A model generated the notes under the pieces. It worked only from the letters and a program-made list of their open reading frames with translations. It did not search any database and was not told the origin of the DNA. A DNA stretch of 64,000 nt from NCBI RefSeq assembly GCF_029633865.1, contig NC_079211.1, positions 144,387,998 to 144,451,997 of the forward strand. Reading direction: 5' to 3'. Positions 1 to 64,000 of the stretch are shown piece by piece; the stretch's first letter is position 1, and every line of letters starts with the position of its first letter. The position numbers were made by a program, and so were the translations under genes. This DNA comes from Lampris incognitus. Taxonomy: Eukaryota; Chordata; Actinopteri; Lampriformes; Lampridae.

Positions 1-23
1 ACGGTGCTGGTCTTTCCTGTTAG

Positions 24-3000
24 CCAGTGTGCCGCGTCCTCTCCTGTCACATTAACCCTAATGATGACAGCACCTGCAAACGGCTCCTGGTCCCGCTGCT
101 GGATGGAACGGAGTGCGCGCCCAATCAGGTAACGCCCTGCCGATAAGCCGCGAAGGTCGGCCTTCCTTTTGGGCAAGTCGTATTACTTATGAGCCACTTA
201 AGTCACAGCGGCGGCATAATCAGATGGCACCGTCCCCGACAGTGGTGTCTGAAGGGGCGCTGCGTGTCCCCGGAGCAGCTCAGCTCCTCGGTGGTGGTGC
301 ACGGCTCTTGGTCCAGCTGGTCCGGGTTCTCCCCCTGCTCGCGGACGTGCGGCGGCGGGGTCAGCTACCGCACGAGACAATGCAACAACCCAAGGTAACG
401 AATATGACGCGAGCATCGAGAGATTCAAATGTCCAGGATTTTAATCTTCCGTGACCGGAAATGTTCAATATTGATTATGTGAACATCCGTATATTTTCCC
501 TCTCCCTTTGTCATATCCCAGACCCGCTTTCGGAGGGAAGGAGTGTGAGGGTCGGGATATGGAGGCTGAACTTTGTCACCGGGAGGTTAGTTTTCACTGT
601 TTACCGTGGGCCTCCATACAGTAGGTCAGCACTGTTTGCACAGTGGATCATCCTCCCAGTTTCAATGATTATTAAATAGGCCAGTGGTTCACAACCGGGG
701 GGCTAAACATGCTTGGGTTGCCTTGAACGATATCAGGGGGGATACCACGAGATAAGAGGCCTCGGAAATTCAGAAGGATGATTTAAAGATGAGCCCGGTG
801 AGCAGCGCATAAGTATTTCAGATACAGCTTCAGATAAGGGGAGAGCTATGCTAGACTACATGGCGTCTAAGCCAGCTGAACTGATGCACATCTAGCCTGG
901 GAAACGAAGGGGACCGGGGAGGGAAAAAAAGATTGTGAACCTGTTGCCAGAGGCACTACAATGGGCACACATTGTGTCAGCACTGTAAAAGTGAAAATCT
1001 TCCCGTTTCTTGTATTGCAGCTATGCGAGCGCACCCAGCTAGACTTCATGGCGGAGCAGTGCTCCCAAACAGACCCCAAGCCACTCCACCTATTGCCCAA
1101 CAGTGCCTCGTTCTATACCTGGATCCCTGCCGTAGGTTTTGTCAGAGGTGAGGCGGGGGGGCCGGGGGGCGGGGGTTGTCTGACCTTACCATTAAAACGA
1201 AGGCTCCAAAAAGTCTCACTGAAGTGTATTCAGTGAAAGCAAACAGCAGTTACATCAGGAGCAAAACAAGCGGCGTCTGGGTGGCGCAGCGGTCTATTCC
1301 GTTGCTGACCAACACGGGGATCGCTGGTTCGAATCCCCACGTTACTGCCGGCTTGGTCGGGCGTCCCTACAGATATAACTGGCCGTGTCTGTGGGTAGGA
1401 AGCCGGATGTGGGTGTGTGTCCTGGTCGTTGCACTAGCGCCTCCTCTGGAGTCAGGGCGCCTGTTCAGGGGAGAGGGGGAACAAGGGGGGGGGGAGATAA
1501 TGTGATCCTGCCACGTGCTACATTCCCCTGGCGAAACTCCTCACTGTCAGGTGAGAAGAGGCGGCTGGCGACTCCACATGTATCGGAGGAGGCATGGTGG
1601 TAGTCTTCAGCCCTCCCCGGATCGGCAGAGGGGGTGGGGCAGCGGACCAGGACGGCTCAAAAGAATGGGGTAATTGGCCGGGTATAATTGGGAAGAAAAT
1701 GGGGAATAAAATAAGCTCGTTTGAAACATCCATAATGTGTCTTGACGCATGCTCAATAACCCAGGTAAGAAAATCAAAGGAGGTTGAATCGGTTCCAGAT
1801 GTGTCCAGATGTGTCCAGATGAACCGATTCAACCTTCGTTGATCCACAATGTGCTGATCCTTTCACTAGATTAGAAGTTTTAGCATAGTGTGTCCGTTGC
1901 CATACTAGGCCAAAGGCCGGCTTGCATGAAGCCTCCTGTGCTCAGAATAAAAAGGTGTACTGTTTGGGGGTGGGGGGGTGGGGGGGGCCTCCTCTTTTAG
2001 CAGGCTGACTACAGCCTGCCACATGTCAACCTTTCGCAGTCTCACGATAATAACAGGGCAAACATTGTCGGTATTGTATTAACTTCTTTTGTCTTGTTTC
2101 TGCCATATTGCCCGTCATGCACAGGGGACGAGCAATGTAAATACGTATGCCAGTCAGACGGGGAAAACTTCATCGTGAGCCGCGGCTCTCAGTTTGTGGA
2201 CGGGACTCGGTGTGAGCCAGATGGCCCGGCTACCCTGGGATCCACAGCTGCCTGTCTGAGAGGCAAATGCGAGGTGAAGACCGGGATGAGATGGGATTAG
2301 ATGTCATCAGATTGCCTTTTTGAATACTTGAGGGGGGTCACGGTCCTGGTCTCTCTCTCTCTCTGTCTGTCTGTCTTGTCAGCTGTTCGGGTGTGATGGC
2401 GTGTTGCATTCTGGCAAAGTAGAGGACGTCTGCGGAGTGTGTGGAGGAGATGGCTCATCCTGCACTTTAACCTCCAACTCCTACAGCGGCGGTCAGGCCA
2501 GAGGTAGAAGATAAAGCAACATTTTCCGTTAATCAAAACGTTTTACTCAGGTCTTTCGTGGATTACCGAGCATGCATACCGACATCTTACCGAGGCGTTC
2601 GTTATTTCCTGCAACATGCAGCAGCCTATCTATCTAACGCCCGCCAGGGATGTGACTTGAACATGTTTTAGCACGTGTGGCACAACACTAGTGCAGAATA
2701 CACCCTGCTACCTCGAATAATCTGCAATATTTGAGCTATTCTCAACATCACAACATTTTTGTTGTATCTTTTCCTAGTTTTAATTCAGTACTAGATGATT
2801 TAAACTTTATACGTATTTCTAAATTTCTCTTTCGGAGTTGCAGACTCGGTGTCGTTGCACTTGCGTAATGATAATTAAAAACCATTAAATTGAGTTACGA
2901 GCGGTCGTGAATACAAGTAAGCGCAGCATTTTAAGCCTCAAATCAATTTAAAAGTTATTAAAAATGCTTTTCGTGGCGCGTCATGGTTTGTGCGAGGGAT

Positions 3001-6000
3001 CCCCGCTGTCACACAGACCCATTTTTCCGTTGCTTTTTTTTCCCCCTCCTTTCAAGTTATTTTTAGTCCCTCGTTTATTTTAATTGCGAAATCGCTCTCG
3101 TATTTTCACGCCAGCTGGTATTAAAATGACAAGTACGCCTGTGTGCTCGTGTCAGTTTCCTGTTCGACCACCTGTTTTTAACGTCATCCTCTATTTTGGT
3201 CAGAGTACATCACCTTCCTCTCCCTGCCACTGAACGCCACGCAAGTGCGCGTTGTTAACAATGCGCCCGTCTTCACACATATCGGTAAGACCTATCGGCT
3301 TACAGGAGGTTCAGGTTTAGCGCATGGCGCGGGATCAGTGAGGCGAGTAACAGGAGTCGCGTTTGCTCTTCTCGCTCGCAGCTGTGATGGTCGGGGATCA
3401 GTACGTCGTGGCCGGGGATGGCGACATGGCGCTGAATGTGACCCACCCCTCCCTGCTGGACGACGGCCGGCTGGAGTACCGTCTCTTCCTGAGCCCTGAC
3501 TTTCTGCCCCGGATGGAGGAGCTGCTGCTAGCCGGACCGGTGCAACGGGAGATGCATATACAGGTCAGCAGAAACAGCCGGACCCCCCCTGGTCCAACGA
3601 TTACGGGCGGCACGGTGGCCCAGTGGTTACCACTGTTGCCTCGCAGCACGAAGGTCCTGGTTTCGGACCCCCGGGCCGTCCCGGGTCCCTTTCTGTGTGG
3701 AGTTGGCATGTTCTCCCCGTGTCTGCGTGGGTTTCCCCCGGGTGCTCCGATTTCCTCCCGCCATCAAAAAGACATGCATGTTAGGGTTAATGCTCCTGCC
3801 TGCGCCCCTGAGCAAGGCAGTGGTAAGAAGAACGGGAGTTGGTCCCCGGGCGCTGCAGCTGCCCACCGCTCCGATACAATAGGACGGGTTAAATGCGGAG
3901 GACAAATTCATCGTAACCAAACAACTGTACAGCGACATAGAGGGCTCACTTATCATCACACCAAAACTGGACATCGCTTGTCTCGTTAACTGTCACGCAC
4001 TTTGCACTCTTTCTACTGAGAGAAGAAATACATCAAAAAGCATCCATCCATCCATCTATTACCCAAACCGCTTATCCTGCTCTCAGGGTCGCGGGGACGC
4101 GGGAGCCCATCCCAGCAGTCACTGGGCGGCAGGCGGGGAGACACTCCGGACAGGCCGCCCGGCCATCACAGGGCCGTACCTAAAAGTATAAAAGGTGGAA
4201 TTCAGATTTCCTACTTCCCTTTTAAAAAGAGCCCCCCCTTCTTCAGCTTCTCTCAGCCAGTCTTTTTTTTTTCTTCCCGATGCTCCTGATATCATCAATT
4301 GCTCAATTGCGAGCACACTTAACCACTAGTAAGTTCAAACCGCACCGAAAGTGAATGGGCGAAATAGGGCTGAGGCACGACTACATGGCTAAAAACATGC
4401 TTAACTCTACAACCGTCCATCTCATATACTCTCTTTAGGTTCTGGAAGATGCTATGTCCAAATACACTCAAGCGCCATGAATCAACGAGGCCACACGAGT
4501 CTCAACCTTACACGTTTTCAGACGCTTGCTTCTAAAAACTGCTCGCTTGGCCGTGTTGGTTGGACAGGGCGCAATCAAAATCAACATTTCAACGACTTTA
4601 TGTGAGACGCGATGGCGTCACCTGTGCAATAAGAGAGAATAAAAGCTGATTTTCTATGCATATAAGTTATATGTCAGTTGCATTTAATGAAAATTATCTA
4701 GTATTTAGAGGAACGAGCAAAATCTAGACAGCTAATAGAAAGCTAATTCTGTAAAACTGGCATGGTTTGTGATTTTGTGAAATTTGCCCATCAACCCCTC
4801 TATACTCACTTTACACCTACTGTGCTTTGAGCGCCCCTAGTGGCCACATTCGGAGTGGCGTACCTTTTGGTGAGGCTTAATTACAACCCCTTGCACTTGT
4901 CACTCAAATGCCAGCTCATGAATATTAATGAGGACTAGACTACTGCTGCACAGTTCTTGAGACAGCCGAGAGCAGTTCTGGATAAATAAATGAAAAATAT
5001 TTGTCCTTTGCAAATTGAAAAAAATATTCCTGAATCTTTTATTATGCCATGTACAAGGTTTGAAGACGTGAAAAGTGAAATCTGACGACTGGTTTTGGTC
5101 TGACGTTGATATGACGTGATGTGCCGTAATATAATGTCAGAGTCACACCACCGTGTATTCCTCCTTGCAGGTTTATCGTAAATATGGGAAAGAGTATGGA
5201 GGGAAAACCGACCCCAACATCAGCTACCAGTACTATGTACCCGCCAGTGATACTGACCTGACAGAAGCCGAACCCAGGAGTAAATGGGTCGCCCTTGCAA
5301 CACCCTGCTCCGTCACGTGTGGCCCAGGTAAGACGCAGGCTGCACAGAAACACACAAAAATAACAACAAAACGGTTTAATTTCACTGCCAAAAGATGTCC
5401 CTATCAACCCAATGTCATAAATAAACACCCTCCTTGTTCATTTCAGGGGAATACCTTTGGATTTAAGTTCCCGAACAAATAGTATTCGAAGCAAAGTATG
5501 CAGGAGGAGGGGGGGGGGTAATAGTTGACACTGTTAATGATTACTGTATGCTTTTATCCCAGACATGATAATCTATCTTAAGGACATCGCTGTATTCAGT
5601 ATAGACAAGCTTATTTTGTCTGAGTTCTGCTGGCTGCAGAGGTTATCACAGCAGCGCCTTCTTAAAACAAACCCCGAGCTCACGTTGTACCGAGTAAGCA
5701 GAAAGAGCGTATAAACTAAAGCAGACCGTCGGGACACCTTGTTTACACATGCGGCTCCCTCGTAATATAAGCTTCTCAACTGCAACGTAAGCCGTACGGA
5801 GGGATGTGTGGTGTTATATACTGTATTTCAATCCTCCAAAACTTCTCACTATCTAGAGCAGCCTCCATTTCTGAGCATGTAAGGGAGGGATCTTGCCCCA
5901 AATCACCCCCCCCCCACCTCCGCAATGGAGAAAATTTCCCCAAAATAAAAATAAAAATTTTCAATTTGAAAGGAAATTCTTATTGGACCAACGATTATGG

Positions 6001-9000
6001 GCGGCACGGTGGCGCGGTCGCCTCACAGCAAGAAGGTTGTGGGTTCGAGCCCCGGGGTAGTCCAACCTTGGGGGGGGGGTCGTCCTCTGTGTGGAGTTTG
6101 CATGTTCTCCCTGTGTCTGCGTGGGTTTCCTCCCACAGTCCAAAGACATGTAGGTCAGGTGAATCAGCCGTACTCAATTGCCCCCTAGGTGTGAATGTGT
6201 GTGTGTGTGTGTGTGTGTGATGGCCTGTCCAGGGCATCTCCTCGCCTGCCGCCCAATGACTGCTGGAATAGGCTCCAGCATCCCTGAGAGCAGGATAATG
6301 GGTCGGGCAATGGGTGGATAATGGTAATCCTTGCTGGTAATGGTTTCTTGCAGGCGTACAGAAGCATGTACACGTCTGTGTAGATGAAGAGTCCCATGAC
6401 CACTTGGAGGAAAAGTACTGCGGTTCACCTCCTTCGTCTGTACCGCGGCAGACGACCTGCCAGCTCCCGGCCTGTCCCCCCAGGTGAAGCTCATATTCAC
6501 CCAATACTCAGCTGACACGGGCACGCCGGTTGCAAACGGGTAATATCAATCATCGCCGTCTCCCCCCTTCCCAGGTGGCACGCGGGGGATTTTGGACCAT
6601 GCGGTGCCTCCTGCGGCGGAGGAGAGAGAGCGCGTCCCGTGAGGTGCGTTCAGAGACGAGGAGCTGAGTTTGCTGAGGTTCCAGTATCCGAATGCCCGCC
6701 TGATTCAGCCCCCGAATCGGTGGAAAAGTGTAACCTTCAACACTGTCCTGCCAGGTATACCGTCCTCTCCACGCTACCGACGACTGATCCATTTATCAAA
6801 TGTCAACATTTACTCTTTTTTTGTGGCTTCCCCCCCCCCCCCCCCCAATTGTACCCGGCCAATTACCCCACTCTTCCGAGCCGTCCCGGTCGCTGCTCCA
6901 CCCCCTCTGCCAATCCGAGGGGGGCTCCAGACTACCACATGCCTCCTTCGAAACATGTGGAGTCGCCAGCCGCTTCTTTTCACCTGACAGTGGGGAGTTT
7001 TACCAGGTCCAGATAGCAAAATGGCGGTGGCCCGGACCCGTCCCACATTGACACTTCCATCCGGCCCACATACCGCACGGAATGAGGGCACTTGGGCGGT
7101 CCGCTCCTGTTTGCCAGATCTGGGCCAGAACCGAGCCATAGCAATGCCGCATGTGCCACATATTTGCCAAAGGTGGCCCATATTTGTTTTGTGATATTTG
7201 GGCCATATTCGCCATTTACCACACGGGGCCACTTCAGGGTCACATCCAGATTACATGTTGCCGAGAGCACCGCGTCTTTGCCAAAAAAAGGCCCACTTTT
7301 GATTTGGCATATCTGGGCCATATTTGCTGTTACACATGTGGGCCACTTCAGGCTCACATCCATTATGTCAGGGCCAGAAGGCCATCAGTGCCGCATCATT
7401 GCCTGAAGTGTCCCACATCCAGATGCTATCTGGGGGGGGGGGGGGGCGTAGCGCATGGGAGGATCACACTGTTCCCCCCAGTTCCCCCTCCCCCCCGAAC
7501 AGGCGCCCCGACCGAACAAAGGAGGCGCTAGTGCAGCAACCAGGACACATACCCACACCCGGCTTCCTACCCGCAGACACGACCAATTGTGTCTGCAGGG
7601 ACGCCCGACCAAGCTGGCAGTAACACAGGGATTCGAACCAGCGATCCCCGCGTTGGTAGGCAACGGAATAGACCGCCACACTACCCGGACGCCCCATCAT
7701 TTACTTTTTAAGTGGTTAGCTCACCTCCTAAGTTGAATCCTAAGTTGCTTGTTCTTAGAGCAACTTAGGATTCGTGCAACGGTGAAATGAGACCAAATTC
7801 CTGAATCATCAAAATTTACAGGCAGTCAACAGCAGGGATCGGAAAGTTAAAATAGTTAAAAAGACTTGGTGCCTGGCCACTGTGAGAATGTGAACTTGCG
7901 GTTTTTTTCCAACTGTTGTCATGTGGTCTCGCTCTCAAATCAGAAAGATATGCCTTTATGAAATGAATGGATTTGGATATGCTTCTTCTTCTTTTTTTTT
8001 TTTTTTGGTATTTTGCAGATGGCAGGTGTCTGAGCCGGGTGAATGTTTAGCAGTGTGTGGGCCAGGAGAGGCGAAGCGCACGGTGTCATGCATCCGGCCC
8101 CAAGGCGGTCAGGAGGTTGAGGTGGATCAGAGCTTCTGTTCAAAGGAAATCAGACCCCCTGACTTTGTTCCTTGTGTGGTGGATGTATGTCCAATTGGCT
8201 GGGAATCTAAGGGACAGGTAAAATTAGATTAAAAAGACATTACACTGCATGTACTGAAGGCCTGTTTGGAAGAAAAAAAAATCTATTTCCCAAGGTGTGA
8301 GAAGCTCGGACACAATGTTGTTTTGGTTATCCAGGATCGACCCGTTCTTGGGTCATCTGGTTTGATGCGGCGCTATAAACAGCTCCCTGTTTACGTCTGG
8401 AGTCCGCTTGTTAGCCAGTGTTCGAAGAGCTGTGGCAACGGTAAGCGAGGACTTTTTGCTCATGTCCGTTCAGAGACAGCCGTGCCCTCGACAGATAAGG
8501 TCAACCAAAGCCTGGTTTTTGTGTAGGATCGCTGCAGGTCTGGTTTTCCTGTGTGGACCACCAGACTAAGCTCGGAGTGCCTGATTTCCACTGTGATGGC
8601 GCAAGCAAACCACAGCCTCACACGGAGGCCTGCAACACATCTCCCTGCCCTCCCACGTGAGCTCACATGCAATTAATATTTCTTATCTATAATGGCTTCA
8701 TGCATGTATACAATGTATACAACTTATATGCTCTTGTTATTAATAGCATATGCTGTCTATTTTACATGGGTGTAACCGAGCCGAGGGGGGGGGGGCTTGG
8801 ACCGACCCCACAAAAATGAAAAATCCCAAAAGTCCTAACTAATGTGTTTTCAATGAAACCAAGCAGCAGTTAGCTAAGAAACAAAATATGCCCAAAGTCA
8901 CAACCATGTGATCTGTTATATGGTGATCCTTCAACTACAAGTTTATGTATACAATATAGTGTATTTGTAGCCATGGTTGCATAAGGTATCCCTCAGAATG

Positions 9001-12000
9001 CCTTATGTAATAAGGTCAGAATAAAAAGGTCCATTTTTTGAGGGAAAAAAGATCCACCCCTTTTACTAGACTGGCTACACCCATGTATTAACGCAGACAC
9101 AGTGGAAAATAATGATCAACGACAATTATAACAAGGTATATTTTTGCCCACCAGATGGCGGTCTAAGCAAGGAGTCTGCAGCGTGACATGTGGCGGGGGG
9201 GTGGCTAACAGAGTGCTGTACTGCGCTCGAGAGGTGGAAGAGGAAGAGGTGGTGGTGGAGGATGCAGAGTGCAATGCCTTCCCAAAACCCACAGCTGTGG
9301 TCACGTGTAACACCAACAGCTGCCCAGCAAGGTTCTGTAAATCTCTCACACACTTACACACACACACACACCCACACACACACACACACGGACATAATAC
9401 CATACTGTCAATGTAATCTGTCCAGGTGGAAGGTTTTGAGAACATCGCCCTGCTCGGTGTCCTGTGACCTGGGGGTAGCCCAGAGGACAGTGTCCTGCGT
9501 CCAATTCATCCATGGCAAGGAATGTGTGGTGCCTGAGGTAAAATGCCATACAGCCACCAAACCCACCACCACCGTGCCCTGCCTGGTCCAGGTCTGCACC
9601 TTCAGATGGGAGGTGAAAGAGTGGAGCCAGGTAAGGTTGGCAGAGTTGGGGAGAAACAATGCCAGATGAAATATGAACGGCCATGTTGAGTGTCTCTGAC
9701 GTACCCAAAACTGAACCTGCTTGTATACAAAATCTCCCTCTGGTAGACTATTATCTTTATCCTCTGCAAAAGTCAAAAGCTCTAGATCCAGACTTTTCTC
9801 CCGCCTGGACCCAAAAGGGTGAAACAAACTGCCGGCCTCCACCAGGGCTACTGACTTCCTCGCTTCTTTCGAGAAAAGCCTAGAAATGATGCTCTTCAAC
9901 ATCTACCTTGATCCTTAAATGGTTTCCGGTGGCAGTTTGCAATGACTGCTACGAACTGGTGCCGGCTGTTATTATTGTACCCTTTCATACTTAAACATCT
10001 TCATTACCGCTGTCCATGAGCCCTTTTCTACTTGCACTTGCCCTTTTTATGAGCTCATGGTAGAATTTCTTAATTTTTGCTGTTTTGTGGCAATATTAAT
10101 CTATTTTGTATTTCGACCTCCCTATTTCTCTCTCTTGATGACCCAAGGCGAATTAAACACATTCAACATGACATGCACTATATATATATACACTACCGTT
10201 CAAAAGTTTGGGATCACCCAAACAATTTTGTGTTTTCCATGAAAAGTCACACTTATTCACCACCATATGTTGTGAAATGAATAGAAAATAGAGTCAAGAC
10301 ATTGACAAGGTTAGAAATAATGATTTGTATTTGAAATAAGATTTTTTTTACATCAAACTTTGCTTTCGTCAAAGAATCCTCCATTTGCAGCAATTACAGC
10401 ATTGCAGACCTTTGGCATTCTAGCTGTTAATTTGTTGAGGTAATCTGGAGAAATTGCACCCCACGCTTCCAGAAGCAGCTCCCACAAGTTGGATTGGTTG
10501 GATGGGCACTTCTTGCGTACCATACGGTCAAGCTGCTCCCACAACAGCTCAATGGGGTTCAGATCTGGTGACTGCGCTGGCCACTCCATTACCGATAGAA
10601 TACCAGCTGCCTGCTTCTGCTCTAAATAGTTCTTGCACAATTTGGAGGTGTGTTTAGGGTCATTGTCCTGTTGTAGGATGAAATTGGCTCCAATCAAGCG
10701 CTGTCCACTGGGTATGGCATGGCGTTGCAAAATGGAGTGATAGCCTTCCTTATTCAGAATCCCTTTTACCCTGTACAAATCTCCCACCTTACCAGCACCA
10801 AAGCAACCCCAGACCATCACATTACCTCCACCATGCTTAACAGATGGCGTCAGGCATTCTTCCAGCATCTTTTCATTTGTTCTGCGTCTCACAAACGTTC
10901 TTCTTTGTGATCCAAACACCTCAAACTTGGATTCATCTGTCCAAAACACTTTTTTCCAGTCTTCCTCTGTCCAATGTCTGTGTTCTTTTGCCCATCTTAA
11001 TCTTTTTCTTTTATTGGTCAGTCTCAGATATGGCTTTTTCTTTGCCACTCTGCCCTGAAGCCCAGAATCCCGCAGCCGCCTCTTCACTGTAGATGTTGAC
11101 ACTGGTGTTTTGCGGGTACTATTTAATGAAGATGCCAGTTGGGGACCTGTGAGGCGTCTGTTTCTCAAACTAGAGACTCTAATGTACTTATCTTCTTGCT
11201 CAGTTGTGCAACGCGGCCTCCCACTTCTTTTTCTACTCTGGTTAGAGCCTGTTTGTGCTGTCCTCTGAAGGGAGTAGTACACACCGGTGTAGGAAATCTT
11301 CAATTTCTTAGCAATTTCTCGCATGGAATAGCCTTCATTTCTAAGAACAAGAATAGACTGTCGAGTTTCAGATGAAAGTTCTCTTTTTCTGGCCATTTTG
11401 AGCGTTTAATTGACCCCACAAATGTGATGCTCCAGAAACTCAATCTGCTCAAAGGAAGGTCAGTTTTGTAGCTTCTGTAACGAGCTAAACTGTTTTCAGA
11501 TGTGTGAACATGATTGCACAAGGGTTTTCTAATCATCAATTAGCCTTCTGAGCCAATGAGCAAACACATTGTACCATTAGAACACTGGAGTGATAGTTGC
11601 TGAAATGGGCCTCTATACACCTATGTAGATATTGCACCAAAAACCAGACATTTGCAGCTAGAATAGTCATTTACCACATTAGCAATGTATAGAGTGTATT
11701 TCTTTAAAGTTAAGACTAGTTTAAAGTTATCTTCATTGAACAGTACAGTGCTTTTCCTTCAAAAATATGGACATTTCAATGTGATCCCAAACTTTTGAAC
11801 GGTAGTGTATATATATATCATAACTTTAATTCATATATTCATAATATGTTTATATTTTTTATATTTTATTTGTAATTCATAACTAATTCATTTTCCCCTA
11901 CATCTAAGACAGATGTGGGAAAATTAATCAGAGTTATGAATTAAAGTTATGAATGAAATTATGAATTAAAGTTATCATTGATTATAATTAACGTTTTTAT

Positions 12001-12075
12001 TTCCTACAACTATCTCAATATTCCGCTCCTCATTTGTTGAGCACTCTTACCAACACCATTGATGGTTTGAGATTT

Positions 12076-12106
<31 letters not shown>

Positions 12107-15100
12107 ATATATGTATATATATATATATACACACATATATATATACTATATGTATATGTATACACACATATATATATATGTATATGTGTATATATATACA
12201 TACACACACACACACACACATATATATATAAAACTTTGTGATACCAGTTAGTCAGCTACCTACTGACTCTTTTGTAAGTTGCTTTGGATAAGAGTATTTG
12301 CTAAATGGGTAAATGCAAAAGTTTTGTTAAAGAGAGATTTTGTTTTGTTTTGTTTTGTTTGCCAGTGTTCGGTGTCCTGCGGCTATGGGATCCAGTCCCG
12401 ACCTGTGTCCTGCAGGGGGCCCTCTAATCCCGAGCCTCTCAGCCCACTGCTCTGCATGCACATGCCCAAGCCCATCACCATTAAAGGCTGCTACACGGGC
12501 GGCTGCAGAGACACGCAGCCCACCCTAGCCCACGCCCTTCCGCCGGACACCGCAGTGGAGGCCACTCGCAACAAACAGGACCCCCTCATGCCCCCCACCC
12601 TGAACCGGACAGAGACGCCAACGTACCGCACATCCGCGCTGCCCCCTGCTCCGACAGAACCCATCCAGACCTCACAGACGTCCACATCCGTACCCACCTC
12701 GCCCCCTAAAACCAGTTAGTTTGCCGGGGCCATCGCTCATAACGGTAGAGGCTAGTCCCCAGCGATGCAGAGGACGGTCAACTGAGCATGCGCAAGTACT
12801 CGTCGCCTCCGTCGTTTGGGTAGGTTAGGGTTGGGGCGGGGTTAGGGTTAAAGTTAGCCAATCGGACGCAGAGTAGGGGCGGGTCTTCCTTAAGAATCCT
12901 AGCGGGGCGTGCGGATGCGACGGCGGAGGCATTTCGCGCATGCCCAGTTGACCGTTCTCTGCGTCGACAGGAACTACCCTCCACCACCCCATTCGTAATA
13001 GCCGAGAGGCGGTCACGCCTCCCCGGGGCTTCCCGCCACGGCTCGCCATGTTTAACCCCCACGTGTTTACCTTCCAGGCGTGTGTGGGCAGCTTCTGCTG
13101 GACGAGCGGGGCGTTGTGGACTTGAGAAACGTGGCTAGCCGCTGCACCGTGTCCATAGGCCGACCCCTGAACGAGGTCATACACGTCACGGTGAAGTCCA
13201 GTTCCTTGGACTGTAGAACAAGTAAGTGTGTGACGCGAGAGAGTGAGTGAGTGACAGCCGCGTGTGTTCGGCGTCGCCCGGCTGGTACGTAACCTTGTGC
13301 TTTGGTGTGGGCAGGGGAGAACGTGGCGTTCTTCGACCGGCTGGTGTTCCTGAGGAAGTGCGAGCAGGCGGAAGGGACCGAGTTCACCAGCAGGACCAAC
13401 GTCCTGTTGGTGCGTCAGGGTCTCCTGACCCCCGGGAACGGGGTTCTGCTCACGTACCATTCCCAGGAGAACAACAAGAAGAGTCATCAGGGTAAGACTA
13501 CGGCTACCAAATTTGCGATGTTTTTTTTTTCTTTCCCCTCGTAAATTTGCGGGGTTTTTTTTCTCGTAAACTCTCCACTTTAATCTCAGGAATTGTGAGT
13601 TTTTTCTCGGAATATTACCCCTCCCCCCTCCTCCCCATCCCCCCAGTGTCGTGTATAAGTCACAACAGTGTGACTGTAGTCTAGGACCCTGCAGCTTTAG
13701 GTTTTACGACAGCCGGTTTACGGCAGTCGGTTTACGGCAGTAGCGCAAGACGTGGTTGATACTGTAAACTACTAATAAGACAGTGGTTCTCGACCTTTTT
13801 GGGGTGCTGGACCCCCTGCGTATTTTTGATCTACCCTGAGGACCCCTCCACCTGATCTTGGGGGAGGGGGGTTGCAATTTGATAGAAACAGTAGAAACTG
13901 CATTTTAAATTGCATTATAGCATTTATTCACTATTTGGGGCAAAAATAAGAGCTTTCAGTTGTAACTTAGATATGGTTAACAAAACAGAATTCTTATGCA
14001 GTAACTTTCAGATATATGTAACAAAACAGAATATGTATTCAGTAACTTTCAGATATATGTAACAAAACAGAATATGTATTCAGTAACTTTCAGATGTATG
14101 TAACAACAGAATTTTTATGCAGTAACTTTTAACAATGCAAACGGGAGCGAGATCTCTTATTAAAATACAATAAATGACACTCGTGAAACAGATGTAATTA
14201 GAGAAAAAAGTCCTGTTACCCTTTATAGTTTAGGTAGATAAAGGTCTCAGTCACATTTGAGTAAAATAATCCTATTTCTATAAATGTCATAGGATCTTTT
14301 TTTTAAAGATATTTTATTTTCACGGACCCCTTGCAATTACACCACGGACCACTAGGGGTCCGCGGACCCCCGGTTGAGAAACACTGTAATAAGACCCGTT
14401 ATAACGGGTCTGACCCTTTAGCCGAGCGGTTAGTGATGTCGCCTTGTGGTGCAGTACACCCCGTATCGAATCCCGCACCGGGCAAGAAAATAACCTGCAC
14501 ACTACTAGGCTGTACGTGTATATGACGTTTACTGTGGCAGCAATAAACACAGTTTGATTCAAAGTCGTGGTCCGAGTTTTGCTGGACGCAACACCCAGAT
14601 GCAGAAAAAAAAATATATCTACGTTTCTAAAAATATCATCCGTCCATCCATTATCTGAACCGCTTATCCTGCTCTCAGGGTCTTTGCAGATTATTGCAAT
14701 AGTAATCTGAAATAACTGAAATATCATTGCATAATGAAAAGCAATGAAAAGCCTTTGCAAAATACTTCTGCTAGATATAGATGAATTGAACGTGAGTTGA
14801 CCTCATCTTGCAAGTGCATGATAGCTAAATTAAGGGAGTTTATCTGTCCCCAGGGTAGAGTTTCAAGAAAAAAACTCTATAAAAAAAAACTAAAAACAAA
14901 TTTGTATTTGTTAGAGTTAGGTTGTGTTAGCTGTGGGAAAAAAAAAGATTTGTGTCTCAATGATGACATTTTAATACTTTTTCAGTATGTTGAAAATTAA
15001 AACGTGCCAGAGTTTCACCGTTTCTGGGCTCGTCCCCAACCCAGACTTTATAACTTCCCCTCCATAAATAAAGTAATAAAAACGGTTAAATTCATTCAAG

Positions 15101-16271
15101 CTTTAATTTGCATTTTTTCGTAATAATTTAAAAAGACATATTTGAAATTCATATGGTTTGTATTTGTGCAATTTGCACATTTTTATAGTTAAATGTCGCT
15201 GTCCCTCACTCATCTGTCATTACATCACACCCAACGTTTTAGAGCGATAACGTTTTTCAAACAACAACAATGTGGTTGCCATGGAAACGAGAAGTGCCAG
15301 AGGCGCGTGAGCAGTCACGGCAGAAGCATGACTTCTTCATGTGCACAAATGGAAGTAATGTGAAGATGTGCATATACGTCCTGATCTGAGAGCATGGTTA
15401 TTAGGCGTCATTACCAAACAAGGTACTATCTGAGTATTTTAGTTCAGAAATAAGACATTTCACTTTATTCATGTATATTCATTGTACATTGTATGCCAGC
15501 TAACAAGTTAGCTTAGCAAGTCTGAGACTTAGCCAACTTTTTCTCCAAAAAGTGAAAATTGTCATTACCATCACATGTTGCTGTCATAATTTTGAAAAAA
15601 TAGCATCATAATATCAAACTTATTTTGTAGGACGATCAAAGCTATACTAGGATATTTGTCCCAGACCACTTAATAGAGCTTTTGAAAAAACATTTTTTTT
15701 AAAGAATTTTTTTTTTCAAAATGTCAAAAGCCAAAAGTGCTCCAAATTGAAGAATCGCCCTAAAGTGATTGAGTCGAAATTTAAAATGTTCTTTGCCTCG
15801 CAGATTGTGACGTCCAGCTGTTCTCGCCCAGCGGTGTCTTCGAGAACCCTACAACGCCGAGCAACAACCACACCTGTCGAGTCCTCATCAATGCGCCGCC
15901 CTCGGTGAAGATCAGAATCCAGGCACTGCACATAGGACTCGTGTTCAACACCACCAACAGCCGGACCACCTACATCATGGTGCGGAGAACCTCTCTGGCA
16001 TGGGCTGTTGTCCCACTGTCTTTTAACGTGCAGCCGATACCAGCAATCGCTATGTGTGCATAAGTTGTTGAAAACAGCCTGTCTTATATTTGTTCATTTA
16101 CAATTTTACCAGATCCGGGACATGGATGTCTTAAAGACCAACGTGTTTAAAGGCCAGCAGCTTTTTCTCTGGAAGTCATCTGGAAACATGGCCGAGATAG
16201 AGTTCCACGGGGACTACCTGCAATCCAAAGGCAGCTTCAGAGCGGAGTATTCCTTCGTGGGGACTCAGTAG
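24..16271 (+). CDS. adamts13: ADAMTS13, von Willebrand factor-cleaving protease (5'-partial, 21 exons)
   Basis: Secreted metalloprotease that cuts von Willebrand factor in plasma; the catalytic domain lies left of the window. Exons: 24-128, 243-394, 522-585, 1021-1147, 2125-2273, 2383-2503, 3204-3284, 3382-3563, 5171-5327, 6354-6483, 6575-6754, 8019-8217, 8335-8440, 8527-8656, 9155-9331, 9426-9630, 12366-12714, 13078-13221, 13315-13491, 15804-15979, 16113-16271. All junctions are GT-AG, and the total of 3,270 nt gives 1,089 codons plus TAG without a frameshift. Domain order: disintegrin-like end ([11 protein letters not shown]), TSP1-1 ([17 protein letters not shown]), Cys-rich, spacer ([13 protein letters not shown] to [11 protein letters not shown]), TSP1-2 to TSP1-8, a Pro/Thr-rich linker (exon 12366-12714), CUB1 (exons 13078-13491) and CUB2 (15804-16271). 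The order and the eight TSP1 repeats match human ADAMTS13; CUB domains separate it from other ADAMTS members. The human Cys-rich RGD is absent (SRGSQ here). Introns carry SINEs, MITEs and an intact Tc1-type transposon. Exon edges are read by eye. Confidence 0.96.
1271..1708 (+). mobile_element. tRNA-derived SINE, family B, copy 1
   Basis: The head has a tRNA-like A box (TGGCGCAGCGG) and B box (GGTTCGAATCCC), followed by a tRNA-unrelated body ending in GGGTAATTGGCC...ATTGGGAAGAAAATGGGG. The same about 400-bp unit recurs at 6829-7694 (-), 17829-18255 (-), 55434-55840 (-) and 57008-57430 (+). Flanks AAAACAAGC and AAAATAAGC may be the target-site duplication. It lies in an adamts13 intron. It is not a functional tRNA gene because the acceptor stem and trailer do not pair. 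Confidence 0.85.
1781..1835. repeat. 15-bp perfect inverted repeat around tandem decamers
   Basis: Positions 1781-1795 (AGGTTGAATCGGTTC) are the exact reverse complement of 1821-1835. The 25-nt loop is built from repeats of CCAGATGTGT. It lies in an adamts13 intron about 70 bp beyond a SINE. It may be a small hairpin or the remnant of a palindromic insertion; no function can be assigned. Confidence 0.7.
3604..3965 (+). mobile_element. tRNA-derived SINE, family A variant with different 3' tail
   Basis: It begins GGGCGGCACGGTGGCCCAGTGG (A-box-like), continues with a B-box region (CTGGTTTCGGACCC, diverged) and the family A body (GTGGAGTTGGCATGTTCTCC). The 3' half differs from the other family A copies: it carries a GCTGCAGCTGCCCACCGCTCC and GGGTTAAATGCGGAGGAC tail of a kind common in fish SINEs. 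It lies in the adamts13 intron 3564-5170, the largest early intron. Confidence 0.75.
4043..4171 (-). mobile_element. SINE family A, 3'-end fragment (reverse)
   Basis: The reverse complement reads as the family A tail: GGCCCTGTGATGGCC, then the GCCTGCCGCCCAGTGACTGC block, then CAGGATAAGCGGTTTGGG and a TGGATGGATG end. The tRNA-like head is missing, as expected of a 5'-truncated retroposed copy. It lies in the same intron as the preceding SINE. The remaining intron sequence to 5170 holds nothing I recognise. Confidence 0.7.
5999..6325 (+). mobile_element. tRNA-derived SINE, family A, near full length
   Basis: It opens GGCGGCACGGTGGCGCGG, has the B box GGTTCGAGCCCC, the body GTGGAGTTTGCATGTTCTCC...GTGTCTGCGTGGGTTTCC, a (GT)n run at about 6190-6219, and the tail GATGGCCTGTCCAGGGC ending near GGGTGGATAATGG. 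It lies in the adamts13 intron 5328-6353 and ends about 30 bp before the acceptor of the next exon. Confidence 0.82.
6829..7694 (-). mobile_element. SINE family B, copy 2, split by another insertion
   Basis: The body and tail occupy 6829-7008 (reverse) and the head with B box lies at about 7434-7694 (GGATTCGAACC in reverse orientation). The two halves join smoothly if 7009-7433 is removed, and together match family B copies elsewhere in the window. It lies in the adamts13 intron 6755-8018. Confidence 0.8.
7009..7433. mobile_element. 425-bp inverted-repeat DNA element nested in a SINE
   Basis: The termini are exact 10-bp inverted repeats: CCAGATAGCA at 7009-7018 and TGCTATCTGG at 7424-7433. 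The interior is made of diverged repeats of a GGGCCATATTTGCC / GGCCCACATTTG-like motif. No coding capacity is seen. It interrupts a family B SINE, so it inserted later. The target duplication is obscured by the adjacent poly-G run. The superfamily cannot be assigned by eye. Confidence 0.7.
7735..7773. repeat. 15-bp perfect hairpin
   Basis: GAATCCTAAGTTGCT at 7735-7749 pairs exactly with AGCAACTTAGGATTC at 7759-7773 across a 9-nt loop. It lies in an adamts13 intron. No flanking element was recognised and no function can be assigned. Confidence 0.7.
8763..9087. mobile_element. Short inverted-repeat element, possible MITE
   Basis: The ends TACATGGGTGTAACC (about 8763-8777) and GGCTACACCCATGTA (about 9073-9087) are inverted repeats with one mismatch, enclosing about 300 bp of non-coding sequence. 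A stretch near its right end (CAGAATAAAAAGGT) also occurs near 1945, so a diverged second copy may exist there. It lies in the adamts13 intron 8657-9154. Confidence 0.55.
9353..9390. repeat. (AC)n microsatellite
   Basis: An interrupted CA dinucleotide run lies in the short adamts13 intron 9332-9425, between two TSP1-encoding exons. It fills nearly half of the intron. Confidence 0.85.
10191..11807 (-). mobile_element. Intact Tc1/mariner DD38E (Intruder-like) transposon
   Basis: The 1,617-bp element has inverted ends CACTACCGTTCAAAAGTTTG (10191) and its reverse complement ending at 11807, flanked by TA on both sides inside short TA runs, as expected for Tc1/mariner. It encodes one uninterrupted transposase on the minus strand (10353-11396). 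The catalytic spacing is DD38E, the signature published for the Intruder family, a sister of DD34E/Tc1. It sits in antisense orientation in the adamts13 intron 9631-12365. Two rearranged derivatives with near-identical sequence lie in asb6 introns at 50724-51920 and 53880-55076. Confidence 0.92.
10353..11396 (-). CDS. Tc1/mariner DD38E transposase, full length (347 aa)
   Basis: This cut-and-paste transposase binds its own terminal repeats and inserts at TA. Residues 1-56 form the first helix-turn-helix ([20 protein letters not shown]), followed by a GRPR AT-hook-like motif (residues 59-62) and a second helix-turn-helix to about 115. The catalytic triad is D154 (FWTDES), D244 ([10 protein letters not shown]) and E283 ([11 protein letters not shown]). 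There are 38 residues between D244 and E283, hence DD38E rather than the DD34E of Tc1 and Sleeping Beauty. There is no stop, frameshift or missing key residue, and the length is normal for the family. The start at ATG 11396 ([10 protein letters not shown]) is the only reasonable one. It is probably functional or very recently inactivated. Confidence 0.93.
   Translation of the reverse strand: MARKRELSSETRQSILVLRNEGYSMREIAKKLKISYTGVYYSLQRTAQTGSNQSRKRSGRPRCTTEQEDKYIRVSSLRNRRLTGPQLASSLNSTRKTPVSTSTVKRRLRDSGLQGRVAKKKPYLRLTNKRKRLRWAKEHRHWTEEDWKKVFWTDESKFEVFGSQRRTFVRRRTNEKMLEECLTPSVKHGGGNVMVWGCFGAGKVGDLYRVKGILNKEGYHSILQRHAIPSGQRLIGANFILQQDNDPKHTSKLCKNYLEQKQAAGILSVMEWPAQSPDLNPIELLWEQLDRMVRKKCPSNQSNLWELLLEAWGAISPDYLNKLTARMPKVCNAVIAANGGFFDESKV
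12077..12230. repeat. (TA)n/(TG)n/(CA)n compound microsatellite
   Basis: Alternating TATATA, GTGTGT and ACACAC blocks create a self-complementary AT/GT tract about 135 bp upstream of the adamts13 exon at 12366. Confidence 0.88.
12763..12966. mobile_element. About 200-bp foldback MITE
   Basis: Positions 12767-12793 and 12936-12962 are 27-bp inverted repeats with two mismatches (core ACGGTCAACTG / CAGTTGACCGT). Weaker pairing continues inward (CGCCTCCGTCG against CGACGGCGGAGG) and outward to about 12763/12966. The loop contains several TTAGGG-like motifs. It lies in the adamts13 intron 12715-13077, immediately before CUB1. No coding capacity. Confidence 0.75.
13781..14386. mobile_element. hAT-type MITE with 8-bp target duplication
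   Basis: The 606-bp element starts CAGTGGTTCTCGACC and ends GGTTGAGAAACACTG (imperfect inverted ends typical of fish hAT non-autonomous elements). It is flanked by an exact 8-bp direct repeat TAATAAGA at 13773-13780 and 14387-14394. The interior holds about three tandem copies of a 40- to 50-bp unit containing CAGTAACTTTCAGATATATG. No transposase is encoded. It lies in the adamts13 intron 13492-15803. Confidence 0.9.
14405..14545 (+). mobile_element. Third tRNA-like SINE family (fragment)
   Basis: TTTAGCCGAGCGGTTAGTG resembles an A box and GTATCGAATCCC a B box, 30-60 bp apart, followed by a short unrelated body. The sequence differs from families A and B. It abuts the hAT element. The tRNA stems do not close, so a functional tRNA gene is unlikely. 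Confidence 0.55.
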
Positions 16272-16419
16272 TCTAAAGGAGTTCGTATACATGCTTACTA
16301 CACATATTGTAAGTTCTGCAACATGCAATATATTAAATATTTTCCAAACGAACGCCCAAGTAGTCTTTAGCCTCTTGACGAATAAGCAGAAAAAGAACCT
16401 TTTATGATCACGGCATTGC

Positions 16420-16425
16420 TTTATT
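16420..16425 (-). promoter_or_regulatory. Candidate crat polyadenylation signal
   Basis: TTTATT on the + strand reads AATAAA on the minus strand, 470 bp past the crat stop. If used, the crat 3' UTR would run into the region that the adamts13 3' UTR also crosses. Confidence 0.4.
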
Positions 16426-16639
16426 ACTTGTAAACCACAAGAATGCAGCAATAACTGACGTCAACTGACATATATTGAAGAAAACATCAAACAAAAAACA
16501 CTCAACAGCTCGGTAGTCAACGCAGCATAAAAATGTTATAAAGTTATTCTGAAATCACAGTAAATTAGCAAAGACTGAAAGAAAAAAATATTTCTGCCCT
16601 CGCCTAAGAATAAATCTGTTTTATGTATTGTAGACAACA

Positions 16640-16645
16640 AATAAA
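16640..16645 (+). promoter_or_regulatory. Candidate adamts13 polyadenylation signal
   Basis: AATAAA lies 369 bp after the adamts13 stop codon, the best match in the 3' flank, and 250 bp before the convergent crat stop codon. Confidence 0.5.
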
Positions 16646-16894
16646 GAGCATAATTTCCCTTGTCAACGCTCGCCTTTCCACCGGGACGGTTTAGCTTTGA
16701 CGCTCACGTATTATACTTCTTATGACTCCAGACTCTCCCCCCTCGGTCCAACTCGTCAGTGCAATGTGCTTCGCCTCTACTGCCGGTGCAGCTTTATGCC
16801 AATATGGCTTTCTGCCACTACTTCCAGCAGAGGCGTAATCCCACTTCCCATACTGTCCAGTGGGGCACACGCTATCTCACGCTGCTGTGTGAGA

Positions 16895-19800
16895 TCACTG
16901 CTTGGCCTTGGCCGTGTCCTCCAGGAGAGCTCTCATGTCCAACAGAGCATCCTCTACTACTTGGGCAAACTTGGCAGCGTGGGTTTCCTCACAGCTGTTG
17001 AAGGCCGTGATGGAGATGTTGATGTGTTCTTCCATGGGGTTGTAACACACTCCGTAACCATCTGGTACCGCTGGTCCGAAACACATTACGCAGTCTGTCT
17101 TGGAGCTCACCTGGCCAAGGAGAAACAAAGAACAAAAGCAAATAATCATATAAGGAATTTTCTGAACTGGCTGATTTAGTCGCATTAAATCTTGTCTGTT
17201 TTTAGTTACAAACTACCTGACTGGTGGAGAGATTGTAATGCAGCGCCACAGCGTAGGAAGTATCCATGAATATCTCGGGCATGGACGTCAGGTCCTCTAT
17301 GCTTTGCAGTTTCAGCCCCAGAAGGTGTCTGTCTATGGCTTGCCCGTGAATTGCCTAATCGGAAACATCGAGTAAAACCCGAGATGAAGCTGAACACCAC
17401 GGACAGACGCGATCAAGCTGATATTTGTATGGATGCGAGTGTCGGTTTTTACATTGTTTGTGTACTCCCTGTGAGTCTGGATAGCCTTCTGCAGCAATGC
17501 CACCTTCTCTGTGTCCTGTCGGCACATGAGTCAAAAACGATGTCTGAGGAGGCCGGTCATACGGTTTGCATGTATGATTAATGTAAATGATCCAGGTTTG
17601 AAGAGCAGGTTTACCTTATGAGCCGAGTCTTCCATGGCCTGAACAAATTTGAGCGAGTCCACGGTTACGGTGCGGATCGTGTCTGTCCGGCCATATTTGA
17701 ACATTCGTAAGGACGCACTCTCGTAGGTAGAGCAGCATGTTTTATACATCCTAAAAAGAGTGTATATGATTGTAACTCACTGACTGTTTGAGTATGATGT
17801 TAAAAAATAAACAGGTTTTGTTTTTTTAACCCCCCCCCTTTTTTTTTTTCTCTCCAATTGTACTTGGCCAATTACCCCACTCTTCCGAGCCGTCCTGGTC
17901 GCTGCTCCACCCCCTCTGCCGATCCGGGGAGGGCTGCAGACTACCGCATGCCTCCTCCCATACATGTGGAGTCGCCAGCCGCTGCTTTTCACCTGACAGT
18001 GAGGAGTTTCACCAGGGGGGCGTAGCACGTGGGAGGATCACGCTATTCCCCCCAGTTCCCACTCCCCCCCGAAAAGGCGCCCCGACCGACCAGAGGAGGC
18101 GCTAGTGCAGCGACCAGGACACACTCCCACACCCGGCTTCCCGCCCGCAGACACGGCCAATAGGGTCTGTAGACGCCCAACCAAGCCGGAGGCAATGGGG
18201 ATTCGAACCGCCGAACCCCGTATTGGTAGGCAACGGAATAGCCACCCAGACGCCCTGAACATGTATTTCTATTAAAAGTATCATTAAACTCACCTGAAGT
18301 AAGCAAGCTGAAGAGCCATTTGAACAAATGCATCGGGGCTCATCTGGTGTCGCTTGGGAACATTTTTTCCGAAATGAGAAAACGAAAGTACTTTCACATC
18401 CAGGTCATGGACCATTCTGATGAAACAGAAGAAAGTCACTTGCACAGAGGAACCTCCACCGACGCAACAAATTACGAGGGACAAGGATCACAACTTGTCT
18501 AAACATACATGTTCATATTTTGTTTGGCCTTTTCAATGTCTCTCTTGACCTCAGGAGTGATGTTAAAACGCAGTTTTTGAGGCATGGCCAGAGGAACCAT
18601 GGGAGCACGGACCATTTCAGTCTTTTGCCTGTTGAGAAAAAAAATAAATAAATAAAAATGATTACTTGTTGGTTCACAGTCACACATGCTAGACACTAAC
18701 CCATCAAGTGACGTTATGCAATAGATGTAACTTACATGTAGTTGACAACGTAATCAATTAGAAAGACAATGGGAGGCCCTTCAGATGGCGCGTGCTCATA
18801 AACCAGTCCACAGGTGCCATCTTCACCGACGATAAACTGAGGATGGATAACAAACGGAGTTTACAACAGGCTCAAATTCTCATTCGCTGCCCTTAGTAAA
18901 ACATTAAATAGGATTATATTCCAAGTAATCAGTGGAAAAACAAAACTGGTTAAAACTCGGATGAAAATCCAAACTCGTGGTGAAACTGAATGCTGAACCT
19001 GCAGGGTCTTATCAAACCAGCGGTTGCCACTGTTCCAGCGAGCACCTCCTCCATGCAGCATCTGGGCCGCCACACGGCTGTGGTACAGTTCATCCGACAC
19101 AGACGGCATGGGGGCATCCAGGCAAACTGCGAAGATGCTCTTCTGGATGGAGCGGACCGACTCCTTATTCGTCTTATCTAAGTGGGGGGAAAAGCTAGAG
19201 AGTAAGCCATCTCTCCCCCCCTCAGGCCTACGACGAAAAACTTTCTCATCGTTTCTTAAGACATTTTCACGACGGTGACTTTAAATAATCCTCGAGACTG
19301 ATTCGGCTGATTTGCTACACGGGCTTTTCCGGACGGTTCTCCTCCTCTCGAGCCTCACCCTTGATCAGGTTATTGTAGGCCTTGCCCCAGGTGTTGCGGT
19401 GCTGGGAGGTTAGGATGCCGATGGGCTCCTTGTTGGTCTGCAAGGACGAGTTCCAGATCTTCTCCAGCTGCATGTAGATCTGGTCCACGGTCAGCGGGGA
19501 TCCATCGCTGTTGTACACATCCAAGACAAAGAACTGCGGCGAGAGAGAAAAAAGAAGAAGAAAAGCCATGTCTGAAAGTGGAGTTGATGAAACGATGTGA
19601 CTGGTTTGCTTTTAAACGTACTGCCGGCACGTTGGAAAGACTCAAGTAGCGGAGCGCCAGCACCATCTAGAGTACCTGGAAGTTGTGGACCACAGTGATG
19701 TGAGTGGGAGGTTTTTTTCCGATGGCGTGATTCACTAGTGTGTCTTTCTTTGGTCCGGGGACGCGGCTGGAGGACAGGATCTGGTAATACTGGGCCATGC

Positions 19801-22800
19801 ACAGCGGCTTGCCACCCAAGTACTCCACGGGCAAGGTATTACTGTGACACAGCAGCACACTTCATCATTTCAGGAGCAGTTTTAAATCACACTCATAGCA
19901 AAAGCACCCAACTACAACAGGGTGTTTGAATTTTTACGATACATTCAGAAACATTTTAACGGTCCGACTCACTTGTCAATCATTTTTTTGAATTCCAAAA
20001 CTCCTGCGATCAGCTTGGCGGCAAACCTGCGGGACGGACATTATCGGGTTATTGACAAAAGAGAGAGATGCTGCGCGAATCCGTTAACTTGACAGCGGTG
20101 CCATGGCGCTCCGTCTCGGGTAAATGAAAAAGCCATTACTGCGGAGGGCGAGACATAATAAGCGTGTCTTGCAATTATAATGTCTTGCCCTATGTAATGA
20201 AGGCTTTTTAATTCACCTGAGACGGAGCGCCTTGGTACCGCTGGGGTGTTTTTTTTTTTTTTTCAATACCCACATCTGCATTTCAAAGCAAGCACGGCTA
20301 CGGCGTTGGGTGAACCGTCGAAAGTTACGGCGACAACCACAGGGAAACGTTATTTAATCCGGACAAATAAGGTCACACTGTGTGAGAGGCGAGAAATAAC
20401 CCTTAACGTTAAGACCTCAAACAATGCAGGGCACTGGATTAGCTGGGGGGTATTTCTTCACGGGGCCACATTGTCCACTACATACTCCAGAACCACAGTA
20501 GTCAAAAAAACAAAAAACAAAAAGCCGAGCAATGCTCCAAGCAGCCAAAGGGCCTAAAATAGCCGGTGTAAGGAGGGATGTCTGTGTGAAAGGTCGGCCT
20601 GTGCTCCGGTGTACCGCAACACTTAAAGAAAATCAGCTGGGAGAATGACCTTCGTTAGCCCGTTCCTCTACACAGACATGCCATGCTTTTAATTAGTGGT
20701 ATGAGCAGAGCAAAGTAAAAAAGAGGTGTCAAGTATCACACGTTTCTACGTTTTGAATCTCGATTCTCTCTGAGTGCAGGCGTTCGCTCTGTAGCGTAAA
20801 CGACCTTTTTCATAATGGCCGGTTTCACTTTGCACAGCGGTTTCCAGTCCGGTACCTGGTTGCTCACCTCATCTGTCCTTGGCGGTCGTGAAAATGCATG
20901 CGGGGCAGAACAACCCCGGGGCTCGTATAGACCGCCAGTGGCATACGAGAATCCAGATAGGCTGACTGCAACCACCATTCTGACAGCTACATGAAGAGAA
21001 CAACAGCCAGAGAGCAGGCGATGATACGCCGGTTGGTATTTCTCCAGTCCCGGTTTATATATATTCAGATGACACTGCAGACTTTGGTAGGCCACGTGGC
21101 TGCTAAGCAGGCTCAGATATGAGGCCGGCGCTTAATGGATATTAAAACAATTCCCTTATTTCCTCTGAGAGGCGGCCTATGCAGTATGTCGTCATGTAGT
21201 TAAAACTTCAAACTCTAAAAAAAAAGCCTTTGTAGGGTCTGGTCCCTCTATCAGCTACTGGACTGCTACCTTATAAGAGCAAGTGTGTGTGACTGTGCAG
21301 CTACAGTTTAACAATGTACTTACCTTTTATGCGATTCATTTCTCACAGCTATACTCGTTACGGAGTGTCACTGTTGTATGTTTGTGTGGAGAGTCTCTGC
21401 TACTCTTATCTCTGTAATGACGCTGCTTTCTGAGCCGGGTCGACTTTTGAAATAGGGACTATTGATCTCAGCGGGGCCAACAGGTTGTAAAAAGGCTAGA
21501 TAAAATACAATAAATAAATATATATATATACCCAGTTTTCAGTCTTGTGACCCCGACGCTCCAGGCGTTTCTGGAGCCTCTCTCCCACGCCACCCTTGAG
21601 GAACTCCTCCACCAAGCCTTGTGTGTGCTCCAACTCCTCCTTGCTGACGATGGGCTCCAGCATGGCCAGGTAGCGCTCGCATGTCTGCTTCAGCGGAGGT
21701 ACGGGTAGTTTAGGCAAACCCTCCTGATGCACCAGGGACCGCGCTGGGATCTGTGGCACTGGTCTGACCAGATGGCGTGGCCTCACCACGCCCGGCCGCA
21801 GCTGCAAAACATGTCAGTCGGACGAGTGGAGAAGACATATGTTGCGTTTTTTTTTGCTTTGCAATGCATACCGCCTAGTAGCCTGAATCATCAGCAGGGG
21901 GAGGGGGGAGGGGGAGTTATGTTATAACTACCCTGCAGTTTGACATCCGGGAACATCAAAATATAAAAAAATAAACAGTGCAGCCATGGCTGATATTCCC
22001 AGTGATGGGGATGTCGATTTGGACCATATGATTGACGCAGCCAGATTACACGAGAACAAGTCGTTACGTATCAAATCAGAGAGAGAGGGGAGAGAGAGAG
22101 GGGGAGAGAGAGAGAGAGGGAGAGAGAGAGAGAGGGAGAGCGAGAGGGGGAGAGAGAGAGAGAGAGAGGCAGAGAGAGGGGGAGAGAGAGGCAGAGAGAG
22201 GGGGGAGAGAGAGGCAGAGAGGGGGAGAGAGAGAGGCAGAGAGAGGGGGGGAGAGAGAGAGGGGGGGGCGACCATATGAGAACACTCAGCATTAATGGGG
22301 GTTATGGTGTGCAGAAACAAAGCAGATTTTTCTGCTTTATAACAACACACAATGCGCCATCCGGAAGATCAAGTCTATGGGAGTTGACAGCGGAGCAAGT
22401 CGGCTGAATCATTTCTTGCTTTCTTTCTTGTTTGTTTTTTTGTTTTGTTTTGTTTCTTGTTCGGACCAACTGGCGTCCGCTCCGCCGGTTTATAAATAGA
22501 GACCTGACACACTCCATCAACCTTTGCAACGAAAGCTGAAACAAATAGGCGCGCGAGCCTGCACGCGCACGCGCGCGAGCCTATATTGGCTCGTACACTC
22601 TGCGGGCCAAAGTTCATCCGTTCCTACGTGTAAACGACACTCGCCGTGTCGACGCCTCCGGTCACTAAAATGTGCCGGCGTGAAAAGGCTCGTCCATATA
22701 AACGCTCTTGTTTTTTTAATTTAATTTTATTTTATTTTACCGCCGCCGCCCCTCTTTCCCTTCCTGTTTTAATATCTGGGATAGAAAGACGGCAGCGAAG

Positions 22801-22988
22801 CCCCGCCCCCTTCTCCTCCGCAGCGGCCGACATTATAACAGGCAAACGTGCTGCGCTTCTTCTTCTTCTTCTTCTGCTTCTTCTTTTATAAAAACAAACC
22901 AACAAACAAACAACAACAACAACGCACACAGGCAGACAAACAACCGGGGCGTCCTACTCACCGCCGCCCTGACCAACACGCCCAACAT
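16895..22988 (-). CDS. crat: Carnitine O-acetyltransferase, complete (14 exons, 628 aa)
   Basis: Transfers acetyl groups between CoA and carnitine, in mitochondria and in many species peroxisomes. Exons in order of translation: 22962-22988, 21532-21801, 20868-20986, 19973-20026, 19676-19841, 19359-19533, 18999-19177, 18736-18836, 18509-18628, 18294-18416, 17615-17750, 17453-17515, 17217-17354, 16895-17110. All junctions are GT-AG; the sum of 1,887 nt is 628 codons plus TGA, against 626 aa in human. Landmarks are LPRLP-like LPKLPVPPL near the N-terminus, [20 protein letters not shown], catalytic His345 in [11 protein letters not shown], the STS motif (residues 554-556) and [17 protein letters not shown]. 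The short first exon (MLGVLVRAA) plus an Arg-rich stretch suits a mitochondrial presequence. The C-terminus is TAKAKQ, so the -AKL peroxisomal signal of human CRAT is absent. A family B SINE lies between exons 10 and 11. The gene converges on adamts13. Confidence 0.97.
17829..18255 (-). mobile_element. tRNA-derived SINE, family B, copy 3
   Basis: A full-length reverse copy: the tail with poly-C/poly-T lies at the left, the body has CCTCCCATACATGTGGAGTC, and the head B box reads GGGATTCGAACC. It lies in the crat intron 17751-18293 in the same orientation as the gene and ends about 38 bp from the preceding exon. Confidence 0.85.
22072..22268. repeat. (GA)n/(GGGA)n purine microsatellite
   Basis: About 200 bp of GAGAGA with GGGG and GCAGAGAG interruptions, in the first crat intron about 700 bp from exon 1. 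Open frames across it in several frames are artefacts. Confidence 0.9.
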
Positions 22989-23240
22989 GACCGTCTCGCC
23001 GGCGCCCTCTCAGGGTGTCGTTTGTCCCGGGGAACACAGCGCCGGAGACCTCCGCGCTGACATGTCTCAAGGACACAGCCGCGTCCAACGTGTCAGCCGG
23101 GCGACTGAGAGAACCGCCTCCGCCCCCTGCCGGACGCGCCGGGGTACGACAAGTAGAAGCGAGCCTTGCCGTCGCAAAAAGTCGCACGTCCACGGACGCG
23201 TTTGCGTTACGGTCGGCCCCCCCGTAGTGCGGAACCCCCC
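22500..23240 (-). promoter_or_regulatory. CpG-rich promoter region of crat
   Basis: A GC- and CpG-rich block (for example CGCGCGAGCC, GCGGCCGACA, CGCGCCGGGG) surrounds the crat first exon (22962-22988), with no TATA box. This fits a CpG-island housekeeping promoter. The exact transcription start is not visible. Confidence 0.55.
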
Positions 23241-23349
23241 CCCTCCGCCCCGCACAGAATTACTCTTTATTCGGGTAACAGGAATATGCGGGTCACTTTG
23301 AATACGTGCACGGCCAATAAGTCAGGCATATTTGTTTAAACGATGTCAG

Positions 23350-23806
23350 TTTATTGATGAAATAAAAAGCAGGCCCTGATATAAATAATACATTTTTTTT
23401 TGAAGTACAAAATTACTTGGGCGCGTTTGGCGCAGGAGGTTGTACAGTTCTTCGCTGACCACACGATGGCGCTCGTCCAACGTCCTCGACGGAGAAGCGG
23501 TTATAAATAACCGATTTTCTCAAGGAAATACAAATCAAACACAGGCTCCAATGTCTAATCGAATCGTTATAAAGATAATATTTAAATGAGAGGTACATTC
23601 TTCTTCTTCTTCTTCTTCTTCTGTAGATTATAATTTTGTCTGAGAATAGCGTAAGAAATGAATGGGCGATGTGCAAAAAAAAAAGTAATTCCAGACGAAT
23701 ACGACTACTCTATGCATCACATCTCAACAAAAAAAAGAAAAAAATTTTGTTTCTTTTTCACTGACAAGAGTAGAGAGGGAATTGCAGTCGTGTCATGGTT
23801 TTTATT
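23350..23806 (-). promoter_or_regulatory. ier5l 3' UTR with two candidate poly(A) signals
   Basis: TTTATT at 23801-23806 and again at 23350-23355 reads AATAAA on the minus strand, 87 and 538 bp past the ier5l stop. The interval also contains a (TTC)n run near 23600 and poly-A/T stretches. Which signal is used cannot be told from sequence. Confidence 0.4.
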
Positions 23807-23892
23807 TCAAAGGAGAAAAAAAAACAAAACAAATAAAAGAAATTATACAAAAATAAACCCCCCCACCCCACCCCACCCCCCCACCCCACAAA

Positions 23893-24765
23893 TCAAAACG
23901 CCTCGATTGCTCTGGTCCATCCGCTGCCTGTTAACAATGTGTGTTTCAAGCAAATTGTCTGAGCGGCGAATATCTGCTCAAGGTCCGTCTGCTGCCAGCT
24001 CATGAACTCGGATAGTCCCCCCGAACCCAGCACCGAGATCAGGTTGGAGATGTTCGTCGGGTCCAACTGTTCCGAGTCCGAGTGCGAGTCGTCGTCAGTC
24101 CTCATCCTTTTGCACGGCGCCGGCCCCAAGTCCGGCAAATAAAACTCTGGGTCGACGATGTGATAACTTGAGTCCAGCTTCCGCTTTTTGCTGTAAACCT
24201 GCGGCTGCTTCGGCGGCGCGCAACAGTCCGAGTGGAAGTATCCGTTGGTGACAGTGGTCACCACATGCGTGTCCAAGTCCAGCACAGTCTTCTGGTTGGC
24301 TTGCGTGTTCGGAACAGGTAACTCCCAGGGGGATTTCTCCGCGCAACTCCAACAGGCGTCCGACACCATGAGGCTGGAGACGCCGGCTGGGAGCATGGCG
24401 CAGGAGGAGGCTTCTTGGTGCGCCGCCTCTGCGGACGCGCTGCCGGGCTGCTGGTGCGCTCCGCAGTGCCAGGAGTCCGACTCGACCGCGCCGAAGTTGC
24501 AGTAGAAGTCGTCGGCCAACTCGGCGAACCTGCCGCTCAGCTCCAGGCGCTCTTGCCTCTCGCAGACCGCGCTCGCATCCTCGTACTGGTGCGTCCTCTG
24601 CGCCGGCGTGAAGTTCTTGCTCATGTAAAACTGCCTGGCGTTTCGGAGTACGTAGGTTACCAGCAAGTTCTTGTGGAGCTTGATGCCGCCTCGCTGCGTC
24701 CTGGAGCTCTGGATTTTCCGCAAAGACATAGAGATCAGGTTCTGTGCGTCAAATGCACACTCCAT
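23893..24765 (-). CDS. ier5l: Immediate early response 5-like protein (290 aa, single exon)
   Basis: A member of the IER2/IER5/IER5L family of small nuclear, serum- and stress-induced regulators; the family member IER5 is known to bind PP2A-B55 and HSF1, and the role of IER5L itself is poorly defined. The conserved IER domain is residues 1-48 ([18 protein letters not shown]...[19 protein letters not shown]). The middle holds [19 protein letters not shown] (160-178), two basic clusters suitable as nuclear signals (KKRKLD at 193, CKRMR at 218), [12 protein letters not shown] (238-249) and the family C-terminus GWTRAIEAF. The start at ATG 24765 matches the MECA- start of vertebrate IER5L. There is no intron, as usual for the family. 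The protein is shorter than human IER5L because the mammalian poly-Gln/Pro/Ala insertions are absent. Position next to crat supports IER5L over IER5. Confidence 0.93.
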
Positions 24766-25112
24766 CCTCAAACGGGCCGACCTTCTTCTCCCCTTATTCT
24801 GTCAAAACGGCTGTTTCCTCGCTGAAGAAATGTTTTACGCGTTTAAGCTGAGCTTTCCACTTGGTTCGCGCAGACAGTGCACATAGTGCTCCATGTCTTC
24901 CCAGTAAGGGCATGGATTTGCAACTCTCATCTTTCCTTGCCACGCCCTCGCACAGACGTCGTCCAATTGAAAGGAGGCGGTCCCTCTGTTATACGCAAAT
25001 GTCACCACGAGCCTCATTCAGGATGCATGTAGGAGTGGGCATGCTGCATTTCACCAAACATTCTATAGGCTTTGCATCTCCTGGTGCACGCAATGTTTGT
25101 AGGACGTTGTTC

Positions 25113-25153
25113 AAATAGAGTAGAGTAGAGTAGAGTAGAGTAGAGTAGAGTAG
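25113..25153. repeat. (TAGAG)n pentamer microsatellite
   Basis: Eight tandem TAGAG units, about 350 bp upstream of ier5l. It is the first of several pentamer arrays in the next 5 kb and has a related unit. The sequence from here to 25682 holds nothing I recognise. Confidence 0.85.
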
Positions 25154-25682
25154 AACAAACAAGCATGACACGACACGACACAACACCACACTTGAATTAT
25201 AGGGGACAAATAGGTAATACAATTACGCTTCCCACAAAAGCAAACATGTTCAAAGACTTACATCCACCGGGACTTCTATGTGCACACATGTGCATGCCTG
25301 CCCTGGCGCAGGGCACTAACTATGATGTCATTAAGGACATCCGCTTATAATGAAAACATCGCCACTGCACCTTGACCTGTCTGGGGTAAAAGCCTTTTGC
25401 CGAGAGGATATCTGTCATCCATGCCAAACATCTGTTTGTGTGTGTACATGAATGACATGGAGATGACTGAAATACTGCACACCTGGATATGATTTTGATT
25501 TCCTGCCAAATCGGTGAATCAGAACTGCAACCATTATTATGGTTATCATGTCCTGATAATAGGGGGCCGCTGGAGTCTAACATAGCTTGAAATCATATTC
25601 GCCAGTGTGCCTCTCTTGTTAGGACTTTAGGTTGAATGGCCTTCCGGTAGTCCTGCCAATGTATGATATGTGTAGGGTCTGG

Positions 25683-26066
25683 TATAGTATAGTATAGCAT
25701 AGCATAGTATAGCATAGCATAACACAGAATAGTATAGTAAAGTAAAAGCATAACACAGAATAGTGTAGTATAGTATAGCATAACACAGAATAGCATAGTA
25801 TAGTATAGCATAACACAGAATAGTATAGTATAGTATAACACAGAATAGTATAGTATAGTATAGCATAACACAGAATAGTATAGTATAGTATAACACAGAA
25901 TAGTATAGTATAACACAGAATAGTATAGTATAGTAAAATATAGTATAACATATAATAGTATAGTATAGTAAAATATAGTATAACATATAATAGTATAGTA
26001 TAGTATAACACAGAATAGTATAGTATAACACGGAATAGAATAGTATATAATATAGTATATAATATA
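25683..26066. repeat. TATAG/TAACA pentamer array, segment 1
   Basis: Tandem pentamers (TATAG, with TAGCA, TAACA, CAGAA variants). Three minus-strand frames stay open for 159-242 codons because the units lack stops; the resulting YYTILCYTI-type peptides are not proteins. Confidence 0.95.
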
Positions 26067-26536
26067 CTTCTGGACTGCCACCTTGTCGTGGTGGAGAAGC
26101 TTGCATGTACTAATGATCCCAAGAGCTAGTATGTCATCCGGAGCTTGGCTCCTGGTAGGGTCACCCAAGGCAGATAGGTCAAGGGGGAGGTCCCAGACGA
26201 AGCGTGATCCAACAAAGACCTCAGTGGTGAAACTGGCAGAAGATGTCTCCAGGTCCCAACAGCAGTGAAGGCGGATGAAGGCTGCAACAGAGGGTGGTCC
26301 CCAATCGTCTTGGTTCTCCATGCCATTGGACTCTGGCCACCCCCTGCCAAGGACCGTGTGGTGGCTGCAAGAGCATCAGCCTCTCCACGTAAAAAGCTGT
26401 CACGCACAGGCGGCCTCCCATTATGCGGCTCCAGGATCGGCCTCTACACCCACTCGAGGACCCAGAGGGACCCAGAGGGAGGATGGTCATACTCAACCCC
26501 AAGTGACCGCCGATGATGATGATGATGGTGATAATG
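26067..26536 (+). mobile_element. Short LINE-derived element inserted in the pentamer array
   Basis: It starts CTTCTGGACTGCCACCTTG...GGTGGAGAAGCTTGC, resembling the 5' UTR of fish non-LTR elements, and ends in a (GAT)n run at about 26510-26530, the kind of 3' end used by RTE-type elements. No reverse transcriptase is present, so it is internally deleted or non-autonomous. It interrupts the TATAG array. Confidence 0.55.
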
Positions 26537-26808
26537 AGTATAGTATAGTACAGTATAGTATAGCATAGCATAGTATAGCATAGCATAACATAGCATAGCA
26601 TAGTACAATACAGTGCAGTATAGTATAGTATAGCATAGCACAGTATAGCATAACATAGTATAGTATAGCATAGCATAACATAGCACAGCATAGTACAATA
26701 CAGTGCAGTATAGTATAGTATAGCACAGTATAGCATAGCATAACATAGCACAGCACAGTACAGTGCAGTGCAGTATAGTATAGTATAGTATAGTATAGTA
26801 TAGTATAT
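26537..26808. repeat. TATAG/TAGCA pentamer array, segment 2
   Basis: It continues the array after the LINE-derived insertion, with TATAG, CATAG, CAGTA and TAACA variants. Confidence 0.95.
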
Positions 26809-27255
26809 GCTACCTTCAAATGGAACTCGTGAGTTCGTGGTTACGACATGGGAAGTCGTGTACACGGTATACTTGGCGTTCAAGTGGTTCAGTCGTGAGA
26901 GCACCGCTGCTGGGCCACATGGACGCCCAAAGACTCCTCCTCCACGTGACGCAAAGGCACAATGACAGAGGAAGAAGACGAGGCCGTGGGGAATATCACC
27001 ATTTTCTTCAGACATGTTATAAAGGTACGAAGAAAAAAAAAATCTATAAGACTAAAATTACAATATATTAACTTACCATCCACCGCAAAATGAACTTCCA
27101 TGGCCTCTGCCATTTCTGAAATGTCAACAACACGTCACAACCCGTGACTTTCAGAAAATGTCCACTTCCGAAGTCATGAATTCCACGAGGGGGGGGGGGC
27201 GTTCATATGGACTCTTCTCGTGAACACGGTAAACACAACCCCATTTGAAGACAGC
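26809..27255. mobile_element. MITE-like inverted-repeat insertion in the pentamer array
   Basis: GCTACCTTCAAATGG at the left and CCATTTGAAGACAGC at the right are imperfect 15-bp inverted repeats, with weaker similarity further in (ACTCGTGAG / CTCGTGAAC). The interior shows no coding similarity. TATAG array lies on both sides, so this sequence inserted into the array. The target duplication cannot be read in a repetitive target. Confidence 0.6.
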
Positions 27256-27590
27256 TATAGTATAGTATCTATAGTATAGTATAGCATAGTATAGTACAGT
27301 ATAATATAGTATCTATAGTATAATATAGTATAGTATCTATGGTATAGTATAGTATAGCACATTATAGTACAGTACAGTATCTATAGTATAGTATAGTATA
27401 GTATAGTATCTACAGTATCAGTATCAGTATAGTATAGTATCTATAGTACAGTATAGTATAGTATCTATATTATAATATAGTATAATATCTATAGTATTAG
27501 TTTAGTATAGTATCTATAGTACAGTACAGTATAGTATCTATAGTACAATATAGTATAATATCTATAGTATAGTATAGTATAGTATAGTCC
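27256..27590. repeat. TATAG array, segment 3, with TATCTATAG interruptions
   Basis: Blocks of TATAG are regularly broken by TATCTATAG every 25-40 bp, giving a higher-order pattern not seen in segments 1 and 2. Confidence 0.93.
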
Positions 27591-28080
27591 GTTTTATTTG
27601 TATAACCCAATATCACAAATAACAAATTTGCCTCAGTGGGCTTCACAGCAACACAACATCCTGTCCTTTGACCCTCTCCTCAGATGAGGAAAAACTCCCT
27701 AAAAGAAAAAAAAAATCCCAGGGAGAAAAAATAGGAAGGAACCTCAGGGAGAGCAACAGAGGAGGGATCTCTCTCCCAAGGCGGACAACGCGCAATGGAT
27801 GTTGTGTTTACACAGTTTACACAATACAACACTGAAAGAGGATAACAGAATTATAAAATATATGAAGAATAAGATGAGGAGGATGCCAGGCAGTGTCCAG
27901 ATACCACCGGAACAGCCCAGCACCCGAGCCACGCGGCCAGCATCACCATATTGAAAAAAATAAATACAAAAAATTAGTCACACATCTTAGTGAGAGAAGG
28001 ATATAACATTGAAACCGGAGAACAAAATTATATCATTTAATTATATTAGTGATATATAAAAAGGAAACGTGATGAGGGTA
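27591..28080. mobile_element. Interspersed repeat in the pentamer array
   Basis: It begins TTTTATTTGTATAACCCAAT...CAGTGGGCTTCACAGCAAC, and GAGGAAAAACTCCC follows. This resembles a widespread non-coding fish repeat. Short TATAG runs flank it at both ends (27255-27590 and 28081-28115). The boundaries and class are uncertain. Confidence 0.5.
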
Positions 28081-28680
28081 CAGTATAGTATAGTTAGTAT
28101 AGTATAGTATAGTATTATAGTTTCAGTTTTGCTTTTGAATTGACATTATACATTTCCTACAGTTTTCGTGTGAACAAAGACGGTCAGTAATGAACCCGGC
28201 CTTCATTATCTCTTCAGGTGGGCCTGCAAATCGTAGCAGATGTGGGAGGTTTTAGTTTTTAAACTTTTCCGTTTCAGTTTAAGATGACGTTTGGTGTAGA
28301 AAGCGCAGAATGTCCTGTATAATGTATTACATCCTGTCGGGTTATAAACGCCACACTGACGTAATGTGAAAAAAAGCGTGGGAGGATCACTAGGAGATTG
28401 TCTTACTACTAATCAGGGCATTGACAGTGGACCAGGGCGTTACGCATTGTTGAATGGTTCACTTCATATTATTACACTCCACTTTCTATGACTCGGACCA
28501 CAAAACTGAAACGGAAAATAATTCAGAGAAATTAGCAAAAAAAAAAACATGAGGTCCCCTTTCATCTACTTTTCCAAACTCATCGTATATTATAGTATAG
28601 TAAACAGTTGTTTAATGTTATGTAGTATAGTATAATGTATATTATAGTTTAGTATAACACAATGCAGTACAGTATGGTAT
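28081..28680. other. Mostly unique spacer with short TATAG remnants
   Basis: TATAG runs occur at 28081-28115 and around 28590-28680. The 28116-28585 stretch between them shows no coding frame or element I recognise. Confidence 0.5.
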
Positions 28681-30207
28681 GGTATATAGTATAGTACCAT
28701 ATATCGCATCATATCACATCGTATCGTGTCATGTCGTATCGTATCGTATCACATTGTATCGTGTCACATTGTATCATATCACATCGTATCGTGTCATGCC
28801 GCATCGTATCGTATCACATTGTATCGTGTCACATTGTATCATATCACATCGTATCGTGTCATGCCGTATCGTATCGTATCACATTGTATCGTGTCACATT
28901 GTATCGCATCGTATCACATCATATCGTATCGTGTCATATTGTATCATGTCATATCGCATCGTATCACATCATATCGTATCGTGTCATATTGTATCATGTC
29001 ATATCGCATCGTATCACATTGTATAGTATCACATCGTATTGGGCTGTATCGTATCGTGTCATATTGTATCATATCGTATCCTATCAAATCGTATCGTATC
29101 ACACCACATTGTACCGTATCACACCGTATCGTGTCGTATATATCGTACCGTATCACATCGCATCGTGTCACATCGAATTGTGTCACATTGTATTGTGTTA
29201 TATCATATCGTATCGTATCATATCACATCGTATTGTGTTATATCATATCGTATCGTATCATATCACATCGTATCGTGTCACATCGTATTGTCTTATATCA
29301 TATCGTATCGTATCATATCACATCGTATTGTGTCACATCGTATTGTGTTATATCATATCGTATCGTATCATATCACATCGTATTGTGTTATATCATATCG
29401 TATCGTATCATATCACATCGTATCGTGTCACATCGTATTGTCTTATATCATATCGTATCGTATCATATCACATCGTATTGTGTCACATCGTATTGTGTTA
29501 TATCATATCGTATCGTATCACATCGTATTGTGTTATATCATATCGTATCGTATCATATCACATCGTATTGTGTTATATCATATCGTATTGTATCACATCG
29601 TATTGTCTTATATCATATCGTATCGTATCACATCGTATTGTCTTATATCATATCGTATCGTATCATATCACATCGTATTGTGTCACATCGTATTGTGTTA
29701 TATCATATCGTATCGTATCACATCGTATCATGTCACATTGTATCGTGTCACATCGTATTGTGTCGTATTGTATCATGTCATATTGTATCCTGTCGTATCG
29801 TGTCACATCGTATCGTGTCATATAGTATTGTATCATATCACATCGTATTGTCTCATACTGTAGCGTGTCGTATTGTGTCACATCGTATTGTGTCGTATTG
29901 TATCATGTCATATTGTGTCCTGTCGTATCGTGTCTCATCGTATCGTGTCATATAGTATTGTATCATATCACATTGTATCGTGTCATATTGTATAGTATCA
30001 TATCATATCACATCATATCATATCACATCATATCGTGTCATATCGTATCATGTTGTATCGTGTCACATCATGTCGTATCGTATCGTGTCATATCATATTG
30101 TGTCATACCGTATCGTGTCATATCATGTCATACCGTATCATGTTGTATCGTGTCGTATCGTATCGTGTCGTATCGTATCGTGTCATATAGTATTATGTCG
30201 TACATGA
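28681..30207. repeat. 1.5-kb TATCG/TATCA pentamer array
   Basis: Pentamers of the form (C/T)(A/G)T(A/C)T with TATCG, TATCA, TGTCA and TATTG variants, in unbroken 5-bp register for about 1.5 kb. Longer blocks (about 120-180 bp) recur within 29190-29720, showing segmental amplification. Plus-strand frames stay open for up to 409 codons (YRIVSYHIVS-type repeats) because the units lack stops; they are not genes. Confidence 0.95.
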
Positions 30208-30360
30208 AAGGTGCGGTTACAGACTCAGTTTAGATTGTTTTCACGCACTTTGACATTCATTTGCATTTTAGTTTTACAACATGCTTCCTTCAGGCATTTT
30301 CTCAAAGGTTTTTAAAGCACAAGGTCACAATATTCACCAGTTTTGTTTTTATTTTTTAAT

Positions 30361-30802
<442 letters not shown>

Positions 30803-31765
30803 TATTCTTTATCATCTTTCATAAGGGAAATTTACATTTATACATACATCAATAGATTCAAATATGAGTACAGAGATACTACTGTATATCACAACCATGT
30901 AAATCATGACAGAAGAGATGTTTCTGGTACATTTTCAGACAAGATACTTGGCTGTATTTGATATACTTTGTCAAACCACCAGTACCTTCCTTGCGGGTGG
31001 TTGCAGTGTGGGTCAGATCTTTCACAGCCTCTCAGTAAAGGGGTGGGGTGAGGCATGATGCACTAACACGGTGTACCCCAACAAACGCGGCCGCGGGCGG
31101 CTCAACCCGGACCGTCCCGTACCGACTCGGCGGTGGACAGACAATTAAAGATGTCCCACTTCACCCGGTATGGCTAGACGGAATCAGTACAATCCGAAAG
31201 GAAGGGGATTAGATAGGCCGAGGGGGGGGGGGCGTCCATTTAAAGGGCGTTCTGAGGATTGGATCTGTTTGAGATGATCATATCTCGGTTTGAGACGAGC
31301 AGAAAAATCAAACCTTTCCTCACAACGTGTGCGTCTTGCGTTGAACACGAGCAGCGACTGCATCTGATAAGGGGGGATACCAGATGTCGAAGAGCCTTTC
31401 GCATTGTTGGGAATTAGAGGGTGTCATGGGCCTTACCGGGCGCAACATCTGCAGGAGGAGACGCCCAGCTCGCATACCTGCCTGCCTTCACCGGCCCGCC
31501 AGCACCCACCGTCCAGGCCGGGGCTCATCCTGCACACTAAAGGTCAAATCAAACGCCGTGCACTGCAAAGGGAGAAAAGATGTTTAGCGTTTTTTTTTCC
31601 TCCTTTGTCATTAACATTCTGCAGAAGGGCATACCCACCGTCCATAACTCACATATTGTTTACGCTAAAGAATGCAGCTCCAAGAGAGCCATTGTGCAAG
31701 ACTTACTTTAATTATCTCTAGTGTGGAGACTGTAATAACACCGAGGAATCACTGCTGAGCTCAAT

Positions 31766-31767
31766 GA

Positions 31768-31824
<57 letters not shown>

Positions 31825-31835
31825 GACAGACAGAA

Positions 31836-31890
<55 letters not shown>

Positions 31891-31891
31891 A

Positions 31892-31922
<31 letters not shown>

Positions 31923-32040
31923 GACAGACAAACAGAGAGACAGCGAGAGACAGACACAGAGAGAGAGAGAGAGAGGAGAGACAGACAGACAGAGAGACAG
32001 TGAGAGACAGACACAGAAAGAGAGAAAGAAAGACAGAGAG
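31766..32040. repeat. (GACA)n grading into GAGA/GACA mixed repeat
   Basis: Pure GACA occupies about 31766-31820 and then alternates with GAGAGA. Together with the GATA array 1 kb away this gives both components of classical Bkm-type GATA/GACA repeats. Confidence 0.95.
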
Positions 32041-32117
32041 AACTGATTTTTTAAAATAAGTCTTTATTGAACAAAAAAATCAAAAAAACAGACTTGAAAT
32101 CTTTTTAACAATATAAA

Positions 32118-36300
<4,183 letters not shown>

Positions 36301-36500
36301 NNNNNNNNNNNNNNNNNNNNNNNNNNNNNNNNNNNNNNNNNNNNNNNNNNNNNNNNNNNNNNNNNNNNNNNNNNNNNNNNNNNNNNNNNNNNNNNNNNNN
36401 NNNNNNNNNNNNNNNNNNNNNNNNNNNNNNNNNNNNNNNNNNNNNNNNNNNNNNNNNNNNNNNNNNNNNNNNNNNNNNNNNNNNNNNNNNNNNNNNNNNN
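36301..36500. other. Assembly gap (200 N)
   Basis: Exactly 200 unknown bases interrupt the satellite at its right edge; sequence resumes in unique DNA. The true array length is therefore unknown. Confidence 1.
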
Positions 36501-37844
36501 AAGGCGGGTGCTTTATTTACATATGCAATATGCATAAGCAAGGTTACTGTGAGGGTGAAATAACCAGGGGATGGAGGGAGGCAGAGAGAGGGAGGGAGGG
36601 AGGGTGGTGCAATACATGTGTGTGTGTGTGTGTGTGTGTACAGAGAGGGAGTGAGAGGGGGTGTGTATTGGGGGGGGGGGTTAGAGGGAGGCAGAAAATT
36701 GGTGTTATCAATATTTAACCAACCCTTCCAGCATATTTATGGCAGACAATAGAGCAGACATGCAACTGTCTCATGTGAGTGGAAGCGTACATTTATTCCG
36801 GGCTGATTTACAGGGCCGTAAATGGCGTGTTCATTAACACATCCTCGCCACGCAAGATACAAAAAAAAAAAAAAAAAAAAACCCTCAGCAGAGGGAGGCC
36901 GCAGGGGGCCCCGTACGCCACCCTCAGAGGTGAGGCCCGCGAAACTGCCCCTACCGTCGATAAGGTAAGGAGGTAAGCGAGCGCACGGCCGTGCATCATA
37001 TCCGGAATGAATGAAAGCGTATTCATTAGGGGGATGCCGTTACACATGGCAAACAGATGTATGCAATTTAATTGTTTGAAAAAAAGAAAAAAAAAGAAAA
37101 GGGGGAAAAAATGCTTTGGAAAAAAAGAAGAAGAAGAAAAAAAAAGGGAAAAGAAATTAAAAAAAAAGTCTGGAGCTTTTTTCCTCCCTCTCTCTCTCCC
37201 CCCTTTCCCCCCCCCCTCCCTCCCCCCCTCTCTCTCTCAGACCCAGGGCCTCTCAGAAAATGTTTCCATGTGTTGTGTCTGAGCGCACGGAGAGCGAAGA
37301 AGGAAAACATTCTCCCCTCCAAACCACATGCAACAGATTCTTTCTCGAGCCAAATAAATCAACCCTGTGTTTCAGATCATGTGACACTTTCTGTGCTTTG
37401 TGTTATTCCCGACATATCCTGTTTCAACTCCCGCCCTCCCCCTCCCTCCCCCCTCCCCCCCCCATCCCATCCCGACACCCACCCACCCACACACACATAT
37501 ACGTACCACACGCGCACGCACGCACGCACATATACGTCCGCCGGGCGGGGGCGGCGGCGGGGGAGAGGGGCGCGCGCGCGCGCGCGCACACGCGTTCAGA
37601 GTTTCCATTTCCTGTGCGTAAGATCACCTGCGCAGACAGAGCGGCGTGGCGCGCTCCAGCGCGACAGGCTCGGCAGGAAAACAGGAAAGGGAGTTCAAGG
37701 GTGTCCGACATGAAATACTCGCGGAGTTGAGGGAAAACCCGGAGCCCGTGGCGGCGCTCCAGCGGCTCCGCAGACCAGCACAGGCCAAGTTCCGCCAGCA
37801 GCGCCGCCGCCGCCGCCGCTCAGAGCTTCGAGAAGTTTCTCTTC
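36501..37844. other. Non-coding spacer, low complexity, becoming GC-rich
   Basis: Contains (GT)n near 36620, poly-A near 36862, A/G-rich and C/T-rich blocks (37080-37240), (AC)n and an alternating CG/CA run near 37570-37592 with Z-DNA potential. CpG density rises from about 37540. No gene recognised. Confidence 0.6.
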
Positions 37845-37851
37845 TTGTTCT

Positions 37852-37884
<33 letters not shown>

Positions 37885-38119
37885 CCCTCTTCTTCTTCTT
37901 CTTCCTCTCCCTCTTCTTCTTCTTCCTCTTTCTTCTCCCTCTTCTTCTTCTTTTTCTTCTTCCTCTTCTTCTCCCTCTTCTTCCTCTTCTACTTCTTCTT
38001 CTTCTTCCTCTTCTTCTCCCTCTTCTTCTTCTTCTCCCTCTTCTTCCTCTTCTTCTTCTCCCTCTTCTTCTTCTTCTCCCTCTTCTTCTTCTTCCTCTTC
38101 TTCTTCCTCTTCTTCTTCG

Positions 38120-38151
<32 letters not shown>

Positions 38152-38258
38152 TTCTTCTTCTTCTTCTTCCTCCTCCTCTTCTTCTTCCTCTTCTTTTTCT
38201 TCTTCTACTTCTTCCTCGTCTTCTTCCTCGTCTTCTTCTTCTTCTTCCTCTTCTTCTT
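37845..38258. repeat. (CTT/CCT)n polypyrimidine tract
   Basis: About 410 bp of TTC, TCC and CTC trinucleotides, almost pure pyrimidine on the + strand, embedded in a GC-rich block (37540-38470). On the minus strand it reads as a run of GAA/GAG (poly-Glu), giving a 356-codon open frame that also crosses unrelated sequence and lacks homology. I treat that frame as spurious. Confidence 0.93.
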
Positions 38259-38443
38259 CGCTGCCGCGGCTCAACATGAACACGGCGCTTCTTAACGTGT
38301 CTTGAGTCCTGGTCTGTTTCTTGTTCTGGACGCGGAGGATTCGTTCGACTTTTCGGCGTGAAGAAACCCGTCGCGTCAGTTCGCGGCCTTGTTTACGTAA
38401 GAAAAGGGCCCAGGTGATGCGGCGCCGGCACGGCGCTGCTCGC

Positions 38444-38453
38444 GTCACGTGAC
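38444..38453. promoter_or_regulatory. Perfect CLEAR/E-box palindrome
   Basis: GTCACGTGAC is the consensus bound by TFEB/TFE3/MITF and USF factors. It lies in a CpG-rich block directly beside the polypyrimidine tract, about 13.7 kb upstream of ier5l. No adjacent gene start is recognised, so the target is unknown. Confidence 0.4.
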
Positions 38454-38469
38454 GCACGCGCTCCCGAGG

Positions 38470-41119
38470 CGCCGGTGTTCGTCCCTTCTTTACCTTTTCT
38501 TTCCTTTCTTCCTTTCTTTCTCTCTTGCTCTGTTCCTGACCGCCGGTTCTGCATACCACTACACCCCTGTTAACAGTGCAGGGGCCTGCTATATTTGACA
38601 TGCCATACTGATCAATAGCCCCCGTGCCTCTGTGGGGTAACACCGTGCCCCCCCCCCCTCCTCCTCCTCTCCCACCGCCCCCCCCCCCGTGCATCTGACA
38701 GCCATCCCGAGCCCATTTACTGTCAAATGGGCTCCGCTCTCTTGCCTGAGCGCGGATGCAGATTTATGCTGGAGCAATGCTGGGTCTTGCATATTAGATG
38801 AAAGCCTTGTTTGCATATACCCGCTCTCTCTCTCTCCCCCCCTCCTCTCTCTCTCTCTCCCTCCCTCCCTCCCTCTCTCTCTCTCTCACTCTCTCTTTTT
38901 TTCCGAGGCGTCACTTTAATATGTATGCAAATGGGCTGTGCTCCACGGGTAGATATGTGTGGAGTCCTGTCCTGCAGTCAGGAGGTGCAGGAGGAGAGAT
39001 TGTGTTTGTATTTATGAGGCCCGGGCCCTGCCAGTCTTGGGAGAAAACGCTACGAGTGGAGTGGCGGAGGCTCTGCAGTGCGGGCAGAATGCAGATATGG
39101 CAATAACAGAGGTCACGGTTGTCTGTAATTATAAGGGGGGGCAATTAGACAATGGCAATGCTGTAATATCTACCACACACACACACACACAAACAACAAC
39201 ACAAACAGGCACACGAAGCTCCGCGCTCGTTTTCGTACCCCAGTCGTAACAAAGGAAGGCAGGGCCGTGCTGAGCGACTCGCACTGCAGAGGAGACGCTG
39301 CTGCTCTCGCGCGTTGACTCCTTCTTCTTCTCCTCCTCCTCCGCCTCTCGCGCCCGGACCCACTGGGGAGTCCTCGGCGATCGGTGTGGGTAAGAGCCCC
39401 AATCTATCGATCCCACGGACTCCCCCCCCCCACCCACACACAAGGAGGTGAGGATCACTGTCAGGGGCCGGAGCCGAGAAGACAAGGTCAGGTCAGCGAG
39501 GAGGGAGGAATCCTTAACCCGTCTTATCAGTCCGATGCTTCCCAGTCAGGCCTCAAGGAAGCCTGCGATCAATAACACCTCGGTGGCGCGCGACGCGGGG
39601 AGAAATGAGCGGCGCGAGCGCTAATGCGTCAGGATCTCCATCCCCTGGTCCACGCGGGAGTTTCGCAAAAACTATGAGTCGCCGTTTAGAAGGGCGTGCA
39701 AAAGATGGAGCAGAGGAGCGCATGTTATGTTATTTTGACGTAAAGTTACGGGAAGAAACCCTTTCGGCAACAACAATGGACGCCCGGTATTGTGTCGAAG
39801 ATATAATAACATCTTGGCTGTGTGCCAATCAGTAATCTACCAAAGCAACGCACACACACACACACACACTCTCTCTCTCTCTCTGCAGAGTATTTCTGCA
39901 TCCAATTATCTATTCCTTCTCTCTCTTTCTCTGTGCCTGTGTTTCTCTCAGTCTCTCAAACGCACGCGCACATTCACGCGCGCACGCACTATTTTCTTTA
40001 ATTCAAATGTCTGTTCCCTCTCTCTTTTCTTTTGCTGCCGCTCTCTCTCGCTCTCGCGTTCTTCCACGCGGACACGTTCACATACGGGAACACGGGCAAG
40101 TACGCAAACGCTCACACGCACAACACACGCACACAACACACACACACAAATGGTCTCTCTCTCTCACACACACACATACACTATTTTCTGCATTCAAATA
40201 TCCATTCCGCGTCTTTCTCTCCCTCTGACACACAAACACACACACACACACACGCACAAACACACACGCACAAACACACACGCACACACACGCACAGAGT
40301 ATTTTCTGTATTCAAGTATCTTTTCCTTCTGTCTCTATTTTTCACTATCGCTCTCTCTCTCACACACGCACACACACACGCGCGCGCGCGCACACACACA
40401 CGCACGCACACCCCTTCCTCCATCATGAATAAACCATACTGTGTCTATGAGTCATATCCCACCCCCACATCCCTCTAACCCACTCCCCCTATTCTGTGCT
40501 GCAAGAGTAAAAACGCTAATTAACGTGATGGCTAGCTCCAGTTCCTGTCAGCAGCTTGTGGGGGCCTCTCAACCAGGCAGGCTCCAGTGGTCTCCGCTTT
40601 AGTTGCTGCCTCTCCCCAACCGCCATCTCTGGAGAACTGGGGCCCCTCATTCATATTCAGCCCCAGTCACAGGCACCTGGAAGCAGCCACCACCTCCATC
40701 ACACAACCCCCATACTGTTTATTACCAGCCCCCCAGTTGAGCCCACCTCCTGTCATTGCAGGGACCCCCCCCACCCCACTGCTGGCGAAAGTAAAAAAAG
40801 GAAAAAAAAGAAAGAAAACACAGCGCCAATCACACGCACACGCACACCAAATTAATTCCTCGCATTCGGATCAAGCTAGAATACCAACCCTTATAACAGC
40901 GAAGCTCCCTCAGAAGAGGTGGGAGAAACTCTCCAGTCAGGAGATGACACAACCCAACTGATGGGTTGAATCACCCAACGGTGGAGAGAGAGCGAGAGAG
41001 AGCGAGAGAGCGCGAGAGAGCAAGAGAGAGAGAGGCTGCGTGCCTCGGCGGACGAGCTGGGTAACCATGACAACCAAGTCAGGAGAGCAGGAAACAGGAA
41101 CATACAGAATCTGTTTCTG
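38470..41119. other. Intergenic spacer, (AC)n and (TC)n rich, no gene recognised
   Basis: Includes (TC)n near 38822-38895, (AC)n near 39173-39190, and a stretch of mixed CA and CT repeats at about 39848-40412 with an alternating CGCGCG core near 40380-40390. The longer open frames here are repeat artefacts. Confidence 0.55.
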
Positions 41120-41500
41120 CTGAGACTTGCACATGTGGCAGTGCGCGGAGCGGAGAGGGGAGGCGCAGGGGAGGCGCGGCGGCGGTGTGTACGGGGCCCT
41201 TATGAAACATACATATGCTCCGCGGTTCCACCATGCAAAACCGGTTCGCCCGGCCCCGCTCGCCGCCGCCGCCGAGTGTGCAGGCAAGAGACAGCGGAGG
41301 AGACGTTAGCAGGCGAAGCCCACAAACCCCTCGGAGCCCCCCGGCGGGCTGGGCTGGCCTGGCTGGCTGGCTGGCTGGCTGGCCTGGCTGGCTGGCTGGC
41401 TTGGCTGGCTGGCTGGCTGGCCGCTCCGCAGCCCGCTCGCTCCCCGTCTCAGCTGCCGCGCATAAAGCTTCACGAGGCGGGCGTCGATACGTTGCGCCGC
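41120..41500. promoter_or_regulatory. CpG-island-like block
   Basis: CpG- and GC-rich sequence (GCGGAGCGGAG, GCGCGGCGGCGG, CGGCCCCGCTCGCCGCCG) includes a (GGCT)n run at about 41346-41425. It could mark the promoter of an unrecognised transcript in this 25-kb gene-poor interval. No coding start is supported. Confidence 0.35.
41346..41425. repeat. (GGCT)n tetranucleotide repeat
   Basis: Imperfect tandem GGCT with GGCCT variants inside the CpG-rich block. It stays open in all three frames on +, giving Trp/Leu/Ala-rich peptides that are not proteins. Confidence 0.88.
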
Positions 41501-41784
41501 GTTACTATAAAAGCAGCGAGAAAGTCATTTTTCTTGCTCGCTTACAATCTTCTTTTTTAAGGGGGGGGGTGGGAGGGAGGAGGAGGGAGGGGGTCTATTT
41601 TCTAGCTTCGGCTCCCCCCCCCTCTCCCTCCCCTCCTCCCTTTTCTTTTCTGCCTGTCTTTTTCCCTCCCGCTCCCTCTTCTTCCTACAGGCTCGGTCTA
41701 ACCTCCTCCCCCCCACTCCCCCACCCTCCCTCCCCCTTCCTCAAGGGAATAAAGGTCGTAACGCAAATGATTACTCAAACCCGA

Positions 41785-41798
41785 GTTGCCATGGAAAC
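41785..41798. promoter_or_regulatory. RFX X-box-like motif
   Basis: GTTGCCATGGAAAC matches the palindromic X-box bound by RFX factors. The identical 14-mer occurs at 15275-15288 in an adamts13 intron. No adjacent gene start is known. Confidence 0.35.
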
Positions 41799-41799
41799 G

Positions 41800-43292
41800 C
41801 GGTCACATGACTAGAGCAGGCATGCATAGACCACAACAAAGAGGTGGATCAGGAACCAGCGCTGCAAAGAGCCGCAGCTCGCCTCGCTGGTGCCTCAGCG
41901 CCTGTCCTCCCCCCCCCCCCCCACACACATTCCCGTTAAAAGGCAGGGAGGAAGAAGAAGAAGAAGAAAAAAGAGAGAGAGAGAGGAGCTCACGGTGAAA
42001 AAGCAGAGGAGAAAGGTAGAAAGAGCAGAGAGAGCAGAAAGCCGTCGAGATTTTGGAGACGGGCGCGTGAAGCGGGGCCACGATAAGCGCGCGGCGCGTC
42101 TTCCTCGCGCTGCAGTACGCCATGTTATCCCTTCCTCTCGCTACCAGCCCCAGCACACGAAGGGTGTGTCCTATTCATCATGTCCTTCTTCTCGGAGGCA
42201 GAGCCGAGGCGCCAGTTGTCTGGAATTTCTGTGAAATGGCGTCAGTTGAAGACATTTAGAGGGTGGCGTGTTTGCGCGCCGCTAAAATAGGACTCGCATT
42301 ATAGTCCCTGCAACTTTTTGGTGCGCAACGCTCACGTTATTCTCTCAGGGAAGGGGGGGGTGGGGTGGGGTGAGGGTTGGTGGTGGTGGTGGGGGGGGGG
42401 GTTAAGACGTGTCCTTTTGGTACAATGAACCATTATGATCACCTTGGTCCTTTTAATGTCAAATAAACAACCAGCAGAAGGCCAGACGCGCAAAACAAAG
42501 TTTGAGAGAGAGAGATATTCTCTTCCCCCCCACCACCGGTTTGAAAATATAAAATGGCAACTGCTCTCACAAAATGACTGCTGCTGTACTGCTGGAGCAC
42601 AGCTAGCACCGAGCAGCAGCACTACCCGAGCTGGTGCACGCTCATACAGATTCACTTATTCCCCGAGTATACGCAGCCTCCTGCGTACTCCCCGGAGTTT
42701 AACCTTTCAGGTTCCAGTCCCCATTTACTTCCTTTTGTTGCAGTTTCCTTGTTCCTGGAGCTGCCAGTAAAGCCACGCCACTGCTCACTGCAGTTGTACG
42801 TGAAGTATGCGACCAACAACCCTTTCAGCCCCCAATCTCTGACTGGTACAAATTGTTAAGAGGAATTGCACATTTGTGTGATAACAGTTTTATATAAAAA
42901 GGTGGTTGATGAATTTCATGCACCAGATGTTTGTTTTTCTTCAATTGATTAAAAAGAGCATTTGGAAGCGAACCCCTCGACTGTAATCTTACGGGGCAGA
43001 GCAGAGTAACTCTGTACTGGTGAGCGAGCACAATGGTGTATGTGCAGCAATATGGCTCGTCCTGAAAGAAGGAACACCTGGTGTAGAATGAGGCAGTGGA
43101 GCTCCCCCAACAGGATTCAGCCATCCAGCCCACCCCCCACAAAGATTAGTCCCGTGCCCCCAGTGAACCCAGTGACCTGCGACCATCTCTCAGAGCAAAG
43201 GCACCAGTCTACCCCCCCCCCCCCAGTCCAAACTCAACATTTGAATGTGTCCGGGCCGAACAAGAATCATATCTAAAAAGTATGACAGTGTG

Positions 43293-43330
<38 letters not shown>

Positions 43331-43744
43331 CAGTCTAGCTACCACCGCATAGATCGGCACCGCGGTGAGAAATGCCTTTTCCTCATCATTTGCTTGGTAT
43401 TAATGGTAATTAATTTTGGTGAGCTTCATCCACATCGCTTCAGCAATTGGGACAGCAAGAGCGCATGGTTTCCCGATGAAGTCACCACATCTGGGGTTAT
43501 GAACACTCAGTGCTGTGTGTTTGAGTGTCTACCCCCTCTTTCTCCCTCTCTCTCGGTCTCTCTCCCTCTCTCTCTTTCTGTCTCTCTCCCCCTCTTTCTG
43601 TCTTGCTTTCTCCCTCTCGCTCTCTTTATCGCTCGCGCTCTCCCTCTCTCCCCCCCCTCCTTTCTGTCTCTCTGAACACGAACCCATGCATGTATTCATA
43701 CCAGCATGTGCATACATGTATGTACAAGCGAACACGCACATGAC
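41800..43744. other. Intergenic spacer with simple repeats
   Basis: CpG-rich sequence persists to about 42300. Then poly-G (42352-42402), (TA)n at about 43297-43326 and (CT)n at about 43535-43670 appear. No coding exon, RNA gene or transposon was recognised. Confidence 0.5.
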
Positions 43745-46700
43745 TTGGAAGAGTAACCTATATGAAGAGTAACCAGTATGACGAGTAACCCATATGAAGA
43801 GTAACCAGTATGAAGAGTAACCAGTATGAAAAGTAACATGTATGAAAAGTAACATGTATGAAGAGTAACCAGTATGAAGAGTAACCCGTATGAAGAGTAA
43901 CCAGTATGAAGTGTAACCCGTATGAAGAGTAACCCGTATGAAGAGTAACCAGTATGAAGAGTAATCCGTATGAAGAGTGACCAGTATGAAGAGTAACCAG
44001 TATGAAGAGTAACCCGTATGAAGAGTAACCAGTATGAAGAGTGACCAGTATGAAGTGTAACTCGTATGAAGAGTAACCAGTATGAAGCGTAACCCGTATG
44101 AAGAGTAACCCGTATGAAGAGTAACCAGTATGAAGCGTAACCCGTATGAAGAGTAACCAGTATGAAGAGTAACCAGTATGAAGAGTAACCAGTATGAAGC
44201 GTAACCTGTATGAAGAGTAACCAGTATGAAGAGTAACCCGTATGAAGCGTAACCCGTATGAAGAGTAACCAGTATGAAGAGTAACCCGTATGAAGAGTAA
44301 CCAGTATGAAGCGTAACCAGTATGAAGAGTAACCAGTATGAAGAGTAACCCGTATGAAGAGTAACCCGTATGAAGAGTAACCAGTATGAAGAGTAACCAG
44401 TATGAAGCGTAACCAGTATGAAGCGTAACCCGTATGAAGAGTAACCAGTATAAAGAGTAACCAGTATGAAGAGTAACCAGTATGAAGAGTAACCCGTATG
44501 AAGAGTAATCCGTATGAAGAGTAACCCGTATGAAGAGTAACCCGTATGAAGAGTAATCCGTATAAAGAGTAACCCGTATGAAGAGTAACCCGTATGAAGA
44601 GTAACCAGTATGAAGCGTAACCAGTATGAAGAGTAACCAGTATGAAGAGTAACCAGTATGAAGTGTAACCCGTATGAAGAGTAACCAGTATGAAGTGCAA
44701 CCCGTATGAAGAGTAACCAGTATGAAGCGTAACCAGTATGAAGAGTAACCAGTATGAAGAGTAACCAGTATGAAGAGTAACCCGTATGAAGAGTAACCAG
44801 TATGAAGAGTAACCAGTATGAAGAGTAACCAGTATGAAGCGTAACCCGTATGAAGAGTAACCAGTATGAAGCGTAACCCGTATGAAGAGTAACCAGTATG
44901 AAGAGTAACCCGTATGAAGAGTAACCAGTATGAAGCGTAACCAGTATGAAGAGTAACCAGTATGAAGAGTAACCAGTATAAAGAGTAACCCGTATGAAGA
45001 GTAACCTGTATGAAGAGTAACCCGTATGAAGAGTAACCCGTATGAAGAGTAACCAGTATGAAGAGTAACCCGTATGAAGAGTAACCCGTATGAAGAGTAA
45101 CCCGTATGAAGAGTAATCCGTATAAAGAGTAACCCGTATGAAGAGTAATCCGTATAAAGAGTAACCCATATGAAGAGTAACCAGTATGAAGAGTAACCAG
45201 TATAAAGAGTAACCAGTATGAAGTGTAACCCGTATGAAGAGTAACCAGTATGAAGTGTAACCCGTATGAAGAGTAACCAGTATGAAGCGTAACCAGTATG
45301 AAGAGTAACCAGTATGAAGAGTAACCCGTATGAAGAGTAACCCGTATGAAGAGTAATCCGTATGAAGAGTAACCCGTATAAAGAGTAACCCGTATGAAGA
45401 GTTACCCGTATGAAGAGTAACCCGTATGAAGAGTAACCAGTATGAAGAGTAACCAGTATAAAGAGTAACCAGTATGAAGCATAACCCGTATGAAGAGTAA
45501 CCAGTATGAAGCGTAACCCGTATGAAGAGTAACCCGTATGAAGAGTAACCCGTATGAAGAGTAACCCGTATGAAGCGTAACCAGTATGAAGCGTAACCAG
45601 TATGAAGAGTAACCCATATGAAGATTAACCCGTATGAAGAGTAACCCATATGAAGAGTAACCCGTATGAAGAGTAATCCGTATAAAGAGTAACCCGTATG
45701 AAGAGTAATCCGTATAAAGAGTAACCAGTATGAAGTGTAACCCGTATGAAGAGTAACCCGTATGAAGAGTAACCAGAATGAAGAGTAACCCGTATAAAGA
45801 GTAACCAGTATGAAGCGTAACCCGTATGAAGAGTAACCAGTATGAAGCGTAACCCGTATGAAGAGTAACCAGTATGAAGAGTAACCAGTATGAAGAGTAA
45901 CCCGTATGAAGAGTAACCAGTATGAAGCGTAACCAGTATGAAGAGTAACCAGTATGAAGAGTAACCAGTATAAAGAGTAACCCGTATGAAGAGTAACCTG
46001 TATGAAGAGTAACCAGTATGAAGCGTAACCCGTATGAAGAGTAACCAGTATGAAGAGTAACCCGTATGAAGAGTAACCCGTATGAAGCGTAACCAGTATG
46101 AAGAGTAACCAGTATGAAGAGTAACCCATATGAAGAGTAACCCGTATGAAGAGTAACCCATATGAAGAGTAACCCGTATGAAGAGTAATCCGTATAAAGA
46201 GTAACCCGTATGAAGAGTAATCCGTATAAAGAGTAACCCATATGAAGAGTAACCAGTATGAAGAGTAACCAGTATAAAGAGTAACCAGTATGAAGTGTAA
46301 CCCGTATGAAGAGTAACCAGTATGAAGTGTAACCCGTATGAAGAGTAACCAGTATGAAGCGTAACCAGTATGAAGAGTAACCAGTATGAAGAGTAACCCG
46401 TATGAAGAGTAACCCGTATGAAGAGTAATCCGTATGAAGAGTAACCCGTATAAAGAGTAACCCGTATGAAGAGTAACCCGTATGAAGAGTAACCCGTATG
46501 AAGAGTAACCAGTATGAAGAGTAACCAGTATAAAGAGTAACCAGTATGAAGCATAACCCGTATGAAGAGTAACCAGTATGAAGCGTAACCCGTATGAAGA
46601 GTAACCCGTATGAAGAGTAACCCGTATGAAGAGTAACCCGTATGAAGCGTAACCAGTATGAAGCGTAACCAGTATGAAGAGTAACCCATATGAAGAGTAA

Positions 46701-46922
46701 CCCGTATGAAGAGTAACCCATATGAAGAGTAACCCGTATGAAGAGTAATCCGTATAAAGAGTAACCCGTATGAAGAGTAATCCGTATAAAGAGTAACCAG
46801 TATGAAGTGTAACCCGTATGAAGAGTAACCCGTATGAAGAGTAACCAGAATGAAGAGTAACCCGTATAAAGAGTAACCAGTATGAAGCGTAACCCGTATG
46901 AAGAGTAACCAGTATGAAGTTA
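43745..46922. repeat. 3.2-kb minisatellite of a 16-bp unit
   Basis: About 198 tandem copies of AGTATGAAGAGTAACC, with (C/T)GTATGAAG(A/C/T)GTAA variants. The 16-bp unit reads through all three minus-strand frames without a stop, giving 16-residue repeats (LHTGYSSYWLLFILVT) over up to 866 codons; this is not a gene. A segment of at least 690 bp is duplicated at a spacing of 1,072 bp (67 units): for example, the rare GTAACCCATA variant at 45161 recurs at 46233, and AACCAGAATG at 45771 recurs at 46843. The array ends abruptly at GTTACCAGTATTACC. Confidence 0.97.
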
Positions 46923-49787
46923 CCAGTATTACCCTATAGCCTGCACCACTGGCCATTTCCCCCAAAGTCCGCCTCAACTCCCTGGTGGTTTCCAGCGGCA
47001 GCTGAGTGTTCAGTGGTGTCTGCAATTATCTTGTGTCTAGACAATGTCTAGTGAAAGGAAGGGAGATGCACATTCAGGGGTGTCTGTGCTGCGCCCTGTA
47101 TAGAAGCGTGGGACTGCGATGGTATAAAACGTCTTTCAAGCCCCTCTTTGTCAGTGATGCGGCAGCAAACTGAAAAACAAAACTACCTTATAACTATTAA
47201 CCAACTCCGCAGTCCCTGCAAAGCCTGCAGCCAAGAGAAGCGAAGAAGCTCAGTTTTCAATCCAGCATGAGCTACTAACTTCTTGTGTCAAATTCTCAGA
47301 CAAGGCCTTTATATGCGTAGCCTGTTAGCACTTTAACAAGCGCCGATCATTACATCAAGAATTCTCTAAATGTATTGATCTGTCCCCCGCAACGTGTCTG
47401 ATTAGTCTGTCATTCAACACTTGAGTGGCTCCTCACAATACCACATGGTACCACATGGATGCGGCACCAAACTTTTCTGGGCTGCAGCTGAACCGTTCTG
47501 GGGCGCTGAAGTTGATTGTCGAACTTGGAAAAAAAAAATATGATGACTAGCAGCCGTGGAGAATGAAGGTGAAGTAAAAAAAAACAAAACAAACATGACA
47601 CTTCTCTGGGACTTGGGAGTGAGACGAAAAAGAAATCAACAACATGGAAAATAGTGAAGGGGATGACAAAGCAAGCTCTATATGAAAAGGTTTTGTCTAA
47701 AAAAAAAAATTATTTTTCCATGTCGGAATGTCGCCTTTGCATGCACTCAGCGCTCACTATTATATTCCATGAAAGTGTTTCTTCTTTGGTAACCGACGGG
47801 TCTCGATTGCCTGCTACGTCCCTGAAAACACACAAGGATTCATTTTAGTTTTGCGCAGTGACTCTTGTTGTTGAGTCAGATTTTCAAAATGGACATCCGG
47901 TTCGAACGGAACTCTAAAACAAAGACAACTATATGAGCAAAATGGATGTAAAAGAGTAAAGCCACGGACAAAAAAAAAAAGACGCAATAGGTTGTAGAGA
48001 CTGGGCTATGAGAGAACGAGCAGGTGTGGTGGGAAAGACCCAGGGGCTTGGGGGGGAGAGGATAGATCAATAACTAATTTCAGTACCGAGCTTCACTCGC
48101 ACTGTTTTCCAATAAATGCTGGATGGTGAGCCCTGGCTTATCCCTTCCCCCCACTATCTCGATTCTATCACCTTCTGCAAGCAGGATTGGGTTCTCTGTG
48201 GAAGGAGGCTGTTTTTTCCCCGAGCTTTGTATGGTTGTTGGGTGCTGGGATTAAGCTCCTGCAGCTAGTTTGTAGTAAAAACACAATTCAGCATCGCCTT
48301 TCCATACGTCCTCCCGTAACCGGCCTCCACACCGTTCTACATATGCCGTTCGTCTGTCTTCGACACAGGGCGAGGGCTTTTCTTTTTTTTTCCCCCTCCC
48401 TCTTCCCCTCCCTTCTTTTTCCACCAATCTACCTCCTACTTTCTCCCTAGCCTAGTTTGCCGGGCCAGTGTTGAGGTTTTGTCAGAGCATGCAGGAAGAT
48501 CCGGGCAGACAGGAGAGTGAAGCGTGTGTCATGCAGAGCAGCCTCTGCTGCTGCTGCTGCTGCTGAAGCTCCCTTCTCCTCAGAGGCTGTGACCTAGATA
48601 ACCAAGAGGAGTTGAGAGTGCCTGCAAGCCTTGGAGCCACTCCAACCCCACCAATGTCAGGAAGGGGTTAGTTGTATAACACAATGTCCTATTTAGTTTG
48701 CTTGTCACACACATAAACAGAAACACATATGTACGCTGTGGCGCCCCCCCCCCCAAAATAAGGATACGTTTTCTTTTTAGCCGCCATTTGTCCGTGCACC
48801 AGGAAGGGGATGGGATGTTGTATGCATGAGAGAGCTAGCAAGGCGAGGGAGTTGAAATTCATCACAATTTAAACACGACTATTAAAAATGCTTAGTAAAA
48901 CTTTCCACATCAGAAGCAACTGCGGCTAATTTACTGTCAAGCCGGCCCTGTAATAACTTCAGCCTTCATACTCCTACATCCTGTCTCTTCATTTGAATAC
49001 AAACCCAACTCATGGAACATATTTAATGTATCCAGGGGACAAGAGCGAAAGACGCCAGTTACTACGTTATTCCGCCATTAGTCGGCCAGCGAGAACCGAC
49101 AAGATCCGTCTTCAGCAATACACTGCCACTACTTGGTCAGTCATTAAACAAGGAATACTGACAGGTAATAAACATAAGACACATACAGCTACTGCCCATC
49201 ATCAGACTTTTAGTAATTTATTGGTCCCCTCTGTATGTAAGGAGCTAATATGCACAAGAGCCAGCTTAACAATACATACCAAATGTGTTGAGGGCACAGT
49301 GATGAGTTTCACTGCGTTACTACAACTTTGATAGGCCCATTCCGTGAATAACGACATCGCTGACCCCGCCAGCCACGCTACTTTTGAAATGCAAGATCAC
49401 TACTGCCATCTGGTGGCGCTCACGACGAACTGTAACTCGCTTCTCAAGCGGGTATTAGCAGTTTAATCTTGGCACAACCTGAAAAAGAAAATACTTCAGT
49501 CATGAAGTGTTGTTTTTAAGTAAACGTATACACAATTTGGTCTGTGAATTTGGCACAGACAACACATTTGGACTGGAAAAATGGCCTCAGAGGCAGCTTA
49601 AAATAGGATTTGTTAGGTTCAGCTTCATTCAGAAAAGCGCTAAATAAATGAAATTATTATTATTATTATCATTCACTGACAAATGCTCAGACAGTTTATC
49701 CATCCGTTATAATTTTCAACAAGCCTTCACTCACTCTCATTTCATATCCAGCGTATAACTAAACATCACCTCTGTAGACATAGTAGG
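46923..49787. other. Spacer 3' of asb6, no gene recognised
   Basis: No coding exon or transposon identified. It includes a CTGCTGCTG run near 48546-48565, which overlaps no supported frame. TTTATT at 49217-49222 (AATAAA on minus) may serve as the asb6 poly(A) signal, 566 bp past the stop. Confidence 0.45.
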
Positions 49788-52700
49788 TCAAGAACTCAGC
49801 GTGGGGTTTTTCTGGGGCCTGAAGCAGTCCCAGCCGGGCTTTGGGCTATATGTGTGTTCGGGGAGAAGGAAGTCTTTGAGTCTGTCTGGTAATGGCAGAG
49901 TTTTCACCTTATCTTCCAGTGGCCAGGGCTGTAAGGTGCTCCTTATGAACGCTCTGCATAGGAAGCGCAAAGCTGGAGGGCCTGCCTCTTGCTCCACCAC
50001 TCGGCTGTGGAGGTCCAGCAGCATTTGGGCATGGGGTTCCTCTCCAGGATGAGGCAGCTCCAGTCTGGAGGGCAGTGGCAGTGTGGTGAAGTTTACCTTG
50101 GCTAGGTCAACCAAGAGCTCAGCCTGCTCCACGAGCTCAAGGGCGTGGCTCCCATCAGTACACTGCTGCAGTGCTGTGCGGAGTCTGTGGAAAAGTAACC
50201 TGTAACCTGACCAGCAGGAGGCCCCATGGTAAGAGCAAACAAAAGCCGCACCGCTCTGGAGTAGCAGAACAGCCAGAGGGAACAGCAAGTCAAAGTACCC
50301 CAAACTGGTTTGTGTCAGGGAGGGCTCTCCATCCCCACTCAGACACACGCTGGGGTTAATACCATGGGCCAGCAATAGCTTGGTGGCTCTCAGGCAGAAG
50401 TGGCCAATCTCAGCAGCATCCTCCATGTTGGCCTCCAGGGCCTCCTGAATCAGAAACACCAGAGAGGACTCAGCTGTCTCCCCATCTATGGTAGTAGCTC
50501 GAATATCAGCACCTGTAAACAGAGAGGCTATATTATTGTAGAGATATAATGCAGAGATCTGGCGACTCTATAATCTTATTTCTTGAGTACCACAGAAGCA
50601 GCAAAATCTAAAGCCATAAACCACTGTGATGTGCTAATGACTCATATAGATTTAATTCTACCGTTTAAGATGTGGGCGTTCCATCCTTATTCTACTATTT
50701 TGACTTGGTAGTGGTAATATATACACTACCGTTCAAAAGTTTGGGATCACCCAAACAATTTTGTGTTTTCCATGAAAAGTCACACTTATTCACCACCATA
50801 TGTTGTGAAATGAATAGAAAATAGAGTCAAGACATTGACAAGGTTAGAAATAATGATTTGTATTTGAAATAAGATTTTTTTTACATCAAACTTTGCTTTC
50901 GTCAAAGAATCCTCCATTTGCAGCAATTACAGCATTGCAGACCTTTGGCATTCTAGCTGTTAATTTGTTGAGGTAATCTGGAGAAATTGCACCCCACGCT
51001 TCCAGAAGCAGCTCCCACAAGTTGGATTGGTTGGATGGGCACTTCTTTGAGCAGATTGAGTTTCTGGAGCATCACATTTGTGGGGTCAATTAAATGCTCA
51101 AAATGGCCAGAAAAAGAGAACTTTCATCTGAAACTCGACAGTCTATTCTTGTTCTTAGAAATGAAGGCTATTCCATGCGAGAAATTGCTAAGAAATTGAA
51201 GATTTCCTACACCGGTGTGTACTACTCCCTTCAGAGGACAGCACAAACAGGCTCTAACCAGAGTAGAAAAAGAAGTGGGAGGCCGCGTTGCACAACTGAG
51301 CAAGAAGATAAGTACATTAGAGTCTCTAGTTTGAGAAACAGACGCCTCACAGGTCCCCAACTGGCATCTTCATTAAATAGTACCTGTTAGAGCCTGTTTG
51401 TGCTGTCCTCTGAAGGGAGTAGTACACACCGGTGTAGGAAATCTTCAATTTCTTAGCAATTTCTCGCATGGAATAGCCTTCATTTCTAAGAACAAGAATA
51501 GACTGTCGAGTTTCAGATGAAAGTTCTCTTTTTCTGGCCATTTTGAGCGTTTAATTGACCCCACAAATGTGATGCTCCAGAAACTCAATCTGCTCAAAGA
51601 AGTGCCCATCCAACCAATCCAACTTGTGGGAGCTGCTTCTGGAAGCGTGGGGTGCAATTTCTCCAGATTACCTCAACAAATTAACAGCTAGAATGCCAAA
51701 GGTCTGCAATGCTGTAATTGCTGCAAATGGAGGATTCTTTAACGAAAGCAAAGTTTGATGTAAAAAAAATCTTATTTCAAATAAAAATCATTATTTCTAA
51801 CCTTGTCAATGTCTTGACTCTATTTTCTATTCATTTCACAGCATATGGTGGTGAATAAGTGTGACTTTTCATGGAAAACATGAAATTGTTTGGGTGATCC
51901 CAAACTTTTGAACGGTAGTGTATATATATATAATACTATATTTTTTCCTGCAGTCACACAAAGCCAGACTAAAATAACAGTGATTGTGGGAGGTGATGTA
52001 TGACGACTCCTTAGATAAAGACAGGGAAGATGAACGGAATAAAGCATTTCCCTGATTGTGACAACTGATGAAAATGCCAGTGGAACAAAGAGACTCAGAA
52101 TATTGTGTACAACTACACAACATAGCTTAAGGTCCTACATAACACCTAATGTCAGAACTCTTTCCCCCAAACAATCTTTGCTATTAATCAGCTGCTTCAT
52201 GTCTGAATAACTGGATTGGTTCTGCTCCATTTTCACACATTTTAGCCTGACAATTCCCAACATTGCACTTCTATGTCAACGTATAGACAAACGTGCATGT
52301 GTGCAATGAATATCCTGGATAGATTTGTTTTGCTGTGTTGATGGCTCGAAAGATTTCACAGCAACTTAAAGAAAAATTGGGTTAAATGAAGATGGAGATT
52401 TGCAGCTTAGTACCTCTCTCGAGCAGCAGTTGAATGTTCTCCGTGTTGTGCACCGTGAGTCCATCGCTGCTCGCCAAGGCATGGAGCAACGGTGTCTTTC
52501 CTTTGGAGATGAGGGAACAGACAGTCACAATTTTTACATTTTTGCACTTTTTAAGTTGTTTTTCAGCTTTTCAATAACATTGTCAAGTTGCGATTACCGT
52601 TTTTATCCTTTGCGTTTACGTCAGCTCCCAAGTCAAGCAGGGCGAACAAGCAGGGCAGTCTCTCGGACTCCTCACTGGCCAGATCCAAAGGACTGCTTTC

Positions 52701-55700
52701 ATGGATCTATATATAGGGAAAGAAAAAAAACTGGAATGATGCAAGTGGACATAACAAAAATACGAGAGAGGACATGAATATGTAAGGTGACCAAATTGGT
52801 CGGTGAGACTTACCCTGTCCCTTTTTTCAATGTCGGCCCCATGCCCCACCAGCAGCCTCACCATGCTCGGGCTGTTCCTCAGAACTGCTATGTGCAATGG
52901 ATTGTAATAAGACACTGGGTCTGAGGGATGAAAACAAATACATCAACACTGGTCGGTGACATTAGTAGTGACAAAATCCTGAAAGGATCCTTTTAATAAC
53001 ATGACGAAAGGGTTACAGAATAGCTGAGAATACATACATACATACATAGATAACAGTAAGCAGCAGATAACCATTTAACATATGTCCTTTCATAACCAGC
53101 TGTACTGAGGGGGTCAGGAGCTCATGCTGAAAAGGAAAACCCAGAACCCCATTTAAACATACACAGGCGAGGCCTTCACACACAACTGGACTGTGAGTCG
53201 AATAGACAAGGGAAAATACCCAATATAAATACCCAATTATATATACTCCCCAAAGTAATGGCAAGTGCAGAAGAGAGGTGAAGAAGAGAGTGCAGGCAGG
53301 GTGGAGTGTCAGGAGCGATGTGCGACAGAAGGGTACCAGCAAGAGTTAAAGGGAAGGTTTACAGGATGGTTGTGAGACCAGCTATGTTGTATGGTTTGGA
53401 GACAGTGGCACTGATGAAAAGACAGGAGACGGAGCTGGCAGAGTTGAAGATGCTAAGATTTTCAGTGGGAGTGATGAAGAAGGACAGGATTAGGAACGAG
53501 TATATTAGAGGGACAGCTCAGGTTGGACGGTTTGGAGACAAAGCAAGAGAGGCAAGAGTGAGTTGGTTTGGACATGTGTGGAGGAGAGATGCTGGGTATA
53601 CTGGGAGAAGGATGCTGAATATGGACCTGCCAGGCAAGAGGAAAAGAGGAAGGCCAAAGAGGAGGTTTATGGATGTGGTGAGGGAGGACATGCAGTTGGC
53701 TGGTGTGACAGAGGAAGATGCAGAGGACGGGAAGAAATGGAAATGGATGATCCGCTGTGGCGACCCCTACCGGGAGCAGCCAAAAGTAGTAGCAGTAGTA
53801 GTAGATATATATACATCCATCCATCATCATCATCCAAGCCGCTTATCCTACTTAGGGTCGCAGGAAGTATATATATATACACTACCGTTCAAAAGTTTGG
53901 GATCACCCAAACAATTTTGTGTTTTCCATGAAAAGTCACACTTATTCACCACCATATGTTGTGAAATGAATAGAAAATAGAGTCAAGACATTGACAAGGT
54001 TAGAAATAATGATTTGTATTTGAAATAAGATTTTTTTTACATCAAACTTTGCTTTCGTCAAAGAATCCTCCATTTGCAGCAATTACAGCATTGCAGACCT
54101 TTGGCATTCTAGCTGTTAATTTGTTGAGGTAATCTGGAGAAATTGCACCCCACGCTTCCAGAAGCAGCTCCCACAAGTTGGATTGGTTGGATGGGCACTT
54201 CTTTGAGCAGATTGAGTTTCTGGAGCATCACATTTGTGGGGTCAATTAAACGCTCAAAATGGCCAGAAAAAGAGAACTTTCATCTGAAACTCGACAGTCT
54301 ATTCTTGTTCTTAGAAATGAAGGCTATTCCATGCGAGAAATTGCTAAGAAATTGAAGATTTCCTACACCGGTGTGTACTACTCCCTTCAGAGGACAGCAC
54401 AAACAGGCTCTAACCAGAGTAGAAAAAGAAGTGGGAGGCCGCGTTGCACAACTGAGCAAGAAGATAAGTACATTAGAGTCTCTAGTTTGAGAAACAGACG
54501 CCTCACAGGTCCCCAACTGGCATCTTCATTAAATAGTACCTGTTAGAGCCTGTTTGTGCTGTCCTCTGAAGGGAGTAGTACACACCGGTGTAGGAAATCT
54601 TCAATTTCTTAGCAATTTCTCGCATGGAATAGCCTTCATTTCTAAGAACAAGAATAGACTGTCGAGTTTCAGATGAAAGTTCTCTTTTTCTGGCCATTTT
54701 GAGCGTTTAATTGACCCCACAAATGTGATGCTCCAGAAACTCAATCTGCTCAAAGAAGTGCCCATCCAACCAATCCAACTTGTGGGAGCTGCTTCTGGAA
54801 GCGTGGGGTGCAATTTCTCCAGATTACCTCAACAAATTAACAGCTAGAATGCCAAAGGTCTGCAATGCTGTAATTGCTGCAAATGGAGGATTCTTTGACG
54901 AAAGCAAAGTTTGATGTAAAAAAAATCTTATTTCAAATACAAATCATTATTTCTAACCTTGTCAATGTCTTGACTCTATTTTCTATTCATTTCACAACAT
55001 ATGGTGGTGAATAAGTGTGACTTTTCATGGAAAACACAAAATTGTTTGGGTGATCCCAAACTTTTGAACGGTAGTGTATACATACATATATATACACACA
55101 CATACATACATATATACATACATACATATATATACATACATACATATATATACATATAGTTCATATGTTCAGTTGTACCAAGTGCTAGTTTTTTGTGGAA
55201 ATGTATTTTCTGTTGTAAGTTATTGTATAAAAACACAACATTTCCATCATGGCAGAATTTAAAAGCGCAATTAAGTCAGAAACAAAAGACTTCTTATAAT
55301 AAAGAAAAATAAACGCCCATCTCAGGTTTTGATACTTCAAAAATATTTTTAGTTCAAACTGAAAATCACATATCTTCTGATCTTATGAGGACAAAGCCTA
55401 GCCACAGTAATAACCAGCATTTAAAATGAAAGCCTTTTTTTTGGGGGGGGGGATTTCCCCCCCTTTTCTCCCCAATTGTATCCGGCCAATTACCCCACTC
55501 TTCCAAGCTCCACCCCTCCGCCGATCCGGGGAGGGCTGCAGACTACCACATGGCTCCTCCGATACAGGTGGAGTCGCCAGCTGCTTCTTTTCACCTGACA
55601 GTGAGGAGTTTCACCAGGGCGACATAGTGCGGGGGAGGATCACGCTATTCCCCGTAGTTCCCTTTCCCCCCTGAACAGGCACCCCAACCGACCAGAGGAG

Positions 55701-58700
55701 GCGCTAGTGCAGCGACCAGGACACATACCCATATCCGGCTTCCAACCTGCAGGGACGCCCGACAAGCCGGCAGCAACACGGGGACTCGACCCGCCTTCCG
55801 CATGTTGGTAGGCAACGGAATAGAGCACTACGCTACGCCCAAAATGAAAGCTTTTTGACAAATCTTTTCTTGGCTTGTACCAATTTGGCCTTTTTACAAT
55901 GTTTAAGTCTGCTGTTGTGCACACAAACTATTGTGATGCTCAATGTCCTCTTCTTTGCCCCCACATGCAAGAGGATGAATCAACAAAAGGATAAAATAAA
56001 CTGGTGTTACCACTTAGTGCCACTGAACAAACTGTGCAGCAGACAAGTATTCAGTTCCGGGTTTCTTGAACAACACCCACCCACTGTGCAATATACTGAA
56101 GCAACACGGTGGCTGTTTAAGCAGTGGTTTTGTACTACCAGGCTGTAGACAACGAGGATCAGATATTTGCTTATAGAGCAAAGAAGTTTTCAAATAAACA
56201 CAGTGGAGTTACACACTGCCTCCTACTGCGTCTCCATCTCATCGAGGTTTCCTCCGTTCATGTGGGGACGCATCCCAGCTGTTCTCACTTCCCTGCATTG
56301 TATAATTTCTGGGATTTGTTAAGTAATGCTACCGCAGTTAGATAAACGAACAGTTTGGCCCAGCGCTTCCTCAGCAGATGGTGTATGGTTGTGTAATCAT
56401 GAAAGTTGGGACAGCACAGTAAAGTAAAGAGAGGGGTAACATTTGCATAGTTCTGCCTGCTATGTGGTATCTGTCCATGTTCCATTCAGGAAATATGCGT
56501 TCAATAAATGTGATGAATGAAAGGTGCAGTTTGTGGTAGAATCCCTTCATCATGTTTCATGAGGAGACGGTTTTCGACAACCACAAAAAGGTCATGGTAG
56601 CAGTACTTGACTTGGCTCTAGTCAGACTTATTACAGTGGAAAGCCGTGCTCTCTACCGCCTTGCAGGGAGAATTACTCTCCCAGGTGCATGTAAATGACA
56701 GTTTCCTTGTCCGACGTTATACCTTTTACACGCATGTTTGTGTCAAAATGTCAAGTCCACCGGGGTCTCACAGTATAATATGATACAATACTTTCCTTAT
56801 TAATTCAGAGCGTTGGCAGATTTCCTGTTCTTGTATCGCAGGATCTCCTTCAGGGGGGCAGAGAGCAGCGCTGTTCAGCTGCTTGACCTGAGTCAGGTTC
56901 AAACTACCATTAGACTGTTTACAGAAGCATCCTGTCAACATTTCCGGACCATATTCTCTTGCTGGAGGGCTGGACGTTACCCTGCACACTGAAAACAACT
57001 CTTCCAGACGTCTGGGCAGCGTAGCAGTCTATTCCGTTGCCTACCAACACGGGGATCGCCGGTTCGAATCCCCGTGTTGCCTCCGGCTTGGTCGGGCATC
57101 CCTACAGACACAATTGGCCGTGTCTCCATGTGGGGAGCCGGATGTGGGTATGTGTCCTGGTCACTGTACTAGAGCCTCCCCTGGTCGGTTGGGGCACCTA
57201 TTTGGGGGGGGGGGGGGACTGGGGGAAATAGCATGATCCTCCCACGCACTACGACCCCCCCTGGTGAAACTCCTCACCGTCAGGTGAAAAGAAGCGGCTG
57301 GCGACTCCACATGTATCGGAGGAGGCATGTGGTAGTCTGCAGCCCTCCCCGGATCAGCAGAGGGGGTGGAGCAGCAACCGGGACGGCTCAGAAGAGTGGA
57401 GTAATTGGTTGCATACAATTGGGAAGAAGAAGGGGGGGGAAAAATCCACAAAAAAAAACCTTCCTGAACACGTCAAAGCAAGTAAACTTACAATAATATG
57501 TATGAAAGGACCATTAAAGAACAATGTTTTAACAACTCTCAGTGATTTGGGGGCATTTGGGGTATACAGTAGTTTGATTAAAAAACCAGTTTACTTGATA
57601 TTTATTAAATCGCATACAGTCAGAATCACCAAACAGAGGCGGATTGATGTGATCTTTGAAATGGGTAAAATGTGTGCTGTTTTTTACATCATGCACTTTA
57701 ATGTCATTGGTTTTATTGGTTTCGCTCCACTTCTCATTGTACCCATCGATAAGTTATTTATCATTTTCTAATCTCTAGCACGCTAGTATCAAGCAGTTTA
57801 CAATATGCAAGTAGCCAATACTACCAAGTGTTAAAAGTGTACAGGAGCTCAGAGTAGTTCAGACATGGCGGATGTCCATTGTTCTGCAACACCTGGGTGT
57901 CAACCTCACTCAGAACTGAGTTTACACAAAGTTCCCCAACGAGGAATATTTACAGCACATGTGGGTCTTTTATTGGAAAAGACCGGACTATTCAGGTTGA
58001 GCCAGAAATTTTATTATCATGACGTGTCATTTGCAGAGGAGATGGTTTCTAAATGTTCTCTCAATACGACTCCATCTTCACCACATATGTGAACTTGATG
58101 TGATGCCGTTTCTTGAATCAACTGCTATGAAAATGAGCTAGCCTACATTTTTAAAAAGTCAGAACTTTTATTAGCAGCAAATTAGCTTTGAAAACAGTAA
58201 AGCTCAGCCTACAATCCATTCATTTACAGAACAAGCACTGGCATGGAACGACTGTTATTGCAACAGCCTCTTCTCACTTCTGCTCATGGCGCAACTCCAC
58301 CACAAGTCTGTGCTGACACAAATTGTAATGATAAGAGCTGTGTACCAAAATCACAAAATCACAGTAACTATATAGTTTATGTAAGATGTACGCTCCTGTG
58401 CACAATGGTCTGTTATGGACAAGAAAAATACACTCCTACTTTTCTCGAGAGCGTGCCTAGACACAGTGAAATAACTGGTGCATAAAGTCTACCCATTCAG
58501 TGGAAGCACTGACAACAGTGACGTCTTATACGTTCAAGCTATTTTCCCCAAGAATTTTTTTTTTTATGGATTAAAGTCACCGGAATGGGTCTTTAATGTA
58601 CAGTCAGACCTGACATCATTTGATTGGAATCTTTCTTTGTTTTTGTTTTTTTAAACTGAGCGTAAGATTAGATTTTCAAAAGTGCTTTTATGGACTTGAG

Positions 58701-60229
58701 TATAGCAAGGGACTGGTCTGAAGGAACAAATGACATCATTTACATTGCTGGCATATTTATGATCAGCAAATTGTAAATAGTCTTTTTATAAACCAGAGTA
58801 CAGGCTCAAATGTTTTACAGGAAGGACTGTTTTTTGAATGAAAAAACCTGCAACAGAGAGACTTTACAGTAGATTTTCCTTTCCCAATGCACAATTTATG
58901 CTAAGTGCATTCTTGAGCAATCCGGTGATTCAGAAATTCAACTGCCGGATGGAACTTTTTTTTACGAATATATAAAGCAACTTCTCTCACCTTCAAAGTT
59001 GAGATCAGCACCATAGCGCAGAAGGATTTCAGCTGCATAAACATGTCCCTTTTCAGCCACCTTAAAGAGCGCATAGCTGATGCCTTCCTCGAATACCTCG
59101 GACTCAGACTCCCTTTCCAGGAGCTCCACCAGGGAACTACTGAGACGTTCCTCATCTTCAGGACGACCGCTTCTATCCCAAAAGAAGAGAGATGCAATAC
59201 TTAATATCAAGCTGCAGGGACTGGAAACATTCCTCTGCAGTCATTCCTGCGGTGGTGGAACATACTCCGCTGATAAAGAAAATGCAGAAACACCGAACAA
59301 ATCATTGTATTTTGACTTTTATTCCCACTAGCAGAGGTACCCGGCGTTGCCCGGGGAAAATGTTCTCACCAAAACAACCAGCATGATCTGATCTTTACGA
59401 TATAATCGATGATGAAATATAGGATAATTTGTGATATGATACATGTGATAAACGAATGTCGAATAAACGAATGTTATAAACGAAAATTATCAAATGTCAT
59501 AATTTTCAATCCATTCATCAAGCTTCTTTGCTAATGTGTATATTAATCGCTCAGTGCTCAAGCGCCTCAGGGTAAACCATGTTGAGGGCCTTCAGGCTAG
59601 CATTGACAATGTTAGGTGTAGTGCCTCCCTTGACCACTGGAAGGATTTGCTGGAAGTCTCGACAAAGCATCGTTGGAATGCGTCTTTCACAAATGAATAA
59701 AAAATTTTTACTTGGTTTTTGAAATATTTTTCAAACTGTGCAACCCTTGGAAAGTGCTGATTCTAAAGATACCTTTCTTTTTGTTCTACAATGAGTATTT
59801 CTGGAGTTTTAAGTGAACATACAAACATACACTCTCGCTTTATACGTATACATATAGATTTGGGTTCAAGTGTCTGGCTGTAGTTCCTTTATCAAAATTA
59901 AGCATCAAGATAAACTTGGTTTTAGAATCAGAAGTAAAACTTTACACATTAGGAGAAAATGCAGACTTGAAATTGAAAACAATTTACACTTAACTCCCAT
60001 TAATAGAAAACCATTTTAAAAGAAACGGTACCGTGACTAGAAAAGAGTGATGGAGGACCACTTAACAATACCCAACAATGGAACAAATTACAATTAAAGC
60101 CAGTCAGAAGACTTACATCTCTTCCTGAGTACTATTAGCTCCTTCCTCCAGCCCAATGACGCACAACACAGCATCTACCAGAGGCTGATACTCGTAGATA
60201 ATTCTTCGAAAGCCATGGAGGAAAGGCAT
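49788..60229 (-). CDS. asb6: Ankyrin repeat and SOCS box protein 6, complete (6 exons, 440 aa)
   Basis: Substrate-recognition subunit of an ECS (Elongin B/C-Cullin5-SOCS box) ubiquitin ligase. Exons in translation order: 60117-60229, 58991-59172, 52814-52920, 52598-52706, 52414-52500, 49788-50512; all GT-AG, 1,323 nt, in frame. The N-terminus MPFLHGFRRIIYEYQPLVDA is that of vertebrate ASB6. Ankyrin repeats follow (ALFKVAEKGHVYAAEILLRYG; PLHIAVLRNSPSMVRLLVGHG; SPLDLASEESERLPCLFALL; TPLLHALASSDGLTVHNTEN; ATKLLLAHGINPS). The SOCS box covers residues about 380-416: BC box LRFLCRAFIRSTL and Cul5 box LPLP at 405-408. Human ASB6 is 421 aa. Intron 5 (50513-52413) and intron 2 (52921-58990) each carry a snapback transposon; intron 2 also holds an RTE fragment and two SINEs, and intron 1 (59173-60116) a Helitron remnant. 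Confidence 0.96.
50724..51920. mobile_element. Snapback derivative of the Intruder-like transposon, copy 1
   Basis: A 1,197-bp palindromic element: left arm 50724-51258 (535 bp), loop 51259-51385 (127 bp), right arm 51386-51920 (535 bp, reverse complement of the left with few mismatches). Each arm fuses the transposon end equivalent to 10191-10512 to an inverted copy of 11241-11453 (N-terminal transposase). Both termini are therefore the same end of the parent, and the other end (11454-11807) is missing. TA flanks both sides. It lies in asb6 intron 5. The arms differ mainly in the right arm, by substitutions such as AACGAAAG for GACGAAAG. Confidence 0.92.
51103..51390 (+). pseudogene. Truncated transposase, DNA-binding part only (95 aa), copy 1
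   Basis: Identical over its first 94 residues to the intact transposase ([13 protein letters not shown]...LASSLNST) and then ends with Cys and a stop at the snapback junction. It keeps the first helix-turn-helix, the GRPR motif and part of the second helix-turn-helix, and has no catalytic domain. A shorter minus-strand frame (51347-51541, 64 aa) repeats the first helix-turn-helix from the opposite arm. Whether either is translated is unknown. Confidence 0.6.
52921..53265. other. asb6 intron 2 sequence, nothing recognised
   Basis: Contains a short (CATA)n run near 53030-53050 and no recognisable coding or mobile sequence up to the RTE fragment. Confidence 0.4.
53266..53812 (+). mobile_element. 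5'-truncated RTE-type LINE (reverse transcriptase C-terminal end)
   Basis: One open frame reads RVKGKVYRMVVRPAMLYGLE, then KMLRFSVGVMKKDRIRNEYI, WFGHVWRRDAGYTGRRML and GKRKRGRPKRRFMDVVREDM. This is the conserved post-thumb end of RTE/BovB-like reverse transcriptases. The 3' end GATCCGCTGTGGCGACCCCT...GGGAGCAGCC is followed by a short (AGT)n tail, typical of RTE elements. The endonuclease and most of the RT are missing, so it is a dead copy, on the strand opposite to asb6. Confidence 0.85.
53813..53872 (-). mobile_element. SINE family A tail fragment
   Basis: CATCCATCCATC...CAAGCCGCTTATCCTACTTAGGGTCGCAGGA is the reverse complement of the family A 3' tail. It lies between the RTE fragment and the second snapback element. 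Confidence 0.55.
53880..55076. mobile_element. Snapback derivative of the Intruder-like transposon, copy 2
   Basis: The same 1,197-bp structure as copy 1: arms 53880-54414 and 54542-55076 (535 bp each), loop 54415-54541 (127 bp), identical junctions, flanking TA in short TA-rich runs. Identical size and breakpoints show that the two copies arose by transposition of one snapback element and not by two separate rearrangements. It lies in asb6 intron 2. Confidence 0.93.
54259..54546 (+). pseudogene. Truncated transposase, DNA-binding part only (95 aa), copy 2
   Basis: The same 95-residue frame as in copy 1 with the same terminal Cys-stop, still open. A 64-residue frame on the minus strand (54503-54697) repeats the N-terminal helix-turn-helix. 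Retention of both frames in two copies is expected if the copies are young and does not by itself prove selection. Confidence 0.6.
55077..55160. repeat. (TACA)n/(TATA)n microsatellite
   Basis: TATACATACATA-type repeats directly abut the right end of snapback copy 2; TA-rich repeats are preferred Tc1/mariner targets. Confidence 0.85.
55434..55840 (-). mobile_element. tRNA-derived SINE, family B, copy 4, with target duplication
   Basis: A reverse-oriented full unit flanked by the exact 11-bp direct repeat AAAATGAAAGC at 55423-55433 and 55841-55851, which demonstrates retroposition. The tail (poly-T/G on +) lies at the left and the B-box region near 55785. It is in asb6 intron 2, in the gene's orientation. 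Confidence 0.9.
55852..57007. other. asb6 intron 2 spacer, nothing recognised
   Basis: No element or exon recognised. A 76-codon minus-strand frame at 56768-56998 lacks a recognisable family. Confidence 0.4.
57008..57430 (+). mobile_element. tRNA-derived SINE, family B, copy 5
   Basis: Head CGTCTGGGCAGCGTAGCAG with B box GGTTCGAATCCC, the full family B body, and a tail ATTGGGAAGAAGAAGGGGGG followed by A-rich sequence. It lies in asb6 intron 2, on the strand opposite to the gene. Confidence 0.87.
57431..58990. other. asb6 intron 2 distal part, nothing recognised
   Basis: AT-rich sequence with only short open frames and no recognisable domains or repeat ends. Confidence 0.4.
59328..59870 (-). 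mobile_element. Helitron remnant with 3' terminus and helicase fragment
   Basis: Read on the minus strand, the element ends with a hairpin (CCCGGGCAACGCCGGG) 8 nt before the terminal CTAG (59328-59331), and the next base is T, as required for Helitron A|T insertion. Upstream at about 59560-59690 the minus strand encodes ERRIPTMLCRDFQQILPVV, then KGGTTPNIVNASLKALN, matching the PIF1-type helicase domain (GDFRQILPVV motif). The RepHel N-terminus and the 5' end are not visible and the frame is short, so this is a dead 3' fragment in asb6 intron 1. Confidence 0.82.
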
Positions 60230-61099
60230 GGCTCCTTCACACTAGAGGGCTGAACACACAAAAACAATAAAACTTTATATAGCCCATTTCATTCATAAAC
60301 GTGTAACGCAATGTGCTTTATATCAAGTTAAAGTGCACAGATAAAAGAGAAAAACAGACAGATAAAATGAAAACAGCTGGCCAAGCAGATGTTCTCAGGA
60401 GGTAGATGTTTTGCTCATCTGGGTTTGGTGATCCTGCCAACTTTTGGGCATGAACCTAGTTCTGTTTCATTTTTTTCCCCCAATGGGAATTAAAACCTTG
60501 TTTCTGGGGCTCTGAACGCTGTTCTGTTTAGACAAGACTTGAACCCGGTAACATAAGCAGTGGTGGGCCATGAACCCACACAATCACCACAATTACAGTT
60601 CAAGTCAAGTACAAATACCACTGAACAAACAGCAAGGGGTTTTAGTAAAGTAGCACTGAGTGATATGGAAATTACTATCATATTGATCACAGGCGATTTT
60701 TCATGATATCAACACATCACGATATCTACTTAGTTACATGTGCAAAAATACCATGACCAAGAATCCAACTGAAGTTCTTCACATTCTAATGCTCAGTATC
60801 GATATTAAACTGAAAGTAGTTTTCAAATAATTCTCTCTTGAATATTTCAGATGTCATTTTGTGAGAAATTTTAGGGGAACAGCACCTCAGTATCACCTAA
60901 TTAGACAACAAAATCATGTATCACTACATGACGATATCCTAATTTCGTCTTGATATGAAAAACGACAGACAATAATATTGAATCTTTGTCCAGCTCTATA
61001 GAAAAGGCTCAACTTACCTTATGACAATGCATCAGTCACAGACACTAGCAGTCGGTATCAAAGATGTCAGTGACTCTGACAGACTGACATAGCTAGCCA
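60230..61099. other. 5' flank of asb6
   Basis: Holds the asb6 5' UTR and promoter; no CpG island or TATA box is clear. Sequence at about 60275-60345 (TTTATATAGCCCATTTCATT...GTGCTTTAT) resembles the end of a widespread fish interspersed repeat. Confidence 0.4.
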
Positions 61100-61462
61100 A
61101 ATGTTTACTATTCTGTTGAATTCAACTGTCTACCAGTCGTTTTCTTTCGCTTTCGCTGATAATGCTGCCATGCTGAGAGGGTCTCTTGTACGTCAGAATG
61201 ACATTGTGATATCCCGGGAATGTGTCACAGCCCTATTTACGAGGATGAACACAAGAAAGGCTGTTGGCCTTGACGCCATCTGTGGGCGCACTTTGCACTA
61301 CTGTGCTGACCAGCTCAGTGCGATCTTTACTAAAACTCTTCCAGATGTGTGCTGAACGTGGCAAGATACCTACAATCTGGAAAACACCCATTATAATACA
61401 CATCCAAAAATCAAAAAATCCCAAGGGACTAAATGAGTTCAGACATGTTGCGCTTACATCCC

Positions 61463-61791
61463 ATCCATCCATCCATTATCCAAACCGCTTATCCTGCTCT
61501 CCTAGCAGTCATTGGGCGGCAGGCGGGGAGACACCCTGGACAGGCCACCAGGCCATCACACAGGGCCCACACACACACATCTAGGGCAATTTAGTACGGC
61601 CGATTCACCTGACCTACATGTCTTTGGACTGCGGGAGGAAACCGGAGCACTCGGAGGAAACCCATGCAGACATGGGGAGAACATGCAAACGACGACCCAG
61701 GACAACCCCCAAGGTTGGACTACCCCGGGGCTCAAACCCAGGACCTTCTTGCTGTGAGGTGACCGCGCTAACCACTGCACCACCATGCAGC
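61463..61791 (-). mobile_element. tRNA-derived SINE, family A, with 14-bp target duplication
   Basis: A full reverse copy within the LINE remnant. It is flanked by the exact direct repeat TGCGCTTACATCCC at 61449-61462 and 61792-61805. The head (GCACCATGGT complement) and B box (GGGCTCAAACCC region) lie at the right and the CATCCATCCATCCATTATCC tail at the left. Confidence 0.92.
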
Positions 61792-62573
61792 TGCGCTTAC
61801 ATCCCGTTTTGAGGAAACATTTTTTGAAGATTTTGAAAGCTGAGGTTGTCTCTGTAATTTATGGCAAACTAGACCCTTGCAGTTTGCTTACCAAGCTGGA
61901 AAAGGTGTAGAGGATGTAAAACTCTTCATCATCAGCAGAGTGTATGAGCACCTTGAGAAACCCAAATCTCACGCGAGGCTTTTATTTGCCGATTCCTCTT
62001 CAGCTTTTAACGAGATGCTGCCTAATATTTTGACTGAGCGACTTGCTTCTTATTTTAAAATACCTCATCAACTTTCAATGTTGCTTTTGGATTTTTTTTT
62101 AACGGACAAAATCCAGCAGGTTTTAGTGAATGGACATACGTATGTCCAACACAAAGATCTCAAATACGGGCCCACCCAAGGGTTGTGGCCTGCCCCCCCT
62201 GCTTTTTATCTTGTACACAGACAGCTACAGGGCTTCTCCAGAGGGCAGCTATCTTGTGACTTTCTCTAATGACACCGCCCTCTTATCTCTTCTCCAGGGC
62301 TCTGAGTCAGACCATGGTAGGACGTTATCACCACACCATTTAACGTATCAAAAACTAAGGAACTAATCGTTGATTTCAGGAAAAACAGTGACAAACCAAA
62401 AGCCAGCATTATACATTGTGAGGATGTCCAAATTGTCGACACGTAAAAGTATTTAGGAACAGTGTTCGACTCTTCATCAATGTGAACACAAAGTGGGTTG
62501 TAAGTGTGAACAACAAAGAATTCACTTAGTGTGGAAGCTTAACTTTTTTCATGCCTGCAACACTATTCTACAT

Positions 62574-62929
62574 ATGGCACGGTGGCGCAGTGGTTAGCGC
62601 GGTTGCCTCACAGTAAGAAGGTCCTGGGTTCGAGCCCCGGGGTAGTCCAACTTTGGGGGTTGCCCCGGGACGTCCTGTGTGGAGTTTGCATGTTCTCCCC
62701 GTGTCTGTGTGGGTTTCCTCCAGGGGCTCCGGTTTCCTCCCACAGTCCAAAGGCCTGTAGGTCAGGTGAATCGGCCGTACTAAATTGCCCCTAGGTGTGG
62801 GTGCGTGTATGTATGTCGGCCCTGTGTGATAGTCTGGCGGCCTGTCCAGGGCGTCTCCCCGCCTGCCGGTATAGGCTCCAGCATCCCCGAGAGCAGGATA
62901 AGCGGTTTGGAAAATGGATGGAAAAATGG
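62574..62929 (+). mobile_element. tRNA-derived SINE, family A, with 15-bp target duplication
   Basis: Head GGCACGGTGGCGCAGTGG, B box GGTTCGAGCCCC, body GTGGAGTTTGCATGTTCTCC, tail GGATAAGCGGTTTGG. Flanks are AACACTATTCTACAT (62559-62573) and AACACTATTCTATAT (62930-62944), a 15-bp duplication with one mismatch. It lies within the LINE remnant. Confidence 0.92.
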
Positions 62930-63454
62930 AACACTATTCTATATAATTTCTATCAATCATTCATCGAAAGTCTTTTAACTTTCTCATTTATTTGCTGGTT
63001 TAATGGGTTGTCTATGAAGGACAAGAATAGCCTAAATTGTATTGTTAAGGTCTGCTCCGAGATAATTGGAGTCCAGCAAAGAGACTTGTGCTCCCTCTGG
63101 GAGAAACGTGTGGCCCAGAAAGCAAAAGGAATTATCATCTAATCTGACCATGTTCTGGCCAGTGAATTCACTGTAATGCCCTCAGGCCGCCGTTATAATG
63201 CGCCCCTCGGGGAAAACAAACCGCCATTCTAAGTCCTTCATTCCTTCTGCTATCAGGTTACTAAATGCCAACAGTAGCCATTTTAAATGATTTGTGTGAA
63301 AATGGGAGTTCTTATCTTTGTTTTCTTTTTCACCTGGCTCCTCGCGTAAACTTGCTTTTATGGGGTGACCTGAGGGTGCCAGAGTGTTGCTGAATGCGTC
63401 ATTCCTTTAAACTCGTAAATGGTTTTTCATTTTGTTTGCTTTTTGGACAGGACT

Positions 63455-64000
63455 GGCGGCCTGTCCAGGGTGTCTCCCCACCTGCCGCCCAAGGACTGCT
63501 GGGATAGGCCCTTTCATGGACTGGTGGCCTGTCCAGGGTGTCTCTCTGCCTGCTGCCCAGTGACTGCTGGGATAGGCCCTGTGATGGACTGGCGGCCTGT
63601 CCAGGGTGTCTCCTCACCTACCGTCCATTGACTGCAGGGATAAGCCCTGTGATGGACTGGCAACCTGTCCAGGGTGTCTACCCACCTATCGCCCAGTGAC
63701 TGCTGGGATAAGCCCTGTGATGGACTGGCGGCCTGTCCAGGGTGTCTCCCTGCCTGCCGTCCAATGACTGCTGGGATAGGCCCTGTGATGGACTGGCAGC
63801 CCGTCCAGGGTGTCTCTCTGCCTGCCGCCTAATGACTGCTGGGATAGGCCCTGTGATGGACTGGCGGCCTGTCCAGGGTTTCTCCCCCGCCTGTTGCCCA
63901 ATGACTGCTGGGATAGGCCCTGTGATGGACTGGCGGCCTGTCTAGGGCGTCTCCCCACCTACCGTCCATTGACTGCTGGGATAAGCCCTGTGATGGACCG
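63455..64000. repeat. 68-bp minisatellite derived from a SINE tail, open at window edge
   Basis: About eight tandem units, each CTGTGATGGACTGGCGGCCT, GTCCAGGGTGTCTC..., CAATGACTGCTGGGATAGGC. The unit matches the tail region of the family A SINE (for example 62820-62880: GTGATAGTCTGGCGGCCTGT). Units differ by several substitutions. The array continues past the right end of the window. Long open frames in it are artefacts. Confidence 0.92.

Follow-up and report, generated by a model that had tools for sequence, protein, structure and literature searches.

Palindromic repeats related to Tc1 are already known: Dreyfus and Emmons reportedly described in 1991 a transposon-related palindromic repeat of Caenorhabditis elegans, Tc6, which is said to be Tc1-related and to occur in tens of copies. 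In zebrafish, Angel elements are short and are not known to have a transposase parent. These self-folding inverted repeats of a teleost are held to have spread by strand folding, according to the relevant passages of the literature (Izsvak 1999; PMC12628747). The replacement of one transposon end by the other is also known, from the mariner elements of Rhodnius prolixus. According to the section devoted to them, the 5' part of Rpmar49 and Rpmar17 has given way to an inverted 3' part; Rpmar49 was amplified (13 independent sequences), and the 227 rearranged copies of Rpmar17 have later breakpoints that cluster round the first junction, which puzzled the authors (PMC4678618). In the part of PMC3440606 that treats it, Mu killer of maize consists of part of a transposase gene duplicated in inverted orientation, one terminal repeat region being present twice, and it silences its parent. 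The Foldback elements of Drosophila (FB/Galileo) are described in the pertinent part of PMC3573991 as having long, internally repetitive TIRs, Galileo with a P-superfamily transposase. Lastly, the main account of Intruder defines DD38E elements of 1.5-1.7 kb with transposases of 341-379 aa, a TA target and short or long TIRs, which have recently invaded hosts that include ray-finned fish (PMC7731502).

The window analysed here, a stretch of 64,000 nucleotides from Lampris incognitus (GCF_029633865.1, contig NC_079211.1, 144,387,998-144,451,997, forward strand), harbours a DD38E Tc1 element, hereafter the parent, and two palindromic elements that we call snapbacks. The full-length parent (10191..11807, minus strand) is a TA-flanked element of 1,617 bp with 27-bp terminal inverted repeats and an intact transposase ORF (10353..11396, minus strand) of 347 aa with HTH_Tnp_Tc3_2 and DDE_3 domains. 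Its catalytic triad consists of D154, D244 and E283, the last two separated by 38 residues, and the DD38E label of the preliminary description is thus correct for the parent. On triad spacing, length (1,617/1,618 bp), transposase size (347 aa) and TA target, all shared with Intruder as set out in the main account of that family (PMC7731502), we assign the parent to the Intruder type. Genome-wide, the parent junction has 3,095 matches and the parent 5' end 2,997. All 29 complete parents are bounded by TA on both sides, with 0.30% divergence from their consensus, and the 347-aa ORF is present at 20 of the 30 parent-junction loci. No extra copy of the 27-bp terminal repeat was detected within either end above the level of shuffled sequences.

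Both snapbacks measure 1,197 bp and comprise two 535-bp arms around a 127-bp loop, the TA-flanked architecture that had been noticed at both sites beforehand. The first (50724..51920, loop in plus orientation, TA at 50722-50723 and 51921-51922) begins with a left arm (50724..51258, plus strand) that corresponds to the reverse complement of the parent 3' end up to about 51047 and then, as far as 51258, to the parent 5'UTR followed by the transposase N-terminus. The loop (51259..51385, plus strand) carries further N-terminal coding sequence of the transposase and ends at the snapback-specific junction. The right arm (51386..51920, minus strand) is complementary to the left one at 529 of 535 positions. 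In the second copy (53880..55076, plus strand, TA at 53878-53879 and 55077-55078), the left arm (53880..54414, plus strand; internal junction at about 54201-54203) and the right arm (54542..55076, minus strand) are complementary throughout (535/535), and the loop (54415..54541, plus strand) is identical to that of the first copy. The two elements match at 1191 of 1197 positions in a direct alignment, and a repeat search of the window recovered the same arms, running a few bp into the TA-repeat flanks. Past these TA repeats the flanks look unrelated, and we rejected the idea that the two copies represent one duplicated segment. Two stretches of the parent account for the snapback: its 324-bp 3' end (10191..10514, minus strand) is the source of both termini, and its 5'UTR and transposase start (11115..11458, minus strand) are the source of the inner arm and the loop. 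The arm junction, previously placed near 51045, lies at 51045-51047 in the first copy and has a 3-base CTT overlap; the loop junction contains one untemplated base and no microhomology.

The two copies belong to a very large family. In the 1.48-Gb genome, the 37-base loop junction gave 2,856 + 2,894 = 5,750 matches with at most 2 mismatches, far more than chance would yield, and the reversed junction gave none in the same genome-wide search. Both ends are present in 72 of the 76 snapbacks examined; among these two-ended copies 68 are flanked by TA on both sides and 56 are exactly 1,197 bp long, and large deletions or truncations affect 7 of the 76. What had seemed a second structural class of copies proved to be copies read on the other strand, and L063, an arm-junction copy with only about 30 bp past the junction at a locus with Ns, was kept out of every count. 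The 69 aligned snapbacks diverge by 0.24% from a consensus that equals the parent consensus save for the junctions and one right-arm site. The snapback encodes no complete transposase, and its ends and internal sequence come from an autonomous-looking parent in the same genome; lack of an own transposase, parental sequence, high copy number and a shared target are the marks of a non-autonomous derivative. We regard the snapback as a palindromic one, whose mobilisation by the parent we infer because the two share their ends and TA targets and the copies are recent. Because of its length of 1,197 bp, we do not file it as a classic MITE. Snapbacks outnumber parents by about 2:1 (about 5,750 versus about 3,000 copies), and the spread of this hairpin element to thousands of sites, beyond the number of its parent, appears to be recent. 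The proposals of the preliminary description that the whole palindrome was transposed together, that both termini derive from one parental end and that a search with its junction might reveal a non-autonomous family are borne out on about 5,750 copies instead of two. Its surprise at finding two copies in one gene has not stood, as chance alone should place about 97 pairs of copies no more than 4.35 kb apart, nor has its view that palindrome instability makes intact copies noteworthy, given the proportion that retain both ends.

A third form has the parent 3' end at both termini and measures about 1,586 bp. In L040, L064 and L065, an inverted 3' end is fused to parent positions 350-1617 and the 347-aa transposase ORF is present; TA lies on both sides of L040 and L065, and one side of L064 extends past the retrieved sequence. 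End replacement of the Rpmar49 type, with an inverted 3' copy in place of the 5' part, is thus found in these three loci and in the 69 aligned snapbacks. This 3'/3' form is probably the intermediate between parent and snapback. When the first 91 exact matches to the parent junction were classified, 5 proved to be of this form, which corresponds to about 170 copies (95% range 56-382). A set of 60 probes (L111-L170) comprised 56 parents, 3 intermediates and L118, which was counted as a parent since it has the parent interior on the plus strand and the 5' end at the parental distance. L062 at first resembled a deleted intermediate, but its loop junction is that of the snapback, and it represents a snapback with a deletion in one arm. 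Despite having the same ends, the 3'/3' form is about 34 times rarer than the snapback. The arm junction has 11,413 matches in the genome, and the 14,745 3' ends seen agree with the 14,765 expected from 2 x 5,750 + 3,095 + about 170, so that no other large class of derivatives is needed.

We favour, with a probability of roughly 0.8, an origin of this palindromic DD38E Tc1 derivative in two abortive gap repairs, after which the parent transposase would have mobilised it in trans. A parent copy would have been excised, and, since both parent ends share the 27-bp repeat, one broken end could have annealed to the wrong terminus of the sister copy and started repair there. After 324 bp of the 3' end had been copied, this tract would have been joined to the other repair tract through the CTT overlap of 3 bases. 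The result, about 1,586 bp long, would have had a second 3' end in place of the 5' end and an intact transposase ORF; elements with this structure, the 3'/3' forms, are present in the genome. Upon excision of such an element, whose ends are 324-bp inverted repeats, both broken ends might for that reason have used one and the same side of the template and copied it inward. Tracts of 662 and 535 bp joined with one extra base would then yield the palindrome, the difference of 127 bp being the loop. The snapback keeps two 3' ends and occupies TA sites as the parent does. The junctions can be read directly, and the repair steps are deduced from them; fork template switching or deletion between neighbouring copies could yield the same products.

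It is rather unlikely that a single event, fork template switching or hairpin priming, created the palindrome and that the 3'/3' forms appeared later through repair of snapbacks from parents. Such a course would fit the rarity of the 3'/3' forms (5/91) and the propensity of palindromes to stall replication and recombine, as covered in part in PMC7999016; moreover, the arms of single copies seem corrected from each other, so repair off inverted templates may occur, and the intermediates could descend from snapbacks repaired on a parent template. However, the arm junction is identical in both arms and must be older than the palindrome, which demands a prior single-junction element or a second inversion. 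Besides, the intermediates, with 3-6 substitutions each relative to the snapback/parent model sequence, are not clearly younger than the parents (mean 4.8 relative to their own model). As for the assembly, reads that fit both arms equally could transfer bases during polishing and thereby mimic arm correction. Nevertheless, a single loop junction in 5,750 copies, on which ground we rejected an assembly origin of the architecture, TA sites in 68 of 72, arm-to-arm differences in most copies (mean 0.53%; none in 7/69) and right-arm variants 1018 and 1061, which, where a copy carries both, remain confined to their arm in 11 of 12 cases, make it most improbable that the palindromes, or the mirrored mutations in them, were created by assembly or polishing. 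Amplification by strand folding and extrachromosomal copying rather than by cut-and-paste has a model in a self-folding teleost repeat, outlined in the Angel passages of PMC12628747, and the snapback strand is computed to fold nearly entirely (-696 kcal/mol as DNA), yet the precise TA-bounded ends of 68 of 72 snapbacks, like those of 29 of 29 complete parents, leave this mode of spread very little credit.

Why the snapback succeeded is a separate question. Two identical preferred ends outperform the natural pair in assays of Mos1 and Mboumar-9, and the same advantage is stated for Sleeping Beauty in the pertinent section of PMC4505599; in the assays of PMC7731502, Intruder was more active when the donor carried consensus TIRs, which have the sequence of its 3' TIR. 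By contrast, piggyBat donors with LE/LE or RE/RE ends gave zero transposition in the experiment concerned (PMC11707139), which indicates that end symmetry confers no general advantage, and the rarity of the intermediate, whose ends are those of the snapback, implies that two 3' ends alone are insufficient. A shorter length (1.2 versus 1.6 kb) and a lucky founding time may have sufficed, end identity and palindromy being irrelevant. This is a genuine if minority possibility that agrees with the rarity of the near-parental-length intermediate with the same ends; against it, no shortened 5'/3' derivative was seen amplified, and the 2,997 5' ends are close in number to the 3,095 parent junctions, a comparison blind to derivatives that keep both sites. 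In extruded or single-stranded form, the palindrome would juxtapose its identical ends; the same ends unfolded, in the 3'/3' intermediate, never took off. It is doubtful that the fold itself drove success by presenting paired ends side by side to the transposase and by letting the arms repair each other, with both ends kept functional.

Mutations mirrored in both arms (5 observed versus 0.5 expected) and deletions starting beside the loop (6/8) point to folding of the palindrome in vivo. At site 39, which would reveal a loop flipped by arm recombination, none of 69 snapbacks showed such an event. In a genome scan for breakpoints, the two positions tested next to the loop gave 7 and 8 matches, two within it 1 and 0, and two control positions in the arm 3 and 8. 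All 8 matches at the latter control have the same two bases and presumably reflect the loss of one base in a T run; as the raw arm control equals the loop-side positions, the scan alone does not prove clustering of breakpoints. Fisher tests (P 0.039, 0.026) assumed the numbers of sites, preceded the later scans and are not relied upon.

Compared with Rpmar49 and Rpmar17, short non-autonomous mariner lineages of tens to hundreds of copies that the section concerned does not present as near-complete palindromes with a short loop, the snapback derives from a DD38E Tc1 and numbers thousands of copies; that section of PMC4678618 reports no element that combines 3'/3' ends with an intact transposase. 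Thousands of copies also set it apart from Mu killer, as described in part in PMC3440606. Unlike Foldback TIRs, its arms are made of Tc1-parent segments fused together. It resembles Tc6 in being a palindromic, Tc1-related repeat. The main text of the Intruder account (PMC7731502) lacks the terms 'palindrom', 'MITE', 'non-autonomous' and 'hairpin', and no snapback is mentioned in the passages used here. End replacement and palindromic Tc1-related repeats are known; what looks new, judging from the open-access literature, is that the origin can be traced, that an intermediate exists and that the derivative has taken over the family.

A single genome holds the parent, the probable intermediate and the product, all of them young, so that the birth of a palindromic transposon can be followed in steps that are testable. 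The snapback is a natural counterpart of the laboratory findings in which a pair of identical preferred ends performs best. The presence of several thousand long palindromes of nearly the same sequence in an animal genome also makes palindrome stability in the germ line measurable, and the loop-side deletions may bear on the still unexplained clustering of Rpmar17 breakpoints in Rhodnius.

The preliminary description of two 1,197-bp elements, each with 535-bp arms, a 127-bp loop and TA on both sides, was borne out. Copy 1 (50724-51920) and copy 2 (53880-55076) are identical at 1191 of 1197 positions, sequence comparison shows their arms to be complementary at 529 and 535 of 535 positions, respectively, and the computed fold of copy 2 as a single DNA strand is one long hairpin. 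Their starts are separated by 3.2 kb, and both lie within or close to a minus-strand gene that has an ankyrin repeat and a SOCS box. Copy 1 lies between a SOCS-box ORF (49788-50459) and an ankyrin-repeat ORF (52616-52915), both on the minus strand and probably belonging to an ASB-family gene. Directly before copy 2, the segment 53306-53830 has the motif RCGDP and resembles the last part of a LINE reverse transcriptase; a Pfam search with its translation gave no match. The window also contains a 3.2-kb tandem array (43748-46919; 16-bp unit, approximately 198 copies, 91% matches) and a 4.5-kb AG-rich simple repeat (31770-36293).

The snapbacks share the window with their full-length Tc1 parent (10191-11807, minus strand), a TA-flanked element of 1,617 bp with 27-bp terminal repeats and a single 347-aa ORF with HTH_Tnp_Tc3_2 and DDE_3 domains and DD38E spacing. 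Except for one base at the loop junction, the whole snapback consists of parent pieces, in the order inverted parent 3' end (324 bp), parent positions ~350-693, positions 568-350 inverted, and the 3' end again. Thus, the parent 3' end forms both termini, and the 5' end is missing beyond the shared 27 bp.

Genome-wide counts were obtained with 37-base patterns, allowing at most two mismatches, on both strands of the 1.48-Gb genome. The loop junction yielded 5,750 matches, the parent sequence at the same point 3,095 and the arm junction 11,413, and there were 2,997 matches to the 5' end versus 14,745 to the 3' end; none of the five patterns read backwards had a match in the genome. If every snapback contributes two 3' ends, every parent-junction element one and every probable intermediate with two 3' ends one more, 14,765 are predicted, versus the 14,745 found, and a further large class of derivatives is unnecessary. 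The closeness of the two window copies, which had been considered notable, is ordinary, since 5,750 copies in 1.48 Gb predict about 97 pairs within 4.35 kb by chance.

We examined 76 snapbacks, namely the two window copies and loci L001-L030, L067-L070 and L071-L110, those outside the window all coming from contig C1, within its initial 22.4 Mb. Both ends are present in 72, of which 68 have TA on both sides and 56 are exactly 1,197 bp long. TA-repeat insertion sites are frequent, 17 of these 72 showing nothing but A and T among the 16 flanking bases that were tested, and at L009 (945-1012) just 14 bp of TA repeat lie between a snapback and the 5' terminus of a parent element. After omission of the four copies without both ends and three shortened ones, the 69 aligned snapbacks differ from their consensus by a mean of 0.24% substitutions, a value slightly understated because 70 copies (L001-L030, L071-L110) were picked by exact junction match, and their arms differ by a mean of 0.53%. 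The 29 complete parents (28 of L031-L060 and the window copy) diverge from their own consensus by 0.30%. Among the parent-junction loci L031-L060, 20 of 30 carry the 347-aa ORF, an intermediate among them. Both snapback and parent are young.

As both snapback arms hold the same arm junction, an element carrying it once most likely came first. Such elements exist: in L040, L064 and L065, this very junction links a leading inverted 3' end to parent positions 350-1617, and all three probable intermediates retain the 347-aa ORF. L040 and L065 are TA-flanked and 1,586 bp long; L064, taken from the arm-junction list, is cut short by the limit of the retrieved sequence. Of the 91 exact parent-junction places listed first (L031-L060, L065 and 60 probes, L064 being outside this set), five are of this type: L040, L065 and the probe-found L119, L131 and L148, the last three seen only over 60 bases at the junction. 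This gives an estimate of approximately 170 copies (95% range 56-382).

The palindromes show signs of folding. In 4 of the 69 copies, a total of five changes occur at mirrored positions in the two arms, versus 0.5 expected (permutation P ~1e-4), which we regard as a sign of arm-to-arm correction, although polishing artefacts could mimic it. One of the four, L012, carries the right-arm variants of sites 39, 137 and 180 in its left arm too. A flipped loop was found in none of the 69. At consensus site 39 (mirror position 1159), the left arm has T and the right arm C in 47 copies; both arms have T in 18 and C in four (L006, L008, L012 and L015). The right-arm C is derived, because all 29 parents have T, and it has partly spread, or been lost, through correction or CpG decay.

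Eight large deletions or truncations, seven among the 76 snapbacks plus L062, provide a second sign. In six, a breakpoint falls within the arm at 8-20 bp from the loop (consensus 516-528 or the mirrored interval), for which uniform breakpoints give a probability of ~2e-7, with the zone chosen afterwards; those of L075 and L101 lie elsewhere. Because the sampling pattern requires the right arm's 21 initial bases, equivalent deletions there would have been missed. A genome-wide scan for two loop-side breakpoint positions gave 7 and 8 matches versus 1, 0, 3 and 8 for controls, the last value probably reflecting a one-base slip, and weakly backs the clustering. The four internal deletions among the six show an overlap of 2-4 bases where the sequence is rejoined. 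Repair synthesis might stall after copying arm and loop, on starting the second arm, the tip of the new strand folding back; a structure-specific nuclease that cuts at the loop edge would be an equally good explanation.

The snapback probably arose through two abortive gap repairs. A 3-base overlap, CTT, marks the arm junction, and the loop junction has one extra base; the loop would then correspond to the sequence that the longer repair tract (662 bp) copied and the shorter one (535 bp) did not. Palindromic transposon-related repeats are not new, Tc6 reportedly being one. Published accounts describe the self-folding teleost repeat Angel (PMC12628747) and the mariners Rpmar49 and Rpmar17, in which the 5' part is replaced by the 3' part (PMC4678618). 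Searches of an open-access library turned up no DD38E snapback, as judged from their listings.

The parent transposase presumably moved the snapback in trans, and two 3' ends may have been favoured. Mos1 and Mboumar-9 transpose best in vitro with two identical preferred ends, as does Sleeping Beauty according to the same authors (PMC4505599), and Intruder donors with consensus TIRs, equal to the 3' TIR, yielded more colonies (PMC7731502). PiggyBat is reported to be inactive with two identical ends (PMC11707139), which counts against a general rule. Since the 3'/3' intermediate has remained rare, the snapback must also owe its success to a smaller size, to its fold or to chance.
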